Origin: Clostridiales bacterium
GTDB taxonomy: Bacteria; Bacillota; Clostridia; Christensenellales; Borkfalkiaceae
Direction: 5' to 3'
DNA: 63,408 bases
NCBI GenBank assembly: GCA_015069495.1
Contig: SVIN01000011.1
Location: forward strand, 1-63,408
In this document: positions 1-63,408 of the stretch, one piece after another
Numbering within the stretch: the stretch's first letter is position 1
How the letters are laid out: each line of letters opens with the position of its first letter
Notes under the pieces: model-generated
Told to the model about the DNA's origin: nothing
Databases searched by the model: none
Seen by the model: the letters and a program-made list of their open reading frames with translations, nothing else
Position numbers and translations under genes: made by a program

Positions 1-2623
1 TCGCAAGGTGCATACCGTAGCCAAACTCTGCATTATCTTCAAACAAGGAGTTTGCCCATGCCGGACCCTTGCCTTCGTGATTTTTACTATAAGGGCAAGT
101 CGGTGCCGAGCCACCATAGATGGATGAACATCCTGTCGCGTTGGCAATCAGCATATTTTCACCAAACAACTGTGTCAGCACCTTGATATAGGGTGTTTCC
201 CCGCACCCCGCGCAAGCGTAGGAGAATTCGAATAAAGGGGGATAAAATTGATTTCCCTTGACAGTGTTTCGCTTAAACGGCGTATTTACATGGGGTAAAG
301 TTTCTGCAAACTGCCAATTCTCCTCTTCCGCGTCAAATAACTCTAAAGCAGGGCGCATGACAAGCGCTTTCTCTTTTGCAGGGCAAGTTTCTGCGCACAC
401 ACCGCAGCCCATACAATGTCGCGGTACGATTTGTATGCGGAAACGCATATTGGGCATTCCTATGGCAGGGAGAGTCTCAAACGCCGTTGGCACTTCTTGG
501 TCAGTCAAAAAAGAGCGAATCGTAGCGTGCGGACAAACGAACGCACATTGATTGCACTGTATGCAATTTTTCGCTATCCATTTCGGCAGAGTTAAGGCAA
601 GACCCTTATCCTCGTATTGCGTGGTGGCGGTGGGGACAGTCCCATCTGCTTGGAATGCGGACACGGGCAATGCATCGCCTTTCAGCTGTAGAATCGGCTG
701 AATAAATTTTTCCGCATAATCGCTTTCACAATGGATAGGGGAGGGGGAATCAAACGTGTTTTTCCATTCAGCGGGGTAGGAAATTTCCTGCAATGCTTCG
801 CTTGTCTTATCGATGGCAAGATGGTTCATCTCGACCATGGTATCTCCTTTTTTAGAAAAACGACGAGAAATATCCTCTTTTAGATAGCGAACTGCCTCGG
901 TATAGGGGATGAGGTTTTCGTGTAAAATAAAAAACGCCGCCTGCATAATGGTGCTGGTTTTCCCTTTCAAACCAACTTCGCGCGCGATACTTGTGGCGTC
1001 AATGACGTAAAAACGCAATGCCTTTTCCGCGATGCTGTGTTTGACGTGTTCAGGTAAAAATTTATCCAAGGTGTCCAAGTCGGTGTGGGGACAATTCAAC
1101 AAGAAAACTCCGCCCGCTTTCACGTGACTCAACATGTCGTATCGAGTCAAATAGGACGGATTGTGGCAAGCAAGAAAATCCGCTTTATCAATCAAGTAGG
1201 GTGCATGAATGGGTGTTTTGCCAAACCGCAAATGGGAAATCGTAGCACCGCCCGACTTTTTTGAATCATAGACAAAATAACCTTGTGCGTGCAAATTGGC
1301 ATAGTTACCAAGGATACGGATACTGTTCTTGTTCGCGCCGACTGTTCCATCTGACCCTAAGCCATAAAAAAGACAGGAGGTACAATCATGCGTAAGTTGA
1401 AACTTCGTATCAATGGGTAACGAAGTGTGGGTGATATCATCTTCAATTCCCACCGTAAAATGATTTTTTGGGATAGGCGCGCGTAAGTTTTCAAAAACCG
1501 CGTGACACATGGCGGGGGTAAATTCTTTCGATGCTAATCCATACCGCCCGCCGACAGCGATGACGTCTTGCCTGTCAAACTCACGCAAGGCGGCGCATAC
1601 GTCCAAATACAGCGGTTCACCCAAGCATCCCGCCTCTTTCGTGCGATCGAGTATAGCGATTTTTTGGCAGGTTTTCGGTAAACAATTACAAAATTTTTCC
1701 CCGTCAAATGGTCTGTATAACCGTACGATAATCACCCCGACGTTTTCTCCGTTTTCATTCAATAGATCAACCGTTTCACGTGCGGTTTGCGCACTGCTTC
1801 CCATCAACACGATAACGCGAGTTGCGGTGCTTACTCCGTAATAATCAAAGACATGGTATGCCCGTTTGGTTAAAACGGCAACTTTGTCCATGATATTTTG
1901 TACTATATCTGGTGCAGATAAATACCGTTCGTTTGCCCGTTCTCGGTTTTGAAAATATACGTCACCGTTTTGCGTTGTTCCGCGTGCAGTCGGCGTATCG
2001 GGGGTTAAAGCGCGTGCGCGAAATTTCTCAATATCCGCAGAATCTACCAAACTTTTTATATGGTCGTAGGATATGGTTTCGATGGTGGAAAGTTCGTGCG
2101 AGGTGCGGAAACCATCAAAAAAATGTAAAAATGGAATGCTCGTTTTTAAAGTGGCAAGATGCGCAACCAACGCCAAGTCCATACATTCCTGTACGGATGA
2201 AGAGGCTATCATTGCAAAGCCCGTTTGCCGACATGCCATGACGTCTTGGTGGTCGCCGAAGATACTGAGGGCGTGCGTGGATAATGCCCGCGCGCTTACG
2301 TGGAAAACGCAGGGCAACAATTCTCCCGCAATTTTAAACATATTCGGTTGCATCAACAACAATCCTTGACTGCAGGTATAGGTGGTTGCTAAAGCGCCGC
2401 AAGTCAACGCACCGTGCAAAGCCCCTGCAACGCCGCTCTCCGATTGCATTTGTACCACTTTGGGGACTTGATTGAAGAGGTTTTCTTTATCGACAGCTTG
2501 CCATTCGTCGGCAAGTTCCGCCATTGGTGAGGATGGAGTGATAGGGTAAATGAGCATTAGCTCGGAAAACGCATAGGAAACGTAGCTCGCCGCTGTATTT
2601 CCGTCCATAATCTGTCTATTCAT
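1..2623 (-). CDS. nifJ: Pyruvate:ferredoxin (flavodoxin) oxidoreductase, partial
   Basis: Oxidises pyruvate to acetyl-CoA and CO2 with reduction of ferredoxin in the anaerobic cytoplasm. Reading the minus strand from the ATG at 2623 gives about 874 residues, open to the left window edge; the family is usually near 1,170-1,190 residues, so roughly 300 C-terminal residues lie outside. Seen: the N-terminal IYPITPSSPMAE motif near residue 25; a first ferredoxin-type CxxCxxCxxxC at C687-C697; a second at C737-C747; and the start of the thiamine-diphosphate domain with CAGCGETPY at C804-C807. The rest of the TPP site is beyond the edge. No clear ribosome site precedes the ATG, and an intrinsic terminator ends only about 18 nt upstream. 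Family assignment is secure; how the gene is expressed is open. Confidence 0.95.
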   Translation of the reverse strand, partial: MNRQIMDGNTAASYVSYAFSELMLIYPITPSSPMAELADEWQAVDKENLFNQVPKVVQMQSESGVAGALHGALTCGALATTYTCSQGLLLMQPNMFKIAGELLPCVFHVSARALSTHALSIFGDHQDVMACRQTGFAMIASSSVQECMDLALVAHLATLKTSIPFLHFFDGFRTSHELSTIETISYDHIKSLVDSADIEKFRARALTPDTPTARGTTQNGDVYFQNRERANERYLSAPDIVQNIMDKVAVLTKRAYHVFDYYGVSTATRVIVLMGSSAQTARETVDLLNENGENVGVIIVRLYRPFDGEKFCNCLPKTCQKIAILDRTKEAGCLGEPLYLDVCAALREFDRQDVIAVGGRYGLASKEFTPAMCHAVFENLRAPIPKNHFTVGIEDDITHTSLPIDTKFQLTHDCTSCLFYGLGSDGTVGANKNSIRILGNYANLHAQGYFVYDSKKSGGATISHLRFGKTPIHAPYLIDKADFLACHNPSYLTRYDMLSHVKAGGVFLLNCPHTDLDTLDKFLPEHVKHSIAEKALRFYVIDATSIAREVGLKGKTSTIMQAAFFILHENLIPYTEAVRYLKEDISRRFSKKGDTMVEMNHLAIDKTSEALQEISYPAEWKNTFDSPSPIHCESDYAEKFIQPILQLKGDALPVSAFQADGTVPTATTQYEDKGLALTLPKWIAKNCIQCNQCAFVCPHATIRSFLTDQEVPTAFETLPAIGMPNMRFRIQIVPRHCMGCGVCAETCPAKEKALVMRPALELFDAEEENWQFAETLPHVNTPFKRNTVKGNQFYPPLFEFSYACAGCGETPYIKVLTQLFGENMLIANATGCSSIYGGSAPTCPYSKNHEGKGPAWANSLFEDNAEFGYGMHLA

Positions 2624-2640
2624 AAACGCAGTATGGACAT

Positions 2641-2687
2641 TTTTGTAAAAAATAAAACACCGCCGAAAGCAAAAACTTTCGAGGGTG
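2641..2687 (-). terminator. Intrinsic terminator after the TSCPD gene
   Basis: A stem of 12 bp with two mismatches (core CGAAAG/CTTTCG, A-rich loop) spans 2658-2687 and is followed, on the minus strand, by a T-rich run down to 2641. It ends the TSCPD transcript and lies directly against the nifJ start. Confidence 0.8.
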
Positions 2688-2717
2688 TTGATAAATTCAA
2701 TGGGTATATGTGCGAGG

Positions 2718-2984
2718 TTACTGATTATTTTCCATCGCTTTTGCCGCTTTATATTCAGCAATTGCCTTGGACAATTGGTCGGGGCAAGAGGTGTTGCCTT
2801 TGCAACGAATCCCAGCCAACAATTTTTCAATTGCATCGATATCCTGACCTTCTACAAGGCGTGCAATTCCTTGCAAGTTGCCGCCGCAACCACCGATAAA
2901 ACGAACGTCGTGCATCTTGTTATCTGCATCTACGTTGAAAAGAATTTGTCTGGAGCAAGTACCTTTTGTCGAATAAGTAAACAT
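2718..2984 (-). CDS. TSCPD domain protein (TIGR03905 type)
   Basis: An 88-residue protein carrying the GGCGGN motif at residues 31-36 and TSCPD at 65-69, the signatures of the small TSCPD family common in anaerobic Firmicutes. Its function is not established; related TSCPD domains occur at the end of some vitamin B12-dependent ribonucleotide reductases, and the conserved cysteines suggest metal or redox chemistry. The start is fixed by an AAGGAAGG ribosome site. It follows the DUF4364 gene by 36 nt on the same strand and is closed by the terminator at 2641-2687. Confidence 0.85.
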   Translation of the reverse strand: MFTYSTKGTCSRQILFNVDADNKMHDVRFIGGCGGNLQGIARLVEGQDIDAIEKLLAGIRCKGNTSCPDQLSKAIAEYKAAKAMENNQ

Positions 2985-3020
2985 AATAAAAACCTTCCTT
3001 ATAAGTAATATTTCCGCTTG

Positions 3021-3548
3021 TTAATCTACAAGCGTTTCATAGATAGCCGAATACAAATCGGACGCTTTACATTCCCAATTCTTGTAAATACGCTGAGCGG
3101 TTTTCTTGTCGGGTACGACAAACTTCAACTCTAACATGGGTTGTACAGGGGCGAGAATTTTCAAATATACGGTATAGGTACCATCTGCGTTTTGAAAATA
3201 ATCCGACTTACATTCTTGGCGATTTCTTAATTTTCCGCTGTTGTTTTTGACGAACGCAGTGATTTCATCTCGGATGCTTTTAGGGATTTGAATGTAGAAG
3301 CTGTTCAGGCTTTCTCTGCCTTCACCCGTGATGACGAAAAGGGGTTCTTCCTCGGAGGAAGAAATACGGCAAATGAACCCGTCGTCAAGCAGACGGGGGA
3401 GAAGTTCTTTACAGTCCATATAATTCAACCAGTTGTTGACAGAGGAACACATATCTAAAACAGTGTGTTCGGACAATGCTGTTTCCATCTTATCGAAGAC
3501 AAACAGCACGATTAACTTGTTGACGGACGTTTCTCCTTGGATTTGCAT
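3021..3548 (-). CDS. DUF4364 family protein
   Basis: A 175-residue cytoplasmic protein that resembles the DUF4364 family of Clostridia (N-terminal segment with a winged-helix-like pattern, KLIVLFVFDKMETALSEHTV, then an alpha/beta C-terminal half). Its role is unknown; a transcription-factor-like fold is often suggested. I take the ATG at 3548, which has AAGAGG six nt upstream, rather than the TTG two codons earlier that abuts the ribosome site. First gene of a minus-strand unit with the TSCPD gene, driven by the promoter at 3598-3626. Confidence 0.75.
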   Translation of the reverse strand: MQIQGETSVNKLIVLFVFDKMETALSEHTVLDMCSSVNNWLNYMDCKELLPRLLDDGFICRISSSEEEPLFVITGEGRESLNSFYIQIPKSIRDEITAFVKNNSGKLRNRQECKSDYFQNADGTYTVYLKILAPVQPMLELKFVVPDKKTAQRIYKNWECKASDLYSAIYETLVD

Positions 3549-3597
3549 ACGCAACCTCTTCTTAGGTTCTCTAAACTAAAACGATATAGGTTTTACT

Positions 3598-3626
3598 ATT
3601 ATACATAAAAATCTTATAAAAATCAA
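3598..3626 (-). promoter_or_regulatory. Sigma-A promoter for the DUF4364-TSCPD unit
   Basis: On the minus strand: TTGATT, 17 nt, TATAAT. It diverges from the Nudix promoter; the two -35 boxes are about 18 nt apart. Confidence 0.7.
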
Positions 3627-3644
3627 GACTTTTGCAAAAATTTA

Positions 3645-3674
3645 TTGCTATTTTCTATTTTTTTGTGATATAAT
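3645..3674 (+). promoter_or_regulatory. Sigma-A promoter for the Nudix gene
   Basis: TTGCTA at 3645-3650, 18-nt spacer, perfect TATAAT at 3669-3674, about 50 nt before the chosen start codon. Confidence 0.7.
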
Positions 3675-3728
3675 GATAAAAAAGAGAAGGATTGTTGTGG
3701 ATATTGCCCACAAATGGTGAAGGAAAGC

Positions 3729-4262
3729 ATGGATTATATCGAGAAGACAGTCAAAAAGAATTATATTTATCAAGGCAAAATTCTCACCTTGCGTTGCGAT
3801 GACGCATTGTTACCCGATGGTCAGCCCTGCAAGCGGGAGATTATTGAACACAGCGGCGGTGCGTGTGTATTGTATGTGGAAGACGGTAAAGTTCTGCTCG
3901 TCCGCCAATATCGCTACGCATACGGGGAAAGTATTTACGAAATCCCCGCGGGTAAATTGGATAAAGGGGAAGACCCTATTCTTGCCGCCGCGCGTGAATT
4001 AGAGGAAGAAGCGGGGGTGAAAGCAGGACGGCTTGAACTCTTGTTTGTCAATTATCCAACGCCTGGTTACACCAATGAGAAAATTTATATTTATCGTGCC
4101 TACGATGGGCAAAAAGTCGCGGCACACTTGGATGAGGATGAGTTTTTAGACGTAGAATATATCCCCTTAGAACAAGTCAAACAGATGTTGAAAAACGGTG
4201 AAATTTGCGATGGAAAAACCATCATTGCCCTGCAAGCTTATTTCCTTTCGGAAAAGGAATAA
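3729..4262 (+). CDS. Nudix hydrolase, ADP-ribose pyrophosphatase type
   Basis: A 177-residue enzyme that probably hydrolyses ADP-ribose to AMP and ribose 5-phosphate (NudF/YqkG group). The Nudix box is complete from G75 to G96: G-x5-E81-x7-R89E90-x2-E93E94-x-G96. The short central strand VLLVRQYRYA and the proline-rich PTPGYTNE segment after the box are typical of the ADP-ribose subgroup. A longer reading from the ATG at 3714 exists, but GAAGGA sits four nt before the ATG at 3729, so I use the latter. It has its own promoter and appears monocistronic. The exact substrate is inferred from the subgroup. Confidence 0.88.
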   Translation: MDYIEKTVKKNYIYQGKILTLRCDDALLPDGQPCKREIIEHSGGACVLYVEDGKVLLVRQYRYAYGESIYEIPAGKLDKGEDPILAAARELEEEAGVKAGRLELLFVNYPTPGYTNEKIYIYRAYDGQKVAAHLDEDEFLDVEYIPLEQVKQMLKNGEICDGKTIIALQAYFLSEKE

Positions 4263-4279
4263 TTTTTACATAGATAGGG

Positions 4280-4296
4280 GGCATGTACGCGTTGAA
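4280..4296 (+). repeat. 17-nt repeat, copy 1 (with MYALK mini-ORF)
   Basis: GGCATGTACGCGTTGAA lies 18 nt after the Nudix stop codon and recurs exactly at 6298-6314 after coaX. A purine-rich AGGGGG precedes its ATG, which opens a five-codon frame ending at TGA just before the hairpin at 4304. Confidence 0.5.
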
Positions 4297-4303
4297 ATGA
4301 AAA

Positions 4304-4329
4304 ACCGAGGCCGAATCATCGACCTCGGT
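4304..4329. terminator. Hairpin terminator between convergent genes
   Basis: Arms 4304-4314 and 4319-4329 (ACCGAGG/CCTCGGT core, one mismatch, ATCA loop). The T-rich side is on the minus strand (TTTTCATTTC), so it mainly ends the cysteine-rich small gene; on the plus strand it follows the Nudix gene without a T run. Confidence 0.65.
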
Positions 4330-4380
4330 TCCGTTTATACAGCCGTTAAGGAAAAGGAGAAAAGATGAAAAAGAGCAAAC

Positions 4381-4587
4381 TCAACGGCAGCAACAACCGC
4401 AACTGCAAGGAGGGGTAAGCAACGCGGAGAGCGTTCCGTTTTTGTAAAGGCAGAACAATAAAGCAATGACGATGGGCAGGCCGCAACCGTTAAAAATACC
4501 CGAGCAGAATGCGCCGTCTTTCGAACCGAGGACAAGCAAAGCGATAAGGATCCAAAGGGTTACGTTACCCTGTGAGCAACAATTCAT
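4381..4587 (-). CDS. 68-residue cysteine-rich small membrane protein
   Basis: I do not recognise a named family. The protein begins MNCCSQG, has two hydrophobic stretches (about residues 10-21 and 34-48) separated by a short loop with two cysteines, and ends in the cluster PPCSCGCCCR, for 10 cysteines in 68 residues. It is supported as a gene by a perfect AGGAGG five nt before the ATG and by a terminator placed 50 nt after the stop in the right orientation. A metal-binding or disulfide-linked envelope or spore-surface protein is a guess. It shares the Gly-Cys character of the larger protein at 37773-38267. A convincing promoter was not found (a lone TATAAT on minus at 4679-4684). Confidence 0.65.
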   Translation of the reverse strand: MNCCSQGNVTLWILIALLVLGSKDGAFCSGIFNGCGLPIVIALLFCLYKNGTLSALLTPPCSCGCCCR

Positions 4588-4924
4588 AGAAACCTCCTGT
4601 GTCTTGCCGCAGGACGTATGTATTTTGGAAATTGCTACCGCCGCGTGAACGGCAGAGCTCCTGCGGTTTTGTCTTTCTATTATATATTATTCTATCTTTT
4701 CGTATTGTGTGTATGAAAAAAAAGGGGAATCCGTGAAAAAAAGCAGGTTTTCTACATTTTTTTGCTTTTATTTTGTTGCTTAAAATAAAAAAAAGCGGTA
4801 TAATGGTATTATCTTGAAGTGTACCTTGGCAAATACGCAGACGCGGTTTGACCGTAAAGAGGCATGCGGAAAGAAATACATATTTTTTTCTACGGGTATC
4901 CTTGTGAACTCGATGGAGGTTTTT
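4588..4924. other. Intergenic region between divergent genes
   Basis: A 337-nt AT-rich spacer. It holds the plus-strand promoter at 4776-4804 and a 120-nt untranslated leader for the ECF gene; on minus, only a possible -10 at 4679-4684 for the small cysteine-rich gene. I see no riboswitch that I can name in the leader. Confidence 0.6.
4776..4804 (+). promoter_or_regulatory. Sigma-A promoter for ECF gene-coaX-hom
   Basis: TTGCTT at 4776-4781, 17-nt spacer, TATAAT at 4799-4804, followed by a 120-nt leader. Confidence 0.7.
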
Positions 4925-5506
4925 ATGAAGCGCAACGTTTCGCATACGGTTGCATTTATTGGTGTTATGACCGCATTGATGGCGGTCGTGTTGACTTTGG
5001 AAACTTATGTTTTCATTTACTTTATCAAGCCGTCCCCGGCGTTTTTGTCCATACCTTTGTTTATTTCGTTAAGCATGTATGCGGATTGGAAACGCAGTTT
5101 TATCGGCGGTACAATTTTCGGGTGTTGTTCCTTTCTCCTTTCCTTTGTGGTGGGGTATGAAGTTTTTTACAATCCTTTGATATCGATATTACCGCGTACT
5201 TTGGCGGGCGTTGCAGGGTATTTTATTTTGCATGGCTTGATGGTTGTAAGTAAAGGTAAAAATAAAGATATTATGCGTGCGATTGCCGCTGGCGTTACCG
5301 TATTGCTCCACACGATACTCGTGTTGGGGTTTATGGAAATTTTCTATGCAGGCGGCGCGTTTATGGATACCGTTTGGGGTGTTATCATCGGTGTGAATTT
5401 CCTGTCGGAATTAGCGTGCGCGATTCTGCTTTCTCCCGTACTCATTCGCGTGATGAAAAAATATACGAAAACCCCTGAGATTCTTCCGTTAAAAGGTAAG
5501 GTATAA
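4925..5506 (+). CDS. ECF transporter S component, probably for pantothenate
   Basis: A 193-residue integral membrane protein with about five to six helices and the look of energy-coupling-factor substrate-binding subunits (N-terminal helix, then SPAFLSIPLFIS and repeated small-residue helices). The start ATG at 4925 has TGGAGG five nt upstream; an upstream extension to 4814 lacks support. Such S components work with a shared EcfA/A'/T module encoded elsewhere. Only 3 nt separate it from coaX, so uptake of pantothenate is the natural inference from context; the sequence alone does not prove the substrate. Confidence 0.75.
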   Translation: MKRNVSHTVAFIGVMTALMAVVLTLETYVFIYFIKPSPAFLSIPLFISLSMYADWKRSFIGGTIFGCCSFLLSFVVGYEVFYNPLISILPRTLAGVAGYFILHGLMVVSKGKNKDIMRAIAAGVTVLLHTILVLGFMEIFYAGGAFMDTVWGVIIGVNFLSELACAILLSPVLIRVMKKYTKTPEILPLKGKV

Positions 5507-5509
5507 AAT

Positions 5510-6283
5510 ATGATTATTTGTATTGACGTTGGTAATACCAATATTAAATATGCAATTTTCGATAAAGACGAACTCCGTTTTTCCTTCCGTGTTGCAACCG
5601 ATTTAAAAAAGACTTCGGATGAATACGGCGCGCAATTGACGGGGATGCTTTCTGCCAATGGCGTTAAAGTGCAGGAAATTGAGGGCGGCATCATTTCTTC
5701 CGTAGTGCCTTCGTTGGATTACACGGTAGATAAAATGTGCGATTTGTATTTGCATATTACCCCTTTGCATATCGCTCCAGGGTTAAAGAGCGGTTTGAAT
5801 ATTCGTTGCGACGATGCGCGTGAAGTAGGCGCGGATCGTATCGTGAACTGCGTATCCGCCATTGTGGGGTATGGTGACGGTAATCCTATGATTGTTATTG
5901 ACTTTGGTACGGCGACGACCTTCAACATCATCAATGCGAACAATGAATTTATCGGCGGTGTCATTTCACCTGGCATCAAGGGTTCGCTTGATTCCCTTGT
6001 CAATGGCACGGCAAAATTGCCTCGCGTAGAAATCGAGGCTCCGGCAAGCGTTATTGCGAAAAATACCGTGACCAATATGCAGGCGGGGATTGTCTTTGGC
6101 TTTGCGGGATTGGTAGAATATATCGTAAAGCGCATTAAGAAAGAATTAAAGTGCCCCAACGTAAAGACGATTGCAACGGGCGGTTTCAGCAACGTCATTT
6201 CCAAGGAAATCGAATGCATCGACGTTGTGGATAAACTATTGACCTTAAAGGGGTTAAAGTACCTGTATGATTTGAACTCGTAA
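5510..6283 (+). CDS. coaX: Type III pantothenate kinase
   Basis: A 257-residue kinase for the first step of coenzyme A synthesis, phosphorylating pantothenate. The ASKHA-fold marks are present: DVGNTNIKYAIFD at the N-terminus, GADRIVN near residue 105 and DFGTATTFN near 128. Length is typical for CoaX. AAGGTAAGGT precedes the ATG. It follows the ECF S component by 3 nt, forming an uptake-and-activation pair. The next gene, hom, lies 70 nt downstream with a short coupled frame in between. Confidence 0.93.
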   Translation: MIICIDVGNTNIKYAIFDKDELRFSFRVATDLKKTSDEYGAQLTGMLSANGVKVQEIEGGIISSVVPSLDYTVDKMCDLYLHITPLHIAPGLKSGLNIRCDDAREVGADRIVNCVSAIVGYGDGNPMIVIDFGTATTFNIINANNEFIGGVISPGIKGSLDSLVNGTAKLPRVEIEAPASVIAKNTVTNMQAGIVFGFAGLVEYIVKRIKKELKCPNVKTIATGGFSNVISKEIECIDVVDKLLTLKGLKYLYDLNS

Positions 6284-6297
6284 TGCAAAACGAGGTA

Positions 6298-6314
6298 GGC
6301 ATGTACGCGTTGAA
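6298..6314 (+). repeat. 17-nt repeat, copy 2
   Basis: Exact second copy of the 17-nt motif at 4280-4296, here 14 nt after the coaX stop. Its ATG at 6301 opens the short frame described next. Confidence 0.5.
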
Positions 6315-6357
6315 CGCGAAAAATAGGAAACGAGCTGATAGGAGGCTATGGATATGA
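6301..6357 (+). CDS. Possible 18-codon upstream ORF coupled to hom
   Basis: ATG at 6301, preceded by GAGGTAGG, reads MYALNAKNRKRADRRLWI and ends in TGA at 6355-6357, overlapping the ATG of hom as ATGA. The arrangement would couple translation. There is no run of threonine, methionine or isoleucine codons, so it is not a classical attenuation leader. It may be chance; the shared 17-mer at its start is the main reason to list it. Confidence 0.35.
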   Translation: MYALNAKNRKRADRRLWI

Positions 6358-7643
6358 AAAAGAGAGTGGGCGTTGCCATTTTAGGCTTAGGCGTTGTTGG
6401 CGGAGGTACGTACAAGACGTTGGTAAGCCATAGGGATTTTTACTTAAAAACGCAAAACGTAGATATCGTTGTAGAAAGTGTTTTGGATAAAAACAGAGAA
6501 AGATTGCAAGAACTTGGCGTGCCTGAAGAATGCATTGCAAACAGCATTGCCGAAGTTGTTACCAACCCTGCCATTGATATTGTTATCGAAACGATTGGCG
6601 GTGTAGGTATCGCGAAAGAGTTTGTCATGGCGGCGTTAAAAGAAGGGAAATCCGTCGTAACTGCGAACAAGGAAATGATTAGCAAATGCTCGCACGAATT
6701 AGAACGTATCGCGAAGCGCAATTGTTGCGGGTTATATTATGAAGCAAGCTGCGTCGGCGGCGTGCCGATTATCCGTACCTTGTTGGACGGCGTACAAGCA
6801 AACCATATCACGGAAATGATGGGGATTGTCAATGGTACGACCAACTATATTTTGACCAAAATGGCGCAGGAAGGTAAGGATTACGCAGAAGCATTGAAAG
6901 AAGCGCAATCGCTTGGCTATGCCGAATTTGACCCTACCAACGACGTGGAAGGGTTTGACTCGACGTATAAGCTTTCCATTCTTTCCTCCATGGCGTTTCA
7001 TACCAAAGTGCCTTATACCAAAGTATCCCGCGAGGGGATTTCGACCATCAGTGCGCAGGATATCGCAAACGGACAAGACCTTGGTTATACCATGAAATTG
7101 CTTGCCATTGCAAAAAATTCAGAGGCGGGTGTGGAAGTTCGCGTGCATCCTACGTTTATTCCGTCCGAACACCCCCTTGCAGGTGTAAACGACGCATACA
7201 ATGCGGTATATCTCCGCGGTGACGCTTTGGATGATATCATGTTGTATGGTAAAGGCGCGGGTGCGTTCCCGACGGCGAGCGCGGTGGTCAGCGACGTTAT
7301 TTACGCGGCAACTCATTCTGAAATTAAATATTCTACATATAAAAATACGGCGGCAGCGGAAGGCGACGTGAAGTTTATTTCCAATTTCTCCAGCGCGTAT
7401 TACATGCGTTTGTTCGTAGAGGATAAAACGGGTGTGCTTGCAAAAATTTGCGGTATCTTCAGCAAGTTCGGTATTTCCATTGTGAAAATTATGCAAAAGG
7501 GAAATACGCGTAATGAAAACGGCAGATTGCCCGTCATTATTATTACCCATAAGACGAATGAAAACAGCGTGAAAAACGCAACGGCAAAAATCAACGCGTC
7601 GGGTTTGGGGACTGTGGAAGCGGTTATCCGTGTAGAAGCGTAA
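6354..7643 (+). CDS. hom: Homoserine dehydrogenase
   Basis: A 429-residue NAD(P)-dependent enzyme reducing aspartate semialdehyde to homoserine, on the way to threonine and methionine. The Rossmann motif GLGVVGGG starts at residue 11, GIVNGTTNYILTKM marks the catalytic family signature, and a C-terminal ACT domain (from about VEDKTGVLAKICGIFSKFGIS) should give feedback control, usually by threonine. I use the ATG at 6354, eight nt from AGGAGG, not the one at 6348, which is only two nt away. No aspartokinase, thrB or thrC is adjacent. A terminator closes the unit at 7657. Confidence 0.95.
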   Translation: MKKRVGVAILGLGVVGGGTYKTLVSHRDFYLKTQNVDIVVESVLDKNRERLQELGVPEECIANSIAEVVTNPAIDIVIETIGGVGIAKEFVMAALKEGKSVVTANKEMISKCSHELERIAKRNCCGLYYEASCVGGVPIIRTLLDGVQANHITEMMGIVNGTTNYILTKMAQEGKDYAEALKEAQSLGYAEFDPTNDVEGFDSTYKLSILSSMAFHTKVPYTKVSREGISTISAQDIANGQDLGYTMKLLAIAKNSEAGVEVRVHPTFIPSEHPLAGVNDAYNAVYLRGDALDDIMLYGKGAGAFPTASAVVSDVIYAATHSEIKYSTYKNTAAAEGDVKFISNFSSAYYMRLFVEDKTGVLAKICGIFSKFGISIVKIMQKGNTRNENGRLPVIIITHKTNENSVKNATAKINASGLGTVEAVIRVEA

Positions 7644-7656
7644 ACCAAGTGGCTTT

Positions 7657-7684
7657 CGGGGCGTGTTCTTACGCCCCGTTTTTT
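7657..7684 (+). terminator. Intrinsic terminator after hom
   Basis: Perfect 8-bp stem CGGGGCGT/ACGCCCCG (7657-7664, 7671-7678) followed by six T. It ends only 19 nt before the next start codon. Confidence 0.88.
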
Positions 7685-7702
7685 CATCGGGGAGGGAAAT
7701 AT

Positions 7703-8587
7703 ATGCGTGGATTGGTGATTATCAACGGATATCCAAACGCGGAAAAATTTATACGGCAAGGCGAACGTATTCGCTCGGCATTGCAAGCAGAGGGGATTGA
7801 AACCGAACTTATGAAAAACGGTGAAGTTTCCGCCTGCATCAACGCAGACGGAAGGATTGACGGTGCAATTCTGACCCGATATAATTTTGCTATCTATTTG
7901 GACAAAGATAAATACTTGGGCAGGATGCTGGAGAGTGCAGGCTTGCGCTTGTTCAACAGTGCGGCGGCAGTGGAAAACTGCGACGATAAACTGTTGACAT
8001 ATCTCGCGTTGGGCGCTTGCGGATTGCGATTGGCGAAATCCATTCCCGCGCCTCTTTGTTATACAAAAAATGCAACGCCTAATTCCGCATTTTTAGAGAA
8101 CACGGCAAAAAGTTTGGGCTTTCCGTTGGTTGCAAAAAAGAGCTTCGGTTCCTTCGGCGCAGGCGTTCGTCTCGTACACGGTATGCCCGAATTGTTAAAA
8201 ACGGAAGAGGAGTGGTTGCACGAACCACACTTTTATCAGCAATATGAATATGTTTCCTGCGGGAAGGATTACCGCATTATTGTGATTGGCGGTAAAGCGG
8301 TCGGGTGCATGCAACGGATTGCGCAAGCAGGAGAGTTTCGTTCCAATATCGAACTTGGCGGGGTAGGGCGAAAGGCTGCGCCTGACGAGCGGTATTTGCG
8401 CGCGGCGGAGCTAGCGGCGCAAACGCTTGGGCTGGATTATTGCGGAGTGGACTTATTGGAAACGGAAGACGGTCCCGTATTATGTGAGGTGAATTCTAAC
8501 GCCTTTTTTGATGGTTTTGAGCAAGTAACGGGGTTGGACGTGGCGGCTTTATATGCAAAGTACGTTGCGAGAGTTATGAAAAATTAA
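7703..8587 (+). CDS. ATP-grasp ligase, RimK-like
   Basis: A 294-residue enzyme of the ATP-grasp superfamily, closest in layout to RimK/LysX-type ligases that join a carboxylate to an amine through an acyl phosphate. Seen: the ATP-binding lysine region FPLVAKKSFGSFGAGV near residue 145; DYCGVDLLE; and the metal-binding EVNSNAFFDGFE near the C-terminus, a RimK-like signature. The start is set by GGGAGGG before the ATG at 7703. It sits 10 nt ahead of the cysteine desulfidase gene, so a role in amino-acid or sulfur metabolism is suggested. The substrates are unknown. Confidence 0.8.
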   Translation: MRGLVIINGYPNAEKFIRQGERIRSALQAEGIETELMKNGEVSACINADGRIDGAILTRYNFAIYLDKDKYLGRMLESAGLRLFNSAAAVENCDDKLLTYLALGACGLRLAKSIPAPLCYTKNATPNSAFLENTAKSLGFPLVAKKSFGSFGAGVRLVHGMPELLKTEEEWLHEPHFYQQYEYVSCGKDYRIIVIGGKAVGCMQRIAQAGEFRSNIELGGVGRKAAPDERYLRAAELAAQTLGLDYCGVDLLETEDGPVLCEVNSNAFFDGFEQVTGLDVAALYAKYVARVMKN

Positions 8588-8597
8588 GGATGTAACT

Positions 8598-9866
8598 ATG
8601 ATTACGGAAGAACAATTTGACCTTTACACGCGAATACTTAAAGAAGAATTGGTGCCTGCGATGGGTTGTACCGAACCGATTGCGATTGCCTATGCTACGG
8701 CAAAGGCGCGCTCAATTTTAGGTGATACACCCGTTTCCGCGAAAGTGGAAGTCAGCGGGAATATCGTTAAAAACGCCAAGAGTGTTACCGTACCTCATAC
8801 GGGTGGAATGCGCGGGATTAAATCGGCATTTATCGCAGGTTTGGTGGCGGGGGATGCGGAAACGGAATTGGAGGTTATTTCCAAGGTTACCCCTGACCAA
8901 ATATCGGAAATGAAAAGGGTGGTGGAAACGTTTGACGTGGAAATTACCACGCCCGCAGAAGCACGTGTTTTTGATATCGGTATTACTTTGCATTCGGTGG
9001 AACACACTTCGTACGTGCGAATTTGCGATGCACACACCAATATCGTGATGATTTGTAAGGATGGAGAAACGCTGTACGAAAACCCGCCGAAAGATATTGA
9101 GCGCGCAGATAAAAGCAGTTTGACTGTGGAAAACATTCTCGCCTACGCGGACGGAGTGGACGTTGCGGAAATTAAGGACACGCTTGACCGTCAAATTGAT
9201 TACAATATGGCAATTGCGGAAGAGGGGTTAAAAAATTCTTACGGTGCAAATATCGGTAAAGTTTTGCTTCGCTCCTATCAACCCGATATCAAAATTACGG
9301 CAAAAGCGTACGCAGCGGCGGCAAGCGACGCGCGTATGAACGGTTGCGAACTGCCCGTGGTTATCAATTCGGGCAGCGGGAATCAAGGGATTACAGCGTC
9401 CGTTCCTGTGATTGTTTACGCTCGGGGTATGCACGTATCCAAGGAGAAATTATACCGTGCACTGTGTGTATCCAATCTAATTACCATTCACTTGAAAAGC
9501 GGTATCGGTGCACTGTCGGCATATTGCGGTGTGGTTTCCGCGGGTGCGGGTGCGGCATGTGGGGTTGCCTATTTGTTGGGCGGGCGCGTGGCGGAAATTT
9601 CTCATGCGCTGGTCAATGCGCTTGCAATCGATTCGGGGATAATCTGCGACGGAGCAAAAGCAAGTTGCGCGGCAAAGATAGCAACGGCGGTGGAGAGCGG
9701 TTTGTTGGGGTTGAACATGTACTACAACGGCAACGAATTTTTCGCAGGCGAAGGCATTGTCAAGGCGGGGGTTGAAAACACGATTAAGAGTGTTTCTCGT
9801 TTGGCGTATAAAGGTATGCGTGAAACGGACAAGGAAATTATCCGTATCATGTTGGAAAACAATTAA
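8598..9866 (+). CDS. L-cysteine desulfidase, UPF0597/CyuA family
   Basis: A 422-residue member of the family that includes archaeal cysteine desulfidase and E. coli CyuA (YhaM), which split L-cysteine to pyruvate, ammonia and sulfide with a [4Fe-4S] cluster; many relatives are annotated as serine dehydratase alpha-like. Conserved parts seen: AMGCTEP with C24, SGNIVKNAKSV, VPHTGGMRG, and the C-terminal ICDGAKASCA cluster-ligand motif. It follows the ATP-grasp gene by 10 nt and is ended by a strong bidirectional terminator. Desulfidase rather than serine deaminase activity is inferred from the family. Confidence 0.87.
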   Translation: MITEEQFDLYTRILKEELVPAMGCTEPIAIAYATAKARSILGDTPVSAKVEVSGNIVKNAKSVTVPHTGGMRGIKSAFIAGLVAGDAETELEVISKVTPDQISEMKRVVETFDVEITTPAEARVFDIGITLHSVEHTSYVRICDAHTNIVMICKDGETLYENPPKDIERADKSSLTVENILAYADGVDVAEIKDTLDRQIDYNMAIAEEGLKNSYGANIGKVLLRSYQPDIKITAKAYAAAASDARMNGCELPVVINSGSGNQGITASVPVIVYARGMHVSKEKLYRALCVSNLITIHLKSGIGALSAYCGVVSAGAGAACGVAYLLGGRVAEISHALVNALAIDSGIICDGAKASCAAKIATAVESGLLGLNMYYNGNEFFAGEGIVKAGVENTIKSVSRLAYKGMRETDKEIIRIMLENN

Positions 9867-9880
9867 ATACATAAACAAAC

Positions 9881-9912
9881 GGGGCGTTTCCATTGAGAAA
9901 CGCCCCTGATTT
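9881..9912. terminator. Bidirectional terminator
   Basis: Perfect stem GGGGCGTTTC/GAAACGCCCC at 9881-9906 with a T-rich stretch on both sides, shared by the convergent desulfidase and acyltransferase genes. Confidence 0.88.
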
Positions 9913-11190
9913 TTAAACTTTTTCTTTGATTAAACGTTGCTTGATGATTTTGTATAATTCCTCGGTCGCAAACCGTGCTTTTACAACGATATTTTCTTGT
10001 TTCGGGAAACAGTAATACAACCGTTTCATGTCCCCAATCCCAATCACGTCTCCGATTTCATACCAGAAGAAGTCGGAATTTAAACTGTAAGAAGACAAAG
10101 GGGACTGTTGATAGGAGAAATCACCGTCTGCTCCTTGTAAAATAAACCCGTTTTCATCGTGGGAAAGTTTCCCTTCGCCAACCATATAAAGCGCTTTGTA
10201 ATCGGCGACGATTCCAATATCCACGTCCAAATCCAATCGGTATTCCCCGCGTTCAATTTCTTTCTTCACGCATTCCCGTTCCCAAGCGGTCCAATCGGGG
10301 ATATGAGGGAATTCGGTGTTGCCATCCATTGCGGACAAAACGCCGTATTCATCCATTTGATAGGTTTTTCCGCAATGCTTACAGGATAAGGTAATGCCCT
10401 CGCTTTGCATTTGCCCTTCCGTTTGGCAGGCGGGACAGCGGTAGAGGATGCGGTGTAAACCTTCCGCGCGGTTTGGATCGGTGATTTTTACCGAGTTCAA
10501 AGCCTGCGTTTTGAAGTTATCAAAAGCGAAAAGATTTTCTAAAATTCCGTCGATTTCATCTGCGGATTTGCTTGCAATTTCTTCCTTAGTCAATAGACAT
10601 TGCACGTGCGCGGAAACTTTATTTTTGCGCATACGTAAATTGTTATATAAAGGTTGGTGTAAAAAGGCTCCGTCTGTGATAACGGATACGATGGGCACTT
10701 CTAATTTCTTGATAAAACCGCCTAAATTTTTGGGTAAAACCGTGGACTTGCCATCAAACGAATATCCTGCTTCAGGGAAGAGTAAAACGCTGGTTTTCTT
10801 ATCGTGTAAGGCGCGTTGTATATCCCGCATCAAGGCAACGTCAGCAACGAATTTGCGGGTGGGAATACAACCGATTTGGCGCATCAGCCAATGCTTACCG
10901 ATAAACCCGTCCATTGTACTGACGATATGGTAAGGCCGTTTGAAAAAGATTTTCGAGGCAATCTTTAAATCGATGAAGCTCGAATGGTTCATCAAAATCA
11001 AGCAAGGCTCATTTTGTATTTTTTCCATACCGCTTTGCGTATAGGTAAATTTTGTGGCGCGCAGTTCACCGACGGATAACACGCGGATCAGCAGTTTGAA
11101 CAATCGGCTGGGTCGGGTTAAACGCCCTCGTTTGAGGGGGGATAGATTTTTGATAAACTCGTAGGAAACGCGTTTGGTTTTTATTTTCAC
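9913..11190 (-). CDS. PlsC-type acyltransferase with C-terminal zinc ribbon
   Basis: A 425-residue protein. The first half is a 1-acylglycerol-3-phosphate acyltransferase-like domain with the HX4D motif HSSFID at residues 69-74 and FPEAGYS near 139, suggesting acyl transfer to a glycerolipid at the membrane face. The second half is unusual: a CPAC...CKHC zinc ribbon near residues 250-275 and a beta-rich tail. Simple PlsC proteins are about 240 residues. The GTG start at 11190 has GAGGTG upstream, and a strong promoter lies at 11226-11255. Acceptor and donor cannot be read from sequence. Confidence 0.82.
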   Translation of the reverse strand: MKIKTKRVSYEFIKNLSPLKRGRLTRPSRLFKLLIRVLSVGELRATKFTYTQSGMEKIQNEPCLILMNHSSFIDLKIASKIFFKRPYHIVSTMDGFIGKHWLMRQIGCIPTRKFVADVALMRDIQRALHDKKTSVLLFPEAGYSFDGKSTVLPKNLGGFIKKLEVPIVSVITDGAFLHQPLYNNLRMRKNKVSAHVQCLLTKEEIASKSADEIDGILENLFAFDNFKTQALNSVKITDPNRAEGLHRILYRCPACQTEGQMQSEGITLSCKHCGKTYQMDEYGVLSAMDGNTEFPHIPDWTAWERECVKKEIERGEYRLDLDVDIGIVADYKALYMVGEGKLSHDENGFILQGADGDFSYQQSPLSSYSLNSDFFWYEIGDVIGIGDMKRLYYCFPKQENIVVKARFATEELYKIIKQRLIKEKV

Positions 11191-11225
11191 AAAACACCTC
11201 GCTAAGTAAATGAATTTATACCAAT

Positions 11226-11255
11226 ATTATAATCCCAATATATTAAAAATGTCAA
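11226..11255 (-). promoter_or_regulatory. Sigma-A promoter for the acyltransferase
   Basis: On minus: perfect TTGACA, 18 nt, perfect TATAAT. The transcript would start about 30 nt before the GTG codon. Confidence 0.85.
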
Positions 11256-11356
11256 GTACCTAATCAAAATTTCTTTATGAAAAAATATCCATTGTAATTT
11301 TAAGGGTGAAAACGCAAAAAACTGCACAAAAAAATCAGCTTTTCCCTTTAAAATCC

Positions 11357-11385
11357 TTGATTTTTTACGGTGAAAGTGATAAAAT
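11357..11385 (+). promoter_or_regulatory. Sigma-A promoter for serC
   Basis: TTGATT at 11357-11362, 17 nt, TAAAAT at 11380-11385, leaving an 80-nt AT-rich leader in which I see no named riboswitch or T-box. Confidence 0.65.
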
Positions 11386-11469
11386 GGAATTTAATCAATA
11401 TTTTTGATAAAAAACCATGCTTATTCAATTTTTCTGTTTGATTGGCGTGGCGATTAGCGAGGTGAAATT

Positions 11470-12555
11470 ATGGAAAGAGTTTACAATTTTTCAGCGGGAC
11501 CTTCGATGATGCCTGAGGCAGTGCTTGCAAAGGCTGCGTCAGAAATGCTGAATTACGAAAACAGCGGTATGTCGGTGATGGAGATGAGCCATCGTTCGCC
11601 CGTCTATGAAAAAATTATCACGGATGCAGAAGCTTTACTTCGTAAGGTTATGGAAATTCCTGATAATTACAAAATATTGTTTTTACAGGGCGGGGCGTCT
11701 ACGCAATTTGCGGCGGTGCCTTTGAATTTGATGGTCAATGGTAAAGCCGACTACGTATTGTCGGGGCAATTTTCCACCAAAGCGTATCAAGAAGCCCTTA
11801 AATACGGTGACGCTTGCGCGGTTGCAAGCAGCAAGGATATCAATTTCTCCGCTGTGCCTGCGGTAACGAAAGCGGATTTCCGCGCAGATGCGGATTACGT
11901 TCATATCTGCTTGAACAATACCATTTACGGTACGAAATTTCCTTATATTCCCGATACGGGTGACGTGCCTTTGGTTGCGGACTTGTCTTCGTGTATCTTA
12001 AGCGAACCTGTGGACGTATCGAAATTTGGCGTAATCTATGCAGGGGCACAAAAGAATATGGCGCCTGCGGGGTTGACTGTGGTGATTATCCGTGAGGATT
12101 TGCTTGGCAAAGCAAGAAAGGAAACCCCGACCATGCTCGATTATAAGGTGATGGCGGATAACGCTTCTATGTACAACACACCGCCTTGTTATTGTATCTA
12201 TATGGCAAAACTTGTATACGAGTGGATTTTGGAACTCGGCGGTTTGCAGGCAATGAAAGCGCGTAATGAGAAGAAGGCGGCGCTCTTGTATGGATATTTG
12301 GACGGTCAAAATTATTACACCGCGCCCGTGGCAAAGGACAGCCGCTCGATGATGAACGTAACCTTCGTAACGGGGGATGCGGATTTGGATAAGAAATTCT
12401 GTTCGGAGGCGGCAAAGGCGGGCTTGGTGAACTTGAAAGGCCACCGCTCGGTTGGCGGTATGCGCGCATCGATTTACAACGCAATGCCTTACGAGGGTGT
12501 GGAAAAGTTGGTTGCATTTATGGAAGAATTTGCAAGAAATAACCCCAAAAAGTAA
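11470..12555 (+). CDS. serC: Phosphoserine aminotransferase
   Basis: A 361-residue PLP enzyme converting 3-phosphohydroxypyruvate and glutamate to phosphoserine, the second step of serine synthesis. The family start YNFSAGPSMMPEAVL, the GMSVMEMSHRS segment and the PLP lysine in AGAQKNMAP (K195) are clear. GCGAGGTG precedes the ATG. serA, the preceding pathway step, follows 85 nt downstream but with its own promoter. No serB-type phosphatase is seen nearby. Confidence 0.95.
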   Translation: MERVYNFSAGPSMMPEAVLAKAASEMLNYENSGMSVMEMSHRSPVYEKIITDAEALLRKVMEIPDNYKILFLQGGASTQFAAVPLNLMVNGKADYVLSGQFSTKAYQEALKYGDACAVASSKDINFSAVPAVTKADFRADADYVHICLNNTIYGTKFPYIPDTGDVPLVADLSSCILSEPVDVSKFGVIYAGAQKNMAPAGLTVVIIREDLLGKARKETPTMLDYKVMADNASMYNTPPCYCIYMAKLVYEWILELGGLQAMKARNEKKAALLYGYLDGQNYYTAPVAKDSRSMMNVTFVTGDADLDKKFCSEAAKAGLVNLKGHRSVGGMRASIYNAMPYEGVEKLVAFMEEFARNNPKK

Positions 12556-12592
12556 AAGTTTTTATTATAATAAAAAAAGAGGCAGTTAGGTC

Positions 12593-12620
12593 TTGACATT
12601 ACTATGAAAATGTGTATAAT
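12593..12620 (+). promoter_or_regulatory. Sigma-A promoter for serA-his
   Basis: TTGACA at 12593-12598, 16 nt, TATAAT at 12615-12620. It is the only convincing promoter I find for the whole serA-hisZGDCBHAFIE run. Confidence 0.8.
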
Positions 12621-12640
12621 AATACAATGGAGAGAGTGAT

Positions 12641-13804
12641 ATGTTTAAAGTAAAGTTGATGAATAAAATTGCGAAAGTAGGTACGGACGTTTTATCTCCC
12701 ATTCGTTACGAAATAGGGGATACGATAGAGGCAGAGGACGCAGTGATGGTGCGTTCGGCCAATTTACACGAAATGCCCTTTTCACCGAATTTACGCGCGA
12801 TTGCCCGCTGCGGTGCAGGGGTAAACAATATCCCTGTAGAAAAATGCACGCAGGACGGGATTGTCGTTTTCAATACTCCAGGTGCAAATGCGAACGCTGT
12901 AAAAGAATTGGTGATTGCGGCGTTGGTACTTGCATCCCGCGACGTAATCGGCGGTGTGAAATGGGTGGAAACCCTTGCAGGGCAGACGGATATCGCGAAG
13001 ACGGTTGAAAAAGGAAAGGGCGCGTTTGTCGGACACGAACTTGCGGGAAAAACGCTTGGCGTTGTCGGCTTGGGCGCAATCGGCGGTATGGTTGCGAACG
13101 CGGCAATTTCCTTGGGGATGAACGTTATGGGTTACGACCCTTATATTACTGCAAAAGCGGCGTGGAGTCTTGCGCCTTCCGTTCGTCAAGCGTCCGACTA
13201 CGAGGACATTTTCAAACATTGTGATTACATCAGCTTGCACGTACCGGCAACACCGCAGACGAAAAATATGATTTGTGAAAAGAGCTTGGCACAGATGAAG
13301 GACGGGGTGCGTATTTTGAACCTTGCGCGTGCGGATTTGGTCAACGCAAACGATTTAAAGTCGGCTTTGGAAAGCGGTAAAGTGGCTTCGTACGTAACCG
13401 ACTTCCCCACGGAAGAAACGGTAGGGGTAAAGGGGATTACTGCAATCCCGCACTTGGGGGCTTCTACCATTGAATCGGAAGACCATTGTGCGGTTATGGC
13501 GGCACAACAGTTGGATGAATTTTTGACATGCGGTAACATTCGCAACAGTGTTAACTTCCCGACGGTGGGTATTCCTTTGTCGGAAAAACCGCGCGTTTGC
13601 ATTATGAATAAAAATATTCCTAATATGTTGTCGCAAATCACCTCGGCATTCTCGTCGCAAAATATCAACATTGAAAACATGGCGAATGGTTCGAAAGGTG
13701 AAATCGCATATACGATCGTTGAAACGAACGTAGCGGCGGATGGTAAAATTTTGGATAGATTAAGAAATATCGAAGGCGTGTTCGGGGTGCGGACGTTTGC
13801 CTAA
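12641..13804 (+). CDS. serA: D-3-phosphoglycerate dehydrogenase
   Basis: A 387-residue NAD-dependent dehydrogenase for the first step of serine synthesis. Seen: the nucleotide motif GVVGLGAIGG near residue 140, LNLARADLVN with the substrate arginine, IPHLGAST with the catalytic histidine, and a C-terminal ACT domain (IPNMLSQITSAFSSQNINIE), probably a serine sensor. The DFPTEE segment replaces the usual DVFENEP, as in the short clostridial/Bacteroides subgroup. GGAGAGAG precedes the ATG. Only 11 nt separate it from hisZ, so serine and histidine genes are co-transcribed. Confidence 0.92.
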   Translation: MFKVKLMNKIAKVGTDVLSPIRYEIGDTIEAEDAVMVRSANLHEMPFSPNLRAIARCGAGVNNIPVEKCTQDGIVVFNTPGANANAVKELVIAALVLASRDVIGGVKWVETLAGQTDIAKTVEKGKGAFVGHELAGKTLGVVGLGAIGGMVANAAISLGMNVMGYDPYITAKAAWSLAPSVRQASDYEDIFKHCDYISLHVPATPQTKNMICEKSLAQMKDGVRILNLARADLVNANDLKSALESGKVASYVTDFPTEETVGVKGITAIPHLGASTIESEDHCAVMAAQQLDEFLTCGNIRNSVNFPTVGIPLSEKPRVCIMNKNIPNMLSQITSAFSSQNINIENMANGSKGEIAYTIVETNVAADGKILDRLRNIEGVFGVRTFA

Positions 13805-13815
13805 AAGGAGACGGT

Positions 13816-14904
13816 ATGTCTGAAAATATTTTACGCAAAGAGGAAAAAATAGCGTTTGAATTGCGTGCGTTGTATCAAAAGTACGGTTATTTGCCTTATA
13901 AAATGAGTAAGTTTGAAACCTATGATTTATACGCTCGCAACAAAGAATTTTTGGAAGGGGCGCGCATCGTCACGTTTAACGATACGGACGGGAAATTGAT
14001 GGCGTTGAAACCTGACATTACCTTGTCCATTGTGAAAAACGATACGGACGGGGAAGCAAAACGCAAGGTATATTACAACGAAAACGTATACCGCGCGTCC
14101 AAAAAGACGGACGGTTTTAAGGAACTGCATCAAGTGGGTATCGAATGCATCGGTGATTTGGATTTGTACGACGTATACGAAACGATATGTTTGGCGGCGG
14201 AAAGTTTGAAAAAAATCAGCGATAGATTTGTTTTGGATATTTCCCACGTTGGCATTTTAACAGCGGTGTTGCAGACTTTGAATTGCGGAAAAGAATTTGA
14301 AAAAGCGGCGAAACGCTGTCTTTCTGAAAAGAACTTACACGAGTTGCAAACTCTTTGCGATACGTATGGAGTATCATCGGAAAAATTGACCGCGTTTGTT
14401 GGCGCGTACGGTGCGCCTAAGACAACTTTGGCAAAGATAGAACCTCTTTGTGAGGGGGCAGACGAAGAGACTGCGTTTGCGGAATTGAAAGCATTGTGCG
14501 CATTGTTGGAAAAGACTCCTTACGCCGATTCTATCCGTTTGGATTTTTCGGTGACGGGCGGTGGAAATTACTACGACAACGTTGTGTTTAAAGGCTTTAT
14601 CGACGGTATTGGCGAAAGCGTACTGTCGGGCGGAAGATACGATCGCTTGCTTGCGCGGATGGGTAAAAAATCGGGTGCCATCGGGTTTGCCGTATATTTG
14701 GATTTATTGGCGAACTGGGCGCGCGAATACCGCGAAACGGACGTAGACGTCGTGGTGCTGTATGACGAGAACGTGTGCGTGGAAACGTTGACCACCGCGG
14801 TCAACACATTGATTGCAGAAGGCAATTCGGTTAGCGCGCAAAAGGCGCAGGGCGAGTTGCGTTGCAAACGCTTGGTGGATTTAAGGGGGGCTAAGACATG
14901 TTAA
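13816..14904 (+). CDS. hisZ: ATP phosphoribosyltransferase regulatory subunit
   Basis: A 362-residue histidyl-tRNA-synthetase-like protein without aminoacylation role, which binds the short form of HisG and is needed for the first step of histidine synthesis and for feedback control. The class II synthetase-like blocks (KPDITLSIVKN, GFKELHQVGIECIG, LSGGRYDRLL) are visible. AAGGAGA stands before the ATG. The gene overlaps hisG by 7 nt. Its presence agrees with the short HisG that follows. Confidence 0.92.
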   Translation: MSENILRKEEKIAFELRALYQKYGYLPYKMSKFETYDLYARNKEFLEGARIVTFNDTDGKLMALKPDITLSIVKNDTDGEAKRKVYYNENVYRASKKTDGFKELHQVGIECIGDLDLYDVYETICLAAESLKKISDRFVLDISHVGILTAVLQTLNCGKEFEKAAKRCLSEKNLHELQTLCDTYGVSSEKLTAFVGAYGAPKTTLAKIEPLCEGADEETAFAELKALCALLEKTPYADSIRLDFSVTGGGNYYDNVVFKGFIDGIGESVLSGGRYDRLLARMGKKSGAIGFAVYLDLLANWAREYRETDVDVVVLYDENVCVETLTTAVNTLIAEGNSVSAQKAQGELRCKRLVDLRGAKTC

Positions 14905-15533
14905 ATATTGCGCTTCCCAAAGGTCGTTTGGGTGAAAAAGTATACGCGATGTTCGAACAAGCGGGTTACGAATGTCCGTCTATCAAGGAAAACAATAGAA
15001 AACTGATTTTTGAAAATGCGGAAAAGGGTGTGCGTTATTTTTGGGTGAAGCCTTCGGACGTGTCTATCTACGTAGAACGCGGTGCGGCGGACGTAGGGGT
15101 TTGCGGTAAAGATATTCTTGCTGAATACGACCCTGACGTGTACGAGTTGCTTGACTTCAAAACGGGCGTGTGTCGTATGGCGGTCGCAGGACCGAAGAAT
15201 TTTCACGACGATGGTCAACACACCTTAAAGGTTGCGACCAAGTTTGAAAACTGCGCCAAAGCATTTTATGCGAAGAAGGGTCGTGATATTGATATTATCA
15301 AGCTCAACGGCTCGATTGAAATTGCACCCATCTTGGGGTTGTCGGACGTTATCGTGGACATCGTGGAAACGGGTACGACGCTCAAGGAAAATAATTTGGA
15401 CGTCATTGAAACGGTATTTCCGATTAGCGCGCGCTTGATTGTCAATAAAGCCAGCTTCAAATTCAAAACCGCGGCGGTGGAGGATTTGACGGCAAAACTT
15501 CGTACCATGTTGGAAGAAAAAGAGAGAGAATAA
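14898..15533 (+). CDS. hisG: ATP phosphoribosyltransferase, short form
   Basis: A 211-residue catalytic subunit joining ATP and PRPP in the first histidine step. It begins LNIALPKGRLGEKVY and has the PRPP-site segment VDIVETGTTLKENNL. The regulatory ACT-like C-terminal domain of long HisG proteins is absent, as expected for the HisGS/HisZ type. Start ATG overlaps the end of hisZ; the stop overlaps hisD as TAATG. Confidence 0.95.
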   Translation: MLNIALPKGRLGEKVYAMFEQAGYECPSIKENNRKLIFENAEKGVRYFWVKPSDVSIYVERGAADVGVCGKDILAEYDPDVYELLDFKTGVCRMAVAGPKNFHDDGQHTLKVATKFENCAKAFYAKKGRDIDIIKLNGSIEIAPILGLSDVIVDIVETGTTLKENNLDVIETVFPISARLIVNKASFKFKTAAVEDLTAKLRTMLEEKERE

Positions 15534-16804
15534 TGATTAAGATTTACAAATTTGGTGAAGTTCCTTCCGAGGAGATATTTGCGCGTTTCAGCCCTACGGC
15601 AAGCGTTGAAGGCGTGGTGGCGGATATCATTGCGGAAGTTATTAAAAATAAAGACGCGGCGTTAAAAGCGTACGCGCAGAAATTTGACGGTGTTACTTTG
15701 GATACGTTGGAAGTGTCGCAGGCGGAGATTGACGCGGCGTATGAAAACGCGGATAAAACGTTTGTGGCGGTTTTGGAAGAGGCGGCGGAAAATATCCGTC
15801 AATTCCACTCAAAACAAGTCCGTGACGGCTTTGAAATTCACCGTGAAGACGGCGTAGTGATTGGACAAAAAGTGACTCCCATCGAAAAGGTTGGTCTGTA
15901 CGTACCAGGCGGTACGGCGGCGTATCCGTCTACGGTATTGATGGATTCTATTCCTGCGAAAATTGCAGGTTGTAAGGAAATCGTGATGGTGACTCCGCCT
16001 GCGAAGGACGGCAGTGTGAACCCCGATATTTTGACCGCGGCGAAGGTAGCGGGCGTGACCCGTATTTTCAAGGTGGGCGGCGCGCAAGCAGTGGCGGCGT
16101 TGGCTTACGGTACGGAAAGCGTACCCAAGGTGGATAAGATTGTCGGCCCTGGTAACGCATACGTAGCCGAAGCGAAAAAGCAGGTATTCGGTAAAGTATC
16201 TATCGACATGATTGCAGGGCCCAGTGAAATTCTTGTGGTTGCGGATGATACCAACGATGCGGCGCACGTGGCGGCGGATTTGCTTTCACAGGCAGAACAC
16301 GATAAGATGGCAAGCGCGGTGCTCGTTACTGACAGTCAAGCGTTTGCAGAAAAAGTCTCTGCGGAATTGGAAAAGCAAATTCCTTTATTGCCCCGCTGTG
16401 AAATTGCGCGTAAGTCGATTGACGATAACGGGAAAATCATCGTGGCGGACAACCTTTTGCAAGCGATTGAAATTGCAAACGAAATCGCGCCCGAACATTT
16501 GGAATTGTGCGTAGATAACCCGTTTGATTACTTGGATAAGGTAGAACATGCGGGCTCGATATTCATGGGAAAATATTGCCCCGAAGCGTTGGGGGATTAT
16601 TTTGCTGGTCCTAACCATACCTTGCCCACCAGCGGTACGGCGAAATTCTCTTCCCCCTTGTCCGTGGATGATTTTGTGAAGAAGACGCAGTATAGCTATT
16701 ATACCGAAACTGCATTGGATAAGGTTGCGGATAAAGTAGCGTTATTTGCCAATAAAGAGGGATTGCATGCGCATGCAAAGAGTGCGGTAATCCGTAAAAA
16801 ATGA
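15533..16804 (+). CDS. hisD: Histidinol dehydrogenase
   Basis: A 423-residue zinc enzyme oxidising L-histidinol to histidine in two NAD-dependent steps. Recognisable blocks include VGLYVPGGTAAYPSTVLM, KIVGPGNAYVAEAKK, DMIAGPSEILV, LLSQAEHDKMASA with the catalytic acid/histidine, and the C-terminal zinc-site GPNHTLPTSGTAKF. One-nt overlap with hisG and four-nt overlap (ATGA) with the possible upstream start of hisC indicate translational coupling. Confidence 0.96.
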   Translation: MIKIYKFGEVPSEEIFARFSPTASVEGVVADIIAEVIKNKDAALKAYAQKFDGVTLDTLEVSQAEIDAAYENADKTFVAVLEEAAENIRQFHSKQVRDGFEIHREDGVVIGQKVTPIEKVGLYVPGGTAAYPSTVLMDSIPAKIAGCKEIVMVTPPAKDGSVNPDILTAAKVAGVTRIFKVGGAQAVAALAYGTESVPKVDKIVGPGNAYVAEAKKQVFGKVSIDMIAGPSEILVVADDTNDAAHVAADLLSQAEHDKMASAVLVTDSQAFAEKVSAELEKQIPLLPRCEIARKSIDDNGKIIVADNLLQAIEIANEIAPEHLELCVDNPFDYLDKVEHAGSIFMGKYCPEALGDYFAGPNHTLPTSGTAKFSSPLSVDDFVKKTQYSYYTETALDKVADKVALFANKEGLHAHAKSAVIRKK

Positions 16805-16812
16805 GAGAGAGT

Positions 16813-17880
16813 ATGAGTAAGTTTTTTAGTGAAAAGTTTTCCAGCTTGACCCCGTATACTCCAGGGGAACAGCCTAAGGAAAGAAAGTACGTAAAACTGA
16901 ACACGAACGAATTGCCCTTTGCTCCGCATCCGTCCGTATTGGCGGCGGTGCAAGGCGAAGCGGGGAAGCTGCAATTATATTCCGACCCTGAAAACAGCCG
17001 TTTGATTGAGATGGCGGCAAAGACTTGGGGGGTGAAGAAAACGCAGCTTGTAGCAACGAACGGCTCGGATGAAATTTTACAATTCGCATTCATGGCGTTT
17101 TGCGATAAGGATCATCCGATTGTTTTCCCTGATATCTCGTATGGTTTTTACGAGGTGTTCGCGCAATTGCATGGAATTCCCTATGAAAAAATCCCCTTGA
17201 GGGAGGATTTTTCGGTGGATTACCGTGATTACGTAGGGGTAGGGAAAAACGTTGTGATAGCCAATCCCAATGCGCCGACGGGGCTTTGTCTGTCGGTTGC
17301 CGAGGTTGAGGAGATTGTAAAATCTAACCCCGACAACGTGGTCGTGATTGACGAAGCGTACGTGGATTTCGGCGGGGAAAGCTGTGTGCCTTTGATTGAC
17401 AAATACGACAATCTTTTGGTAACGCAGACCTTTTCCAAATCCCGCGGACTTGCAGGGGCAAGATTGGGTTTGGGGTTTGCTTGTGAAGCTTTGATTGCGG
17501 ATATACAAACGATTCGCTATTCCACCAATCCCTACAACGTAAACCGCATGACCGAGGCGGCGGGGGTTGCGGCGTTGGAAGAAAGCGATTATTTTGTAAA
17601 CAACGTAAAATCCATTATGGAGACCCGTGCGTACGTTAAGGAAACATTGGAAAGTTGGGGTTTTACCGTGTTGGATTCAAAGACCAATTTCCTTTTTGCG
17701 AAAACGGACGAAATCGACGGCGGAGAATTGTACCTGAAATTGAAAGAACGCGGGGTATTGGTGCGCCATTTTACAGGCGAACGAATTAAGCAATTTAACC
17801 GCATCACCATTGGGTCGAAAGAGGAGATGGATATCTTTTTAACGGCGGTTAAGGATATTTTAAAGGAGAAGAAGTCATGA
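16813..17880 (+). CDS. hisC: Histidinol-phosphate aminotransferase
   Basis: A 355-residue PLP aminotransferase making histidinol phosphate from imidazole acetol phosphate. Blocks seen: LNTNELPFAPHPSV, NGSDEILQFAF, NPNAPTGLCL, VIDEAYVDFGG and the PLP-lysine region QTFSKSRGLAGARLG. The frame is open from an ATG at 16801 that overlaps the hisD stop (ATGA); I prefer 16813, which has GAGAGAG just upstream, but coupling could use the first ATG and add four residues. Confidence 0.92.
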   Translation: MSKFFSEKFSSLTPYTPGEQPKERKYVKLNTNELPFAPHPSVLAAVQGEAGKLQLYSDPENSRLIEMAAKTWGVKKTQLVATNGSDEILQFAFMAFCDKDHPIVFPDISYGFYEVFAQLHGIPYEKIPLREDFSVDYRDYVGVGKNVVIANPNAPTGLCLSVAEVEEIVKSNPDNVVVIDEAYVDFGGESCVPLIDKYDNLLVTQTFSKSRGLAGARLGLGFACEALIADIQTIRYSTNPYNVNRMTEAAGVAALEESDYFVNNVKSIMETRAYVKETLESWGFTVLDSKTNFLFAKTDEIDGGELYLKLKERGVLVRHFTGERIKQFNRITIGSKEEMDIFLTAVKDILKEKKS

Positions 17881-18464
17881 GAAGCAGCGCAGTAAAGCGT
17901 AAAACGGCGGAAACGGATATTTCGCTGGAACTTAATTTAGACGGCGCGGGAAAGAGCGTGATTGCTAGCGGTTCGGGTTTTCTCGATCACATGCTGACCT
18001 TGTTTGCCAAACACGCGGGATATGATTTGACGGTGTCTTGTAAAGGCGACGTAGAGGTGGATTATCACCACACCGCGGAAGATATCGGCATTGCGCTTGG
18101 TAAGGCGTTTTACGATGCGCTTGGCGATAAACGCGGGATTGCGCGTTACGGCGATATCATTTTACCGATGGATGAAACCTTGATTATGGCGGCGGTGGAT
18201 ATCTCAGGACGTGATTACGCGGCGATCGGGTTGGATATCCCTACGGCGAAAGTGGGGGATTTCGATACCGAACTTTGCGAAGAGTTTTGGCTTGCGTTCG
18301 TTCGCGAAGCGAAATTGACTTTGCACGTACGTCAGTTGGCGGGGAAAAATTCTCACCACATCATCGAAGGCACGTTTAAGGCTGTGGCGCGTGCGCTTGG
18401 GAAAGCGACGTCGGTGGATGAAAAGCGCAAGGACGAAATTCCGTCCACGAAAGGGGTGCTTTGA
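17877..18464 (+). CDS. hisB: Imidazoleglycerol-phosphate dehydratase
   Basis: A 195-residue manganese enzyme dehydrating imidazoleglycerol phosphate. Both metal motifs are present: DYHHTAEDIGI and SHHIIEGTFKA, with SGFLDHMLTLFAKH near the N-terminus. It is the monofunctional form; the fused histidinol-phosphatase domain of enteric HisB is missing. AAGGAG precedes the ATG, which overlaps hisC by 4 nt. Confidence 0.96.
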   Translation: MRSSAVKRKTAETDISLELNLDGAGKSVIASGSGFLDHMLTLFAKHAGYDLTVSCKGDVEVDYHHTAEDIGIALGKAFYDALGDKRGIARYGDIILPMDETLIMAAVDISGRDYAAIGLDIPTAKVGDFDTELCEEFWLAFVREAKLTLHVRQLAGKNSHHIIEGTFKAVARALGKATSVDEKRKDEIPSTKGVL

Positions 18465-19075
18465 TGATTGCGGTGATTGATTACGGGGTGGGAAATTTGT
18501 TCTCCATCAAATCCTCGTTTGCGCGTATCGGCGCGGATGCAGTGGTTACCTCGGATAAAAAAATTATACAAAATGCGGACAGAATTTTGTTGCCAGGCGT
18601 GGGCGCGTTTGAGGATGCGGCAAGAAAACTCCGTGAATCGGGCATGGCGGATTTACTTTGCGAAGAAGTAAAAAAAGGGAAATATCTCATGGGGATTTGC
18701 CTTGGCATGCAGTTGTTGTTTGAAAAGAGTTTTGAATACGGTGAGCATGAGGGATTGGGCTTTTTAAAGGGTGAAGTCGTACCCATGAAAGGGTATGTAG
18801 ATAACAATCTGAAAGTGCCTCAGATTGGTTGGAATGGTTTGCACATGGAGCGCGACAGTGTGTTGCTGAAAGATTGTAAAGAGGGCGATTGCGTGTATTT
18901 TGTGCATTCATACTTTGCAACAAAATGTAAAGACAGTGTGATTGCGACGACGGAATACAGCCGTCCGATTACTGCGGCGGTGGAAAAGGACAACGTGTTC
19001 GGGTGTCAATTCCACCCTGAAAAAAGCGGAGAAGTGGGCTTGAAAATCATGCGTGCTTTTTGTCAAGCGAAATAA
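18464..19075 (+). CDS. hisH: Imidazole glycerol phosphate synthase, glutamine amidotransferase subunit
   Basis: A 203-residue class I glutaminase that supplies ammonia to HisF. The catalytic cysteine lies in MGICLGMQLLFE and the histidine-glutamate pair in FGCQFHPEKSGEVG. The ATG at 18464 overlaps the hisB stop by one nt (TGATG), with AGGGG upstream; an in-frame TTG three nt earlier is less likely. Confidence 0.95.
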   Translation: MIAVIDYGVGNLFSIKSSFARIGADAVVTSDKKIIQNADRILLPGVGAFEDAARKLRESGMADLLCEEVKKGKYLMGICLGMQLLFEKSFEYGEHEGLGFLKGEVVPMKGYVDNNLKVPQIGWNGLHMERDSVLLKDCKEGDCVYFVHSYFATKCKDSVIATTEYSRPITAAVEKDNVFGCQFHPEKSGEVGLKIMRAFCQAK

Positions 19076-19095
19076 GGAAAAGAGGAAGAAAGAAT

Positions 19096-19809
19096 ATGAA
19101 TATTTTTCCCGCAATCGATTTATACGATGGGAAAGCGGTACGCTTATTAAAAGGGGATTACGCGCAAATGACGATTTACGGCAACGACCCCGTGGCGATC
19201 GCGAAAGAATTTGAAAAGCAAGGCGCGAAATATATCCACGTGGTGGATTTAGAGGGCGCGAAAAAGGGTTCGCCCGCACATTTGCACGTGGTGAAAGGGA
19301 TTGCGCAAAATACCGATTTGTTTATTGAAACGGGCGGCGGTATTCGTGATATGGCGACGGTGGATTTGTACTTACAAAACGGTGCAAACCGCGTGATTTT
19401 AGGTACGGCGGCGGTGACGGATGAAGAGTTTTTACGTTCGGCTATTGCGAAGTACGGTGAAAAAATTGCGGTCGGCGCAGATATTGCAGACGGCAAAATC
19501 GCCATCAAGGGTTGGTTGGAAAAATCCGATTATACCGTGGACGCGTTCTTTGCAAAAATGCAAGAACTTGGCGTAAAGACGATTATTTGTACAGATATTT
19601 CCAAGGACGGTGCGATGCGCGGTACAAACCTTGCGCTGTATAAAGAACTGAGTGAAAAGTACGCGGTGGATATCATTGCTTCGGGCGGGGTTTCTACCAT
19701 GGAAGACGTGCAGGCGCTTGCCCAGATGCAGGTGTATGGTGCGATTATCGGTAAGGCATATTATATCGGCGCAATCGACCTTGCAAAAGCGATTGAGGTG
19801 GCAAGATGA
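19096..19809 (+). CDS. hisA: ProFAR isomerase (phosphoribosyl imidazole isomerase)
   Basis: A 237-residue (beta-alpha)8 barrel that isomerises ProFAR to PRFAR. It starts FPAIDLYDGKAVRLLKGD with the catalytic aspartate and has the second one in CTDISKDGAMRGTN. Phosphate-binding loops ETGGGIRD and ASGGVSTM are intact. ATG at 19096 follows AGAGGAAGAAAG; the longer reading from 19060 is not supported. It overlaps hisF as ATGA. Confidence 0.95.
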   Translation: MNIFPAIDLYDGKAVRLLKGDYAQMTIYGNDPVAIAKEFEKQGAKYIHVVDLEGAKKGSPAHLHVVKGIAQNTDLFIETGGGIRDMATVDLYLQNGANRVILGTAAVTDEEFLRSAIAKYGEKIAVGADIADGKIAIKGWLEKSDYTVDAFFAKMQELGVKTIICTDISKDGAMRGTNLALYKELSEKYAVDIIASGGVSTMEDVQALAQMQVYGAIIGKAYYIGAIDLAKAIEVAR

Positions 19810-20564
19810 TTACGAAACGTATTATCCCTTGCTTGGACGTAAAAGACGGAAAAGTGGTAAAAGGGGTTAACTTTCAAGGCTTACGCGACGTGGATTCGCC
19901 TGTGAAATTGGCGCAAGCGTATTCCATTGGCGGTGCGGATGAATTGGTGTTTTACGATATTACCGCATCAGCCGAAGGCAGAGCCTTGTTCACGGATATC
20001 TTGTGTGAAGTCGCGAAAACGGTTTTTATCCCTTTGACGGTTGGGGGCGGTATTCGCTCTACTGCGGATTTTGAAAGAGTGCTCTCCTGCGGTGCGGATA
20101 AGGTCAGCATAAATTCGGGCGCGATTCAAAACCCTGCGATTGTAGGTGAGGCAGCAAAAAAGTACGGCGACCAGTGTGTAGTGATTTCCGCGGATATTCG
20201 CCGTGTGAACGGCGCATTTCACGTCTTTGCAAAAGGCGGCAGAGAGGATACGGGTTTGGAAGCCATCGAGTGGATTAAACGTTGCGTGGGCGAAGGCGCG
20301 GGCGAAGTTGTGGTCAACTCCATGGATACGGACGGTGTAAAAAAAGGTTTTGATATCGAGCTGTTGAAAAAAGTTTGCGAGGTTGTAAACGTACCCGTGA
20401 TTGCTTCGGGCGGCGCGGGCTGTCAGCAGGACTTTATCGATTTATTTAAGGAAATTCCCGATATCGACGCGGGGTTGGCGGCGTCGGTGTTCCACTTTGG
20501 TGAAATCAAAATCGCTGACTTAAAACAGACGTTGCATGCAAATGGTATCAACGTGAGAAGATGA
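19806..20564 (+). CDS. hisF: Imidazole glycerol phosphate synthase, cyclase subunit
   Basis: A 252-residue barrel enzyme that uses ammonia from HisH to form imidazoleglycerol phosphate and AICAR. Seen: RIIPCLDVKDGKVVKGVNF with the first catalytic aspartate, TVGGGIRS, VVISADIRRV, and IASGGAGCQQDF. It starts inside the hisA stop codon. Next is hisIE after 10 nt. Confidence 0.96.
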   Translation: MITKRIIPCLDVKDGKVVKGVNFQGLRDVDSPVKLAQAYSIGGADELVFYDITASAEGRALFTDILCEVAKTVFIPLTVGGGIRSTADFERVLSCGADKVSINSGAIQNPAIVGEAAKKYGDQCVVISADIRRVNGAFHVFAKGGREDTGLEAIEWIKRCVGEGAGEVVVNSMDTDGVKKGFDIELLKKVCEVVNVPVIASGGAGCQQDFIDLFKEIPDIDAGLAASVFHFGEIKIADLKQTLHANGINVRR

Positions 20565-20574
20565 GAGGTGTTAT

Positions 20575-21225
20575 ATGATTAACGTGAATGAATTGAAATT
20601 TGATGCGAACGGTTTAATCCCTGCAATTGTCGTGGATGCAAAATCGAAAGAGGTTTTGACCGTTGCATATATGAACGAAGAAAGCTTAAACATTACTTTA
20701 CAGGAAAAGAAAACTTGTTTCTTCAGCCGCAGTAGACAAACTTTGTGGCGCAAAGGAGAAACTAGCGGTAATTTCCAACACGTAGTATCGATTACGGCGG
20801 ATTGCGATAAGGACGCTTTGGTGGTGAAAGTGGACAAGGAAGGTCCTGCTTGCCATACGGGCGCGGAAAGCTGTTTCTTTAACCCGTTGTTTATCAATGA
20901 AGAACGCCACGAGTTTAGTTTGCGCGGTTTGTACCAATTGTTACAGCAACGCAATATCGAACGGCCTGAAGGTTCTTACACCACCTATCTTTTTGAAAAA
21001 GGTTTGGATAAAATCTTGAAAAAGGTAGGCGAAGAATGTACCGAAGTCATCATTGGCGGTAAAGCGGGAGACAAAAAGGAAACGATTTATGAAATTGCCG
21101 ATCTTGCTTACCACGTGATGGTATTGATGGTGCAGATGGGTATTACGGTGGAAGACGTGCAAGACGAACTTGCTTCCCGCCATATTATCGACCATAAAGT
21201 AAAACAGGAAAAAATGACGAAATAA
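20575..21225 (+). CDS. hisI: Bifunctional phosphoribosyl-AMP cyclohydrolase / phosphoribosyl-ATP pyrophosphohydrolase
   Basis: A 216-residue HisI-HisE fusion. The N-terminal cyclohydrolase half (about 1-115) has FFSRSRQTLWRKGETSGN, the metal-site DCDKDAL and CHTGAESCF. The C-terminal pyrophosphohydrolase half has KKVGEECTEVIIGGK and EIADLAYHVMVLM. GAGGTG precedes the ATG. It ends the his run and is followed by a terminator. No histidinol-phosphate phosphatase is in the operon, so that step must be encoded elsewhere. Confidence 0.95.
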   Translation: MINVNELKFDANGLIPAIVVDAKSKEVLTVAYMNEESLNITLQEKKTCFFSRSRQTLWRKGETSGNFQHVVSITADCDKDALVVKVDKEGPACHTGAESCFFNPLFINEERHEFSLRGLYQLLQQRNIERPEGSYTTYLFEKGLDKILKKVGEECTEVIIGGKAGDKKETIYEIADLAYHVMVLMVQMGITVEDVQDELASRHIIDHKVKQEKMTK

Positions 21226-21241
21226 ACAGCAAAAATTATCA

Positions 21242-21283
21242 ACACTCGTTTCAAGGCGAAATCCTTAAAACGAGTGTTTTTTT
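21242..21283 (+). terminator. Intrinsic terminator of the serA-his operon
   Basis: 10-bp stem ACACTCGTTT/AAACGAGTGT with a 16-nt loop followed by seven T. Confidence 0.85.
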
Positions 21284-21403
21284 GTTGTAAACTCACATTT
21301 TTTGACTGTTTATCAACATTATCAATCGATTTTATCGATTTTTTGCCAGTTAAAAAATTATCGTATAAATTATATTTTATTTATATATATAGAGGAAGAA
21401 TGG

Positions 21404-21433
21404 TTGACAAATTGATTTTTTTTATGATAAAAT
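21404..21433 (+). promoter_or_regulatory. Sigma-A promoter for the lipoprotein-opp region
   Basis: TTGACA at 21404-21409, 18 nt, TAAAAT at 21428-21433. Confidence 0.65.
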
Positions 21434-21531
21434 GATAAATGTGTTATAAGCAGAATTGGGTCTTAATGCCAAAAAGTGGAAAGAATGCTTGATTTTGCAT
21501 AAATGAAAAAGAAAAAACAGAGGAATATTCA

Positions 21532-22812
21532 ATGGCTAAAAAATTGAAAAAAACGCTGATTGTTCTGTTGTTGGCGCTGTGCGCGTTGTTTGTATTTGCG
21601 GGCTGCGAGCTTGGTGTAACCAAGGAAGACGCATTAAACTTACGTGAGGTAAGCGCCCAAGTCACCTATTATGCAAACGGCGGTAGATTTGAGAAAAATA
21701 ACCAAAAAAAGAAAACGGACTTTTACTTTAAAGCAGGTGCAACCGCCTATGATTACGGTGCGCCGGGCGTTATTCTTTTAAGCGGTAAAGCGGAAATCGA
21801 TCGCACAAATTTCGAATTTATGGGTTGGTACTTTGTAGAAGAAGTGACCGATGAGGAAAACGGGATTTGTGTTTTGGGTGAAAAGGTGGATTTTAACGTT
21901 CCTTTACAGGAAGGCGACCATTGGTTGGTTGCGGCAAAATGGAAAGCGTTGGTTGGTTTGCAGGTCGTTTTGGTAACGGATGACGGTGCGTCTATCAACG
22001 TAGAGCTGAACGATAAAGACAAGACCCCCGCAACCTATGAAAACGGTGCAACGATTGGGGAAGTGGAATACGATTATACCACTGACCAAGTAGCAAGTGC
22101 ACCCAAAGAATTCTTTAAGGTAACAGGTAAAACGCATACCTTCTATACTTATTACAATGATCCCGAATGTACGCAGAAAACGCAATTCCCTATCAAACGC
22201 GGTGAAGAATCGCAGATGATTTATGCAAAATATCTCCAAGGGGATTGGACGGTCGTGTCGAAGGCAAGCGACGTGAGAACTATGTTCTCCAGCTTGCAAT
22301 CGGGTGGTAACAAGCGTTATATCTTCTTAAATGATATCGATTGCGCTAAGTTGTCCGAAATCACTGCAATTCAGACCATGAACGGTGAAATTAAGGGGAA
22401 TGGTTACACCTTGAAAAATTTAAAGGTTGTTGGAGATTTGAGCGGTAAGAATAACGCATTTGCGTTGTTCGGTTCGATTGGCAAGTCGGCAAAGATTACG
22501 GATTTGACCATTGAAAACGTTTCCATGAATGCAAAATTCTCTACCCCTGACTTCCATGCAAACGTCTATTTCTTATTTACTGCAAAGGATGCTGCTGCAA
22601 CGATATCCAACGTAAAGGTTTCGGGTGCGTTAAAGATTACCGGCCCTCGCAGCTGTGTTGCGGATAACGTTATGAAAGAAGATGGTAACGTATTTACCAA
22701 TTGTTTGTACGGCGGTTATACGGCGGATGCTGAATACGTAACGGCATCGCAGGGTAAAGAATTTGTTGTCGATGGCAACGCGGAAAATATGATTACAATT
22801 GAATTACAATGA
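21532..22812 (+). CDS. Surface lipoprotein with InlB-repeat-like region
   Basis: A 426-residue secreted protein with an N-terminal signal and lipobox FVFAGC (C25), so anchored to the outer face of the membrane. Residues about 43-135 resemble a Listeria-Bacteroides (Flg_new/InlB B-type) repeat: VTYYANGGRF, FEFMGWYF, LVAAKWK; a second, weaker unit ends IYAKYL near 240. The C-terminal part has alternating GNGYTLKNLKV, ITDLTIENVS and ISNVKVSG, like the beta-helix GLUG motif. It lies 25 nt before oppA and may be co-transcribed, but its role is unknown. Confidence 0.75.
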   Translation: MAKKLKKTLIVLLLALCALFVFAGCELGVTKEDALNLREVSAQVTYYANGGRFEKNNQKKKTDFYFKAGATAYDYGAPGVILLSGKAEIDRTNFEFMGWYFVEEVTDEENGICVLGEKVDFNVPLQEGDHWLVAAKWKALVGLQVVLVTDDGASINVELNDKDKTPATYENGATIGEVEYDYTTDQVASAPKEFFKVTGKTHTFYTYYNDPECTQKTQFPIKRGEESQMIYAKYLQGDWTVVSKASDVRTMFSSLQSGGNKRYIFLNDIDCAKLSEITAIQTMNGEIKGNGYTLKNLKVVGDLSGKNNAFALFGSIGKSAKITDLTIENVSMNAKFSTPDFHANVYFLFTAKDAAATISNVKVSGALKITGPRSCVADNVMKEDGNVFTNCLYGGYTADAEYVTASQGKEFVVDGNAENMITIELQ

Positions 22813-22837
22813 GGAAAAATAAACGGAGGAAAAATAT

Positions 22838-25402
22838 ATGAATAAACAGGTAAAGAAATTTGGTTGTCTTGTTTTGGCTATGTTGACGGCATGTTCGACG
22901 TTCGCAGGCTGTAAAGGCGATGATTCGTCCAGCAGCAGCGGCGATTCTACTAATACGGGTGTAAAAAAGTACGATACTGAAAACCGTGCGGTTGTATTTG
23001 CAACGGATGCATTGGACGGCAACTTTAACCCTTTCTTTGCGACGTCTGCAACGGATACTACGATTGCGGCAATGACGCAGGTAGGGATGTTGACGACGGA
23101 CTCGAAGGGGAATCCTAAGTGCGGCAACGACGTGCCTACGGTTGTTTACAATTATAATGAAACCATGTTGGATGCGGATGGGAATGAAACGAATGATCCC
23201 ATGGTTGCGCAAGACGGCGGTTCGACCGAATATGAATTCATCATCAAAAACGGTATGAAATTCAGCGACGGCGTGCCTTTGACGATTAGGGACGTATTGT
23301 TCAACCTTTACGTATACCTTGACCCTCAATATATGGGTTCGGCAACCATTTATTCGACGGATATCAAAGGGTTGAAAGCATATCGTATGCAAGATCCCTA
23401 TGCAGGTGATTCGGCTGAGGAATCGGGGGATATGTTCACGACGAAAGCAATGCAAAGAGTGACCAACCTTTTGAACTATCTTGATCCCGAGGGCGCAAGA
23501 CCTGCCAAAACGGAAGAAATCGAAAAGGATATTGCTAAGGTAGAAGAATTGTTCTTGGAAGAAGTTACCAGCGATTGGAATGAAGTTGCGGGTACTTTGG
23601 AAAGCTATAAGGAAGAATACAACTTTACCGAAGATTGGGAAATCTACTACTTCAACGAAGGTCTTGTAAGCGTACAATATACGCAGGGTAAACCTGAAAA
23701 AGTAGACGGCAAGTATGTCACCAGCTTGGATAAGGAAGACAATATGCTTGCAGAATACATTGAAGAAGCAAGAAACGACGAATCTCGTTTGGCTGCAATC
23801 ATGTCGGAAAAAGGCTGTTCTAAAGAGGAAGCAAAAGAATACGCCGTACAAGAATTTGCGATTGAAACCGTATACGAAACGTACATGCTTGCGGAAAGCA
23901 CTATGGCAGACGTCGTTCGTTATTGGGAAACCGGTTCGAACCTTTTGGCTGAAATCGCAGCGGAAGAAAGAAGCGAATATTATGAAAATAAAAAGAACGA
24001 CGACGGTTCGTTGTTGGTAGACAGCATCAGCGGTATCACCACGTACAAAACGTCGAGCGACTTTGACGGTAAGGATTTGGGTGCAGAACACGACGTTTTG
24101 AAAATTGTTATCAACGGCATCGACCCGAAGGCAATTTGGAACTTCGCGTTCTCCGTATCGCCCATGCACTACTACTCCAATGCCGATACGATTGCAAAAA
24201 CTCCTTTCGGCGTAGACTTCGGTAATATCGATTTCTTCAACAACGTATTGCAAGACCCTGAAAAGAACGGTGTTCCTGTGGGCGCAGGCGTTTATAAGGC
24301 AAGCAATGAAAACGGTTCCAGCAACGTAAACAAAAATAATTTCTATAGAAATAACTGGGTTTACTTTGAACGCAACGAATATTTCCATACGATGGGTGAC
24401 GAAACCGTACACAATGCAAAGATTAAGTATTTGAATTACCGTGTGGTTGGTTCGGATAAGTTGTTGCAGGCATTGGAATCGGGTGAAATTGATTTCGGTT
24501 CTCCTCAGGCTACGACGAAGAATATCGAAAAAATCGGTAAAACCAACCACTTGTATTATAAGGATTATATGACTAACGGTTACGGTTACGTAGGTATCAA
24601 TCCTAAATACGTACCCGATATCGAAGTGCGCCGTGCAATCATGATGGCATTGGATACTTCTTCGATTGTGGCAAACTACTACACGACGGCACTTGCACAG
24701 GTTGCGTATAGATCCATGTCCGCGCTTTCTTGGGCGTATCCCGAAGACGTGGAAGAATATTATGAATACACCACGAATAAAGAAACGATTCGTGATATGG
24801 TAGAAGACGCTGGTTGGAGCCTTGGTTCCGACGGTATCTACGCAAAAGACGGTAAAAAGTTGGAAATCACCTTCACCATCGCAGGTGAATCGAAGGATCA
24901 CCCTGCATACCAAATGTTCATCGATGCAAGAGATTTCTTGAACGAATGCGGTTTCGACATTACCATTTCGACGGACGCTACGGCACTTAGAAAGTTGGCA
25001 ACGGGCGGTTTGGCTGTATGGGCAGCTGCTTGGTCTTCGACGGTTGACCCTGACCTTTACCAGGTATACCACAAAGACAGTAAGGCAACCAGTATCAAAA
25101 ACTGGGGCTATGAAACGATTATGGCAGACAACACGACCCAATTTACCTATGAAAAGGGTATCATCAATGATTTGAGCAACAAGATCGAAGAAGCGCGTGA
25201 AACGTTGGATAAGTCTGAACGTAAAGAGGTTTACGCAGAAGCGCTTGATTTGATTATGGAACTTGCGGTAGAACTTCCTACCTATCAAAGAAAAGACCTT
25301 GTTGTTTACAACAAAGACGTTATCAATCCTTTGACGCTTAACCAAAACGCTAACGCATACGAAGGTGTATACGATCGTCTTTGGGAAGTAGATTACAACT
25401 AA
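22838..25402 (+). CDS. oppA: Oligopeptide ABC transporter, substrate-binding lipoprotein
   Basis: An 854-residue extracytoplasmic receptor of the SBP_bac_5 family. Signal and lipobox TFAGC (C25) are clear. Family-like segments: FATDALDGNFNPFFATSATD near residue 50, MKFSDGVPLTIRDVLFN near 140, and the C-terminal block VRRAIMMALDTSSI near 590 onward. Relatives are usually 540-620 residues; here about 200 extra, mostly helical and acidic residues sit between the first and second family blocks (about 180-400). CGGAGGAAAA precedes the ATG. First gene of oppABCD-x-F. Peptide specificity cannot be read. Confidence 0.9.
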   Translation: MNKQVKKFGCLVLAMLTACSTFAGCKGDDSSSSSGDSTNTGVKKYDTENRAVVFATDALDGNFNPFFATSATDTTIAAMTQVGMLTTDSKGNPKCGNDVPTVVYNYNETMLDADGNETNDPMVAQDGGSTEYEFIIKNGMKFSDGVPLTIRDVLFNLYVYLDPQYMGSATIYSTDIKGLKAYRMQDPYAGDSAEESGDMFTTKAMQRVTNLLNYLDPEGARPAKTEEIEKDIAKVEELFLEEVTSDWNEVAGTLESYKEEYNFTEDWEIYYFNEGLVSVQYTQGKPEKVDGKYVTSLDKEDNMLAEYIEEARNDESRLAAIMSEKGCSKEEAKEYAVQEFAIETVYETYMLAESTMADVVRYWETGSNLLAEIAAEERSEYYENKKNDDGSLLVDSISGITTYKTSSDFDGKDLGAEHDVLKIVINGIDPKAIWNFAFSVSPMHYYSNADTIAKTPFGVDFGNIDFFNNVLQDPEKNGVPVGAGVYKASNENGSSNVNKNNFYRNNWVYFERNEYFHTMGDETVHNAKIKYLNYRVVGSDKLLQALESGEIDFGSPQATTKNIEKIGKTNHLYYKDYMTNGYGYVGINPKYVPDIEVRRAIMMALDTSSIVANYYTTALAQVAYRSMSALSWAYPEDVEEYYEYTTNKETIRDMVEDAGWSLGSDGIYAKDGKKLEITFTIAGESKDHPAYQMFIDARDFLNECGFDITISTDATALRKLATGGLAVWAAAWSSTVDPDLYQVYHKDSKATSIKNWGYETIMADNTTQFTYEKGIINDLSNKIEEARETLDKSERKEVYAEALDLIMELAVELPTYQRKDLVVYNKDVINPLTLNQNANAYEGVYDRLWEVDYN

Positions 25403-25453
25403 TATTCCTCAAAATCTTTTTCTAAAAAATAAACGAAAAGTGAAGAAAAACTG

Positions 25454-26452
25454 ATGGTAAAATACGTAATAAAACGCTTACTGCTTTCCATATTTATCCT
25501 GCTGGGTGTATCCATCATATTGTATACCTTGGTACGCATTATGCCGGTAGACTTTTTGCGGGATAAAGCAGTGGCTATTGTCGGCAGTTCCGGTGCGGAC
25601 CCCGACGAATTATATCAAAAGCTGTGCGAGGCGTACGGCTTGACCGATAAAACCTTTGCAGGGCTTTGCAAAGGATATTGGAGTTGGCTGAAAAACTTTA
25701 TCAGCGGGGATTTTGGCGATTCGTGGAAATACAATCAACCCGTAAAGGAAGCCATCTTCAAAAATATGCCTATTTCCTTTGGTATTTCCTTTGTATCCTT
25801 GATTTTGCAATTGTTGATTGCAATTCCTTTGGGTATCAAATGCGCATGCAACCAATATGGGAAATTGGACTATTTTGCGACCGTACTTACAATGATCGGT
25901 ATCTCTTTCCCGACCTTCTTCCTTGGCAGTCTTTTGATTAAATTTTTTGCCATTGACTTGGGTTGGTTTGAAATCGGCGGTTTAATTTCCAGCTTGCCGA
26001 AAGATGCAACCACGTTTACAAAAATTGTAAACGTTGCATGGCACTTGGTGTTGCCTATGTTCTTGCTGACGGTGCTTTCCATCGGCGCGTGGTTGCGTTA
26101 TACCCGTACCAACACGTTGGAAGTATTGAATGCAGACTATATCCGTACGGCGCGCGCAAAAGGGTTGTCGGAGAATTCGGTTGTTTATAAACACGTGTTT
26201 AGAAACACCTTGATTCCTTTGGTGACCTTGCTTGCAGGTACGTTGCCCAGTTTGTTCAGCGGGGCGATGATTACGGAAACGATTTTCGACCTTCCCGGCG
26301 TCGGGAATATGGCGTATCAAGCCATGTTGGTAGGGGATATTCCGTTTATTATGACCTACAATATGTTCATTGCAGTTTTGACCGTTATCGGTATTTTGTT
26401 GACCGACGTTATGTACGCGGTGGTTGACCCTCGCGTGAAACTTGGCGATTAA
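25454..26452 (+). CDS. oppB: Oligopeptide ABC transporter permease
   Basis: A 332-residue inner-membrane permease of the DppB/OppB type, about six helices. N-terminal YVIKRLLLSIFILLGVSIIL and the EAA loop around NADYIRTARAKGLSENSVVYKH are typical; ENTLIPLVT-like RNTLIPLVTLLAG follows. It is 51 nt after oppA with only a weak ribosome site, and 11 nt before oppC. Confidence 0.93.
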   Translation: MVKYVIKRLLLSIFILLGVSIILYTLVRIMPVDFLRDKAVAIVGSSGADPDELYQKLCEAYGLTDKTFAGLCKGYWSWLKNFISGDFGDSWKYNQPVKEAIFKNMPISFGISFVSLILQLLIAIPLGIKCACNQYGKLDYFATVLTMIGISFPTFFLGSLLIKFFAIDLGWFEIGGLISSLPKDATTFTKIVNVAWHLVLPMFLLTVLSIGAWLRYTRTNTLEVLNADYIRTARAKGLSENSVVYKHVFRNTLIPLVTLLAGTLPSLFSGAMITETIFDLPGVGNMAYQAMLVGDIPFIMTYNMFIAVLTVIGILLTDVMYAVVDPRVKLGD

Positions 26453-26463
26453 GGAGGTGCGTT

Positions 26464-27534
26464 ATGGAAGAAAATAAAAACTTTGAAGACGTCTCCGAAG
26501 AAGTCGTTGCAACAGAAGATGATTTGCATGGTGAAAATTTGAACGATCGCGTGCGCGTACTTTCACCCGGTATGATGGTTGCGAAACGCTTTTTCCGTTC
26601 GAAGCTTTCCATGCTTGGCTTGATTATGTTGGCGGTCTTGTTCATCTTCTCGTTTGTGGGTCCTATCTTTTCGCCTTGGTCGAGCGGTGGCAATCCCGTG
26701 AAAGATGAAACGCCCGGTTTACCGATTTTGTCCATCAAAACTTTTGCGTATATTGATGAGTTGGGCAATGAAATTATCGCGTATGAAATCAACGAAACCA
26801 TTCCCAACAGCAATCAGTTTGCTGAACTTTCCCTTCAGCACTTGCTCGGTACGGATAACAATGGGTACGACTTGTTTACCAACTTGATGTTGGGCGGTAG
26901 AATTTCTTTGACGATTGGTTTTGTCGTTATCATTTTGGAAACGCTCATTGGTGTTGTATTGGGTGGTTTTGCAGGTTATTTCGGCGGTTGGGTCGATAAC
27001 CTAATCATGCGTATCGTTGATGTTATCAGCTGTGTGCCGACGTTGCCGATTATGTTGATTTTGTCGACGACTTTCACGTCGTTGAAAATTGTAGATATAC
27101 GGCGTTTGTACTATTTAATGGGCGTTTTGACCTTGATAGGCTGGGGCGGTATCGCCCGTCTTGTGCGCGGTCAAATTTTGTCCTTGCGCGAACAGGATTT
27201 CATGTTGGCTGCAAAATGTTCGGGACTTTCCACTTCGAGAAAGATTTTCCGTCACTTGTTGCCTAATGTTATGCCGCAATTGATTGTTTCCATGACCATG
27301 GGTTTGGGTAGTATTATTCTAATGGAAGCAACGCTTGGCTTCCTTGATTTGGGTGCACCTTTGGGTACGCCTACTTGGGGTGCGATGATTAACGCAGCGG
27401 CGAATATGACCTATCTTTCGGGGTATCCTAATTTCTGGATTCCGCCCGGAATTTGTATCACGCTTGCAATCCTTGCGTTCAACTTTGTCGGCGACGGCTT
27501 ACGTGACGCGTTTGACCCGAAAATGAAGAGGTAA
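26464..27534 (+). CDS. oppC: Oligopeptide ABC transporter permease
   Basis: A 356-residue permease, partner of OppB. The cytoplasmic N-terminus (about 38 residues) is unusually acidic before the FFRSKLSMLGLIML helix; a long extracellular loop with LGTDNNGYDLFTNLMLGGRISL follows, and the EAA loop is around FMLAAKCSGLSTSRKIFRHLLPN. A strong AAGGAGGTG stands before the ATG. Usual OppC length is about 300 residues, so the extra length is in the N-terminus and first periplasmic loop. Confidence 0.93.
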   Translation: MEENKNFEDVSEEVVATEDDLHGENLNDRVRVLSPGMMVAKRFFRSKLSMLGLIMLAVLFIFSFVGPIFSPWSSGGNPVKDETPGLPILSIKTFAYIDELGNEIIAYEINETIPNSNQFAELSLQHLLGTDNNGYDLFTNLMLGGRISLTIGFVVIILETLIGVVLGGFAGYFGGWVDNLIMRIVDVISCVPTLPIMLILSTTFTSLKIVDIRRLYYLMGVLTLIGWGGIARLVRGQILSLREQDFMLAAKCSGLSTSRKIFRHLLPNVMPQLIVSMTMGLGSIILMEATLGFLDLGAPLGTPTWGAMINAAANMTYLSGYPNFWIPPGICITLAILAFNFVGDGLRDAFDPKMKR

Positions 27535-27539
27535 CAACT

Positions 27540-28883
27540 ATGGCGGAAGAACAGAAAAAATCTCATTATATATCCGGCAAAGAATCTCGTGAAATCGCGC
27601 GGGCGAATGCGAAAATTACCAAGGAATTTGAGAAAAGAAAGAAAAGAAAAAACGTCGAATCAGAATATTTGACGGAGATGAAAGACCCTAAAAACATCGT
27701 TGAATTTGACAACTTGCACACCTATTTCTATACGGATGCAGGCGTTGTGAAAGCTGTAAACGGGGTAACGTTCTCTATTCCTGAAGGTTCGACTGTGGGT
27801 GTTGTAGGCGAATCAGGATGCGGGAAGAGTGTTACTTCCCTCTCCTTGATGCAGCTTGTACAAGGCCCCAGCGGTCAAATTGTAGACGGTTCCATTCGTT
27901 TCCGTACCAATGCTTTTCGCCGTGATGCAAAGGGGAAGAAAATTCCCGTTTATGAAACGGAAGAAGTAAACGGCGAAACGGTAATGAAGACCAACGAAAA
28001 AGGTAAGCCGATTCATAAGAAAAATGAATTGGGCGGAAACCTTTACGAAATGGATGAAAAGGTTTATGACATTGCAAAGATGCCGTTGGAAGGGATGCGT
28101 TCTATCCGCGGCAGAGAAATTGCGATGATTTTCCAAGAACCGATGACTTCGCTCAACCCCGTATTTACCATCGGAAATCAGTTGGACGAAGTAGCGTTTT
28201 TGCACATTGAAGGCATTTCGAAAGCAGATGCGAAAAAGCGCAGTGTTGAAATGTTGCAGTTGGTTGGGATAGCCGACCCTGAGGGTGTTTACAATAAATA
28301 CCCGCACGAATTGTCGGGCGGTATGCGTCAGCGTGTCATGATTGCAATGTCTTTGCTTTGCAACCCTCGTTTGATTATCGCAGACGAACCGACGACTGCG
28401 TTGGACGTAACCATTCAGGCGCAAATTTTGGATTTGCTCCGTGATATCAAAGATAAAATCAGCGGTTCGATTATGTTGATTACGCATGACTTGGGCGTGG
28501 TTGCCGAAATGGCGGACTACGTTGTGGTTATGTATGCGGGCAAAATCATTGAAATGGGTACGGTGGAAGATATTTTCGACAATCCTTTGCACCCTTACAC
28601 GATTGGCTTGCAGAAGAGTAAACCGAGTGTTGATGGTGAAGTGGAATCGCTGTACTGTATCCCTGGTTTCGTACCGAACCCCGTGGATATGCCCAATTAT
28701 TGCTATTTCCGCGACAGATGCGAAAGCTGTACAAAGGAATGCGCGGGTGAATATCCCGAACTGATACAGGTAACGCCTACGCACAGCGTATCTTGTTATT
28801 TGTATCATGGTATGAAAAATGCGTCGGTTGATATTGAACAGACGAGCAATAAGGTTACTCCCGCAACGGAGATTGAAAAATAG
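27540..28883 (+). CDS. oppD: Oligopeptide ABC transporter ATPase
   Basis: A 447-residue ATPase. Walker [10 protein letters not shown]-loop [12 protein letters not shown], signature [10 protein letters not shown], Walker [13 protein letters not shown] and the C-terminal cysteine motif ([15 protein letters not shown], a likely Fe-S or Zn site of DppD/OppD) are intact. Two additions are unusual: a charged N-terminal extension of about 55 residues and about 50 extra charged residues between Walker A and the Q-loop. The family is normally about 330-350 residues. Confidence 0.93.
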
Positions 28884-28897
28884 GAGGTCGTTACGCT

Positions 28898-30064
28898 GTG
28901 AATACACGTGAAGTGGCAGAACAAGCTGAAGAAGAACAAAAACTTGTTGAGAAAACAAGTGAAGACGTACAAAGCACAATAGAAGAAAGCTCGGATCCCG
29001 TCACGTTGTCCATGGAGGAACCGTCCGCGGTAAGCGATAACAACGTTGATACGGCAGACGAGGGACTTGTAGACGCAGAACCTGATGCGGTGTCGGAAGA
29101 AGTCTTGGGAACCGAAGCAAAAACGGAATCTGAACAAGCCACGGAAGAAAAAGGCTCGGCCGAAACAACGGAAAAGGCAGATAAACGCGTGGCAAAAGAA
29201 GCTGCAAAGGCAGAGAAACACGCGAAGAAGGAAGCCGCAAAAGCTGAAAAACGCGCAAAAGAGGAAGCTGCAAAAGCTGAAAAACGCGCAAAAAAGGAAG
29301 CCGCAAAGGCAGAGAAACGCGCAAAAAAGGAAGCGGTGAAGACTGAAAAATCTGCAACGCAAGAAACCGCAGAGGTTGAAGAAGTTATTGCGGTGGACGT
29401 CAAAGACGTTGATGCGCAGGAAGCTGTAATGGCGGAAGAGGTTATTGCGGTGGACGTCGAAGACGTTGATGCGCAGGAAGCTGTAATGGCGGAAGAGGTT
29501 GTCGCGGTGGACGTCGAAGACGTTGATGCGCAGGAAGCTGTAATGGCGGAAGAGGTTGTCGCGGTGGACGTGGAAGACACTGAAACGGAGGAAGCGGAAG
29601 AACTTGTATTGGTGGACGTCCCCGAAACGGAAACTTTGGACACGAAAAAGGTGTTGAAGGCAGAAGCTTTGGCAACAAAAGAAGCAGAGAAAAAAGCTGC
29701 TGAGGCTGAAAAGCTTGCAAAAAAACAAGCGAAGAAAGAAGAAAAGCGTGAAGCAAAACAATTGCAAAAAGAAGAAAAACTTGCAAGGAAAGAAGCGAAA
29801 AAAGAGGAACAGCGTTTAGCGAAACAAGCGGAGCTTGAGGCTCAACAAGCCCTCGCGAAGCAAAAACTTGCAGAAGAAGCAGAACGTGCGCGTATCCAAG
29901 CGGCGAAAGCAAGAATCAACCCTACCACGTGGCAGATGTTCGGTCTTGGCGATTTGGTGGATTGTGACGTGAATATTGTTTCGACGGACGAAAACTTTGC
30001 CATGGGTTTAAAACAAGCATTTTATGAGGCAGGAGCAAACAATGTTGAATCAAATGAAAAATGA
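28898..30064 (+). CDS. Repetitive acidic/coiled-coil protein between oppD and oppF
   Basis: A 388-residue protein I cannot assign to a family. It starts at GTG with AGGAGG ten nt upstream. Layout: acidic 1-95; about five 11-residue KEAAKAEKRAK units (97-150); three and a half 19-residue units of the type EEVIAVDVEDVDAQEAVMA (from residue 161); a Lys/Glu-rich predicted long helix (about 245-340); and a non-repetitive tail from I340 (NPTTWQMFGLGDLVDCDVNI) to the end. No signal peptide or membrane segment. It overlaps oppF by 23 nt, so it is co-translated with the transporter. A scaffold or tether for the ATPases is a guess. Confidence 0.75.
   Translation: MNTREVAEQAEEEQKLVEKTSEDVQSTIEESSDPVTLSMEEPSAVSDNNVDTADEGLVDAEPDAVSEEVLGTEAKTESEQATEEKGSAETTEKADKRVAKEAAKAEKHAKKEAAKAEKRAKEEAAKAEKRAKKEAAKAEKRAKKEAVKTEKSATQETAEVEEVIAVDVKDVDAQEAVMAEEVIAVDVEDVDAQEAVMAEEVVAVDVEDVDAQEAVMAEEVVAVDVEDTETEEAEELVLVDVPETETLDTKKVLKAEALATKEAEKKAAEAEKLAKKQAKKEEKREAKQLQKEEKLARKEAKKEEQRLAKQAELEAQQALAKQKLAEEAERARIQAAKARINPTTWQMFGLGDLVDCDVNIVSTDENFAMGLKQAFYEAGANNVESNEK
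29195..29350 (+). repeat. 33-bp tandem repeat array
   Basis: About five imperfect 33-bp units encode KEAAKAEKRAK in frame; GCAAAAGCTGAAAAACGCGC-type stretches recur. Confidence 0.7.
29378..29580 (+). repeat. 57-bp tandem repeat array
   Basis: Units start at 29378, 29435 and 29492 with a partial fourth from 29549. The units are nearly identical at DNA level, including third codon positions, which points to recent duplication. Confidence 0.85.
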
Positions 30065-31196
30065 GAACTCTGAGATGGACCAAGAAGTTGAAATCGGGGT
30101 TGCAGAAGAATCTGTACAACAGGGGAGCAATCCTGCGCAAAATGCCAATCCGCCCGCGGAAGACGTTTTATTAGAACTTCGCAACTTAAAAAAATATTTT
30201 GTAGTTGGTACTAATTTTTTTGGAAAACCCAATCGTTTCTTGCATGCGGTGGACAACGTTTCATTGTCCTTGAAAAGAGGGAAAACGTTGGGGATCGTAG
30301 GGGAATCAGGTTGCGGTAAAACTACGATGGGCCGTACAATTTTACGTTTGCATGAAGCTAGCGGCGGCGAAATTTGGTTTAATGGACAAGAAGTTTCTAA
30401 AATTTCCGAATCGGAATTTAATAAACTTCGACCCAATATGCAAATGATTTTCCAAGACCCGTACGCAAGTCTTTCTCCTCGTTTGACGGTTGGCGCAATC
30501 ATTGGTGAAGCGGCATTGCAACATGGCTTGATTACGAAAGAAAATTATCGAGAATACGTGTTGGACGTGATGAAAATGTGCGGTTTACAACCTCATTATT
30601 ACGAACGTTACCCTCACGAATTTTCAGGCGGTCAGCGTCAACGTATTTGTATAGCGCGTGCACTTGCCTTGAAACCGCAGTTGGTCGTTTGCGACGAACC
30701 CGTATCGGCACTTGACGTATCCATCCAGGCGCAGATTATTAACATGTTGCGCGACTTGCAAAAGGAATTGGGGTTGACCTACGTCTTCATTTCTCATGAC
30801 TTGTCCGTTGTAAAGCATATCTCTGACGAGGTCGGCGTTATGTACTTGGGAAGCATGGTCGAATACGGTTCTAAGAAGAGAATCTTCGAAAACACGTTGC
30901 ACCCTTATACGAAAGCGTTGTTTTCCGCGGTACCCGTGCCTAATCCGCACGTGAAGATGAACCGCGTGATTTTGAAAGGGGATATTCCTTCTCCAGTTAA
31001 CCCGCCGAAGGGATGTAAATTCCACACGCGTTGCGATCAATGTATGGAAATTTGTAAGCGTGCGACGCCGAAGTATCGTGAAGTAGAAGAAGGACATTTC
31101 TGCGCTTGCCACTTGTATGCATCCGCCTCTGAAATTGCGGAAATGGAAGCGGAACTTGCACGTGAAGACGCAATGGCGCAGGAAACGCAAGCTTAA
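30042..31196 (+). CDS. oppF: Oligopeptide ABC transporter ATPase
   Basis: A 384-residue ATPase, partner of OppD. Walker A GESGCGKTT, Q-loop FQDPYASLSPRL, signature FSGGQRQRIC, Walker B LVVCDEPVSALD, and the C-terminal CKFHTRCDQCMEIC motif are present. The first 40 residues are an acidic extension not normal for OppF. I choose ATG 30042, six nt after AGGAG, over ATG 30024. It starts inside the repeat protein gene, indicating coupling. Confidence 0.93.
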   Translation: MLNQMKNENSEMDQEVEIGVAEESVQQGSNPAQNANPPAEDVLLELRNLKKYFVVGTNFFGKPNRFLHAVDNVSLSLKRGKTLGIVGESGCGKTTMGRTILRLHEASGGEIWFNGQEVSKISESEFNKLRPNMQMIFQDPYASLSPRLTVGAIIGEAALQHGLITKENYREYVLDVMKMCGLQPHYYERYPHEFSGGQRQRICIARALALKPQLVVCDEPVSALDVSIQAQIINMLRDLQKELGLTYVFISHDLSVVKHISDEVGVMYLGSMVEYGSKKRIFENTLHPYTKALFSAVPVPNPHVKMNRVILKGDIPSPVNPPKGCKFHTRCDQCMEICKRATPKYREVEEGHFCACHLYASASEIAEMEAELAREDAMAQETQA

Positions 31197-31205
31197 AATA
31201 CAGTT

Positions 31206-31457
31206 ATGGCAAAAAAAGAAAAACGAAAAAAACGCGATGACTTGGATATGGAAACCACCATTGCGGATATGAACGTAGAAGGGTTTAGCTGGTACGATCC
31301 AAACCGTAAAAACGGAAAATCGTCCGCCCCCCAACTCACAAAAAAAGAACAGCGCGCCTTAATGCGCGGTGCATTTCGTGCAATGCTTCCTATGATAATG
31401 TGTATCATTACGGGGATGTTGTTGGTATTCTTGTTGGCATTTTTATGGTTAAGTTGA
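31206..31457 (+). CDS. Small single-span membrane protein
   Basis: An 83-residue protein: a basic start (KKEKRKKRDDLD), the segment TTIADMNVEGFSWY, a basic middle, and one C-terminal transmembrane helix (about 60-82). I have a vague memory of similar short TIADM-type membrane proteins in Firmicutes, but no function. It lies 9 nt after oppF and before the operon terminator, which supports it; a ribosome site is not evident. Confidence 0.6.
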   Translation: MAKKEKRKKRDDLDMETTIADMNVEGFSWYDPNRKNGKSSAPQLTKKEQRALMRGAFRAMLPMIMCIITGMLLVFLLAFLWLS

Positions 31458-31468
31458 ATACAATAAAA

Positions 31469-31513
31469 AGAGAGCGTAAATCGGTTGTGTAAGCCGAAAT
31501 GCTCTCTTTTTTT
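31469..31513 (+). terminator. Terminator of the opp unit
   Basis: AGAGAGC/GCTCTCT stem with an inner ATCGG... loop, followed by seven T. Confidence 0.8.
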
Positions 31514-31540
31514 GGCGTAAAGTTCCTCGTTTGCGTTGCA

Positions 31541-31610
31541 AACATATCGCACGCGAAGTGTATATCGTGTTGCATGGCAATATATCGTAAATTTCTTGAA
31601 ATTTATATCG
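31541..31610. repeat. ATATCG-type imperfect palindromic element
   Basis: Four ATATCG hexamers at 31544, 31562, 31582 and 31605, alternating with GC-rich links, plus a perfect inverted repeat TAAATTTC/GAAATTTA at 31590-31607. It lies between convergent genes. From memory, similar ATATCG-rich palindromic repeats are dispersed in gut Clostridia; I see only one here. Confidence 0.5.
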
Positions 31611-31619
31611 TTGCGTAAG

Positions 31620-32324
31620 CTACATGGTGCGCTTGGCTAAAATTTTACCCGTCTGCGCATTGATTAAAAAGGCGTGTACCATGCCGTTTCGTTCAATAAT
31701 CCCTACGTAGTAATATGGCGAATCTTCATAAATCAAGCGTATGTAAATTTCACCGCTGAACCCGTATTTATCCGTCATGGCGGTAAAGAGTTCGTGTTCT
31801 TCCGACTTCAAAACGGATAAAATATCTTTCGAATAAAGGGTATTTTCACCGCGGACGGAGCGTGCTGTCATTTCTATCGTCTGTTCACCGTATTCAATAC
31901 GGCATGGTAACTCGGTTGCAGTGCTTACGTCTAAGGTGCACGAATAGAAATATTCTGCCTTGACGTTATCAAAAGACATTTCACCGTGAAAATGTTCCTC
32001 TTGAAAAGTGAAAGCAATCTGGCACTGTTTATTTCCTTCGGGTGCGTGTAAGTACGCTTCCAACCGCGCGGTGCATTCGCGAGGGATTCCGTCCGCTTGA
32101 TAGGGGATTTCTTTTTCAACAGCGTAAATCCGCAAGGTCAAACCTTCCGCTTCAGCGATAAAAATATTGCTCCGCAATTCTGATACGTACGGCGCGTAGT
32201 CCATCGCGGATTTGCACCCAGCAAATAGGCAAACGGTCAAGGCGAAAAATACCAGACAAAATTGTTGGAAAATTTTTCTCAAACGCTGTAAAAATAGGGT
32301 TTTATATAAAAATCGAATGGTCAT
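31620..32324 (-). CDS. Lipoprotein of unknown function
   Basis: A 234-residue protein with a long signal region and lipobox CLFAGC (C37). The mature part is beta-rich and ends YVGIIERNGMVHAFLINAQTGKILAKR, a pattern that recalls PepSY-like domains but is not enough to assign one. The ATG at 32324 has only GGAG one nt upstream, while a TATAAT lies five nt before it on the minus strand, so the mRNA may be leaderless. Convergent with the opp unit. Confidence 0.6.
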   Translation of the reverse strand: MTIRFLYKTLFLQRLRKIFQQFCLVFFALTVCLFAGCKSAMDYAPYVSELRSNIFIAEAEGLTLRIYAVEKEIPYQADGIPRECTARLEAYLHAPEGNKQCQIAFTFQEEHFHGEMSFDNVKAEYFYSCTLDVSTATELPCRIEYGEQTIEMTARSVRGENTLYSKDILSVLKSEEHELFTAMTDKYGFSGEIYIRLIYEDSPYYYVGIIERNGMVHAFLINAQTGKILAKRTM

Positions 32325-32380
32325 ACTCCATTATATTAAAAAAAAGTCGAAAACATGCCCAATAATTTTTGTTCATACAG

Positions 32381-32409
32381 TTGATTTTTTAATTGGAATG
32401 TGTTAAAAT
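32381..32409 (+). promoter_or_regulatory. Sigma-A promoter for the 204-residue protein
   Basis: TTGATT at 32381-32386, 17 nt, TAAAAT at 32404-32409. Confidence 0.65.
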
Positions 32410-32437
32410 GATATAAATATAATGGGAGGGGAAGTAC

Positions 32438-34583
<2,146 letters not shown>

Positions 34584-34599
34584 GCAGGAGGAAAAATAT

Positions 34600-35580
34600 A
34601 TGGAAAATAACGTACGTCCTGAAACGATGGCTCGTATTAACACGAAAGAATTAGCTGACGCATTTATCGCGGAACAAGTAGCTGAAGTGCGCGCACAGGT
34701 AGGCGACAAAAAAGTATTGTTGGCACTTTCGGGCGGGGTGGATTCGTCCGTTGTAGCGGCGCTTTTGATTAAAGCTGTGGGCAAGCAACTTGTTTGCGTA
34801 CACGTAAACCACGGTTTGATGCGTAAAGGTGAAAGTGAACAAGTTGTCGAAGTCTTCCAAAAACAGTTGGATGCAAACTTGATTTACGTAGACGCAACCG
34901 ATCGTTTCTTGGGGTTATTGGAAGGGGTTGAAGAACCTGAAAAGAAACGTAAAATCATCGGTGGAGAATTTATCAAAGTCTTTGATGAAGAAGCAAGCAA
35001 ATTGGAAGGGATTTCCTTCCTTGCGCAGGGTACGATTTACCCCGATATTCTTGAAAGTGACGGCGTAAAAGCACATCATAACGTAGGCGGTTTGCCCGAA
35101 GATATGCAATTTGAGTTGGTTGAACCTTTGAAATTCCTTTACAAAGATGAAGTTCGTATGGTAGGCAGTGCGCTTGGATTGCCCGACAATATGGTATATC
35201 GTCAACCCTTCCCCGGTCCTGGTCTTGGGGTTCGTTGCTTGGGTGCGATTACCCGCGAACGTTTGGAAGCTGTTCGCGAATCGGATGCAATCTTGCGCGA
35301 AGAATTTGAAAAAGCAGGATTGGATACCAAGGTATGGCAGTATTTTACGGCTGTGCCTGAATTTAGATCGGTAGGGGTAAAAAATGGCAAGCGTACGTAT
35401 GCGTACCCCGTTATCATCCGCGCGGTAAATACTGTGGACGCGATGACTGCAACGATTGAAGAAATTCCTTATGAAATCTTGTATAAAATTACTGACCGCA
35501 TTACGACTGAAGTAGAAAACGTAAACCGCGTGTTGTACGATTTGACACCGAAACCCTGCGGAACGATTGAATGGGAATAA
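34600..35580 (+). CDS. guaA: GMP synthase, ATP-pyrophosphatase part only
   Basis: A 326-residue protein matching only the C-terminal two thirds of bacterial GMP synthase: PP-loop SGGVDSS at residues 44-50, [36 protein letters not shown] and the dimerisation domain ending CGTIEWE. The N-terminal glutamine amidotransferase domain (about 190 residues) of the usual 510-525 residue enzyme is absent, and the gene in front is guaB. GCAGGAGG lies just before the ATG, so the short form is genuine rather than misread. Like archaeal GuaAB, it would need a separate glutaminase subunit or free ammonia. Confidence 0.9.
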
Positions 35581-35594
35581 TAAATAGACATATT

Positions 35595-35636
35595 TTTGAC
35601 TTCACTGTTTTATAGCAGTGAAGTCAAACTTTTTTT
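35595..35636 (+). terminator. Terminator of guaBA
   Basis: Perfect 13-bp stem TTTGACTTCACTG/CAGTGAAGTCAAA followed by CTTTTTTT. Confidence 0.92.
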
Positions 35637-35657
35637 AAAAAAATTATAAAAAAATAC

Positions 35658-35686
35658 TTGACAAAAATGATACTTCGTGATATGAT
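35658..35686 (+). promoter_or_regulatory. Promoter with possible PadR operator
   Basis: TTGACA at 35658-35663, 17 nt, TATGAT at 35681-35686. An inverted repeat TGATAC...GTATTA (one mismatch) brackets the -10 box and could be a PadR site, allowing autoregulation. Confidence 0.65.
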
Positions 35687-35710
35687 GTATTACGTGAGGG
35701 GCAGTATTCT

Positions 35711-36028
35711 ATGGATATTCAATTAAAACGAGGATTGCTAGATGTCTGCGTGTTGGCGGCAATTCAAAATGAAGATTCGTACGGTTATAAAATTATCAAA
35801 GATATGAAACCGTATATTGAAATGTCAGAATCGACTTTATATACGATATTAAAACGTTTGGAAATGGCGGATATGCTGACGGTGCGTACGTCCGAACACG
35901 ATGGACGCTTGCGGAAATATTACCATATTACCAAATTGGGGCAGTTGCGTATAGAATCTTTTAAGGAAGAATGGCGCGAAGTAATGTCCATTTATCAATT
36001 TGTTATGGGAGGTTCAAAACTTGACTAA
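35711..36028 (+). CDS. PadR family transcriptional regulator
   Basis: A 105-residue winged-helix repressor (LLDVCVLAAIQNEDSYGYKI, STLYTILKRLEMADMLTV, KYYHITKLGQLRI are characteristic). It is of the short PadR type with one C-terminal helix for dimerisation. It overlaps the next gene by 8 nt, and together with the HAAS-domain and DUF4097 genes forms a cassette widely seen in Firmicutes, thought to respond to envelope conditions. Confidence 0.9.
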   Translation: MDIQLKRGLLDVCVLAAIQNEDSYGYKIIKDMKPYIEMSESTLYTILKRLEMADMLTVRTSEHDGRLRKYYHITKLGQLRIESFKEEWREVMSIYQFVMGGSKLD

Positions 36029-36545
36029 GTATAGCTTTCTTGAAAAGTTGCAGGGAAAATTACAGGATTTACCGAAACGAGAGGTAGAAGAGCGTATCAA
36101 TTTTTACAGTGAAATGATAGACGATCGCATGGAAGAGGGGCTTTCGGAAGAGGAAGCTGTTACGGCGGTCGGAACGGTGGAAGAAATTGCATTTCAAATC
36201 TCGGAAGAACTTCGCCTTGGCAATTCTCCGAAAATGAAAAAGGCGAAACGAAAATTGCGGGCGTGGGAAATCGTTCTCTTGGTTCTCGGTTCTCCGCTTT
36301 GGGTAGCACTTTTACTTGCGGTGTTTGCCGTGGTGATTAGTCTTTACGCGGTACTGTGGTCGGTAAACCTTTGTCTGTGGGCGGTGGAATTGCCGTTTAT
36401 GCTTTTCTCGTTGATATCCAAAGGTTTGTTGTTTGGCTGTACAAACCTCACCCAAGGCTCTTGGTATTTGACCAAAAACGGTTGTTCATTGATAAAAAGA
36501 TTTTTTTCGGGGAAGGAGATGAAATATGAAAACGAGGAAATTTAA
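36021..36545 (+). CDS. HAAS/DUF1700 domain membrane protein
   Basis: A 174-residue protein starting at TTG 36021, eight nt after GGGAGG. The N-terminal helical domain (MTKYSFLEKLQGKLQDLPKR..., DDRMEEGLSEEEAVTAVGT) is the HAAS signature; two to three transmembrane helices follow (about 85-140). HAAS proteins next to PadR are believed to bind or sense for the regulator. It overlaps the DUF4097 gene by 20 nt. Confidence 0.85.
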   Translation: MTKYSFLEKLQGKLQDLPKREVEERINFYSEMIDDRMEEGLSEEEAVTAVGTVEEIAFQISEELRLGNSPKMKKAKRKLRAWEIVLLVLGSPLWVALLLAVFAVVISLYAVLWSVNLCLWAVELPFMLFSLISKGLLFGCTNLTQGSWYLTKNGCSLIKRFFSGKEMKYENEEI

Positions 36546-37695
36546 AAATATTACACTTGGTTGTGTGACGTGTTTTTGCTTTGGATTGTCCCTTGTAGGA
36601 TTTAGCTCTTGCAAAGAATCGTTTACGATGCGGGAAGATTTGGTTGCTGATGCCTTTGAAAATATTACCATCGATACCAAAACCGTGGATATTGATTTTA
36701 TGCTTGCCACGGACGGCGAATGCAGGGTAATCACGCCCGAAAGAGCGGGTTTGCAATATACCGTGATCGTACAAGATGGAACTTTACGGGTAAAACTGAA
36801 CGATACGCGCAAGTGGTACCAATATATACGTTTCAAATTTGAAACACCAAGCGTGACGGTGTATTTACCTGATGCGGTTTATAAAAATCTTACAATTGAT
36901 AGCACTACAGGGGATATAAATATTCCGCAGGGTTTATCTTTTGAAAACGTTGCGATTGATATATCCACGGGTGACGTTGAATGCGACGCCACCGTCACTG
37001 GAAATATGAAGATTGAAACTTCTACAGGTGATATTGAGGTTGGAAACGCGATGGCAAAATCGGTGGAAGTTTCTACAACGACAGGGGATATCGAAATTGA
37101 AAACACGCAAGCGGGCGACATGGTTATCAACGTAACAACGGGCGATGTAGAGTTAGATAACGTTACTTGTACCAGTCTAACAACCGAAGGCGATACGGGC
37201 GATTTTACTGCAGACAACGTGAAAACCGCGGAAATGTTTTATGTGAAACGTACAACGGGTAAGGTTATCATACAGAAGATAACGGCGGGGGCATTGACGG
37301 TTGACAAGACAACTGGGAAAATGGATATTTCGACCGCTGTTTGCGGGGACGTGCAATTGTCTGTAACGACAGGCTCTGCGCAGATAGCGGATATGACGTG
37401 CGCCAACTTCACTTCCACGGGCAGTACGGGGGATTTGACCATGGATAATGTGGTGGCTTCGGGGAAATTCACCATGGATAGAAATACGGGGGATATTACC
37501 TTTAACGGTTGCGACGCAGGGGAAATCGAGGTGGAAACTACCACGGGGAGCGTAACAGGTACCTTATTAAGCGAAAAAATATTCATCGCGCGCAGTACCT
37601 CTGGACGCGTTGACACACCTGAAACCTTGACGGGCGGTAAATGTAAAATTACGACAACTTCAGGGAAAATTAAGATTGAAATAAAATCCAACTAA
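36526..37695 (+). CDS. DUF4097 beta-repeat lipoprotein
   Basis: A 389-residue secreted protein with lipobox GFSSC (C29) and a long array of short beta repeats marked by TTGDI, STGDV, TTGKM and similar, characteristic of the DUF4097 (adhesin-like) right-handed beta-helix. AAGGAGATG precedes the ATG. Third gene of the padR cassette; proposed to be a surface effector whose exact function is unknown. Confidence 0.85.
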   Translation: MKTRKFKNITLGCVTCFCFGLSLVGFSSCKESFTMREDLVADAFENITIDTKTVDIDFMLATDGECRVITPERAGLQYTVIVQDGTLRVKLNDTRKWYQYIRFKFETPSVTVYLPDAVYKNLTIDSTTGDINIPQGLSFENVAIDISTGDVECDATVTGNMKIETSTGDIEVGNAMAKSVEVSTTTGDIEIENTQAGDMVINVTTGDVELDNVTCTSLTTEGDTGDFTADNVKTAEMFYVKRTTGKVIIQKITAGALTVDKTTGKMDISTAVCGDVQLSVTTGSAQIADMTCANFTSTGSTGDLTMDNVVASGKFTMDRNTGDITFNGCDAGEIEVETTTGSVTGTLLSEKIFIARSTSGRVDTPETLTGGKCKITTTSGKIKIEIKSN

Positions 37696-37726
37696 CACGC
37701 ACCAATTTATACGCGCGCACATATAG

Positions 37727-37746
37727 TATAATATGAGGTTTCCTCA
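37727..37746 (+). promoter_or_regulatory. -10 box and small palindrome before the Cys-rich gene
   Basis: TATAAT at 37727-37732 without a recognisable -35, followed at 37734-37746 by the palindrome TGAGG-TTT-CCTCA, a possible operator or 5' hairpin. Confidence 0.45.
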
Positions 37747-37772
37747 AATACACAAGAAGGAATGAAAATACT

Positions 37773-38267
37773 ATGTGCAACGTTTGTAATATGGGTATCG
37801 GCAATCGCAGCGGCTGTGCTAGCACCTTCCAAACCGCGGGCAATCAATGTTCGTGCGGGTGTTGGAACGGAACTTGGCAACGGGTATGCCGTGATGGATG
37901 CGGAAACTTGATTGTACGCAATGCTGTGGCTCGCAATTCGTGTGGTTGCGGATGCAGTTGTGGTTGCGGTTGTGGTTGCGGTTGTGGTTGTTGTCATCAT
38001 CATTCGTGTTGTTGTCCGTGCGGCGGCGCAGGGAGTAATCCCCCCACGACTGGCAACAACGGCAGTACGGGTACGAATACCAACGGAGTATTTCGTTGTG
38101 TGACGTTCTGCGGGTATGGTGTCGGTCAAGCGAACGCCAGCCAAGGAACGGTAACTCAAGCAGACACGCCTTTTGGGTGTAATTGCGCGGCTGCGTATTA
38201 TGCGCGTCAATATGGTTTGACTTGTGACGACAATGCAGAATGCTCGTATAACTTTACCAATGATTAA
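37773..38267 (+). CDS. Extremely cysteine-rich Gly-Cys repeat protein
   Basis: A 164-residue protein with 28 cysteines (17%). I do not recognise a named family. Layout: N-terminal MCNVCNMGIGNRSGC; CSCGCWNGTWQRVCRDGCGN; a core of alternating Gly-Cys (about residues 56-74) running into CC, HHH, SCCCPCGG; a Gly/Asn/Thr linker; and a C-terminal domain with six further cysteines ending ECSYNFTND. No signal peptide. The long open frame ends 6 nt before a terminator, which supports it. GAAGGA lies about 12 nt before the ATG. Metal storage or a cross-linked coat/envelope component are inferences. It follows the padR cassette but has its own -10 element. Confidence 0.72.
   Translation: MCNVCNMGIGNRSGCASTFQTAGNQCSCGCWNGTWQRVCRDGCGNLIVRNAVARNSCGCGCSCGCGCGCGCGCCHHHSCCCPCGGAGSNPPTTGNNGSTGTNTNGVFRCVTFCGYGVGQANASQGTVTQADTPFGCNCAAAYYARQYGLTCDDNAECSYNFTND
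37941..37992 (+). repeat. GGTTGC/GGTTGT hexanucleotide repeat
   Basis: Tandem 6/12-bp units encode the Gly-Cys core. Gain or loss of units keeps the frame, so length variation would change cysteine number. Confidence 0.75.
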
Positions 38268-38273
38268 AATGAG

Positions 38274-38298
38274 AGCGGCGGGGAAAACCGTCGCTTTT
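38274..38298 (+). terminator. Terminator of the Cys-rich gene
   Basis: AGCGGCGG/CCGTCGCT stem (one G-T pair), GGAAAA-type loop, then TTTT. Confidence 0.7.
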
Positions 38299-38337
38299 CC
38301 TTTGTTTGAAATGGTGAAAATTGGGCATACTTATACA

Positions 38338-39174
38338 ATGGAAAAATTGCGCGGGCTTTACCGCTATTTGCGGGAAAAATACAATTTGTTATCGGTGAAG
38401 AAATACACAACCTTGGCGGGTACGTTGGTGTTTTTCTTGATTATGTCCATCGTGCCTTTATCCTTTTGGCTGAGTTTGCTGATAGGGCGATTGCCCATTC
38501 AAACCGAACAAGTCTTGGCATTGCCCGTTTTTGAATCGGTGAAAGATATTTTACTTTACGTACAAAAGGAAGCTGCAAATGCAACCGCGGGCGCGTCGGT
38601 GGTGTTGATTGTGACCACTTTGTATTCGTCTACCAATCTATTTTATCAGATGCGCCGAAGCGGGGAATTGATTTACGATTACCACCCCGAACATCAAGGT
38701 CTAAAAATTCGTTTGGGTGCGTTGGTACTGTTGATTATCGTGGTGGCGACTGTTGCTGTATTTTCCTTGGCGTTTGCTTTCGGCAGTCTTATTTTTTCGC
38801 GCTTATTATCACAGGCATGGGAACGGGTGGCGGATTACGCCTTGTTGGGGGCGGTATCTTTTTTTCTGGTGTGGTTGCTCAATATGTATATTTGTCCGTT
38901 TAAGGCAAAGATGCGTTGGTTCATTCCAGGTACCATTATCACCCTTATGGCGTGGACGGTGGCAGTCATCGGTTTTTCCGTGTATCTCAAGATTAGCAAC
39001 GTGACTCGTTTGTACGGCGCGCTTAGCACCATCATCGTCTTTTTGCTGTGGTTATATTTGTTGATGGTGGGGTTTATTGTCGGGGTAATATTCAACAGTG
39101 AAAAAATTTCCAAAATACAGAAAAAACAAAAACGGCGCAAGAAAAAGGAAAAAGAACACATACTGTTTTCATGA
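38338..39174 (+). CDS. YihY/BrkB-type membrane protein
   Basis: A 278-residue integral membrane protein with about six helices and the family outline (TLAGTLVFFLIMSIVPL, LYGALSTIIVFLLWLYLLMVGFIVGVIFN). Once taken for RNase BN, the family is now regarded as a transporter or envelope protein of unknown substrate; the basic C-terminal tail (QKKQKRRKKKEKE) is cytoplasmic. The frame is open upstream into the terminator, so I place the start at ATG 38338 by family comparison; neither this nor ATG 38311 has a ribosome site. Confidence 0.8.
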   Translation: MEKLRGLYRYLREKYNLLSVKKYTTLAGTLVFFLIMSIVPLSFWLSLLIGRLPIQTEQVLALPVFESVKDILLYVQKEAANATAGASVVLIVTTLYSSTNLFYQMRRSGELIYDYHPEHQGLKIRLGALVLLIIVVATVAVFSLAFAFGSLIFSRLLSQAWERVADYALLGAVSFFLVWLLNMYICPFKAKMRWFIPGTIITLMAWTVAVIGFSVYLKISNVTRLYGALSTIIVFLLWLYLLMVGFIVGVIFNSEKISKIQKKQKRRKKKEKEHILFS

Positions 39175-39569
39175 AAAAAAGAATAAACAGTCCATTGTTG
39201 GTAGGCATATTATCTTTATTGGCACTCTTTTCGGGGGCGAACTTAGGGGAATTGAAAGAAATCACCAAACCCCATTTGGGGGTGTATGAGTGCACGGAAG
39301 CGCGTTTGGCGGAGCAAAACTTTTTAGACCGCTTTGACAAAATTGAGTTGGAATTAAATGCAGATGAAACTTTCACCCTATATTATTGTGAAAAGGGCGG
39401 GAGGATGCGCAAGGAAAACGGTCGATACCAATACGACCGAGAAAAGGAAACGCTCACCCTTATGGGGGGACCGTTACGTAAAGAATTTCCCTTAAAACAA
39501 GGCATGCTGACTTTATATTTTACCATGGGGAAAGAGCCGTTGATGCTTATTTTTAAACAAAAATCATAA
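39171..39569 (+). CDS. Small secreted protein, unknown
   Basis: A 132-residue protein with an N-terminal hydrophobic signal (about 8-23), no lipobox, and a compact beta-rich domain: GVYECTEARLAEQNFLDRFDKI, FTLYYCEKGG, ETLTLMGGPL. No named family. It overlaps yihY as ATGA and ends at a terminator. Confidence 0.65.
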   Translation: MKKRINSPLLVGILSLLALFSGANLGELKEITKPHLGVYECTEARLAEQNFLDRFDKIELELNADETFTLYYCEKGGRMRKENGRYQYDREKETLTLMGGPLRKEFPLKQGMLTLYFTMGKEPLMLIFKQKS

Positions 39570-39571
39570 AA

Positions 39572-39602
39572 ATCGGGGTAAAATAACCCCGATAAATTTT
39601 TT
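39572..39602 (+). terminator. Terminator after the yihY unit
   Basis: Perfect ATCGGGGT/ACCCCGAT stem, six-nt loop, then AAATTTTTT. Confidence 0.8.
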
Positions 39603-39634
39603 AAAAGAAATATGAACAAATGTTCGCAAAATGC

Positions 39635-39663
39635 TTGCAATTTAAAAAAGAGTGTGATATAAT
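39635..39663 (+). promoter_or_regulatory. Sigma-A promoter for the helicase
   Basis: TTGCAA, 17 nt, TATAAT at 39658-39663. The start point would fall within about five nt of the ATG at 39674, so the message would have almost no leader. Confidence 0.7.
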
Positions 39664-39673
39664 ATGAATAATC

Positions 39674-40927
39674 ATGGAAGTAGCATTAACCGCCGACCAA
39701 GAACGCGCGCAAAATTTAATCATTGAATGGTATACCAATACCGATGACCAAGTGTTCGTTTTATCAGGTTATGCGGGCACGGGTAAAACCTTCTTGATAG
39801 ATTACCTTATCAATAAGGTGTTACGCTTAAAGGTTGGTACGGAGGCGGTGTTCGTGTCCCCGACGGGGAAAGCGGCGGCGAACCTTGTGAAAAACGGTAC
39901 GCTGGCGGGGACTGTGCACAGTTTGATATACATACGAAACGAGGACGACTTTGACGTGGATGAAAACGGGGAAATTCTCGAACGTGAGGAACTGTCCTTT
40001 ATCAAGAAAGAAAAGATTGACGAGAAAATCAAACTGATTATCATTGACGAAGCCTCGATGATCAACGAAACGGTACTAAATGATTTGCTTAGTTTTGGGG
40101 TGAAATGTTTATTCAGCGGTGACGGGGCGCAATTACCGCCCGTCAACGGAACTTGTCCGTTGCTTGCCAATCCCCACTATACCATGAAAGAAATTGTGCG
40201 CCAAGCGGCGGACAATCCCATCATCCGCGTGGCGACTATGGCAAGGCAGGGGCAACTCATTCCTTATGGAAACTATGGCGATCGCGTATGCGTGATACGT
40301 AAAGAGGCGCTGTCGCGTGCGGAACGCAAACGCCTATTTCTAAAGGCGGATCAAATTATCTGCGGTCGAAATTTTACTCGCAACAAACTGAACAGTGAGG
40401 TTCGCGGATATAAAGGAATTAAAGATTCCGCGCTGTTGCCCACTGAGGGGGAAAAATTGATCTGCACCCTCAACGATTGGGAAAAGACTTTGGACACGGG
40501 TAAAAAATTCCATTTGGTTAATGGGATTATTGGTACGGCTACGGATATAAAGGAACAGCAAGACGATTTGGCAACCATGGAGTTTCAAGCGGATTTCTTG
40601 GATTATGGGGTGAAAGTGCCTTTCGATGCGGGGATTTTCTTGTATGGAAAATTCAAACACGCCTACGGACAGCGGGCAGTGCATTTGGTAGACGGTACGG
40701 TGGTACACGAATATAATTACGAATTGCTTAGGCGTTTGAAAGCTGTCGCAGAAGAGCCCATTTGCCGTTTTGAATTTGCGTATGCGGTGACTTGTCATAA
40801 AGCGCAGGGATCAGAATTTGACTTTGTCATCGTCTTTGACGAGTCATGGGCATTTGGCGAGGAGCGGGATAGATGGTTGTATACAGCGATTACCCGCGCG
40901 AAAGAAAAATTGCTAATTATCCGATAA
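39674..40927 (+). CDS. RecD/Dda-like superfamily 1B DNA helicase
   Basis: A 417-residue ATPase with complete SF1 motifs: Walker A GYAGTGKT at residues 32-39, IIDEASM (motif II), GDGAQLPPV (motif III), and near the C-terminus VTCHKAQGSEFD (motif V) and YTAITRAKEKLLII (motif VI). Size and layout fit the short Dda-like group (AAA_30 plus UvrD_C_2) rather than full RecD2 of about 740 residues. It acts on DNA, probably 5'-3'. No ribosome site is visible before the ATG. No phage genes surround it. Confidence 0.85.
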   Translation: MEVALTADQERAQNLIIEWYTNTDDQVFVLSGYAGTGKTFLIDYLINKVLRLKVGTEAVFVSPTGKAAANLVKNGTLAGTVHSLIYIRNEDDFDVDENGEILEREELSFIKKEKIDEKIKLIIIDEASMINETVLNDLLSFGVKCLFSGDGAQLPPVNGTCPLLANPHYTMKEIVRQAADNPIIRVATMARQGQLIPYGNYGDRVCVIRKEALSRAERKRLFLKADQIICGRNFTRNKLNSEVRGYKGIKDSALLPTEGEKLICTLNDWEKTLDTGKKFHLVNGIIGTATDIKEQQDDLATMEFQADFLDYGVKVPFDAGIFLYGKFKHAYGQRAVHLVDGTVVHEYNYELLRRLKAVAEEPICRFEFAYAVTCHKAQGSEFDFVIVFDESWAFGEERDRWLYTAITRAKEKLLIIR

Positions 40928-40930
40928 TAC

Positions 40931-40960
40931 TTGACGAACACCCGCTGAATTTGTTATAAT
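40931..40960 (+). promoter_or_regulatory. Sigma-A promoter for the ttcA-like gene
   Basis: TTGACG, 18 nt, TATAAT at 40955-40960. Confidence 0.75.
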
Positions 40961-40985
40961 GCAAAAAAACTCGGAAGGTGTACAA

Positions 40986-41828
40986 ATGCCGAAAACGTTG
41001 GAAACATACCAAGAAATCGAACGGTCGATTATCACGACTTACCGCAAAACAATTTGGTCGCCCTTTGTTTTGGCGGTCAAAAAATATCATTTGATTGAGG
41101 CGGGGGATAAAATTGCCGTGTGTATTTCGGGCGGTAAAGACAGCATGCTGCTTGCCAAACTGATGCAGGAATTGCACCGCCACACCGACGTTCCGTTTGA
41201 AATGGTATTCTTGGTGATGGATCCAGGGTATAACCCTGAAAATCGTCAGCGTATCGAGGATAATGCGAAACTTCTCAACGTGCCGATTACGGTGTTTGAA
41301 AGCGACGTATTCGCCGCGGCGGAAAATGCCAATGCGGAATCGCCTTGTTATCTGTGTGCGCGTATGCGCCGCGGACATTTGTATGCGAAAGCCAAGGAGT
41401 TGGGATGCAACAAAATCGCATTAGGGCATCATAAAAGCGACGTGATTGAAACGACCTTGATGGGAATGTTGTACGGCGGCCAAATTCAAGGTATGCTGCC
41501 TCGCTTGAAAAGTACCAACTTCGAGGGGATGGAACTCATCCGTCCGATGTATTGCGTTTTGGAAAACGACGTGTTGCGTTGGCAAGAATATAACCATTTA
41601 AAATTCATTGCCTGCGCATGTCGGTTTACGAAAAATGTAACGGGCGGGGATGAGGACACTTTCTCCGCAAGGCGAAGGATAAAGGAATTGATTGCCGAAC
41701 TTAAAAAGGAAAACGATAACGTGGAAAACAATATTTTCCAAAGTATACACAACGTGCAGTTGGATACGTTGGTCGAATATAAACAGGACGGCAAAAAACA
41801 TTCGTTTTTAGAAAAATTAGATTCGTAA
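40986..41828 (+). CDS. TtcA-like tRNA thiolation enzyme
   Basis: A 280-residue PP-loop ATPase of the TtcA/TtuA group, which puts sulfur on tRNA bases such as C32 using an Fe-S cluster. PP-loop SGGKDS at residues 48-53; cluster cysteines CYLC (121, 124) and a later cysteine in FIACACRF; LGHHKSDVIET is typical. GGAAGGTG precedes the ATG at 40986. The modified base is inferred from the family; the E. coli enzyme makes 2-thiocytidine. Confidence 0.85.
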   Translation: MPKTLETYQEIERSIITTYRKTIWSPFVLAVKKYHLIEAGDKIAVCISGGKDSMLLAKLMQELHRHTDVPFEMVFLVMDPGYNPENRQRIEDNAKLLNVPITVFESDVFAAAENANAESPCYLCARMRRGHLYAKAKELGCNKIALGHHKSDVIETTLMGMLYGGQIQGMLPRLKSTNFEGMELIRPMYCVLENDVLRWQEYNHLKFIACACRFTKNVTGGDEDTFSARRRIKELIAELKKENDNVENNIFQSIHNVQLDTLVEYKQDGKKHSFLEKLDS

Positions 41829-41842
41829 TTGGTGTAACTTAG

Positions 41843-41870
41843 TCATAAATCCGAGTTTTCCGCATAAGAT
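41843..41870 (+). promoter_or_regulatory. Possible sigma-E promoter for yabPQ
   Basis: TCATAAA, 13 nt, CATAAGAT resembles the mother-cell sigma-E pattern KMATATT / CATACAHT (5 of 7 and 6 of 8 by eye). It fits the sporulation role of yabPQ. Confidence 0.5.
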
Positions 41871-41875
41871 AAAGC

Positions 41876-42127
41876 ATGCAGGAAAATAAACATTCGGTTT
41901 TGCTTGAACAAAAGAAAAATTTAACCATCAACGGCGTGGAAAGCGTCGTATCGTTTTCGGACGTGAAAATCGTTTTGGCGTTGCTCGGCGGAGAACGGAT
42001 GCAGGTGCTTGGCTCAGGGTTAAAAATTACGGGTTTCTCCAAAACCAGCGGAACGTTTACCGCGGAAGGAGAATTTATAGGGATATCTTACGGCGGAAAG
42101 AGCTTTGTCGCCAAGATATTTAAGTAA
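41876..42127 (+). CDS. yabP: Sporulation protein YabP
   Basis: An 83-residue beta-rich protein of the YabP/YqfC family, required for spore coat or cortex formation in the mother cell. LTINGVESVVSFSDVKIVL and MQVLGSGLKITGF are characteristic. The ATG lies about six nt after the sigma-E-like -10 and has no ribosome site. It abuts yabQ with no gap (TAA then ATG). Confidence 0.87.
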   Translation: MQENKHSVLLEQKKNLTINGVESVVSFSDVKIVLALLGGERMQVLGSGLKITGFSKTSGTFTAEGEFIGISYGGKSFVAKIFK

Positions 42128-42511
42128 ATGGATTCGAGGGGACAGCTCGTCTGCTTTCTTCTATCCTTGGCGGTAGGGTTTGTCGGGGGCTTGGCGTATG
42201 AGGCGGTGTATATACTTCGTTTTCTCTTTTCCTGCGACAAGGGGAAATGGAAAGGGATGGGCGTTGTGATAGATATATTCGGATGTCTGTGCTTCGCATT
42301 TTGGTGTATGCTGGCTTCGTTTTGTTTACAATTTCCCGATTTTCGGGGATATATTTGCCTTGCTTGGGTGCTCGGTTGCATAATTTATTTAAAAATTTTG
42401 CACAGAATACTTGCATTTTTGATAAAAGTATGCTATAATGTACTCGTCAGAATGCTAAACAAGGCAAAGAATAAGATAAAAACTCTTAAAGAAGAGAGGA
42501 AAGATATATGA
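42128..42511 (+). CDS. yabQ: Spore cortex protein YabQ
   Basis: A 127-residue membrane protein with three to four helices, of the YabQ family needed for cortex formation. Position directly after yabP and before divIC is the classic Bacillus/Clostridium order, which supports the call beyond the modest sequence signal (GGLAYEAVYILRFL). A vegetative promoter lies inside its 3' end at 42411-42439. Confidence 0.82.
   Translation: MDSRGQLVCFLLSLAVGFVGGLAYEAVYILRFLFSCDKGKWKGMGVVIDIFGCLCFAFWCMLASFCLQFPDFRGYICLAWVLGCIIYLKILHRILAFLIKVCYNVLVRMLNKAKNKIKTLKEERKDI
42411..42439 (+). promoter_or_regulatory. Internal sigma-A promoter for divIC-ppx
   Basis: TTGCAT, 17 nt, TATAAT within the coding part of yabQ; lets the division genes be expressed outside sporulation. 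Confidence 0.7.
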
Positions 42512-42771
42512 CACAAGAAAAAATGAGAAAAGTCATTTCGGCGTGCGTTTCCGCAGCGACCGTCTTATTCGTTTTGCTTTTAAGCTATTTGATTTATCAA
42601 TGGGCAACCATCAGCGTGTTGAAGAAACGCATTGCAGCCGCGGAAGCGGAAGTTGCTTATTGGCAGGAAATTGTGGATAAAGGTATCGAAGATGAAAGAT
42701 ATTTCGGTTCGGAAGAATACTTAAAACAAGCCATCATTGAGTTGCAAATGCTTCAGGAGAAAAATAAATGA
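42508..42771 (+). CDS. divIC: Septum formation initiator DivIC
   Basis: An 87-residue bitopic protein: one transmembrane helix (about 12-30) and an extracellular coiled coil (VLKKRIAAAEAEVAYWQEIV), typical of DivIC/FtsB, which forms a complex with FtsL and DivIB at the septum. AGAGGAAAG precedes the ATG. Overlaps yabQ by 4 nt and the next gene by 4 nt. Confidence 0.88.
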   Translation: MTQEKMRKVISACVSAATVLFVLLLSYLIYQWATISVLKKRIAAAEAEVAYWQEIVDKGIEDERYFGSEEYLKQAIIELQMLQEKNK

Positions 42772-43631
42772 GAAAATTTGCCGTAATAGACATCGGCTCG
42801 AATTCCGTTCGCCTCATGTTCGTGGCGGACGGAAAAGTTTTATATAAGAGCTTAAACACTACCCGTCTTGGCGAAGGGCTTGCAGACCAGCCATTATTAA
42901 AACCCGAGGCAATCGAACGCTCTGTAAAGGCGGTTTGCGATTTTTACCTGAAAGCCAAAACTGAGGGTGCGGAAAGGGTGTTTGCCTTTGCAACAGCGGC
43001 GGTACGCTCGGCGGAAAACCGTCAGTTGTTTTTGGATAAAGCGGAAAAGGATTGCGGGTTGCATATTGAGGTGATTTCGGGCGAGGAAGAAGCGGAAATC
43101 GGTATTTTGGGCGCGCTTGGCAATGCCGACGGCGGAGTGATTGACATAGGCGGTGCAAGCACGGAAATCGTGGTGAAACAATCGGGCGCGTTGATTTACA
43201 AAAAGAGTGTCAATATCGGCGTGGTGCGTTTAAAAGACCGTTGCGCTCGGGACCGCGACCGTTTGTATGAGGTTGCGGAAAGCGCCGCAAACGAATATGG
43301 AGTTGTTCCCATGGTAGATATGTATGGCATTGGCGGTACGGCTACCACCTTGGCTGCGTTACAGTTGGGTTTGGAAACCTATTCCTCTGAGGCGGTGACG
43401 GGTGCGGTGATTACCGCAGAACAAATGCAAGCGCTCGCAGACAAGCTCCTCTCGATGACTGTAGAAGAGATTGCTTCGCTCCCGTGTATGCCAAAGGGCA
43501 GGGCGGACGTATTGACGGGCGGTGCGGTGTTGTTCACTGTCTTAATGAAAAAGCTGGGCATTGCTCGTTTGATTGTCAGCGACCGCGATAACTTGGAAGG
43601 TTATGCAATAAAAAAAGGATATATGGATTAA
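42768..43631 (+). CDS. Ppx/GppA family phosphatase
   Basis: A 287-residue ASKHA-fold enzyme that hydrolyses inorganic polyphosphate or pppGpp. AVIDIGSNSVRLMF, FATAAVRSAENR, ISGEEEAEIG, GVIDIGGASTEIV and GIGGTATTLAAL are the family motifs. It is the two-domain short form without the C-terminal HD-like extension. Translationally coupled to divIC (ATGA). Which substrate it prefers cannot be read. Confidence 0.9.
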   Translation: MRKFAVIDIGSNSVRLMFVADGKVLYKSLNTTRLGEGLADQPLLKPEAIERSVKAVCDFYLKAKTEGAERVFAFATAAVRSAENRQLFLDKAEKDCGLHIEVISGEEEAEIGILGALGNADGGVIDIGGASTEIVVKQSGALIYKKSVNIGVVRLKDRCARDRDRLYEVAESAANEYGVVPMVDMYGIGGTATTLAALQLGLETYSSEAVTGAVITAEQMQALADKLLSMTVEEIASLPCMPKGRADVLTGGAVLFTVLMKKLGIARLIVSDRDNLEGYAIKKGYMD

Positions 43632-43633
43632 CA

Positions 43634-44683
43634 ATGAAAAGAAACTTTGCAACAATTTATGCCGTCTTTTGCGCGCTGCTTTTGACAGCGGGTTTTGTGG
43701 CGGTGTTTTTGTTTGCTTGGCAAAGCGGGATTCCCGCTATCATTCAATGTTTAATCGGGTTGTTTATAAGTTGTGTGTTTTCGCCCATTGTCCATGAACT
43801 CGGACACGTTGTCTTCGCTTCGGCTGTGAAAATGGACTGCGTGTATATGAAGGCATTCTGTTTTAAAATTTACCTTAAAAACGGTAAAAAGCGTTTTGGA
43901 TTTGCTTCACCATTTGCACCAGACCAAACACAAGTGTTGCCAAAATCGGGCGGAAATATGGCAAGGCGCACCTGGATATACGCAATTGGCGGGTTGGCGT
44001 TCAGTTTTATTTTTATGACGGCAATTCTCATAACTGCCCTTCTCATTTCACATTACATGCTTTGGGGGCTTTTGCCTTATACGGCATATCTCTTCTTTAT
44101 GAATGTTTTACCCTTAGAATATCCCAATGGTAAAACGGATATCGGTGTGTGCGTCGGCATTCAAAAAGGGTACGACGCCGAGAAAAATATGCTGTCTGCG
44201 ATGGAAATTCAAGGACAGCTTGCTGAGGGAAAAACGTTTTCTGAAATCGATGAACAGTGGTATACGAACGTTCCGCAACTTTGCGAAGATGAACCGATGT
44301 TCGCGATGATGCTTGATTTGCGCTATCGTTACTATTTGGATAAACAGGATATGGACAACGCGGCGGCGTGTTTAAACCGCTTGGTGGGGATTATGGATTA
44401 TTTACCCCTCAGCGAATGCGGAAAGATTGCCGCAGAGTTGGTGTATATGAACGCTTTACGCGGTGAAATGCCCCAAGCGGAAGAAAATGCCAAGGCTTGC
44501 CAATCCTTCTTGAGAGGGAATACCGTTACGGCAAAACGCGTGTTGGCGGCATGGTCGGCGGCGAGCGGGCACCTGGAACATGCGAAAGCTTTGAAAGAAC
44601 AAGGGGAGGCTTGTTTGCAATTTGAACGCATTGCAGGCGTGGTAAAATTTGAAAAAAACCTACTTGCACGTATTGAATTGTAA
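43634..44683 (+). CDS. M50-type membrane metalloprotease with helical tail
   Basis: A 349-residue protein. Residues 1-170 form about four to five membrane helices with the zinc motif HELGH at 54-58 and, later, a NVLPLEYPNGKTD segment in the place of the second (NxxP...DG) M50 motif. Residues about 180-349 are soluble and helical with TPR-like spacing (DNAAACLNRLVGIMDYL, PQAEENAKACQSFL). It starts 2 nt after ppx. Site-2-protease activity is inferred; the canonical DG pair is not exact. Confidence 0.75.
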   Translation: MKRNFATIYAVFCALLLTAGFVAVFLFAWQSGIPAIIQCLIGLFISCVFSPIVHELGHVVFASAVKMDCVYMKAFCFKIYLKNGKKRFGFASPFAPDQTQVLPKSGGNMARRTWIYAIGGLAFSFIFMTAILITALLISHYMLWGLLPYTAYLFFMNVLPLEYPNGKTDIGVCVGIQKGYDAEKNMLSAMEIQGQLAEGKTFSEIDEQWYTNVPQLCEDEPMFAMMLDLRYRYYLDKQDMDNAAACLNRLVGIMDYLPLSECGKIAAELVYMNALRGEMPQAEENAKACQSFLRGNTVTAKRVLAAWSAASGHLEHAKALKEQGEACLQFERIAGVVKFEKNLLARIEL

Positions 44684-44719
44684 AAATTGGGAACACTTAT
44701 ACCAAAGAGAGAGAAAAAT

Positions 44720-46222
44720 ATGAAAAAGAAAGCTGGTATTTTAATGCCCGTATCCTCATTGCCGTCTACACAAGGGATTGGCACTTTGGGGAAAGGGGCG
44801 TATGCATTTGTGGATTGGTTGGAAAGCGCGGGGATGCAGATTTGGCAAGTGTTGCCTTTGTTGCCCACGGGGTTTGGGGACAGTCCTTATCAATCGTGCG
44901 CGTCGGATGCGCTTAACCATTATTTCATCGATTTTGATTTACTCAAAGCCGACGGACTGTTAGAGGAAGACGATTATACCGATATTGTATGGAGTGAGGA
45001 CGAACGCCGTGTGGATTACGGTAAGCAATTTGCTTGCAAAATCCATGTTCTGCGTAAAGCTTTTGCGCGTTTTGACCGTCAAACCGCCGATTGGTTGGCG
45101 TTTTTACAGGAAGGAAAATATGCGGACTACGCGCTGTTTATGACCTTGAAAACGGAGTTCTCCTATGCGCCTTGGACGGATTGGGCAGAACCTTATAGAG
45201 ATTGCGAAGGGAAGGGATTAGAGGGGTATATTGCCGAACGTAAAGATGATATTGACTTTTGGCAATTTACACAATATATCTTCTTAAAGCAATGGAACGC
45301 GTTGCGTGATTATGCGCATGGAAAAGGGATTTTGATTATGGGTGACATGCCCATTTACGTGGCATCCGACAGCGTAGAAACTTGGAAATACCGCCGTGAT
45401 TTGTTTATCTTGGACGGTGAGGGGAATCTTGCTTTAAAAGCGGGCGTGCCCCCTGATGCATTCTCCGAGGACGGACAATTGTGGGGTAACCCCATTTATG
45501 ATTGGGACAAAATGCAGGCGAACGACTATGCTTGGTGGAAGGAACGTATCGATTACAATTTCCGTTTATACGATATCGTGCGTATCGACCATTTCCGCGC
45601 GTTTGACCGTTATTTTGCGATTCCTGCGGATGCGGAAACTGCGAAAGAGGGGGAATGGATGGACGGGCCTAAGGCGGAACTTTTCAAAAATTGGGGTGAT
45701 CGCGCAATCGTTGCGGAAGACTTAGGGGTTATTGACGATGGTGTGCGTACACTCTTGAAAGAAACGGGATATCCCGGCATGAAAGTGTTCGTGTTTGCGT
45801 TTGACGGCGATCCTGACAATGATTATCTGCCGTCCAATATCACGGATGAAAATTGTGTCGCATACACGGGTACGCATGACAATGATACCTTACGCTCGTT
45901 TATTGAGAAAATGGACGAAGCGGAACGCAAGGATTTTGAAACGGAACTGGAAAACCAATGTCTGCTCGCGGACGTTCCCTATATCACGGAAACGATTGAG
46001 GATGAATGTAAAACAATTATCGCGTTGTTGATGTCTACAAAGGCGAATACCGTTATCATACCCATGCACGATGTCTTGTGTTTGGGAGAGGAAGCTCGCT
46101 TAAACGCACCTTCTACCGTATCGGGAAATAACTGGACGTTCCGCTTTGTGGGAAGCGATTTTGGTAAAAGAAAGGCTGCTTGGTTAAAAACTCTAACAGA
46201 AGAATATCAAAGAAATAAATAA
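44720..46222 (+). CDS. malQ: 4-alpha-glucanotransferase
   Basis: A 500-residue GH77 amylomaltase moving maltosyl units between glucans. It begins GILMPVSSLPSTQGIGTLG and has DSPYQS, the nucleophile in VRIDHFRAF, acid/base in IVAEDLGV and the third carboxylate in THDNDT. AGAGAGAGAAA precedes the ATG at 44720. Located just before malEFG, it should process imported maltodextrins. Confidence 0.95.
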   Translation: MKKKAGILMPVSSLPSTQGIGTLGKGAYAFVDWLESAGMQIWQVLPLLPTGFGDSPYQSCASDALNHYFIDFDLLKADGLLEEDDYTDIVWSEDERRVDYGKQFACKIHVLRKAFARFDRQTADWLAFLQEGKYADYALFMTLKTEFSYAPWTDWAEPYRDCEGKGLEGYIAERKDDIDFWQFTQYIFLKQWNALRDYAHGKGILIMGDMPIYVASDSVETWKYRRDLFILDGEGNLALKAGVPPDAFSEDGQLWGNPIYDWDKMQANDYAWWKERIDYNFRLYDIVRIDHFRAFDRYFAIPADAETAKEGEWMDGPKAELFKNWGDRAIVAEDLGVIDDGVRTLLKETGYPGMKVFVFAFDGDPDNDYLPSNITDENCVAYTGTHDNDTLRSFIEKMDEAERKDFETELENQCLLADVPYITETIEDECKTIIALLMSTKANTVIIPMHDVLCLGEEARLNAPSTVSGNNWTFRFVGSDFGKRKAAWLKTLTEEYQRNK

Positions 46223-46227
46223 GTGGA

Positions 46228-46258
46228 AAACTCTCTCGATAAATTCGTGAGAGTTTTT
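46228..46258 (+). terminator. Terminator after malQ
   Basis: AAACTCTC/GAGAGTTT stem with a 13-nt loop and a T5 tail; separates malQ from malEFG. Confidence 0.75.
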
Positions 46259-46335
46259 CTCTTTCTCGTATAAAAACCCGCAGAAACAGAAACACTAAAG
46301 GAAAAGGACGTCCGAGGTCGGGCGAAGGAGGAGAG

Positions 46336-47592
46336 ATGAAAAATAGTGTAAAAGCGGTCTGCGGTGTATTGGCACTCGTCAGCGCGTTTGGTTTTACAGG
46401 TTGTAAAGTCGGTGGCAATAGCGGTGCAATTAAATTGACGGTATGGGTGTCGGAAGCGGATAAGGCGTTTGCAACTTCCGTTGCAGAAGCGTTCAAAACG
46501 CAACACCCAGATAAGCAATACGACATTGTCATTGATATTCAAGGGGAAAACGACGTAGCAACCCGCGTGTTGAACGACGTGGAAAACGCGGCGGACGTGT
46601 ATTCGTGTTTAAGTGACCAAATGTCCAAATTGATTAACGGTGATGCGTTGACTCGCATTGCGGGTGAGCGTTTGACAAGAGTATCGCAAGCCAATTCAAA
46701 GGACTCGATGGATTCGGTTACGGTGTCGGTGAAAGGAGAGGATGGGGTGTACGGAATGCCGTATACGGACAATACCTTTTTCCTTTATTACAATAAATCC
46801 GTATTGACGGAAACGGACGTAAAAACTTTGGATGGTATTTTAAGCAAATGTTCCGCTAATAAACAATTCGCATATCCCATGGCGGACGGTTGGTATTCCA
46901 GCGCATTTTATTTTGGTAAGGGTTTGGGATACAAAGTAACCTACGATGATAATTTAGCGGAAACTTCTATCGAGTGTGATTTTGACAATACGACGGGGGA
47001 GTTGGTTACGGACGCGATGTGGCAATACGTGAAGGACAGCCGATTTAAGGCGGATGCAAACGATTCGAAGATTACCGCAGGGTTTAATGACGGCAGTATC
47101 GTTGCGGCGGCTTCGGGGATTTGGAACCGAACGACCATTGAACAATATCTCGGGGAAAATTTCGCGGCGGCGAAGTTGCCCACTTATACCTTGAACAAAG
47201 GCAAATCGAATGAGGAACAAGTGCAATTGACGGCATTTGCAGGGTATAAGCTGATGGGGGTAAACAATTATTCCAAAAACAAAACGGACGCTTTGGATTT
47301 TGCCGAATTTTACACGAATAAGGAAAACCAAGTCAAACATTTTGAAGCGCGCGGTTTTGTGCCTACGGACGAAGAAGCCCGCGCGGATGCAAAGGTGCAG
47401 GCTGACGTTTGCGCGAGGGCGATTACTGCGCAGTTAAGTCACAGTAAAACGCAAAAAGGGGTGCCTACGACCTTATGGATTCCTATGGAGGGTTTAGGTA
47501 CAGCGATGATTACGGGGAAGCAGAGCGGTAATTTCAATCTCGCGTCGCAGTTAAAAGCGTGCGTAGATGCGATAGAAAAGACGGCGAAATAA
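46336..47592 (+). CDS. malE: Maltodextrin-type ABC substrate-binding lipoprotein
   Basis: A 418-residue receptor of the SBP_bac_1 family. Signal and lipobox FTGC (C23); LTVWVSEADKAFATSVAEAF and VYGMPYTDNTFFLYYNKSVL are characteristic of MalE-like proteins. AAGGAGGAG precedes the ATG. Sugar preference is inferred from malQ next to it and from the MalF/MalG partners. Confidence 0.88.
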   Translation: MKNSVKAVCGVLALVSAFGFTGCKVGGNSGAIKLTVWVSEADKAFATSVAEAFKTQHPDKQYDIVIDIQGENDVATRVLNDVENAADVYSCLSDQMSKLINGDALTRIAGERLTRVSQANSKDSMDSVTVSVKGEDGVYGMPYTDNTFFLYYNKSVLTETDVKTLDGILSKCSANKQFAYPMADGWYSSAFYFGKGLGYKVTYDDNLAETSIECDFDNTTGELVTDAMWQYVKDSRFKADANDSKITAGFNDGSIVAAASGIWNRTTIEQYLGENFAAAKLPTYTLNKGKSNEEQVQLTAFAGYKLMGVNNYSKNKTDALDFAEFYTNKENQVKHFEARGFVPTDEEARADAKVQADVCARAITAQLSHSKTQKGVPTTLWIPMEGLGTAMITGKQSGNFNLASQLKACVDAIEKTAK

Positions 47593-47616
47593 TGACGAAG
47601 TAAGGGAGGATGGTTC

Positions 47617-49023
47617 GTGGAAGAAAATACGCTGAAAAAACCGAAGGGGAGAAACGTGATTCAGCATTTGTATTATGCTTTGCGGTACGGTTCGTATAAA
47701 ACGCGGCTATCCTTTCTGGTGATGGGCTTTGGGCAAATAGCGGAAGGGCAAATAGGGAAAGGCTTGCTGTACCTATTGACGCAGATCGCGGGGCTATTGT
47801 TCACTCTGTTGTTTGGCGGTCGGTATATCCTGCATCTGTTTTCGGGGGATTTGGGCAGCAAACTTTCGGGTGAGCGTTGGAATGAAGAATTGCAGATGTT
47901 CGAGAAAATCAAAGGGGATAACAGCTTTTTGATTTTGCTTTACGGCGTGGTAAGCATTGTATTGTTGTTGCTTTTCACCGTGGTATGGGTCATGAATATC
48001 AAGGGAAGCTATGACAACGATAGACGTTTAATCGAGGGGCGAGACCTTACCACCTTTCGTGAGGATATGCAAACACTTATCAACGAGCGTTTTCATATAC
48101 CGCTGTTAAGCATTCCATTTGTCGGTTTATTGATTTTTACCGTAATGCCGTTGATTTTTATGGTATTGATTGCGTTTACCAACTACGATTACGCGCATAC
48201 GCCCCCAGGAAAATTGTTTGATTGGGTGGGCTTTGAAAATTTCAAAACGATGTTTTCCCTGTCAGCGGGCAGTTCAGGTTTTGCGGTGGTATTTCTGCGG
48301 GTTTTATTGTGGACGTTTGTATGGGCGTTTTTCGCAACGTTTACCAATTATTTTTTAGGGTTAATCATTGCGTTGCTTATTCATAAAAAAGGAATAAAAT
48401 TTAAGGCGCTGTGGCGCACGCTGTTTGTGGTGGCAATCGCCGTTCCGCAGTTTGTGACTTTACTGCTGATGCAAAAGATATTAGATACGGACGGTATATT
48501 AAACGCAATACTGGGTACGCGCATTTTATGGCTGACTGACCAACGGTATTTTTCCCTCTTGCCAAGAGTGATGATTATATTGGTCAATATTTGGATTGGG
48601 GTGCCGTATACGTTGTTGATGTGTTCGGGGATATTGATGAATATTCCCGCGGATTATTACGAGGCGGCGCGAATTGACGGAGCGGGTGCTTCGAGGATAT
48701 TCTTCGATATCACTTTACCGTATATGATGCATATTACTGCACCCTATTTGATTACGCAATTCGTGGGTAATATCAACAATTTTAACGTGATATGGCTGTT
48801 GACGGGCGGCGGACCTGTAAACAACGTGTATTATGGTGGGGGGACGCAAGCGCAATCGACTGACCTTTTGGTAACTTGGCTGTATCGATTGACTACCGAC
48901 CAAAACCCAAAATACAACGTTGCTTCCGTGATTGGTATCGTGATTTTTGTTATCAGCGCGGTGCTGTCGCTGATTACCTACAATCGCAGTGCAACGGTGA
49001 AGAGCGAAGGAGAGTTTCAATGA
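47617..49023 (+). CDS. malF: Maltodextrin ABC transporter permease
   Basis: A 468-residue permease starting at GTG with GGGAGG seven nt upstream. The C-terminal part (from about 165) is a standard MalF with the EAA loop IPADYYEAARIDGAGASRIFFDITLP (residues split here by position only: about 345-370). The first 150 residues contain two to three extra helices, as in Gram-positive MalF proteins. Overlaps malG as ATGA. Confidence 0.92.
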   Translation: MEENTLKKPKGRNVIQHLYYALRYGSYKTRLSFLVMGFGQIAEGQIGKGLLYLLTQIAGLLFTLLFGGRYILHLFSGDLGSKLSGERWNEELQMFEKIKGDNSFLILLYGVVSIVLLLLFTVVWVMNIKGSYDNDRRLIEGRDLTTFREDMQTLINERFHIPLLSIPFVGLLIFTVMPLIFMVLIAFTNYDYAHTPPGKLFDWVGFENFKTMFSLSAGSSGFAVVFLRVLLWTFVWAFFATFTNYFLGLIIALLIHKKGIKFKALWRTLFVVAIAVPQFVTLLLMQKILDTDGILNAILGTRILWLTDQRYFSLLPRVMIILVNIWIGVPYTLLMCSGILMNIPADYYEAARIDGAGASRIFFDITLPYMMHITAPYLITQFVGNINNFNVIWLLTGGGPVNNVYYGGGTQAQSTDLLVTWLYRLTTDQNPKYNVASVIGIVIFVISAVLSLITYNRSATVKSEGEFQ

Positions 49024-49877
49024 GAAGTTATGCAAAATTGGGACGGGGTTTATCTAACTTCTCCGTGTATGCCATTTTGGCGGTGTTGGGTGTTGCTTGG
49101 GTGTTGCCGATTGGCTATTTGATATATACGGCGTTTCGTGTAACACCGTCTACGGGGATTATCAATCAACTTTTCCCCAAGGGGTTGCGATTGGGGTTTG
49201 ACAACTTTACAAGGCTGTTTCAGGAAACGATGTTTACGCGGTGGTTGCTGAATACCTTGATTGTGGCAACTTGTTCGTGCGCTTTGACAACGGTGTTTAT
49301 TCTCATGGTTAGTTACGCTCTTTCAAGGCTGCGCTTTCGTTTACGAAAACCGATTATGAACGTGTTGCTTGTATTGGGTATGTTTCCAGGGTTTATGAGT
49401 ATGATTGCCGTATACTTTATCTTAAAAGCCATGGGGTTGACCAATTCGTTGGTTGCGCTTGTAATGGTATACTCAGGCGGGGCGGCGTTGTCCTATTACG
49501 TTTGTAAAGGATTTTTCGATACTGTACCGAAAGCGATGGAAGAAGCGGCGATTTTGGATGGGGCAAGCCAACCGATGATTTTTATGAAAATTATTTTACC
49601 GCTTGCCAAACCGATGATTGTTTACACGGTTTTAACGTCGTTTATTTCTCCGTGGTGTGATTTCATTTTTGTCAATACCATCATCAGCGATCGGGAAAAA
49701 TACACCGTATCATTGGGTTTGTATAAAATGATCAATGCGGAAAAGAACAGTTTCAACGACAACTTCACCGTATTCTGCGCGGGGGCATTTGTGGTGGGCG
49801 GTATTATCGTAACACTGTTTATGAGTATGCAAAGATATTATGTGGAAGGCATCACAAGCGGTGCCGTCAAAGGGTAA
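49020..49877 (+). CDS. malG: Maltodextrin ABC transporter permease
   Basis: A 285-residue permease with six helices and the EAA motif around KAMEEAAILDGASQPMIF. GAAGGAGAG precedes the ATG at 49020. It ends the unit; no ATPase gene follows, so the importer presumably borrows a shared MsmK-type ATPase from elsewhere on the chromosome. Confidence 0.92.
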   Translation: MRSYAKLGRGLSNFSVYAILAVLGVAWVLPIGYLIYTAFRVTPSTGIINQLFPKGLRLGFDNFTRLFQETMFTRWLLNTLIVATCSCALTTVFILMVSYALSRLRFRLRKPIMNVLLVLGMFPGFMSMIAVYFILKAMGLTNSLVALVMVYSGGAALSYYVCKGFFDTVPKAMEEAAILDGASQPMIFMKIILPLAKPMIVYTVLTSFISPWCDFIFVNTIISDREKYTVSLGLYKMINAEKNSFNDNFTVFCAGAFVVGGIIVTLFMSMQRYYVEGITSGAVKG

Positions 49878-49883
49878 AAGAAA

Positions 49884-49914
49884 GACGCTTCTCATTACGG
49901 GAAGCGTCATGTTG
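49884..49914. terminator. Bidirectional terminator
   Basis: GACGCTTC/GAAGCGTC stem at 49884-49908 between the convergent malG and ABC permease genes; T-rich on both exits. Confidence 0.75.
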
Positions 49915-50724
49915 TTATTTTCTATTTTTAATGACCAACCGTTCCAGTAAAGCAACGGCGGCGTACATAATTGCGGCGAGAATGCAAAGGATGAATACGG
50001 CACTCATGACTAAATCCAACTTAAACACTTGACCGCCGTATACAATGAGGTAGCCAATCCCTGCTTTGGAAACGATATATTCACCCATGATTGAGCCAAT
50101 CCATGCCATACCTACGTTGATTTTTAACATCGAGATAAAGTTAGGTAAGGAGGATGGTATCACCAGCTTGGTTAAAATTTGCCATTTGCTGGCGCCCATG
50201 GATTTCATGAGTAATAATTTGTTTTCATCCGTCGCCATAAAACCGTTTAACATGTTTAATATGGCAACGATTAAACCGATTAAGACGGTCATAAATACAA
50301 TGGCTTTACTGCCCGTGCCGCACCAAATAATGATTAAGGGGCCTAAGGCGATTTTGGGTAAAGCATTCAAAACGACAAAGTAGGGTTCGGATACACGGCG
50401 GAATGCTTCACTCCACCACAAGAGCAACGCAATCGAATACCCAAGAAGAACGGCGATGGAAAAACCAGCCAACGTTTCCCAAAGGGTTGTGCCTACGTGG
50501 TAAAATAAATTTCCGTTCGTGTACAAATCGGCAATGGTTTTAAAAATCCGAGAAGGAGAACTTGTGATAAAGGGATTGATCCAAACCAATTGGGCTGATA
50601 ATTCCCAAAGCCCTAAAAAGCTCAATAAAATGGCGATGCGTACAACGTTAATCCACACGCTTTTCTTTTGTAAACCGCGTAAGTATAAAAGATGTTCGCG
50701 GGAATAATTTTTCTCGTGTTTCAT
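49915..50724 (-). CDS. NitT/TauT-type ABC transporter permease
   Basis: A 269-residue permease with about six helices and the EAA region around LLLMKSMGASKWQILTKLVIP, of the SsuC/TauC/ThiX type (BPD_transp_1). ATG 50724 has AAGGAG upstream and overlaps the ATPase stop by four nt. Transported compound unknown: sulfonates, nitrate, bicarbonate and pyrimidine precursors are all handled by this family. Confidence 0.88.
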   Translation of the reverse strand: MKHEKNYSREHLLYLRGLQKKSVWINVVRIAILLSFLGLWELSAQLVWINPFITSSPSRIFKTIADLYTNGNLFYHVGTTLWETLAGFSIAVLLGYSIALLLWWSEAFRRVSEPYFVVLNALPKIALGPLIIIWCGTGSKAIVFMTVLIGLIVAILNMLNGFMATDENKLLLMKSMGASKWQILTKLVIPSSLPNFISMLKINVGMAWIGSIMGEYIVSKAGIGYLIVYGGQVFKLDLVMSAVFILCILAAIMYAAVALLERLVIKNRK

Positions 50725-51455
50725 GTGTTTAACTCCTTCCAAAGTATTTCAAACCAATGCGCGAACAATTTATTCTCCCGTCGTTTTAACGGTTCGCTTT
50801 CGGGGAAAGAGAGTGCATGCTCCGCAACGATACGTGCAGGGCGGCGGGACAAGACAAAAATCTTATCCGCAACGGAGATGGCTTCGCTGATATCGTGTGT
50901 AATCAACAGAGCGGTTTTCTTTTCCGCGCGGATAATTTTATACACGTCATCGCAAACGGACAAGCGGGTCTGATAATCCAGGGCGGAAAAAGGTTCGTCT
51001 AACAACAATACGTCGGGGTTTACGGATAGGGTGCGTATCAGGGCGGCGCGTTGCCTCATGCCGCCCGATAACGCCGCGGGGTAATTTTTCAAAAACTGCG
51101 CCAATCCGTATTTTTCAGCGAGTGCAAGGGCGCGCGCTTGATTTTCCGCCGTATTGGCACGTTTGATTTCTAAGGGTAAAAATATATTTTTTTCGATTGT
51201 TCGCCAAGGGAACAGTTCGTCTTTTTGTAACATATACCCAAACGAACCGCCGTCGGTAATCACTTTACCTTTTGTGGGTGTCAATAACCCTGCCGCTAAG
51301 GACAATAGGGTGGTTTTGCCACAGCCTGACGGACCGATGATGGCGACGAACTCACCTTCGTTTACGGAAAAGTTTACCGCCTGCAACGCTACGGTTTCCC
51401 CTTGTTTGCTATGATAGTGCATTGAAACGTTGTCAAATCGTAAAACTTCTTTCAT
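50721..51455 (-). CDS. NitT/TauT-type ABC transporter ATPase
   Basis: A 244-residue ATPase with Walker A GPSGCGKTT, Q-loop LQKDELFPWRT, signature [10 protein letters not shown], Walker B VLLLDEPFSALD and H-loop ITHDISEA. AAGGAATA precedes the ATG. Middle gene of the three-gene minus-strand operon. Confidence 0.92.
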   Translation of the reverse strand: MKEVLRFDNVSMHYHSKQGETVALQAVNFSVNEGEFVAIIGPSGCGKTTLLSLAAGLLTPTKGKVITDGGSFGYMLQKDELFPWRTIEKNIFLPLEIKRANTAENQARALALAEKYGLAQFLKNYPAALSGGMRQRAALIRTLSVNPDVLLLDEPFSALDYQTRLSVCDDVYKIIRAEKKTALLITHDISEAISVADKIFVLSRRPARIVAEHALSFPESEPLKRRENKLFAHWFEILWKELNT

Positions 51456-51475
51456 TTGCGTATATTCCTTTTGTG

Positions 51476-52489
51476 TTACTTAGTGTATACCTCTTTATAT
51501 ACTTTTGTTGCGAACGAGTTGTTGGTCAATTCATTCAAGGTTGCCCGACGGGTCAGTTCGCCTGCATTTTCAATGATATCTTGCAAACGGTTGAAACTAT
51601 CTTCCGTCATGGTCAACTCTGTTCTCCATGCGTCGATGGCACGGTATCGTTCTACCGATGCGCTAAGCGCGTCTACGGAAATTCCTTCAAAATAAGCGGT
51701 TAAATAGGGGGCAACTGTATCGGACGGAGTTTCGTTGATATATTTCACGGCTTTGGTGACGGCGCGTAAAAATCCTTCCGCTACGCTTTCGTTTTTCTCC
51801 AGCCAAGAACTTTTTGCGATAAAGCAGGTGTAAGGTACTTCGCCCGAAGCTTCGCCCACCGAAGCAACGACGTATCCTTTCCCTGCGGCTTCGTATTCGT
51901 AGGCGGTAGGGTCGAACATTGTACAGTAATCGGCTGTGCCCGCTTCAAATGCGCTAACCATCAGGTTGAATGCTACGTCGTAATTCAAGGTTAAATCTAC
52001 GCCGTCTTTCAGTTGATGATTGTTTAATACGTATTCGAAGGTCATCGCTGGTACGCCGCCTTTTCTGCCGGCAAGGATTTCTTTTCCTTTGAGATCTTCC
52101 CATTTGAAATTGGGTTCGGGGTGACGCGATACCAAAAACGAACCGTCGCGCTTGGTTAATTGTCCAATGACGGTAGGAACGTCGGTAGAACCGCCGACTA
52201 ATACGTACAACGCCGCTTCAGGTCCGCAGAATCCGATATCCGAATCCCCTGATAATACCGATGCCATGACGTTATCTGCGCCACCGCCGTTGGTTAACTC
52301 GATTTCAATTTTTTCTTCAGCGAAATACCCCAACGAATCGGCAAGATATAACGGCGCGTAAAATACTGAATGGGTTACTTCGTTTAAACGCACGGTGGTA
52401 ACGTCATCATCCTTTTTACAGGACGAGAGGGGGAGTAAGGTGAAACAAACGGCGATTGCCGCACAGATAAATTGGGTAATTTTCTTCAT
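51476..52489 (-). CDS. NMT1-like ABC substrate-binding lipoprotein
   Basis: A 337-residue receptor with lipobox PLSSC (C24). The mature part opens VRLNEVTHSVFYAPLYLADSLGYFAEE, the hallmark of the NMT1/ThiY/SsuA family, and continues NGGGADNVMASVLSGDSDIGF. GGAGAGG precedes the ATG at 52489; a longer reading from 52540 crosses the promoter and is rejected. Substrate not assignable. Confidence 0.88.
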   Translation of the reverse strand: MKKITQFICAAIAVCFTLLPLSSCKKDDDVTTVRLNEVTHSVFYAPLYLADSLGYFAEEKIEIELTNGGGADNVMASVLSGDSDIGFCGPEAALYVLVGGSTDVPTVIGQLTKRDGSFLVSRHPEPNFKWEDLKGKEILAGRKGGVPAMTFEYVLNNHQLKDGVDLTLNYDVAFNLMVSAFEAGTADYCTMFDPTAYEYEAAGKGYVVASVGEASGEVPYTCFIAKSSWLEKNESVAEGFLRAVTKAVKYINETPSDTVAPYLTAYFEGISVDALSASVERYRAIDAWRTELTMTEDSFNRLQDIIENAGELTRRATLNELTNNSFATKVYKEVYTK

Positions 52490-52523
52490 ATCCTCTCCGA
52501 ATAAAAAATTTTTAGAATAATAT

Positions 52524-52553
52524 ATTATATGAATGGTCATTTATAATTGACAA
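52524..52553 (-). promoter_or_regulatory. Promoter of the NitT-type operon
   Basis: On minus: TTGTCA, 18 nt, TATAAT. Its -35 occupies the same bases as the valS -35 on the other strand. Confidence 0.75.
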
Positions 52554-52575
52554 TTTATTTTTCTTGTATTATAAT
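52547..52575 (+). promoter_or_regulatory. Consensus sigma-A promoter of valS
   Basis: Perfect TTGACA (52547-52552), 17 nt, perfect TATAAT (52570-52575). The 72-nt leader has no T-box features. Confidence 0.9.
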
Positions 52576-52647
52576 TGATTGGCTACGGTCTTGCCGTAAC
52601 GATTGTTTCGAAAGAGAATAAACCTGAGAAAGGGGCTGATATAAACT

Positions 52648-55269
52648 ATGGACATGCAAAAGACGTACAATCCAAAAGACTTTGAAGACAGAATTTATGC
52701 TGACTGGGAACAGGCAGGGTATTTCCGCGCGGAAGTAGATGAAAATAAAATTCCGTTCACGATTATGATGCCGCCCCCTAACATTACGGGACAACTCCAC
52801 ATGGGCCACGCAATGGACGCAACGATGCAAGACGCTCTGATTCGTTTTAAACGTATGCAGGGTTATTCGGCGTTGTGGTTGCCTGGTTGCGACCATGCTT
52901 CGATTGCAACGGAAGTAAAAATCGTTGAAAAAATGAAAGCGGAAGGGGTTACCAAGGCGGATATCGGCCGTGATGGTTTCTTGGTTCGCGCTTGGGATTG
53001 GAAGGAACAGTACGGCAACCGTATCATGTTGCAACAACGCAAAATGGGTACGTCTTGCGACTGGTCTCGCCAAGCGTTCACAATGGATGAAAAGTGCTCC
53101 AACGCAGTTCGCGAAGTATTCGTAAACCTTTACAATAAGGGGTTGATTTATCAAGGCGACCGTATTATCAATTGGTGTCCTTGCTGTAAAACTGCACTCT
53201 CGGATGCAGAGGTTGAATATGCGGAAGAAGGCGGACATTTCTGGCATCTTCGCTATCCTGCAACGGATGGCAGTGCAGAAATCGTGGTGGCTACCACCCG
53301 TCCCGAAACGATGCTTGGGGATACGGCGGTTGCAGTTCATCCCGATGATGAACGTTATAAAAACTTGGTTGGTAAAACCTTAACATTGCCTTTGGTGAAT
53401 AGAGAAATTCCCGTTGTCGCAGACGCTTACGTTGACCCTTCTTTCGGTACGGGTTGCGTAAAGATTACCCCCGCGCACGATCCCAACGACTTTGAAGTTG
53501 GTAAACGTCACAATTTGCCTGTTATCCGCGTGATGAACGACGATGGTTCGATGAACGAGCTTGCAGGTGAATATCAGGGCTTAGATAGATACGATGCAAG
53601 AAAGAAGATTGTTGCGGATTTGGAAGCAAAGGGTAACCTTGTGAAGATTGAAGCGCACACGCACAACGTTGGCCATTGTTATCGTTGTCATTCCACTGTT
53701 GAACCGATTGTTTCCAAGCAATGGTTCGTCAAGATGGAGCCTCTTGCAAAACCCGCAATTCAAGCGGTTATGAAAAATAAAGTAAGATTCGTTCCCGAAC
53801 GTTTCTCCAAGATTTATTACAACTGGATGGAAAACGTGCGTGACTGGTGTATTTCCCGTCAGCTTTGGTGGGGACACCGTATTCCCGTATGGTATTGTAA
53901 GGATTGCGGTGAAGTAATTTGCGTTAAGGAAGATCCTACGGTATGTCCTAAGTGCGGCAGCACGCATATCCACCAAGATGAAGACGTTTTGGATACTTGG
54001 TTTTCGTCTGCGCTTTGGCCTTTCTCTACGCTTGGCTATCCCGAAATGACGGAAGATTATAAATATTTCTATCCCACAGACGTATTGGTTACGGGTTACG
54101 ATATTATCTTCTTCTGGGTAGCGCGTATGATTTTCTCGGGTATCGAGCATACGGGCAAAGTGCCTTTCCACGACGTATTGATTCATGGTATCGTTCGTGA
54201 CGAACAAGGCAGAAAGATGAGTAAATCTTTGGGCAACGGTATCGATCCTTTGGAAGTTATTGAAAACTACGGCGCAGACTCCTTGCGTTTGTCCTTGGTA
54301 ACGGGCGTTGCGCCTGGTAACGATACTCGTTATTCGGATGCAAAGGTGGAATCCTGCCGTAACTTTATCAATAAATTGTGGAACGCGGCTCGTTTCGTAT
54401 TGATGAATACGGAAGGGAAGAAAATTCCTTCCATCGAAAACGTGAAACTTGCGCCCGCGGATAAGTGGATTATTTCCAAATTGCAAACGTGTATCCGCGA
54501 AGTAACGACCAATATGAACAAGTATGAATTGGGCGTTGCAAGCGATTTGGCTACCAGTTTTGTATGGGATGATTTCTGCGATTGGTATATCGAGCTTTCC
54601 AAACCTGCATTATACGGTGAAGACGAAATGAAGAAAACGGACGCATTGGCTGTGCTTTGCTACGTCCTTGACAACGCGCTGAAATTGTTGCATCCTTTCA
54701 TTCCTTTCGTGACGGAAGAAATTTATGCAAACTTGCCCAACTCGCAGGGTAGCATTATGATGTCGACCTTCCCTAGATATAATGCGAAGATGGCTTACAA
54801 GAAGGAAGCAAAGGCATTTGAAGGGGTTATGGAAATCATTAAGGCAGTGCGCGCAATGAAGAAAGATGCGGATTGCCCCCCTTCGAAGAAGGTAGAATTG
54901 AACGTTGTGACCGAAAGCAAACGTTTGATTCAACTCAATAAAGATTGTATTATTAAATTGTCGGGCGCAAGCGCGTTGAATTTTGTAGAAAGTGCGGCAA
55001 GCGTAGACGGTAAGACGGTGTCGACCGTAACGGAAATTGCACAGATTTACGTGCCTTTGGGTGAATTGGTAGACATCGAAAAAGAAAAAGCTCGTTTGAC
55101 TGCGGAAATTGAACGTATCGATGCGGAAATTGCACGTGCAGAGGGGAAACTGAACAATGAAAGCTTCGTTTCTAAAGCGCCTGCAAAGCTTGTGGATGCT
55201 GAACGCGAAAAGGTGAAGAAGTATCAAGACATGAAAGCAAAGTGCGTTGCACAGCTTGAAAGCTTGTAA
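52648..55269 (+). CDS. valS: Valyl-tRNA synthetase
   Basis: An 873-residue class I synthetase charging tRNA-Val. HIGH motif HMGH at residues 51-54, KMSKS at 523-527, editing domain with [15 protein letters not shown], zinc-type cysteine pairs (CPCC, CKDC/CPKC), and the C-terminal coiled-coil arm ([20 protein letters not shown]). The start at 52648 has only a distant AAGGGG; Met3 is an alternative. Monocistronic between its promoter and the terminator at 55284. Confidence 0.96.
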
Positions 55270-55283
55270 TATTAGGTGAAATT

Positions 55284-55315
55284 CCTGCGTAATCTTATGG
55301 TTGCGCAGGGTTTTT
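55284..55315 (+). terminator. Terminator of valS
   Basis: CCTGCGTAA/TTGCGCAGG stem with one wobble pair and a T5 tail. Confidence 0.82.
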
Positions 55316-55357
55316 CCTTAAATTTTATAAAAAATCAAAAAAAGTGCCTTCAAACAT

Positions 55358-55386
55358 TTGACAAACTTGATTTTTGATGTTAAAAT
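55358..55386 (+). promoter_or_regulatory. Promoter of the str operon
   Basis: TTGACA, 17 nt, TAAAAT at 55381-55386. The 163-nt leader before rpsL contains minor stems such as ATTTC-TTT-GAAAT but nothing I can name. Confidence 0.8.
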
Positions 55387-55549
55387 GTTATCGTTGTGTT
55401 TTGGGCGTACTATGCCCTCAAGAAGGCAAATCTCAGCAAAAGAAAGGGGTTTGGGACAAGCGCAACCACTCAATTCGATTTCTTTGAAATTGCGATAAGG
55501 GTAATTTCGAGGAGATATATTCCAAAATTTTTACAAGGAGGTCAAATAC

Positions 55550-55924
55550 ATGCCTACTATTAACCAGCTCATCAAAAAGGGTAGAGAACGTATCACGTAC
55601 AAGTCCAAGAGTCCTATTCTTGACAACTGCCCTCAGAAGCGCGGCGTTTGTTTGTCCGTAACCACGACTTCTCCTAAGAAGCCCAACTCCGCTATGCGTA
55701 AGATTGCTCGTGTACGTCTTACCAACAAGCAGGAAGGTACGGTTTACATTCCCGGTGAAGGTCACAACCTTCAAGAACACAGCTCTGTTTTGATCAGAGG
55801 CGGCCGTGTTAAGGACTTGCCCGGTGTACGTTATCACATCATCCGTGGCGCACTTGACACCGCAGGTGTTGCTAAGCGTAAGCAGTCCCGTTCGAAGTAC
55901 GGTGCAAAGCGTCCTAAAAACTAA
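55550..55924 (+). CDS. rpsL: 30S ribosomal protein S12
   Basis: A 124-residue decoding-site protein, complete: [12 protein letters not shown] start, [13 protein letters not shown] with the lysine linked to streptomycin response, and [24 protein letters not shown] precedes the ATG. First gene of the str operon. Confidence 0.98.
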
Positions 55925-56197
55925 GGGATAACGCCAAGTAACAAACTGAAAAGTATTTACTTTTCACGAGTGTCGGTCACTCGTTAATCTACCGAAAGTC
56001 GGTTGCGTTTTAAGACTATGAAACCAAAACGCAAAAGACCTACTTGCAATCGGAATATCGCTCGAAAAGCCCCGAATAAAAGTAGGCAGTATGCAACGCA
56101 AGTTGCAGAAGATTCGCACTCCGCATAGTTCGGAAGCGCGATAGCTGTACTGAAGGGTAAAACCCTTATCAAAAATTATCAAAGGAGGATTAATATT
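55925..56197 (+). promoter_or_regulatory. Structured RNA spacer between rpsL and rpsG
   Basis: A 273-nt noncoding stretch, long for this junction. By eye it holds a chain of stems: 55948-55965; ACGAGTG/CACTCGT 55966-55984; ACCGA/TCGGT 55991-56003; TTGCGTTTT/AAAACGCAA 56003-56034; CCTACTT/AAGTAGG 56039-56086 with inner TCGG/CCGA; CAGTA/TACTG 56087-56152 enclosing TGCAAC-GCAA-GTTGCA (GNRA loop, 56092-56107) and an internal-loop stem 56115-56138; GGGT/ACCC 56155-56164. In E. coli S7 binds this spacer to repress its own synthesis; a similar role is inferred here. Confidence 0.6.
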
Positions 56198-56668
56198 ATG
56201 CCTAGAAGAGGTAATGTACCTAAAAGAGAAGTTCTGCCCGATCCTATGTATAACAGCAAGGTTGTTACGAAGTTAATCAACCAAATCATGCTCGACGGTA
56301 AAAAAGGCACGGCGCAGGCAATCGTTTACGAAGCATTCCAGATCATGGGTGACAAACTTGGTATGGACCCCATGGAAATTTTCAAGCAGGCAATGGAAAA
56401 CGTTATGCCTGTTGTAGAAGTAAAAGCTCGCCGTGTAGGTGGTGCTAACTATCAGGTGCCTATCGAAATCAGACCTGAAAGACGTCAAACTCTTGCTATC
56501 CGTTGGCTTGTTATCAACACGAGAAAGCGTAGCGAAAGAGAAATGGCAAAGAGACTTGCTGCGGAACTTATGGACGCGTACAACAATACCGGTGGTTCCG
56601 TAAAGAAGAAAGAAGATACGCATAGAATGGCTGAAGCTAACAAGGCATTCGCGCACTTCAGATTCTAA
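56198..56668 (+). CDS. rpsG: 30S ribosomal protein S7
   Basis: A 156-residue primary 16S rRNA-binding protein of the small-subunit head. [20 protein letters not shown] and [17 protein letters not shown] are diagnostic. AAAGGAGG precedes the ATG. Separated from rpsL by the structured spacer and from fusA by 12 nt. Confidence 0.98.
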
Positions 56669-56680
56669 GAGAGGTAAAAT

Positions 56681-58762
56681 ATGGCTAGAGAATACGATTT
56701 GCTTCATACCAGAAACTTTGGTATTATGGCGCACATCGACGCAGGTAAGACGACGACGACCGAACGTATCCTTTTCTACACGGGTAAAACCCACAAGATC
56801 GGTGATACGCACGAAGGTACGGCAGTCATGGACTGGATGGCACAGGAACAAGAACGTGGTATCACGATTACTTCCGCTGCTACCACCTGTGTTTGGAAAA
56901 ACCATCGTTTCAACATCATCGATACCCCGGGTCACGTTGACTTCACGGTAGAAGTTGAACGTTCCCTTCGTGTATTGGACGGTGCTGTTGCAACGTTCTG
57001 TGCAAAGGGTGGTGTTGAACCTCAGTCCGAAACCGTTTGGAGACAGGCTGACAACTATGGTGTTCCTCGTATCGCATACGTAAACAAGATGGATATCAAT
57101 GGTGCGGACTACTTCCGTGTTGAAAATATGATCCGCGAAAGATTGGGCGCAAACCCTGTCCCCATCGAACTTCCCATCGGTAAAGAAGAAACCTTCAAGG
57201 GTATCATCGACCTTATCCGCATGGAAGCAGAAGTTTACTATGACGACCTTGGTAAGGATTTCCGTAAGGAACCTATCCCTGCCGACATGTTGGACATCGC
57301 AAACGAATACAGAGCAAAATTGGTTGAAGAAGCTGCATCTGCAAGCGACGAACTTATGGAAAAATTCTTTGAAGAAGGGGATTTGTCCGAAGAAGATATT
57401 ATTGCTGGTCTTCGTACCCGCTGTCTTAGAATGGAAGCGATCCCTATGCTTTGCGGTTCTTCCTACAAGAACAAGGGTGTACAATTCTTGCTTGACGCAG
57501 TTATCAGCTTCTTGCCTAGTCCTTTGGACGTAGACAACGTTAAGGGTGTTAACCCCGATACGGATGCTGAAGAAATCAGAGAAACTTCTGACGATGCACC
57601 TTTCGCAGGTCTTGCATTCAAAATTGCAACCGACCCCTTCGTTGGTTCGCTTGCATATTTCCGTGCATATTCTGGTACGCTTCCCGCAGGTTCCTACGTG
57701 TATAACTCCACGAAGGAAAAGAAAGAACGTGTAGGCCGTTTGGTACAAATGCACGCTAACGAAAGAAAGGATATCCCCGAAATTTGTGCTGGTGATATCT
57801 GCGCTATGGTTGGTTTGAAGTATACCACGACGGGTGACACGCTTTGCGATGAAAAGCACCCCATCATCCTTGAAAAGATGGTATTCCCTGAACCCGTTAT
57901 TCAGCTTTCCCTTGAACCTAAGACCAAAGCTGGTCAGGAAAAGATGACGATGGCTCTTATCAAACTTGCAGAAGAAGACCCTACGTTCAAGACGTATACC
58001 GATCAAGAAACGGGTCAAACAATCATCGCAGGTATGGGTGAGTTGCACCTCGACATCATCGTTGACCGTTTGCTCCGCGAATTCAAGGTAGAAGCAAACG
58101 TTGGCGCTCCTCAGGTTGCATACAGAGAAACCTTCCGCCGTGAAGTGGAAGCTGAAGGTATGTACAAGCGTCAATCGGGTGGTAAAGGTCAATACGGTCA
58201 TTGTAAACTTCGCCTTATTCCTCAGGAACCCGGCGCAGGCTATGCGTTCGAAGATGCAACGGTCGGCGGTTCGATTCCTAAAGAATATATCCCTGCAATC
58301 GACAAGGGTATTCAAGAAGCAGCGAAAAACGGTTTCCTTGCTGGCTACGAAATGGTAGACTTCAAGGTTGTCGTATACGATGGTTCGTACCACGAAGTCG
58401 ACTCGTCTGAAATGGCGTTCAAGATTGCAGGTTCCATGGGCTTCAAGAACGGTATGGAAAAAGCTCAACCCGTTCTCCTCGAACCCATCATGAAGGTTCA
58501 AATCATCACCCCTGAAGATTACTTCGGTGACCTTATGGGTAACGTATCTGGTCGTCGTGGTACGATTCTTGGTACGGATGACAGAAACGGTGCGAAGATT
58601 ATCGACGCAGAAATTCCTCTTTCCGAAATGTTCGGTTACGCAACGGAACTCCGTTCGAGAACGCAAGGCCGTGGTCAATTCACGATGCAGTTCGATCATT
58701 ACAACGAAGTACCTTCCAGCATTTCCAAAGAAATCGTTGAAAAGCGCGGTAAGAAAGACTAA
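56681..58762 (+). CDS. fusA: Elongation factor G
   Basis: A 693-residue translational GTPase driving ribosome translocation. GTP motifs [18 protein letters not shown] and NKMD are present, with effector loop [11 protein letters not shown]. All five domains fit the length. GAGAGGT precedes the ATG. A hairpin follows at 58770. Confidence 0.97.
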
Positions 58763-58769
58763 AATAAGC

Positions 58770-58795
58770 TTCTCCGCCTGAAAAATGGCGGAGAA
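58770..58795 (+). terminator. Hairpin after fusA
   Basis: Perfect TTCTCCGCC/GGCGGAGAA stem without a T tract; weak terminator or mRNA 3' end protector, so tuf may still be read through. Confidence 0.55.
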
Positions 58796-58839
58796 AGTTA
58801 AAATTTATCAAAAAGTTTTGAAAAATCACTTTCAAACGG

Positions 58840-58868
58840 TTGATAATTTAAAGAAATTAGGATATAAT
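58840..58868 (+). promoter_or_regulatory. Promoter for tuf
   Basis: TTGATA, 17 nt, TATAAT at 58863-58868; gives EF-Tu a transcript of its own with a 139-nt leader. Confidence 0.75.
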
Positions 58869-58917
58869 AGATTTATCCAATGCTGGATGGTCGGTTATAT
58901 CGATTAAATCATTTGTT

Positions 58918-58966
58918 AAAAATGATAGGTAGCTGCGTCCGAGTCAACGGATAGGTTATCATTTTT
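58918..58966 (+). promoter_or_regulatory. Large hairpin in the tuf leader
   Basis: Arms AAAAATGATA (58918-58927) and TATCATTTTT (58957-58966) pair perfectly; an inner TCCG/CGGA stem (58938-58951) caps it. The right arm ends in T5, so it could act as an attenuator. Confidence 0.55.
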
Positions 58967-59007
58967 GAAATAAAAAAAATATTATAAGAAAATCGGAGGA
59001 TTTTAAA

Positions 59008-60228
59008 ATGGCAAAAGCTAAATTTGACAGAAGCAAACCCCACGTTAACATTGGTACGATTGGCCACGTTGACCACGGTAAAACGACTTTGACCGCAGCT
59101 ATCACGATGGTAATGGCAGCTCGCGGCGGCGCAGAAAAGATGAGATACGATCAGATCGACAAAGCTCCCGAAGAAAGAGCACGTGGTATCACAATTAACA
59201 CTGCACACGTTGAATATCAGACGGAATCTCGTCACTATGCACACGTTGACTGCCCTGGCCACGCTGACTATGTTAAAAACATGATCACCGGTGCTGCTCA
59301 GATGGACGGTGCTATCCTTGTATGTGCTGCTACTGATGGTCCCATGCCTCAGACTCGTGAACACATCCTTCTTGCTCGTCAGGTAGGCGTTCCTTACATC
59401 GTAGTATTCATGAACAAGACTGACCTTGTTGATGACGCTGAACTTCTTGACTTCGTTGAAATGGACATCAGAGACTTGTTGTCCTCCTACGACTTCCCCG
59501 GCGACGATATTCCCGTTATCCGTGGTTCCGCTTTGAAGGCATTGGAAGCAGCTTCTTCCGACAGACCTGCTGACGTTATCATCGCTGATCCCGCAGTAGC
59601 TCCTGTACTTGAACTCATGGCAGCAGTAGACAGCTATATCCCTACCCCTGCACGTGAAGATTCCAAGCCTTTCCTTCTTCCTGTAGAAGACGTATTCACG
59701 ATTTCTGGTCGTGGTACCGTTGCTACTGGTCGTATCGAACGTGGTGTTGCTCACGTTGGTGAACCCGCTGAAATTATCGGTCTTATCGAAAAGCCCATGA
59801 CGACGACCATCACCGGTCTCGAAATGTTCCACAAGCTCCTTGACGAAGCTCAAGCTGGTGACAACGTTGGTGCATTGCTTCGTGGTATCAACAGAACGGA
59901 TATCCAAAAGGGTCAAGTTATCGCTAAACCCGGTTCGGTTGCTACTGGTACCGAATTCATGGCTCAGGTTTACGTTCTTAAGAAGGAAGAAGGTGGCCGT
60001 CATACCGCATTCTTCAACCACTACAGACCTCAATTCTTCGTTCGTACGACGGACGTTACCGGTATGATCGAACTTCCTGAAGGCGTAGAAATGGTTATGC
60101 CTGGCGACAACATCGAAATGAAAGTTGTTCTTATTAAGCCCGTAGCACTCGAAGAAGGTCTTCGTTTCGCTATCCGTGAAGGCGGTAGAACGGTTGGTTC
60201 CGGTGTTATCACGAAAATCGTTAAATAA
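59008..60228 (+). CDS. tuf: Elongation factor Tu
   Basis: A 406-residue GTPase delivering aminoacyl-tRNA to the ribosome. [32 protein letters not shown] and NKTD are present, with C-terminal domains including MPGDNIEM. Slightly longer than the 393-400 typical length. ATCGGAGG precedes the ATG. Ended by a strong terminator. Confidence 0.98.
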
Positions 60229-60251
60229 TTTCGGTTAAAACCTAAAAAAGA

Positions 60252-60285
60252 AACAGCTTATCCATTTGGATAAGCTGTTTTTTCT
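60252..60285 (+). terminator. Terminator of tuf
   Basis: Perfect 12-bp AACAGCTTATCC/GGATAAGCTGTT stem, ATTT loop, then a T run. Confidence 0.93.
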
Positions 60286-60313
60286 TGCAAAAATATAGGG
60301 GATATGATATAAT
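60285..60313 (+). promoter_or_regulatory. Promoter of the CPBP gene
   Basis: TTGCAA (its first base is the last T of the tuf terminator), 17 nt, TATAAT at 60308-60313. Confidence 0.72.
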
Positions 60314-60347
60314 AATCTCAAAGAAAAGTGAACTTTGAGGTGAAATA

Positions 60348-61169
60348 GTGGCAGAAAAGGACACAAAAAAGAGTCTTCAAAATATCATAGAAATCGTCGT
60401 GATTCTGCTGTTTTGTGGGCTCACATTGTTGTTTGATTATGTAAAAATTGACTATGTGGAACACGAACTTAGAAATAAATATATTTCCAAGATTATTCAA
60501 CAAGGTTGTGGCGCAATTGCGGGGATTTTATTGATGATTCGTTTGAATATACGATTATTTGGAAAACCGCAACATTTCTTGTTTATGATTCCTTGTTTGA
60601 TTATTGCAGTTGATAACTTCCAATTTTCATCATATTTCAATGGTAGATTCGAGTTGCTACATGGCGAGCCCTTAGACATTATGCTATTCGCATTGTATTG
60701 TTTATCGGTGGGTGTGTTTGAAGAATGTATTTTCCGCGGTATAATCCTTTCCGTGCTTGCTGGGATTTTCTCAAGGGATAGAAAGGGCTTTTTCCTGACG
60801 TATGTGGCTTCGTCTGTGGTATTTGGCTTGGCACATATCTTCAATGGAAACTTATTGCAGGTTGGTTATACCATTTTAACAGGTGGATTATTTGCATTTG
60901 CTGTTATAAAAACAAAGAATATTTTCTGTGCTGCATTGGTTCATGCCGTATACAATTTCTGTGGGCTATTCTTTGAAACGGCGGACCGATTTGGTCTTGG
61001 CAACGGCGGTGGAAATTATGGTATGATTGACGCTGGAACAGCGATTACCATGTTGATTGTCTGCTTGGCGGTAGGGGCATTTGTGTTGTATTTCGTGTGG
61101 AAATATCCCGAAGAAGAACAGCGTGAGTTGTATAAAAAATTGGGTGTGCCCATGAAAAAGAAGGATTGA
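60348..61169 (+). CDS. CPBP family intramembrane metalloprotease
   Basis: A 273-residue membrane protein of the CAAX protease/bacteriocin-processing (ABI) family with about seven to eight helices. Catalytic pattern: E125E126xxxR130 in FEECIFRG, H163 in GLAHIFNG, and HAVYN later. GTG start with GAGGTG upstream. Bacterial members process or protect against peptides or serve as immunity proteins; no bacteriocin gene is nearby, so the role is open. Confidence 0.88.
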   Translation: MAEKDTKKSLQNIIEIVVILLFCGLTLLFDYVKIDYVEHELRNKYISKIIQQGCGAIAGILLMIRLNIRLFGKPQHFLFMIPCLIIAVDNFQFSSYFNGRFELLHGEPLDIMLFALYCLSVGVFEECIFRGIILSVLAGIFSRDRKGFFLTYVASSVVFGLAHIFNGNLLQVGYTILTGGLFAFAVIKTKNIFCAALVHAVYNFCGLFFETADRFGLGNGGGNYGMIDAGTAITMLIVCLAVGAFVLYFVWKYPEEEQRELYKKLGVPMKKKD

Positions 61170-61177
61170 TATAAGGA

Positions 61178-61204
61178 AAAATCTCCGCAAAAAGCGGAGA
61201 TTTT
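61178..61204. terminator. Bidirectional terminator
   Basis: Perfect AAAATCTCCGC/GCGGAGATTTT stem between the convergent CPBP and potD genes. Confidence 0.85.
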
Positions 61205-61207
61205 GTG

Positions 61208-62575
61208 TTATTTAATATTGTTCCACATACGATTTGCACGTTCATTTTCGTCGGGGTCAAAATATTCCATAACCACCAAACGATTTTTTGTTACCTCATC
61301 GGGGTATTGTGCAAACAATTGTCTGCGGGATTGCGACTCATCGATTAGCAATGGATCAAATTCCGAACCGAAAAAATAACTCAAATCATAAGTGGCCGTA
61401 CCTTCTTCATCGCCATAGGTATAATCGACGTAATCATACACTTGCGTACCTGCAATACAGCTAGTATAACCAATATAATACATGTTACGAATTACATTTT
61501 CAGGTCGGGAAATATAATTGACAAATGCCGTTGCCGCTTTGGTATTGGCATTATTCATCATCACCCAACCGTCAAACCAGAGGTTCGATGCGGATTTAGG
61601 AATACTGTATTCCAACATTAAGTCGTTTTCTTCTGCCGTATCCATGATATATACGGCGTCGCCACTCCATTGGTAAGAGGCATCCAAACGCCCCGCCGCG
61701 ACGTCCGTTTTTCCTTCGTCCGTTTCCAATCCGTAGAGATTTTTGCGTGCTTTTTCAAGTAAAGCTTTGACTTTCGGCATGGTTTCCTTGCTGACGTCGT
61801 TCATTTTACTTGAAAGAATTTTGGCATAATCCTCGGTGTTGGGGTTCAGTGCAAGTAACTCTTTTTCATAGTACATACCTAAGCCCATGAAGTACGAATC
61901 ACGTACGTTGTCTTTTGCGGTAATCTTACGTTCGCAGGCAGGATTGCTTAAGCAATACCAGCTGCTCATGATTTCGCGAGCTTCATCTTCGCTAGCACCA
62001 ATCTTTTGTGGGTTGTAAACAAAACCCGTCGACCCCCACATGTAACCAGCGATATATTCTGACAAGCCGTTGCTTGAGAAAATATCTTTGGTGTATGCAG
62101 AAACGTTTTTCGCGTAGTAGTTTTCCTCGATTGTAGTATCGAAGAATTCTTGCGAATAGGGCTGCAGTAAATTTTCTGATTTTAACTTCATTGCCATATA
62201 CTCGGAAGGACACAGCAAATCGTATTCATCGCCCATCTTGATTTTATTGTACATCGTTTCATTGTCTTGCAAGGGAATATACTCTACAATGATGGGGGAA
62301 TCAGGATTCTCCTTGTTGTACCAATCTTGAAATTCTTCATAGATAGGTCGGGCATTTTTTAAATCAATTCCCGTTAAGTCTTTATACCAATCGATAAAAT
62401 CAAGTAAATCAGGGTCGTCTTCTTCATAGACTGTGCCGCCCATATCGATATATTCGTCCCAACTCGCGATACGCAAAACGTTTTCGCCTTTCGGTTTTAT
62501 GGGTGAATTGCTGTTACAAGCCGTCGAACTTAACAACATACAACACGTAAGGATAAAAGTTAATTGTTTTCTCAT
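61208..62575 (-). CDS. potD: Spermidine/putrescine ABC substrate-binding lipoprotein
   Basis: A 455-residue PotD-type receptor with lipobox SSTAC (C20). LRIASWDEYID, DLLCPSEYMAMKL, SGDAVYIMDTAEEND and SASNLWFDGWVMMNNA are family segments. It is about 100 residues longer than E. coli PotD, with extra sequence in the DPDLLDFIDWYKDLTG region. It overlaps potC by four nt. Polyamine uptake is inferred from family. Confidence 0.9.
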   Translation of the reverse strand: MRKQLTFILTCCMLLSSTACNSNSPIKPKGENVLRIASWDEYIDMGGTVYEEDDPDLLDFIDWYKDLTGIDLKNARPIYEEFQDWYNKENPDSPIIVEYIPLQDNETMYNKIKMGDEYDLLCPSEYMAMKLKSENLLQPYSQEFFDTTIEENYYAKNVSAYTKDIFSSNGLSEYIAGYMWGSTGFVYNPQKIGASEDEAREIMSSWYCLSNPACERKITAKDNVRDSYFMGLGMYYEKELLALNPNTEDYAKILSSKMNDVSKETMPKVKALLEKARKNLYGLETDEGKTDVAAGRLDASYQWSGDAVYIMDTAEENDLMLEYSIPKSASNLWFDGWVMMNNANTKAATAFVNYISRPENVIRNMYYIGYTSCIAGTQVYDYVDYTYGDEEGTATYDLSYFFGSEFDPLLIDESQSRRQLFAQYPDEVTKNRLVVMEYFDPDENERANRMWNNIK

Positions 62576-63387
62576 TTCTTTTTACTCCTTGCGTTTTTAT
62601 AAGTTACCACGTTTGCTACAATAACGACAGCAACGATGATAAAGAAAATAATGGCTGTGAAAGCCCAATACGCCGCTTTTATTTGCGGACCGATGACATT
62701 GTTTTTGTCAAGTCCATAAATGTGGGTACTGATGGTTTTGAATGAATCGGGTTTTGTGTACGCTGTAATAACGTAATCATCCAGCGAAAGGGTAATCGAC
62801 AGTAAGAATCCTGCAATAATACCAGGTAAAATTTGAGGAATAATAACAGTAAACAAGGCTTTTGTAGGCGTTGCGCCAAGATCCAAAGCCGCTTCATAAA
62901 GATTGTTATCCATTTGACGGAGTTTGGGGATAACCGACAACACCACGAACGGCGTGCAGAGAATCATTTGCCCGACAATCAAAGGGATAAAGGTAGATTT
63001 ATCAATACTGAAAAATGATACGAAGAGTGCGAAGGAAATCGCGGTGACCACTTCCGCATTGATAACAGGGATACGATTTATCGCAGACAAAGCGCCGTTG
63101 ACACGTTTTTTCGAATAGTAGATTCCAATTGCGCCAATTGTACCGAGAATGGTGGATAAGAGCGCTACCACAATTGCCAATATAATCGTTTGTGTAACCA
63201 CGCGCAAGGGTTCGTTGTCAGGGTTGAAAAAATATTCGTAATGCGTCCAGCTAAAGCCTTGCCATCCGCCTTGAATCATGTCGCTTTCATTGAAGCTGTT
63301 GATGGTCAGGAAGATAATGGGGAAGTAGATGAACAGTAGAATCAAAGCGATGAACGCCCATTTTAAGATGCTTTTTACTCTTACCAT
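62572..63387 (-). CDS. potC: Spermidine/putrescine ABC transporter permease
   Basis: A 271-residue permease with six helices and the EAA loop EAALDLGATPTKALFTVIIP. GAGAGAGG precedes the ATG at 63387. potA and potB are expected just beyond the right edge. The C-terminus overlaps potD as ATGA. Confidence 0.92.
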   Translation of the reverse strand: MVRVKSILKWAFIALILLFIYFPIIFLTINSFNESDMIQGGWQGFSWTHYEYFFNPDNEPLRVVTQTIILAIVVALLSTILGTIGAIGIYYSKKRVNGALSAINRIPVINAEVVTAISFALFVSFFSIDKSTFIPLIVGQMILCTPFVVLSVIPKLRQMDNNLYEAALDLGATPTKALFTVIIPQILPGIIAGFLLSITLSLDDYVITAYTKPDSFKTISTHIYGLDKNNVIGPQIKAAYWAFTAIIFFIIVAVVIVANVVTYKNARSKKK

Positions 63388-63408
63388 AACGACGTACCTC
63401 TCTCACCG

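Follow-up and report, generated by a model that had tools for sequence, protein, structure and literature searches.

Among the described systems closest to the RNA reported here is the control of the str operon by ribosomal protein S7 (uS7) in Escherichia coli, which we take as precedent (passages of PMC10931766). According to these passages, S7 represses rpsG only when its translation is coupled to that of rpsL, and rpsL is controlled through destabilised mRNA. The same passages consider a similar S7 mechanism likely in cyanobacteria, and report no obvious conservation of the mRNA structure of E. coli, although many species have long S12-S7 distances. The cyanobacterial rpsL-rpsG spacer, known here by that description only, is said to resemble the S7 site of 16S rRNA and shares with our locus its place and the idea of mimicry. 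Two other systems have been described for these genes. The rpsL motif of Candidatus Pelagibacter ubique is likewise a structured RNA of this gene group; as presented in part of PMC2704228, it differs in lying before rpsL, occasionally before rpsG or fusA, and in having a bulged P1 and a three-stem junction, and it is reported there only from Candidatus Pelagibacter ubique and marine samples. The rpsL-leader attenuators, in passages of PMC2965389, also belong to the str operon, with S7 discussed as a partner, but they are terminator-based and stand 5' of rpsL, or of fusA in streptococci.

We analysed a stretch of 63,408 nucleotides from a Clostridiales bacterium of the family Borkfalkiaceae (order Christensenellales; contig SVIN01000011.1), which we call the window. 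The gene order at the locus is rpsL-rpsG-fusA-tuf, the genes being named via their translations. As the original prediction had stated, the spacer between the end of rpsL at 55924 and the start of rpsG at 56198 measures exactly 273 nt; the E. coli spacer, which had been put at about 100 nt, measures 96 nt. The features of the locus are as follows.

55358..55386, plus strand: promoter-like site 5' of rpsL (TTGACA-17-TAAAAT, with TG before the second hexamer), a consensus match only
55550..55924, plus strand: rpsL (S12), open reading frame named via its translation
55925..56197, plus strand: rpsL-rpsG spacer, delimited by the reading-frame borders, holding the structured RNA
55947..56039, plus strand: genus-level 5' hairpins, from the minimum free energy (MFE) fold, an inverted repeat and alignment A1, outside the family-wide core
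56039..56086, plus strand: P1, which encloses P2, and a variable tip
56087..56111, plus strand: P4 hairpin with a putative sarcin-ricin-type 4x3 internal loop, directly after P1
56114..56141, plus strand: P5 stem-loop (56114-56117 with 56138-56141; distal stem 56119-56123 with 56131-56136)
56141-56150, plus strand: conserved AUAGCUGUAC, directly after P5
56153..56167, plus strand: P6 hairpin (AAGGGU/ACCCUU), between the core and the Shine-Dalgarno sequence, with covariation
56181..56188, plus strand: Shine-Dalgarno sequence AAAGGAGG of rpsG, identified from the sequence
56198..56668, plus strand: rpsG (S7), open reading frame named via its translation, presumed regulator and first regulated gene
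56681..58762, plus strand: fusA (EF-G), which follows rpsG in the str operon after 12 nt, named via its translation

We found that the spacer folds with an MFE of -73.2 kcal/mol, versus a mean of -55.9 in dinucleotide shuffles (z -3.87; 0 of 200 shuffles as good), and the MFE fold contains approximately 10 stems by our count. Both results agree with the original description of about nine stems, too ordered for chance. The opposite strand folds even better (z -5.03), and folding energy alone therefore cannot choose the strand. The E. coli S7 site shares with this locus the rpsL-rpsG position and the expected ligand and logic, whereas its spacer is 96 rather than 273 nt long, lacks the AGUA-helix-GAA hairpin seen in P4 and shows no fold beyond chance (z -1.03). 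We read the window's RNA as E. coli's kind of device made with a different RNA, set apart by length, hairpin scan and fold score. With regard to a possible leader peptide, the spacer overlaps six open reading frames of at least 20 aa, of which three either lie on the plus strand or extend from rpsL into the spacer, and spacer lengths among relatives vary widely. No second copy was found in the window's genome, where the sole other match spans 16 nt (E 0.41).

Rfam 15 returned 0 matches in the window at gathering thresholds. When matches with E up to 5 were admitted between 55400 and 56300, the sole one was TLS-PK6 (E 0.42; 19.5 bits against a cut-off of 44), so that the Rfam search proposed with the original prediction yielded no family for the spacer. 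Furthermore, we found no description of the RNA in the main texts of the literature searched, including the parts consulted of PMC7247131, PMC8040213 and PMC11109978; the last lists 30 ribosomal leader candidates, and for it the statement applies to passages. A text look-up in PMC8632094 gave no mention of rpsG, rpsL, uS7 or ribosomal protein.

The family-wide core comprises only the 3' half of the spacer, 56039-56171 (133 nt). This corrects a detail of the original prediction: the 5' hairpins, at about 55947-55966, 55967-55983, 55991-56003 and 55998-56039, are genus-level features. Among them, the hairpin element GTCGGTTGCGTTTTAAGACT..AAAACGCAAAAGAC at 55998-56039 occurs in 26 of 30 genus spacers and is more conserved than its surroundings. 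In the core, P1 pairs 56039-56045 with 56080-56086 (CCUACUU/AAGUAGG) and shows little variation within the family; one genome of a different family (L127) has CCAAGUA/UACUUGG instead, with the pairing judged by eye. P2 pairs 56050-56053 with 56072-56075 (UCGG/CCGA). P4 is based on C56087-G56111, followed by AGUA (56088-56091) opposite GAA (56108-56110), the flank pair U56092-A56107 and a stem extending to 56097/56102. GCAGUAU and AGAAG are present in all 30 genus spacers, which were cut by gene borders only, and the family alignment found by covariance model has CAGUA and GAAG in each of its 57 rows (56 distinct), with U-A as the pair beside the loop in 53 rows and C-G in 4. By its sequence and this covarying flank pair, the loop has the pattern of a sarcin-ricin or G-bulged module. 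The GNRA tetraloop of the original prediction is real in the window (GCAA, 56098-56101) but optional, since P4 ends in a GNRA loop in 14 of the 30 genus copies and in 24 of the 56 distinct copies from the family, making it common and dispensable. In the 3' tail AGC is highly conserved, with 55 to 57 of 57 rows per column. CAGUA stands 90-181 nt ahead of the rpsG start in 51 of 53 spacers, and 57-175 nt separate it from the rpsL stop. In the other two of the 53 spacers, L062 and L070 (808 and 768 nt), a repeat-like stretch of over 600 nt intervenes between the RNA and rpsG.

Next, we examined conservation within the genus. S7 was detected in 33 of 57 genomes and in 11 of the 12 good ones, most genomes being incomplete, and 30 of the 33 spacers were extracted, the window's own included, with no locus obtained for the other three. 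These orthologous spacers are 215-286 nt long (n = 30), and in their MAFFT alignment the 3' half is nearly invariant and the 5' half variable. On the structure-blind MAFFT alignment, RNAalifold returned 38 pairs, 9 of them with compensatory changes; the original prediction had named similar-length orthologous spacers without such changes as evidence against it, and we observe the opposite. Across the family, a covariance model of the core matched 206 of 251 genomes, 135 of 152 good ones and all 18 genera, with one match per genome in all listed positives except G159, which has two. The 45 misses are no proof of absence, because the filters are strict and many genomes are incomplete.

Upon aligning 57 copies (56 distinct), 94.2% of the cells were paired, compared to 37-48% when the partners were slid by 1-3 columns. 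In 99 copies (92 distinct), 93.1% of the cells were paired, 27 of 36 pairs had changed on both sides, and 391 cells carried changes on both sides versus 125.7 in shuffles. We then ranked column pairs at least 4 kept columns apart against a tree-simulated null, for which 12 of 20 simulated alignments were used. The seven top-ranked pairs are all helix pairs and lie above every value in the 12 null alignments, and 8 of the 36 structural pairs beat the null in all 12. The significant pairs sit in P4, outer P5 and P6, whereas P1, P2 and inner P5 vary too little in the family for this test. Among the closer column pairs (fewer than 4 apart), the best is the structural pair 195-330, and the next two are non-structural with scores of 55.9 and 53.8, inside the null range. 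Alignments A4 and A7 favour the modelled structure because they were fitted to the model, in contrast to the MAFFT alignments A1 and A2, which were not; in A4, L062 and L102 are the same place. A7 combines 23 rows found by covariance model with 76 found by pattern (99 in all), 4 of the 80 listed pattern loci having been omitted, and its invariance is partly by construction, because the search pattern of those 76 rows fixes GTAGGCAGTAT and AGAAGRTTCGC. Similarly, alignment A6, for which 38 of 40 loci passed a regular expression and 2 of the 38 were then dropped to leave 36 rows, cannot show invariance because the expression required GCAGTA and GAAG.

These results show that the spacer contains a conserved structured RNA. 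Sarcin-ricin modules are common in RNA, and shuffling yields the AGUA-helix-GAA hairpin by itself in 23 of 1000 cases for the spacer and in 28 of 300 for E. coli 16S rRNA, which tempers the 16S comparison made below. The figure for the spacer is what could be said for functionless chance folding. We give that reading virtually no weight, since conservation and covariation extend over 18 genera, and regard it as already refuted by the covariation. The original prediction had also offered an embedded small RNA. A stand-alone small RNA hosted in the spacer would be in line with the discrete fold and with the folding of the antisense strand, but there is no plus-strand promoter-like site inside the spacer, the match is single in each listed positive genome (G159 excepted), the neighbours are constant, rpsG adjoins wherever checked and its distance is mostly constant; we consider such an RNA highly improbable. 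On the minus strand, a weak promoter-like match lies at 56204-56175.

The lack of a plus-strand promoter-like site also fits an element of mRNA processing or stability, that is, an RNase site or barrier that would set the S12:S7 mRNA ratio without a ligand. Such an element would also accord with the long structured spacer, with P6 near the rpsG start and with a core devoid of terminator-like sites; of the two terminator-like matches (a G+C-rich hairpin with a T run after it) in 55300-56300 (shuffles mean 0.8), neither lies in the core, the plus-strand one being at 55991-56003, and no T run follows P6 on its 3' side in the window. Against this stand the non-Watson-Crick loop residues, invariant in 57 of 57 rows, and the conserved AGC of the 3' tail, which suggest a recognised surface over a plain barrier, and we judge a ligand-free element to be rather improbable.

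Furthermore, we investigated how far the RNA reaches beyond the genus and family. When one genome per GTDB species was scanned with a pattern, at least 120 stretches matched, 80 of which were listed. Among the 80 listed copies, 74 are flanked by S12 upstream and S7 downstream; an end of the fetched DNA truncates 5 on the S12 side and 1 on the S7 side, and none stands elsewhere. They bear the titles Clostridia, Clostridiales, Eubacteriales or Firmicutes, almost all come from metagenome-assembled or uncultured genomes, many with animal-gut sample names, and they include Candidatus Borkfalkia faecipullorum and Candidatus Gallimonas merdigallinarum, genera that the NCBI taxonomy places in Christensenellales and in Clostridia incertae sedis, respectively. 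In the order, model R2 matched 27 of 297 genomes. Of these, 23 belong to Borkfalkiaceae and 4 to two further families, and in each of the 4 the match falls in the rpsL-rpsG spacer. Weak antisense R2 matches, such as window 55977-56086 on the minus strand (E 0.0019), were put down to self-complementary helices and disregarded.

Via S7 we also located 60 spacers in the order, drawn from 29 families besides the window's own, namely the 20 best-matching loci and 40 picked ones (one to three per family, but five from f19, where the RNA was already known). A strict scan of these 60, together with 3 loci found by covariance model and 9 from the window's own family, detected the AGUA-helix-GAA hairpin in 9/9 own-family spacers, 1/1 from f9, 6/7 from f19 and 3/3 from f29. 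The seventh f19 spacer (L125) has the motif with a shorter stem, and the strict scan found the hairpin in 0 of 52 spacers of the other 26 families, long spacers included. Diverged copies thus occupy the rpsL-rpsG spacer in three other families of the order (f9, f19 and f29). In a weakly resolved S12 tree the window's family, f19 and f29 group together with one stray f30 row, and f9 stands apart; a single origin of the RNA across these families is possible. Across the class (391 genomes), model R3 matched 17 times, 6 times in the window's family and 11 times elsewhere, and we attribute the latter 11 to chance because their loci of approximately 3 kb contain neither S12 nor S7. Overall, within the genomes sampled, the RNA looks confined to part of the order.

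Other rpsL-rpsG spacers of the order displayed different elements. Six long spacers (L160, L161, L176, L177, L186 and L193, from f4, f17, f23 and f33) carry GGAACG in an apparent hairpin and are without the AGUA-helix-GAA hairpin; they are possibly a second, unrelated S7 leader type. In three f13 spacers of 127-145 nt (L140, L143 and L153), a near-identical element around ATGCTGACGGAGCGATGA, unlike the window's RNA, is possibly a third. Additionally, TCGGATG stands shortly past the rpsL stop in nine short spacers spanning several families (L145, L151, L159, L164, L166, L167, L174, L178 and L195).

We then compared P4 with the S7 site of 16S rRNA. In 16S rRNA, sarcin-ricin-like motifs are described at h27, at h17 and at the h28/h29/h43 three-way junction, the last without one tSH pair (passages of PMC8450098), and the absence of that pair fits the 4x3 loop of P4. 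In E. coli 16S, positions 1346-1349 read AGTA and 1373-1375 GAA, and the AGUA-helix-GAA hairpin occurs only at 432 and 1346/1373; in the 16S of two family genomes it occurs once, at the position matching E. coli 1346/1373, which is the h28/h29/h43 junction bound by S7. S7 cross-links to A1377-C1378 of 16S, according to part of PMC3548175. Beyond the shared AGUA/GAA, 4x3 loop and place at a hairpin base, the flanking helices, in our reading, follow in the same order in both RNAs, with one helix strand ending just before AGUA (h29 in 16S, P1 in the leader) and another beginning shortly after GAA (h28 and P5, respectively). The two differ in that the strand joining h28 to h29 in 16S is open in the leader, and their helix sequences agree in part only. 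The window genome's own 16S was not found, and 3 of 13 family genomes queried yielded any 16S, so the comparison rests on E. coli and two family genomes of other genera. P5 resembles strands of both h28 and h29 and fully matches neither. We hold only weakly to P5 as a straight copy of 16S h29 (UCGCUA/CAAGCG), given that the family's own h29 is GUUGCU/AGCAGC, unlike P5 in most genera.

That the AGUA/GAA hairpin lies only at the S7 site in the two family 16S rRNAs bears on the identity of the ligand. A conserved cis-regulatory RNA of the str operon could instead respond to a small molecule, an assembly factor or a ribosomal protein other than S7, and AUAGCUGUAC and P2 (UCGGAA..CCCGA) indeed have no obvious counterpart at the S7 site when the alignment is inspected by eye. 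The 16S comparison, the place just before rpsG and the E. coli precedent of S7 control (passages of PMC10931766) weigh against such a ligand, which we deem unlikely. Our preferred reading, which we consider likely, is that the spacer is a cis-acting uS7 autoregulatory leader that represses rpsG and the coupled EF-G gene via P1-P4-P5, where we infer S7 as the ligand, the sign of the effect and the mode of action. The original suggestion of a new S7 leader type gains support from the fixed place before rpsG, the covariation, the module shared with the 16S S7 site and the lack of an Rfam match. The RNA is very probably a new uS7 leader type, absent from Rfam, with ligand and mechanism predicted.

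In the uS7 leader reading, the E. coli logic of rpsL-coupled S7 repression would carry over to the window's RNA. S7 in excess over free 16S rRNA would bind the mRNA at the P1-P4-P5 fold, where the sarcin-ricin loop of P4 would copy the h28/h29/h43 junction, and the bound protein would stop ribosomes from moving on from rpsL to rpsG, or would prevent initiation at rpsG, leading to less S7 and, through coupling, less EF-G. In 50 of the 52 spacers measured, the conserved GATAGC after P5 begins 49-79 nt ahead of the start codon, which we judge too far for a simple overlap with the initiating ribosome; for this reason three modes are candidates, namely blocked ribosome passage, mRNA decay and a folded complex that extends to the start. 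The predicted Shine-Dalgarno sequence is about half open (median unpaired probability 0.56 in 53 spacers), so that no blocking mechanism is visible; this and the gap of over 600 nt between the RNA and rpsG in L062 and L070 count against the leader reading.

Three further pairings were considered and not adopted. The 5' strand of P1 could pair with AAGGAGG with one mismatch as an anti-Shine-Dalgarno sequence, but P1 is replaced in L127; the 3' strand of P6 was tried in the same role, but it changes with its partner while the Shine-Dalgarno sequence is constant (both judged by eye). P3 (CAGUA/UACUG) is favoured energetically, with a pair probability of approximately 0.65 in the window, and by RNAalifold, but we set it aside because its 5' strand CAGUA never changes in 57 rows while its 3' strand does; as a result, the outermost two pairs of P3 fail in 15 and 10, respectively, of the 56 distinct rows. 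P3 may still be an alternative state.

We also offer, as a possible and tentative reading to be taken as a whole, that the clade has its own S7 brake, which would rebuild the sarcin-ricin three-way junction of the S7 nucleation site; that the order holds at least two further unrelated long rpsL-rpsG RNAs, S7 control having been invented repeatedly within it; and that the RNA may act as a switch, in which CAGUA would either pair with UACUG in P3 or form the sarcin-ricin loop, with S7 selecting the latter. The finding provides an S7-leader candidate that is conserved and covaries, contains a defined rRNA-like module and comes in approximately 200 natural variants (206 genomes), which makes rRNA mimicry by S7 leaders directly testable in vitro.
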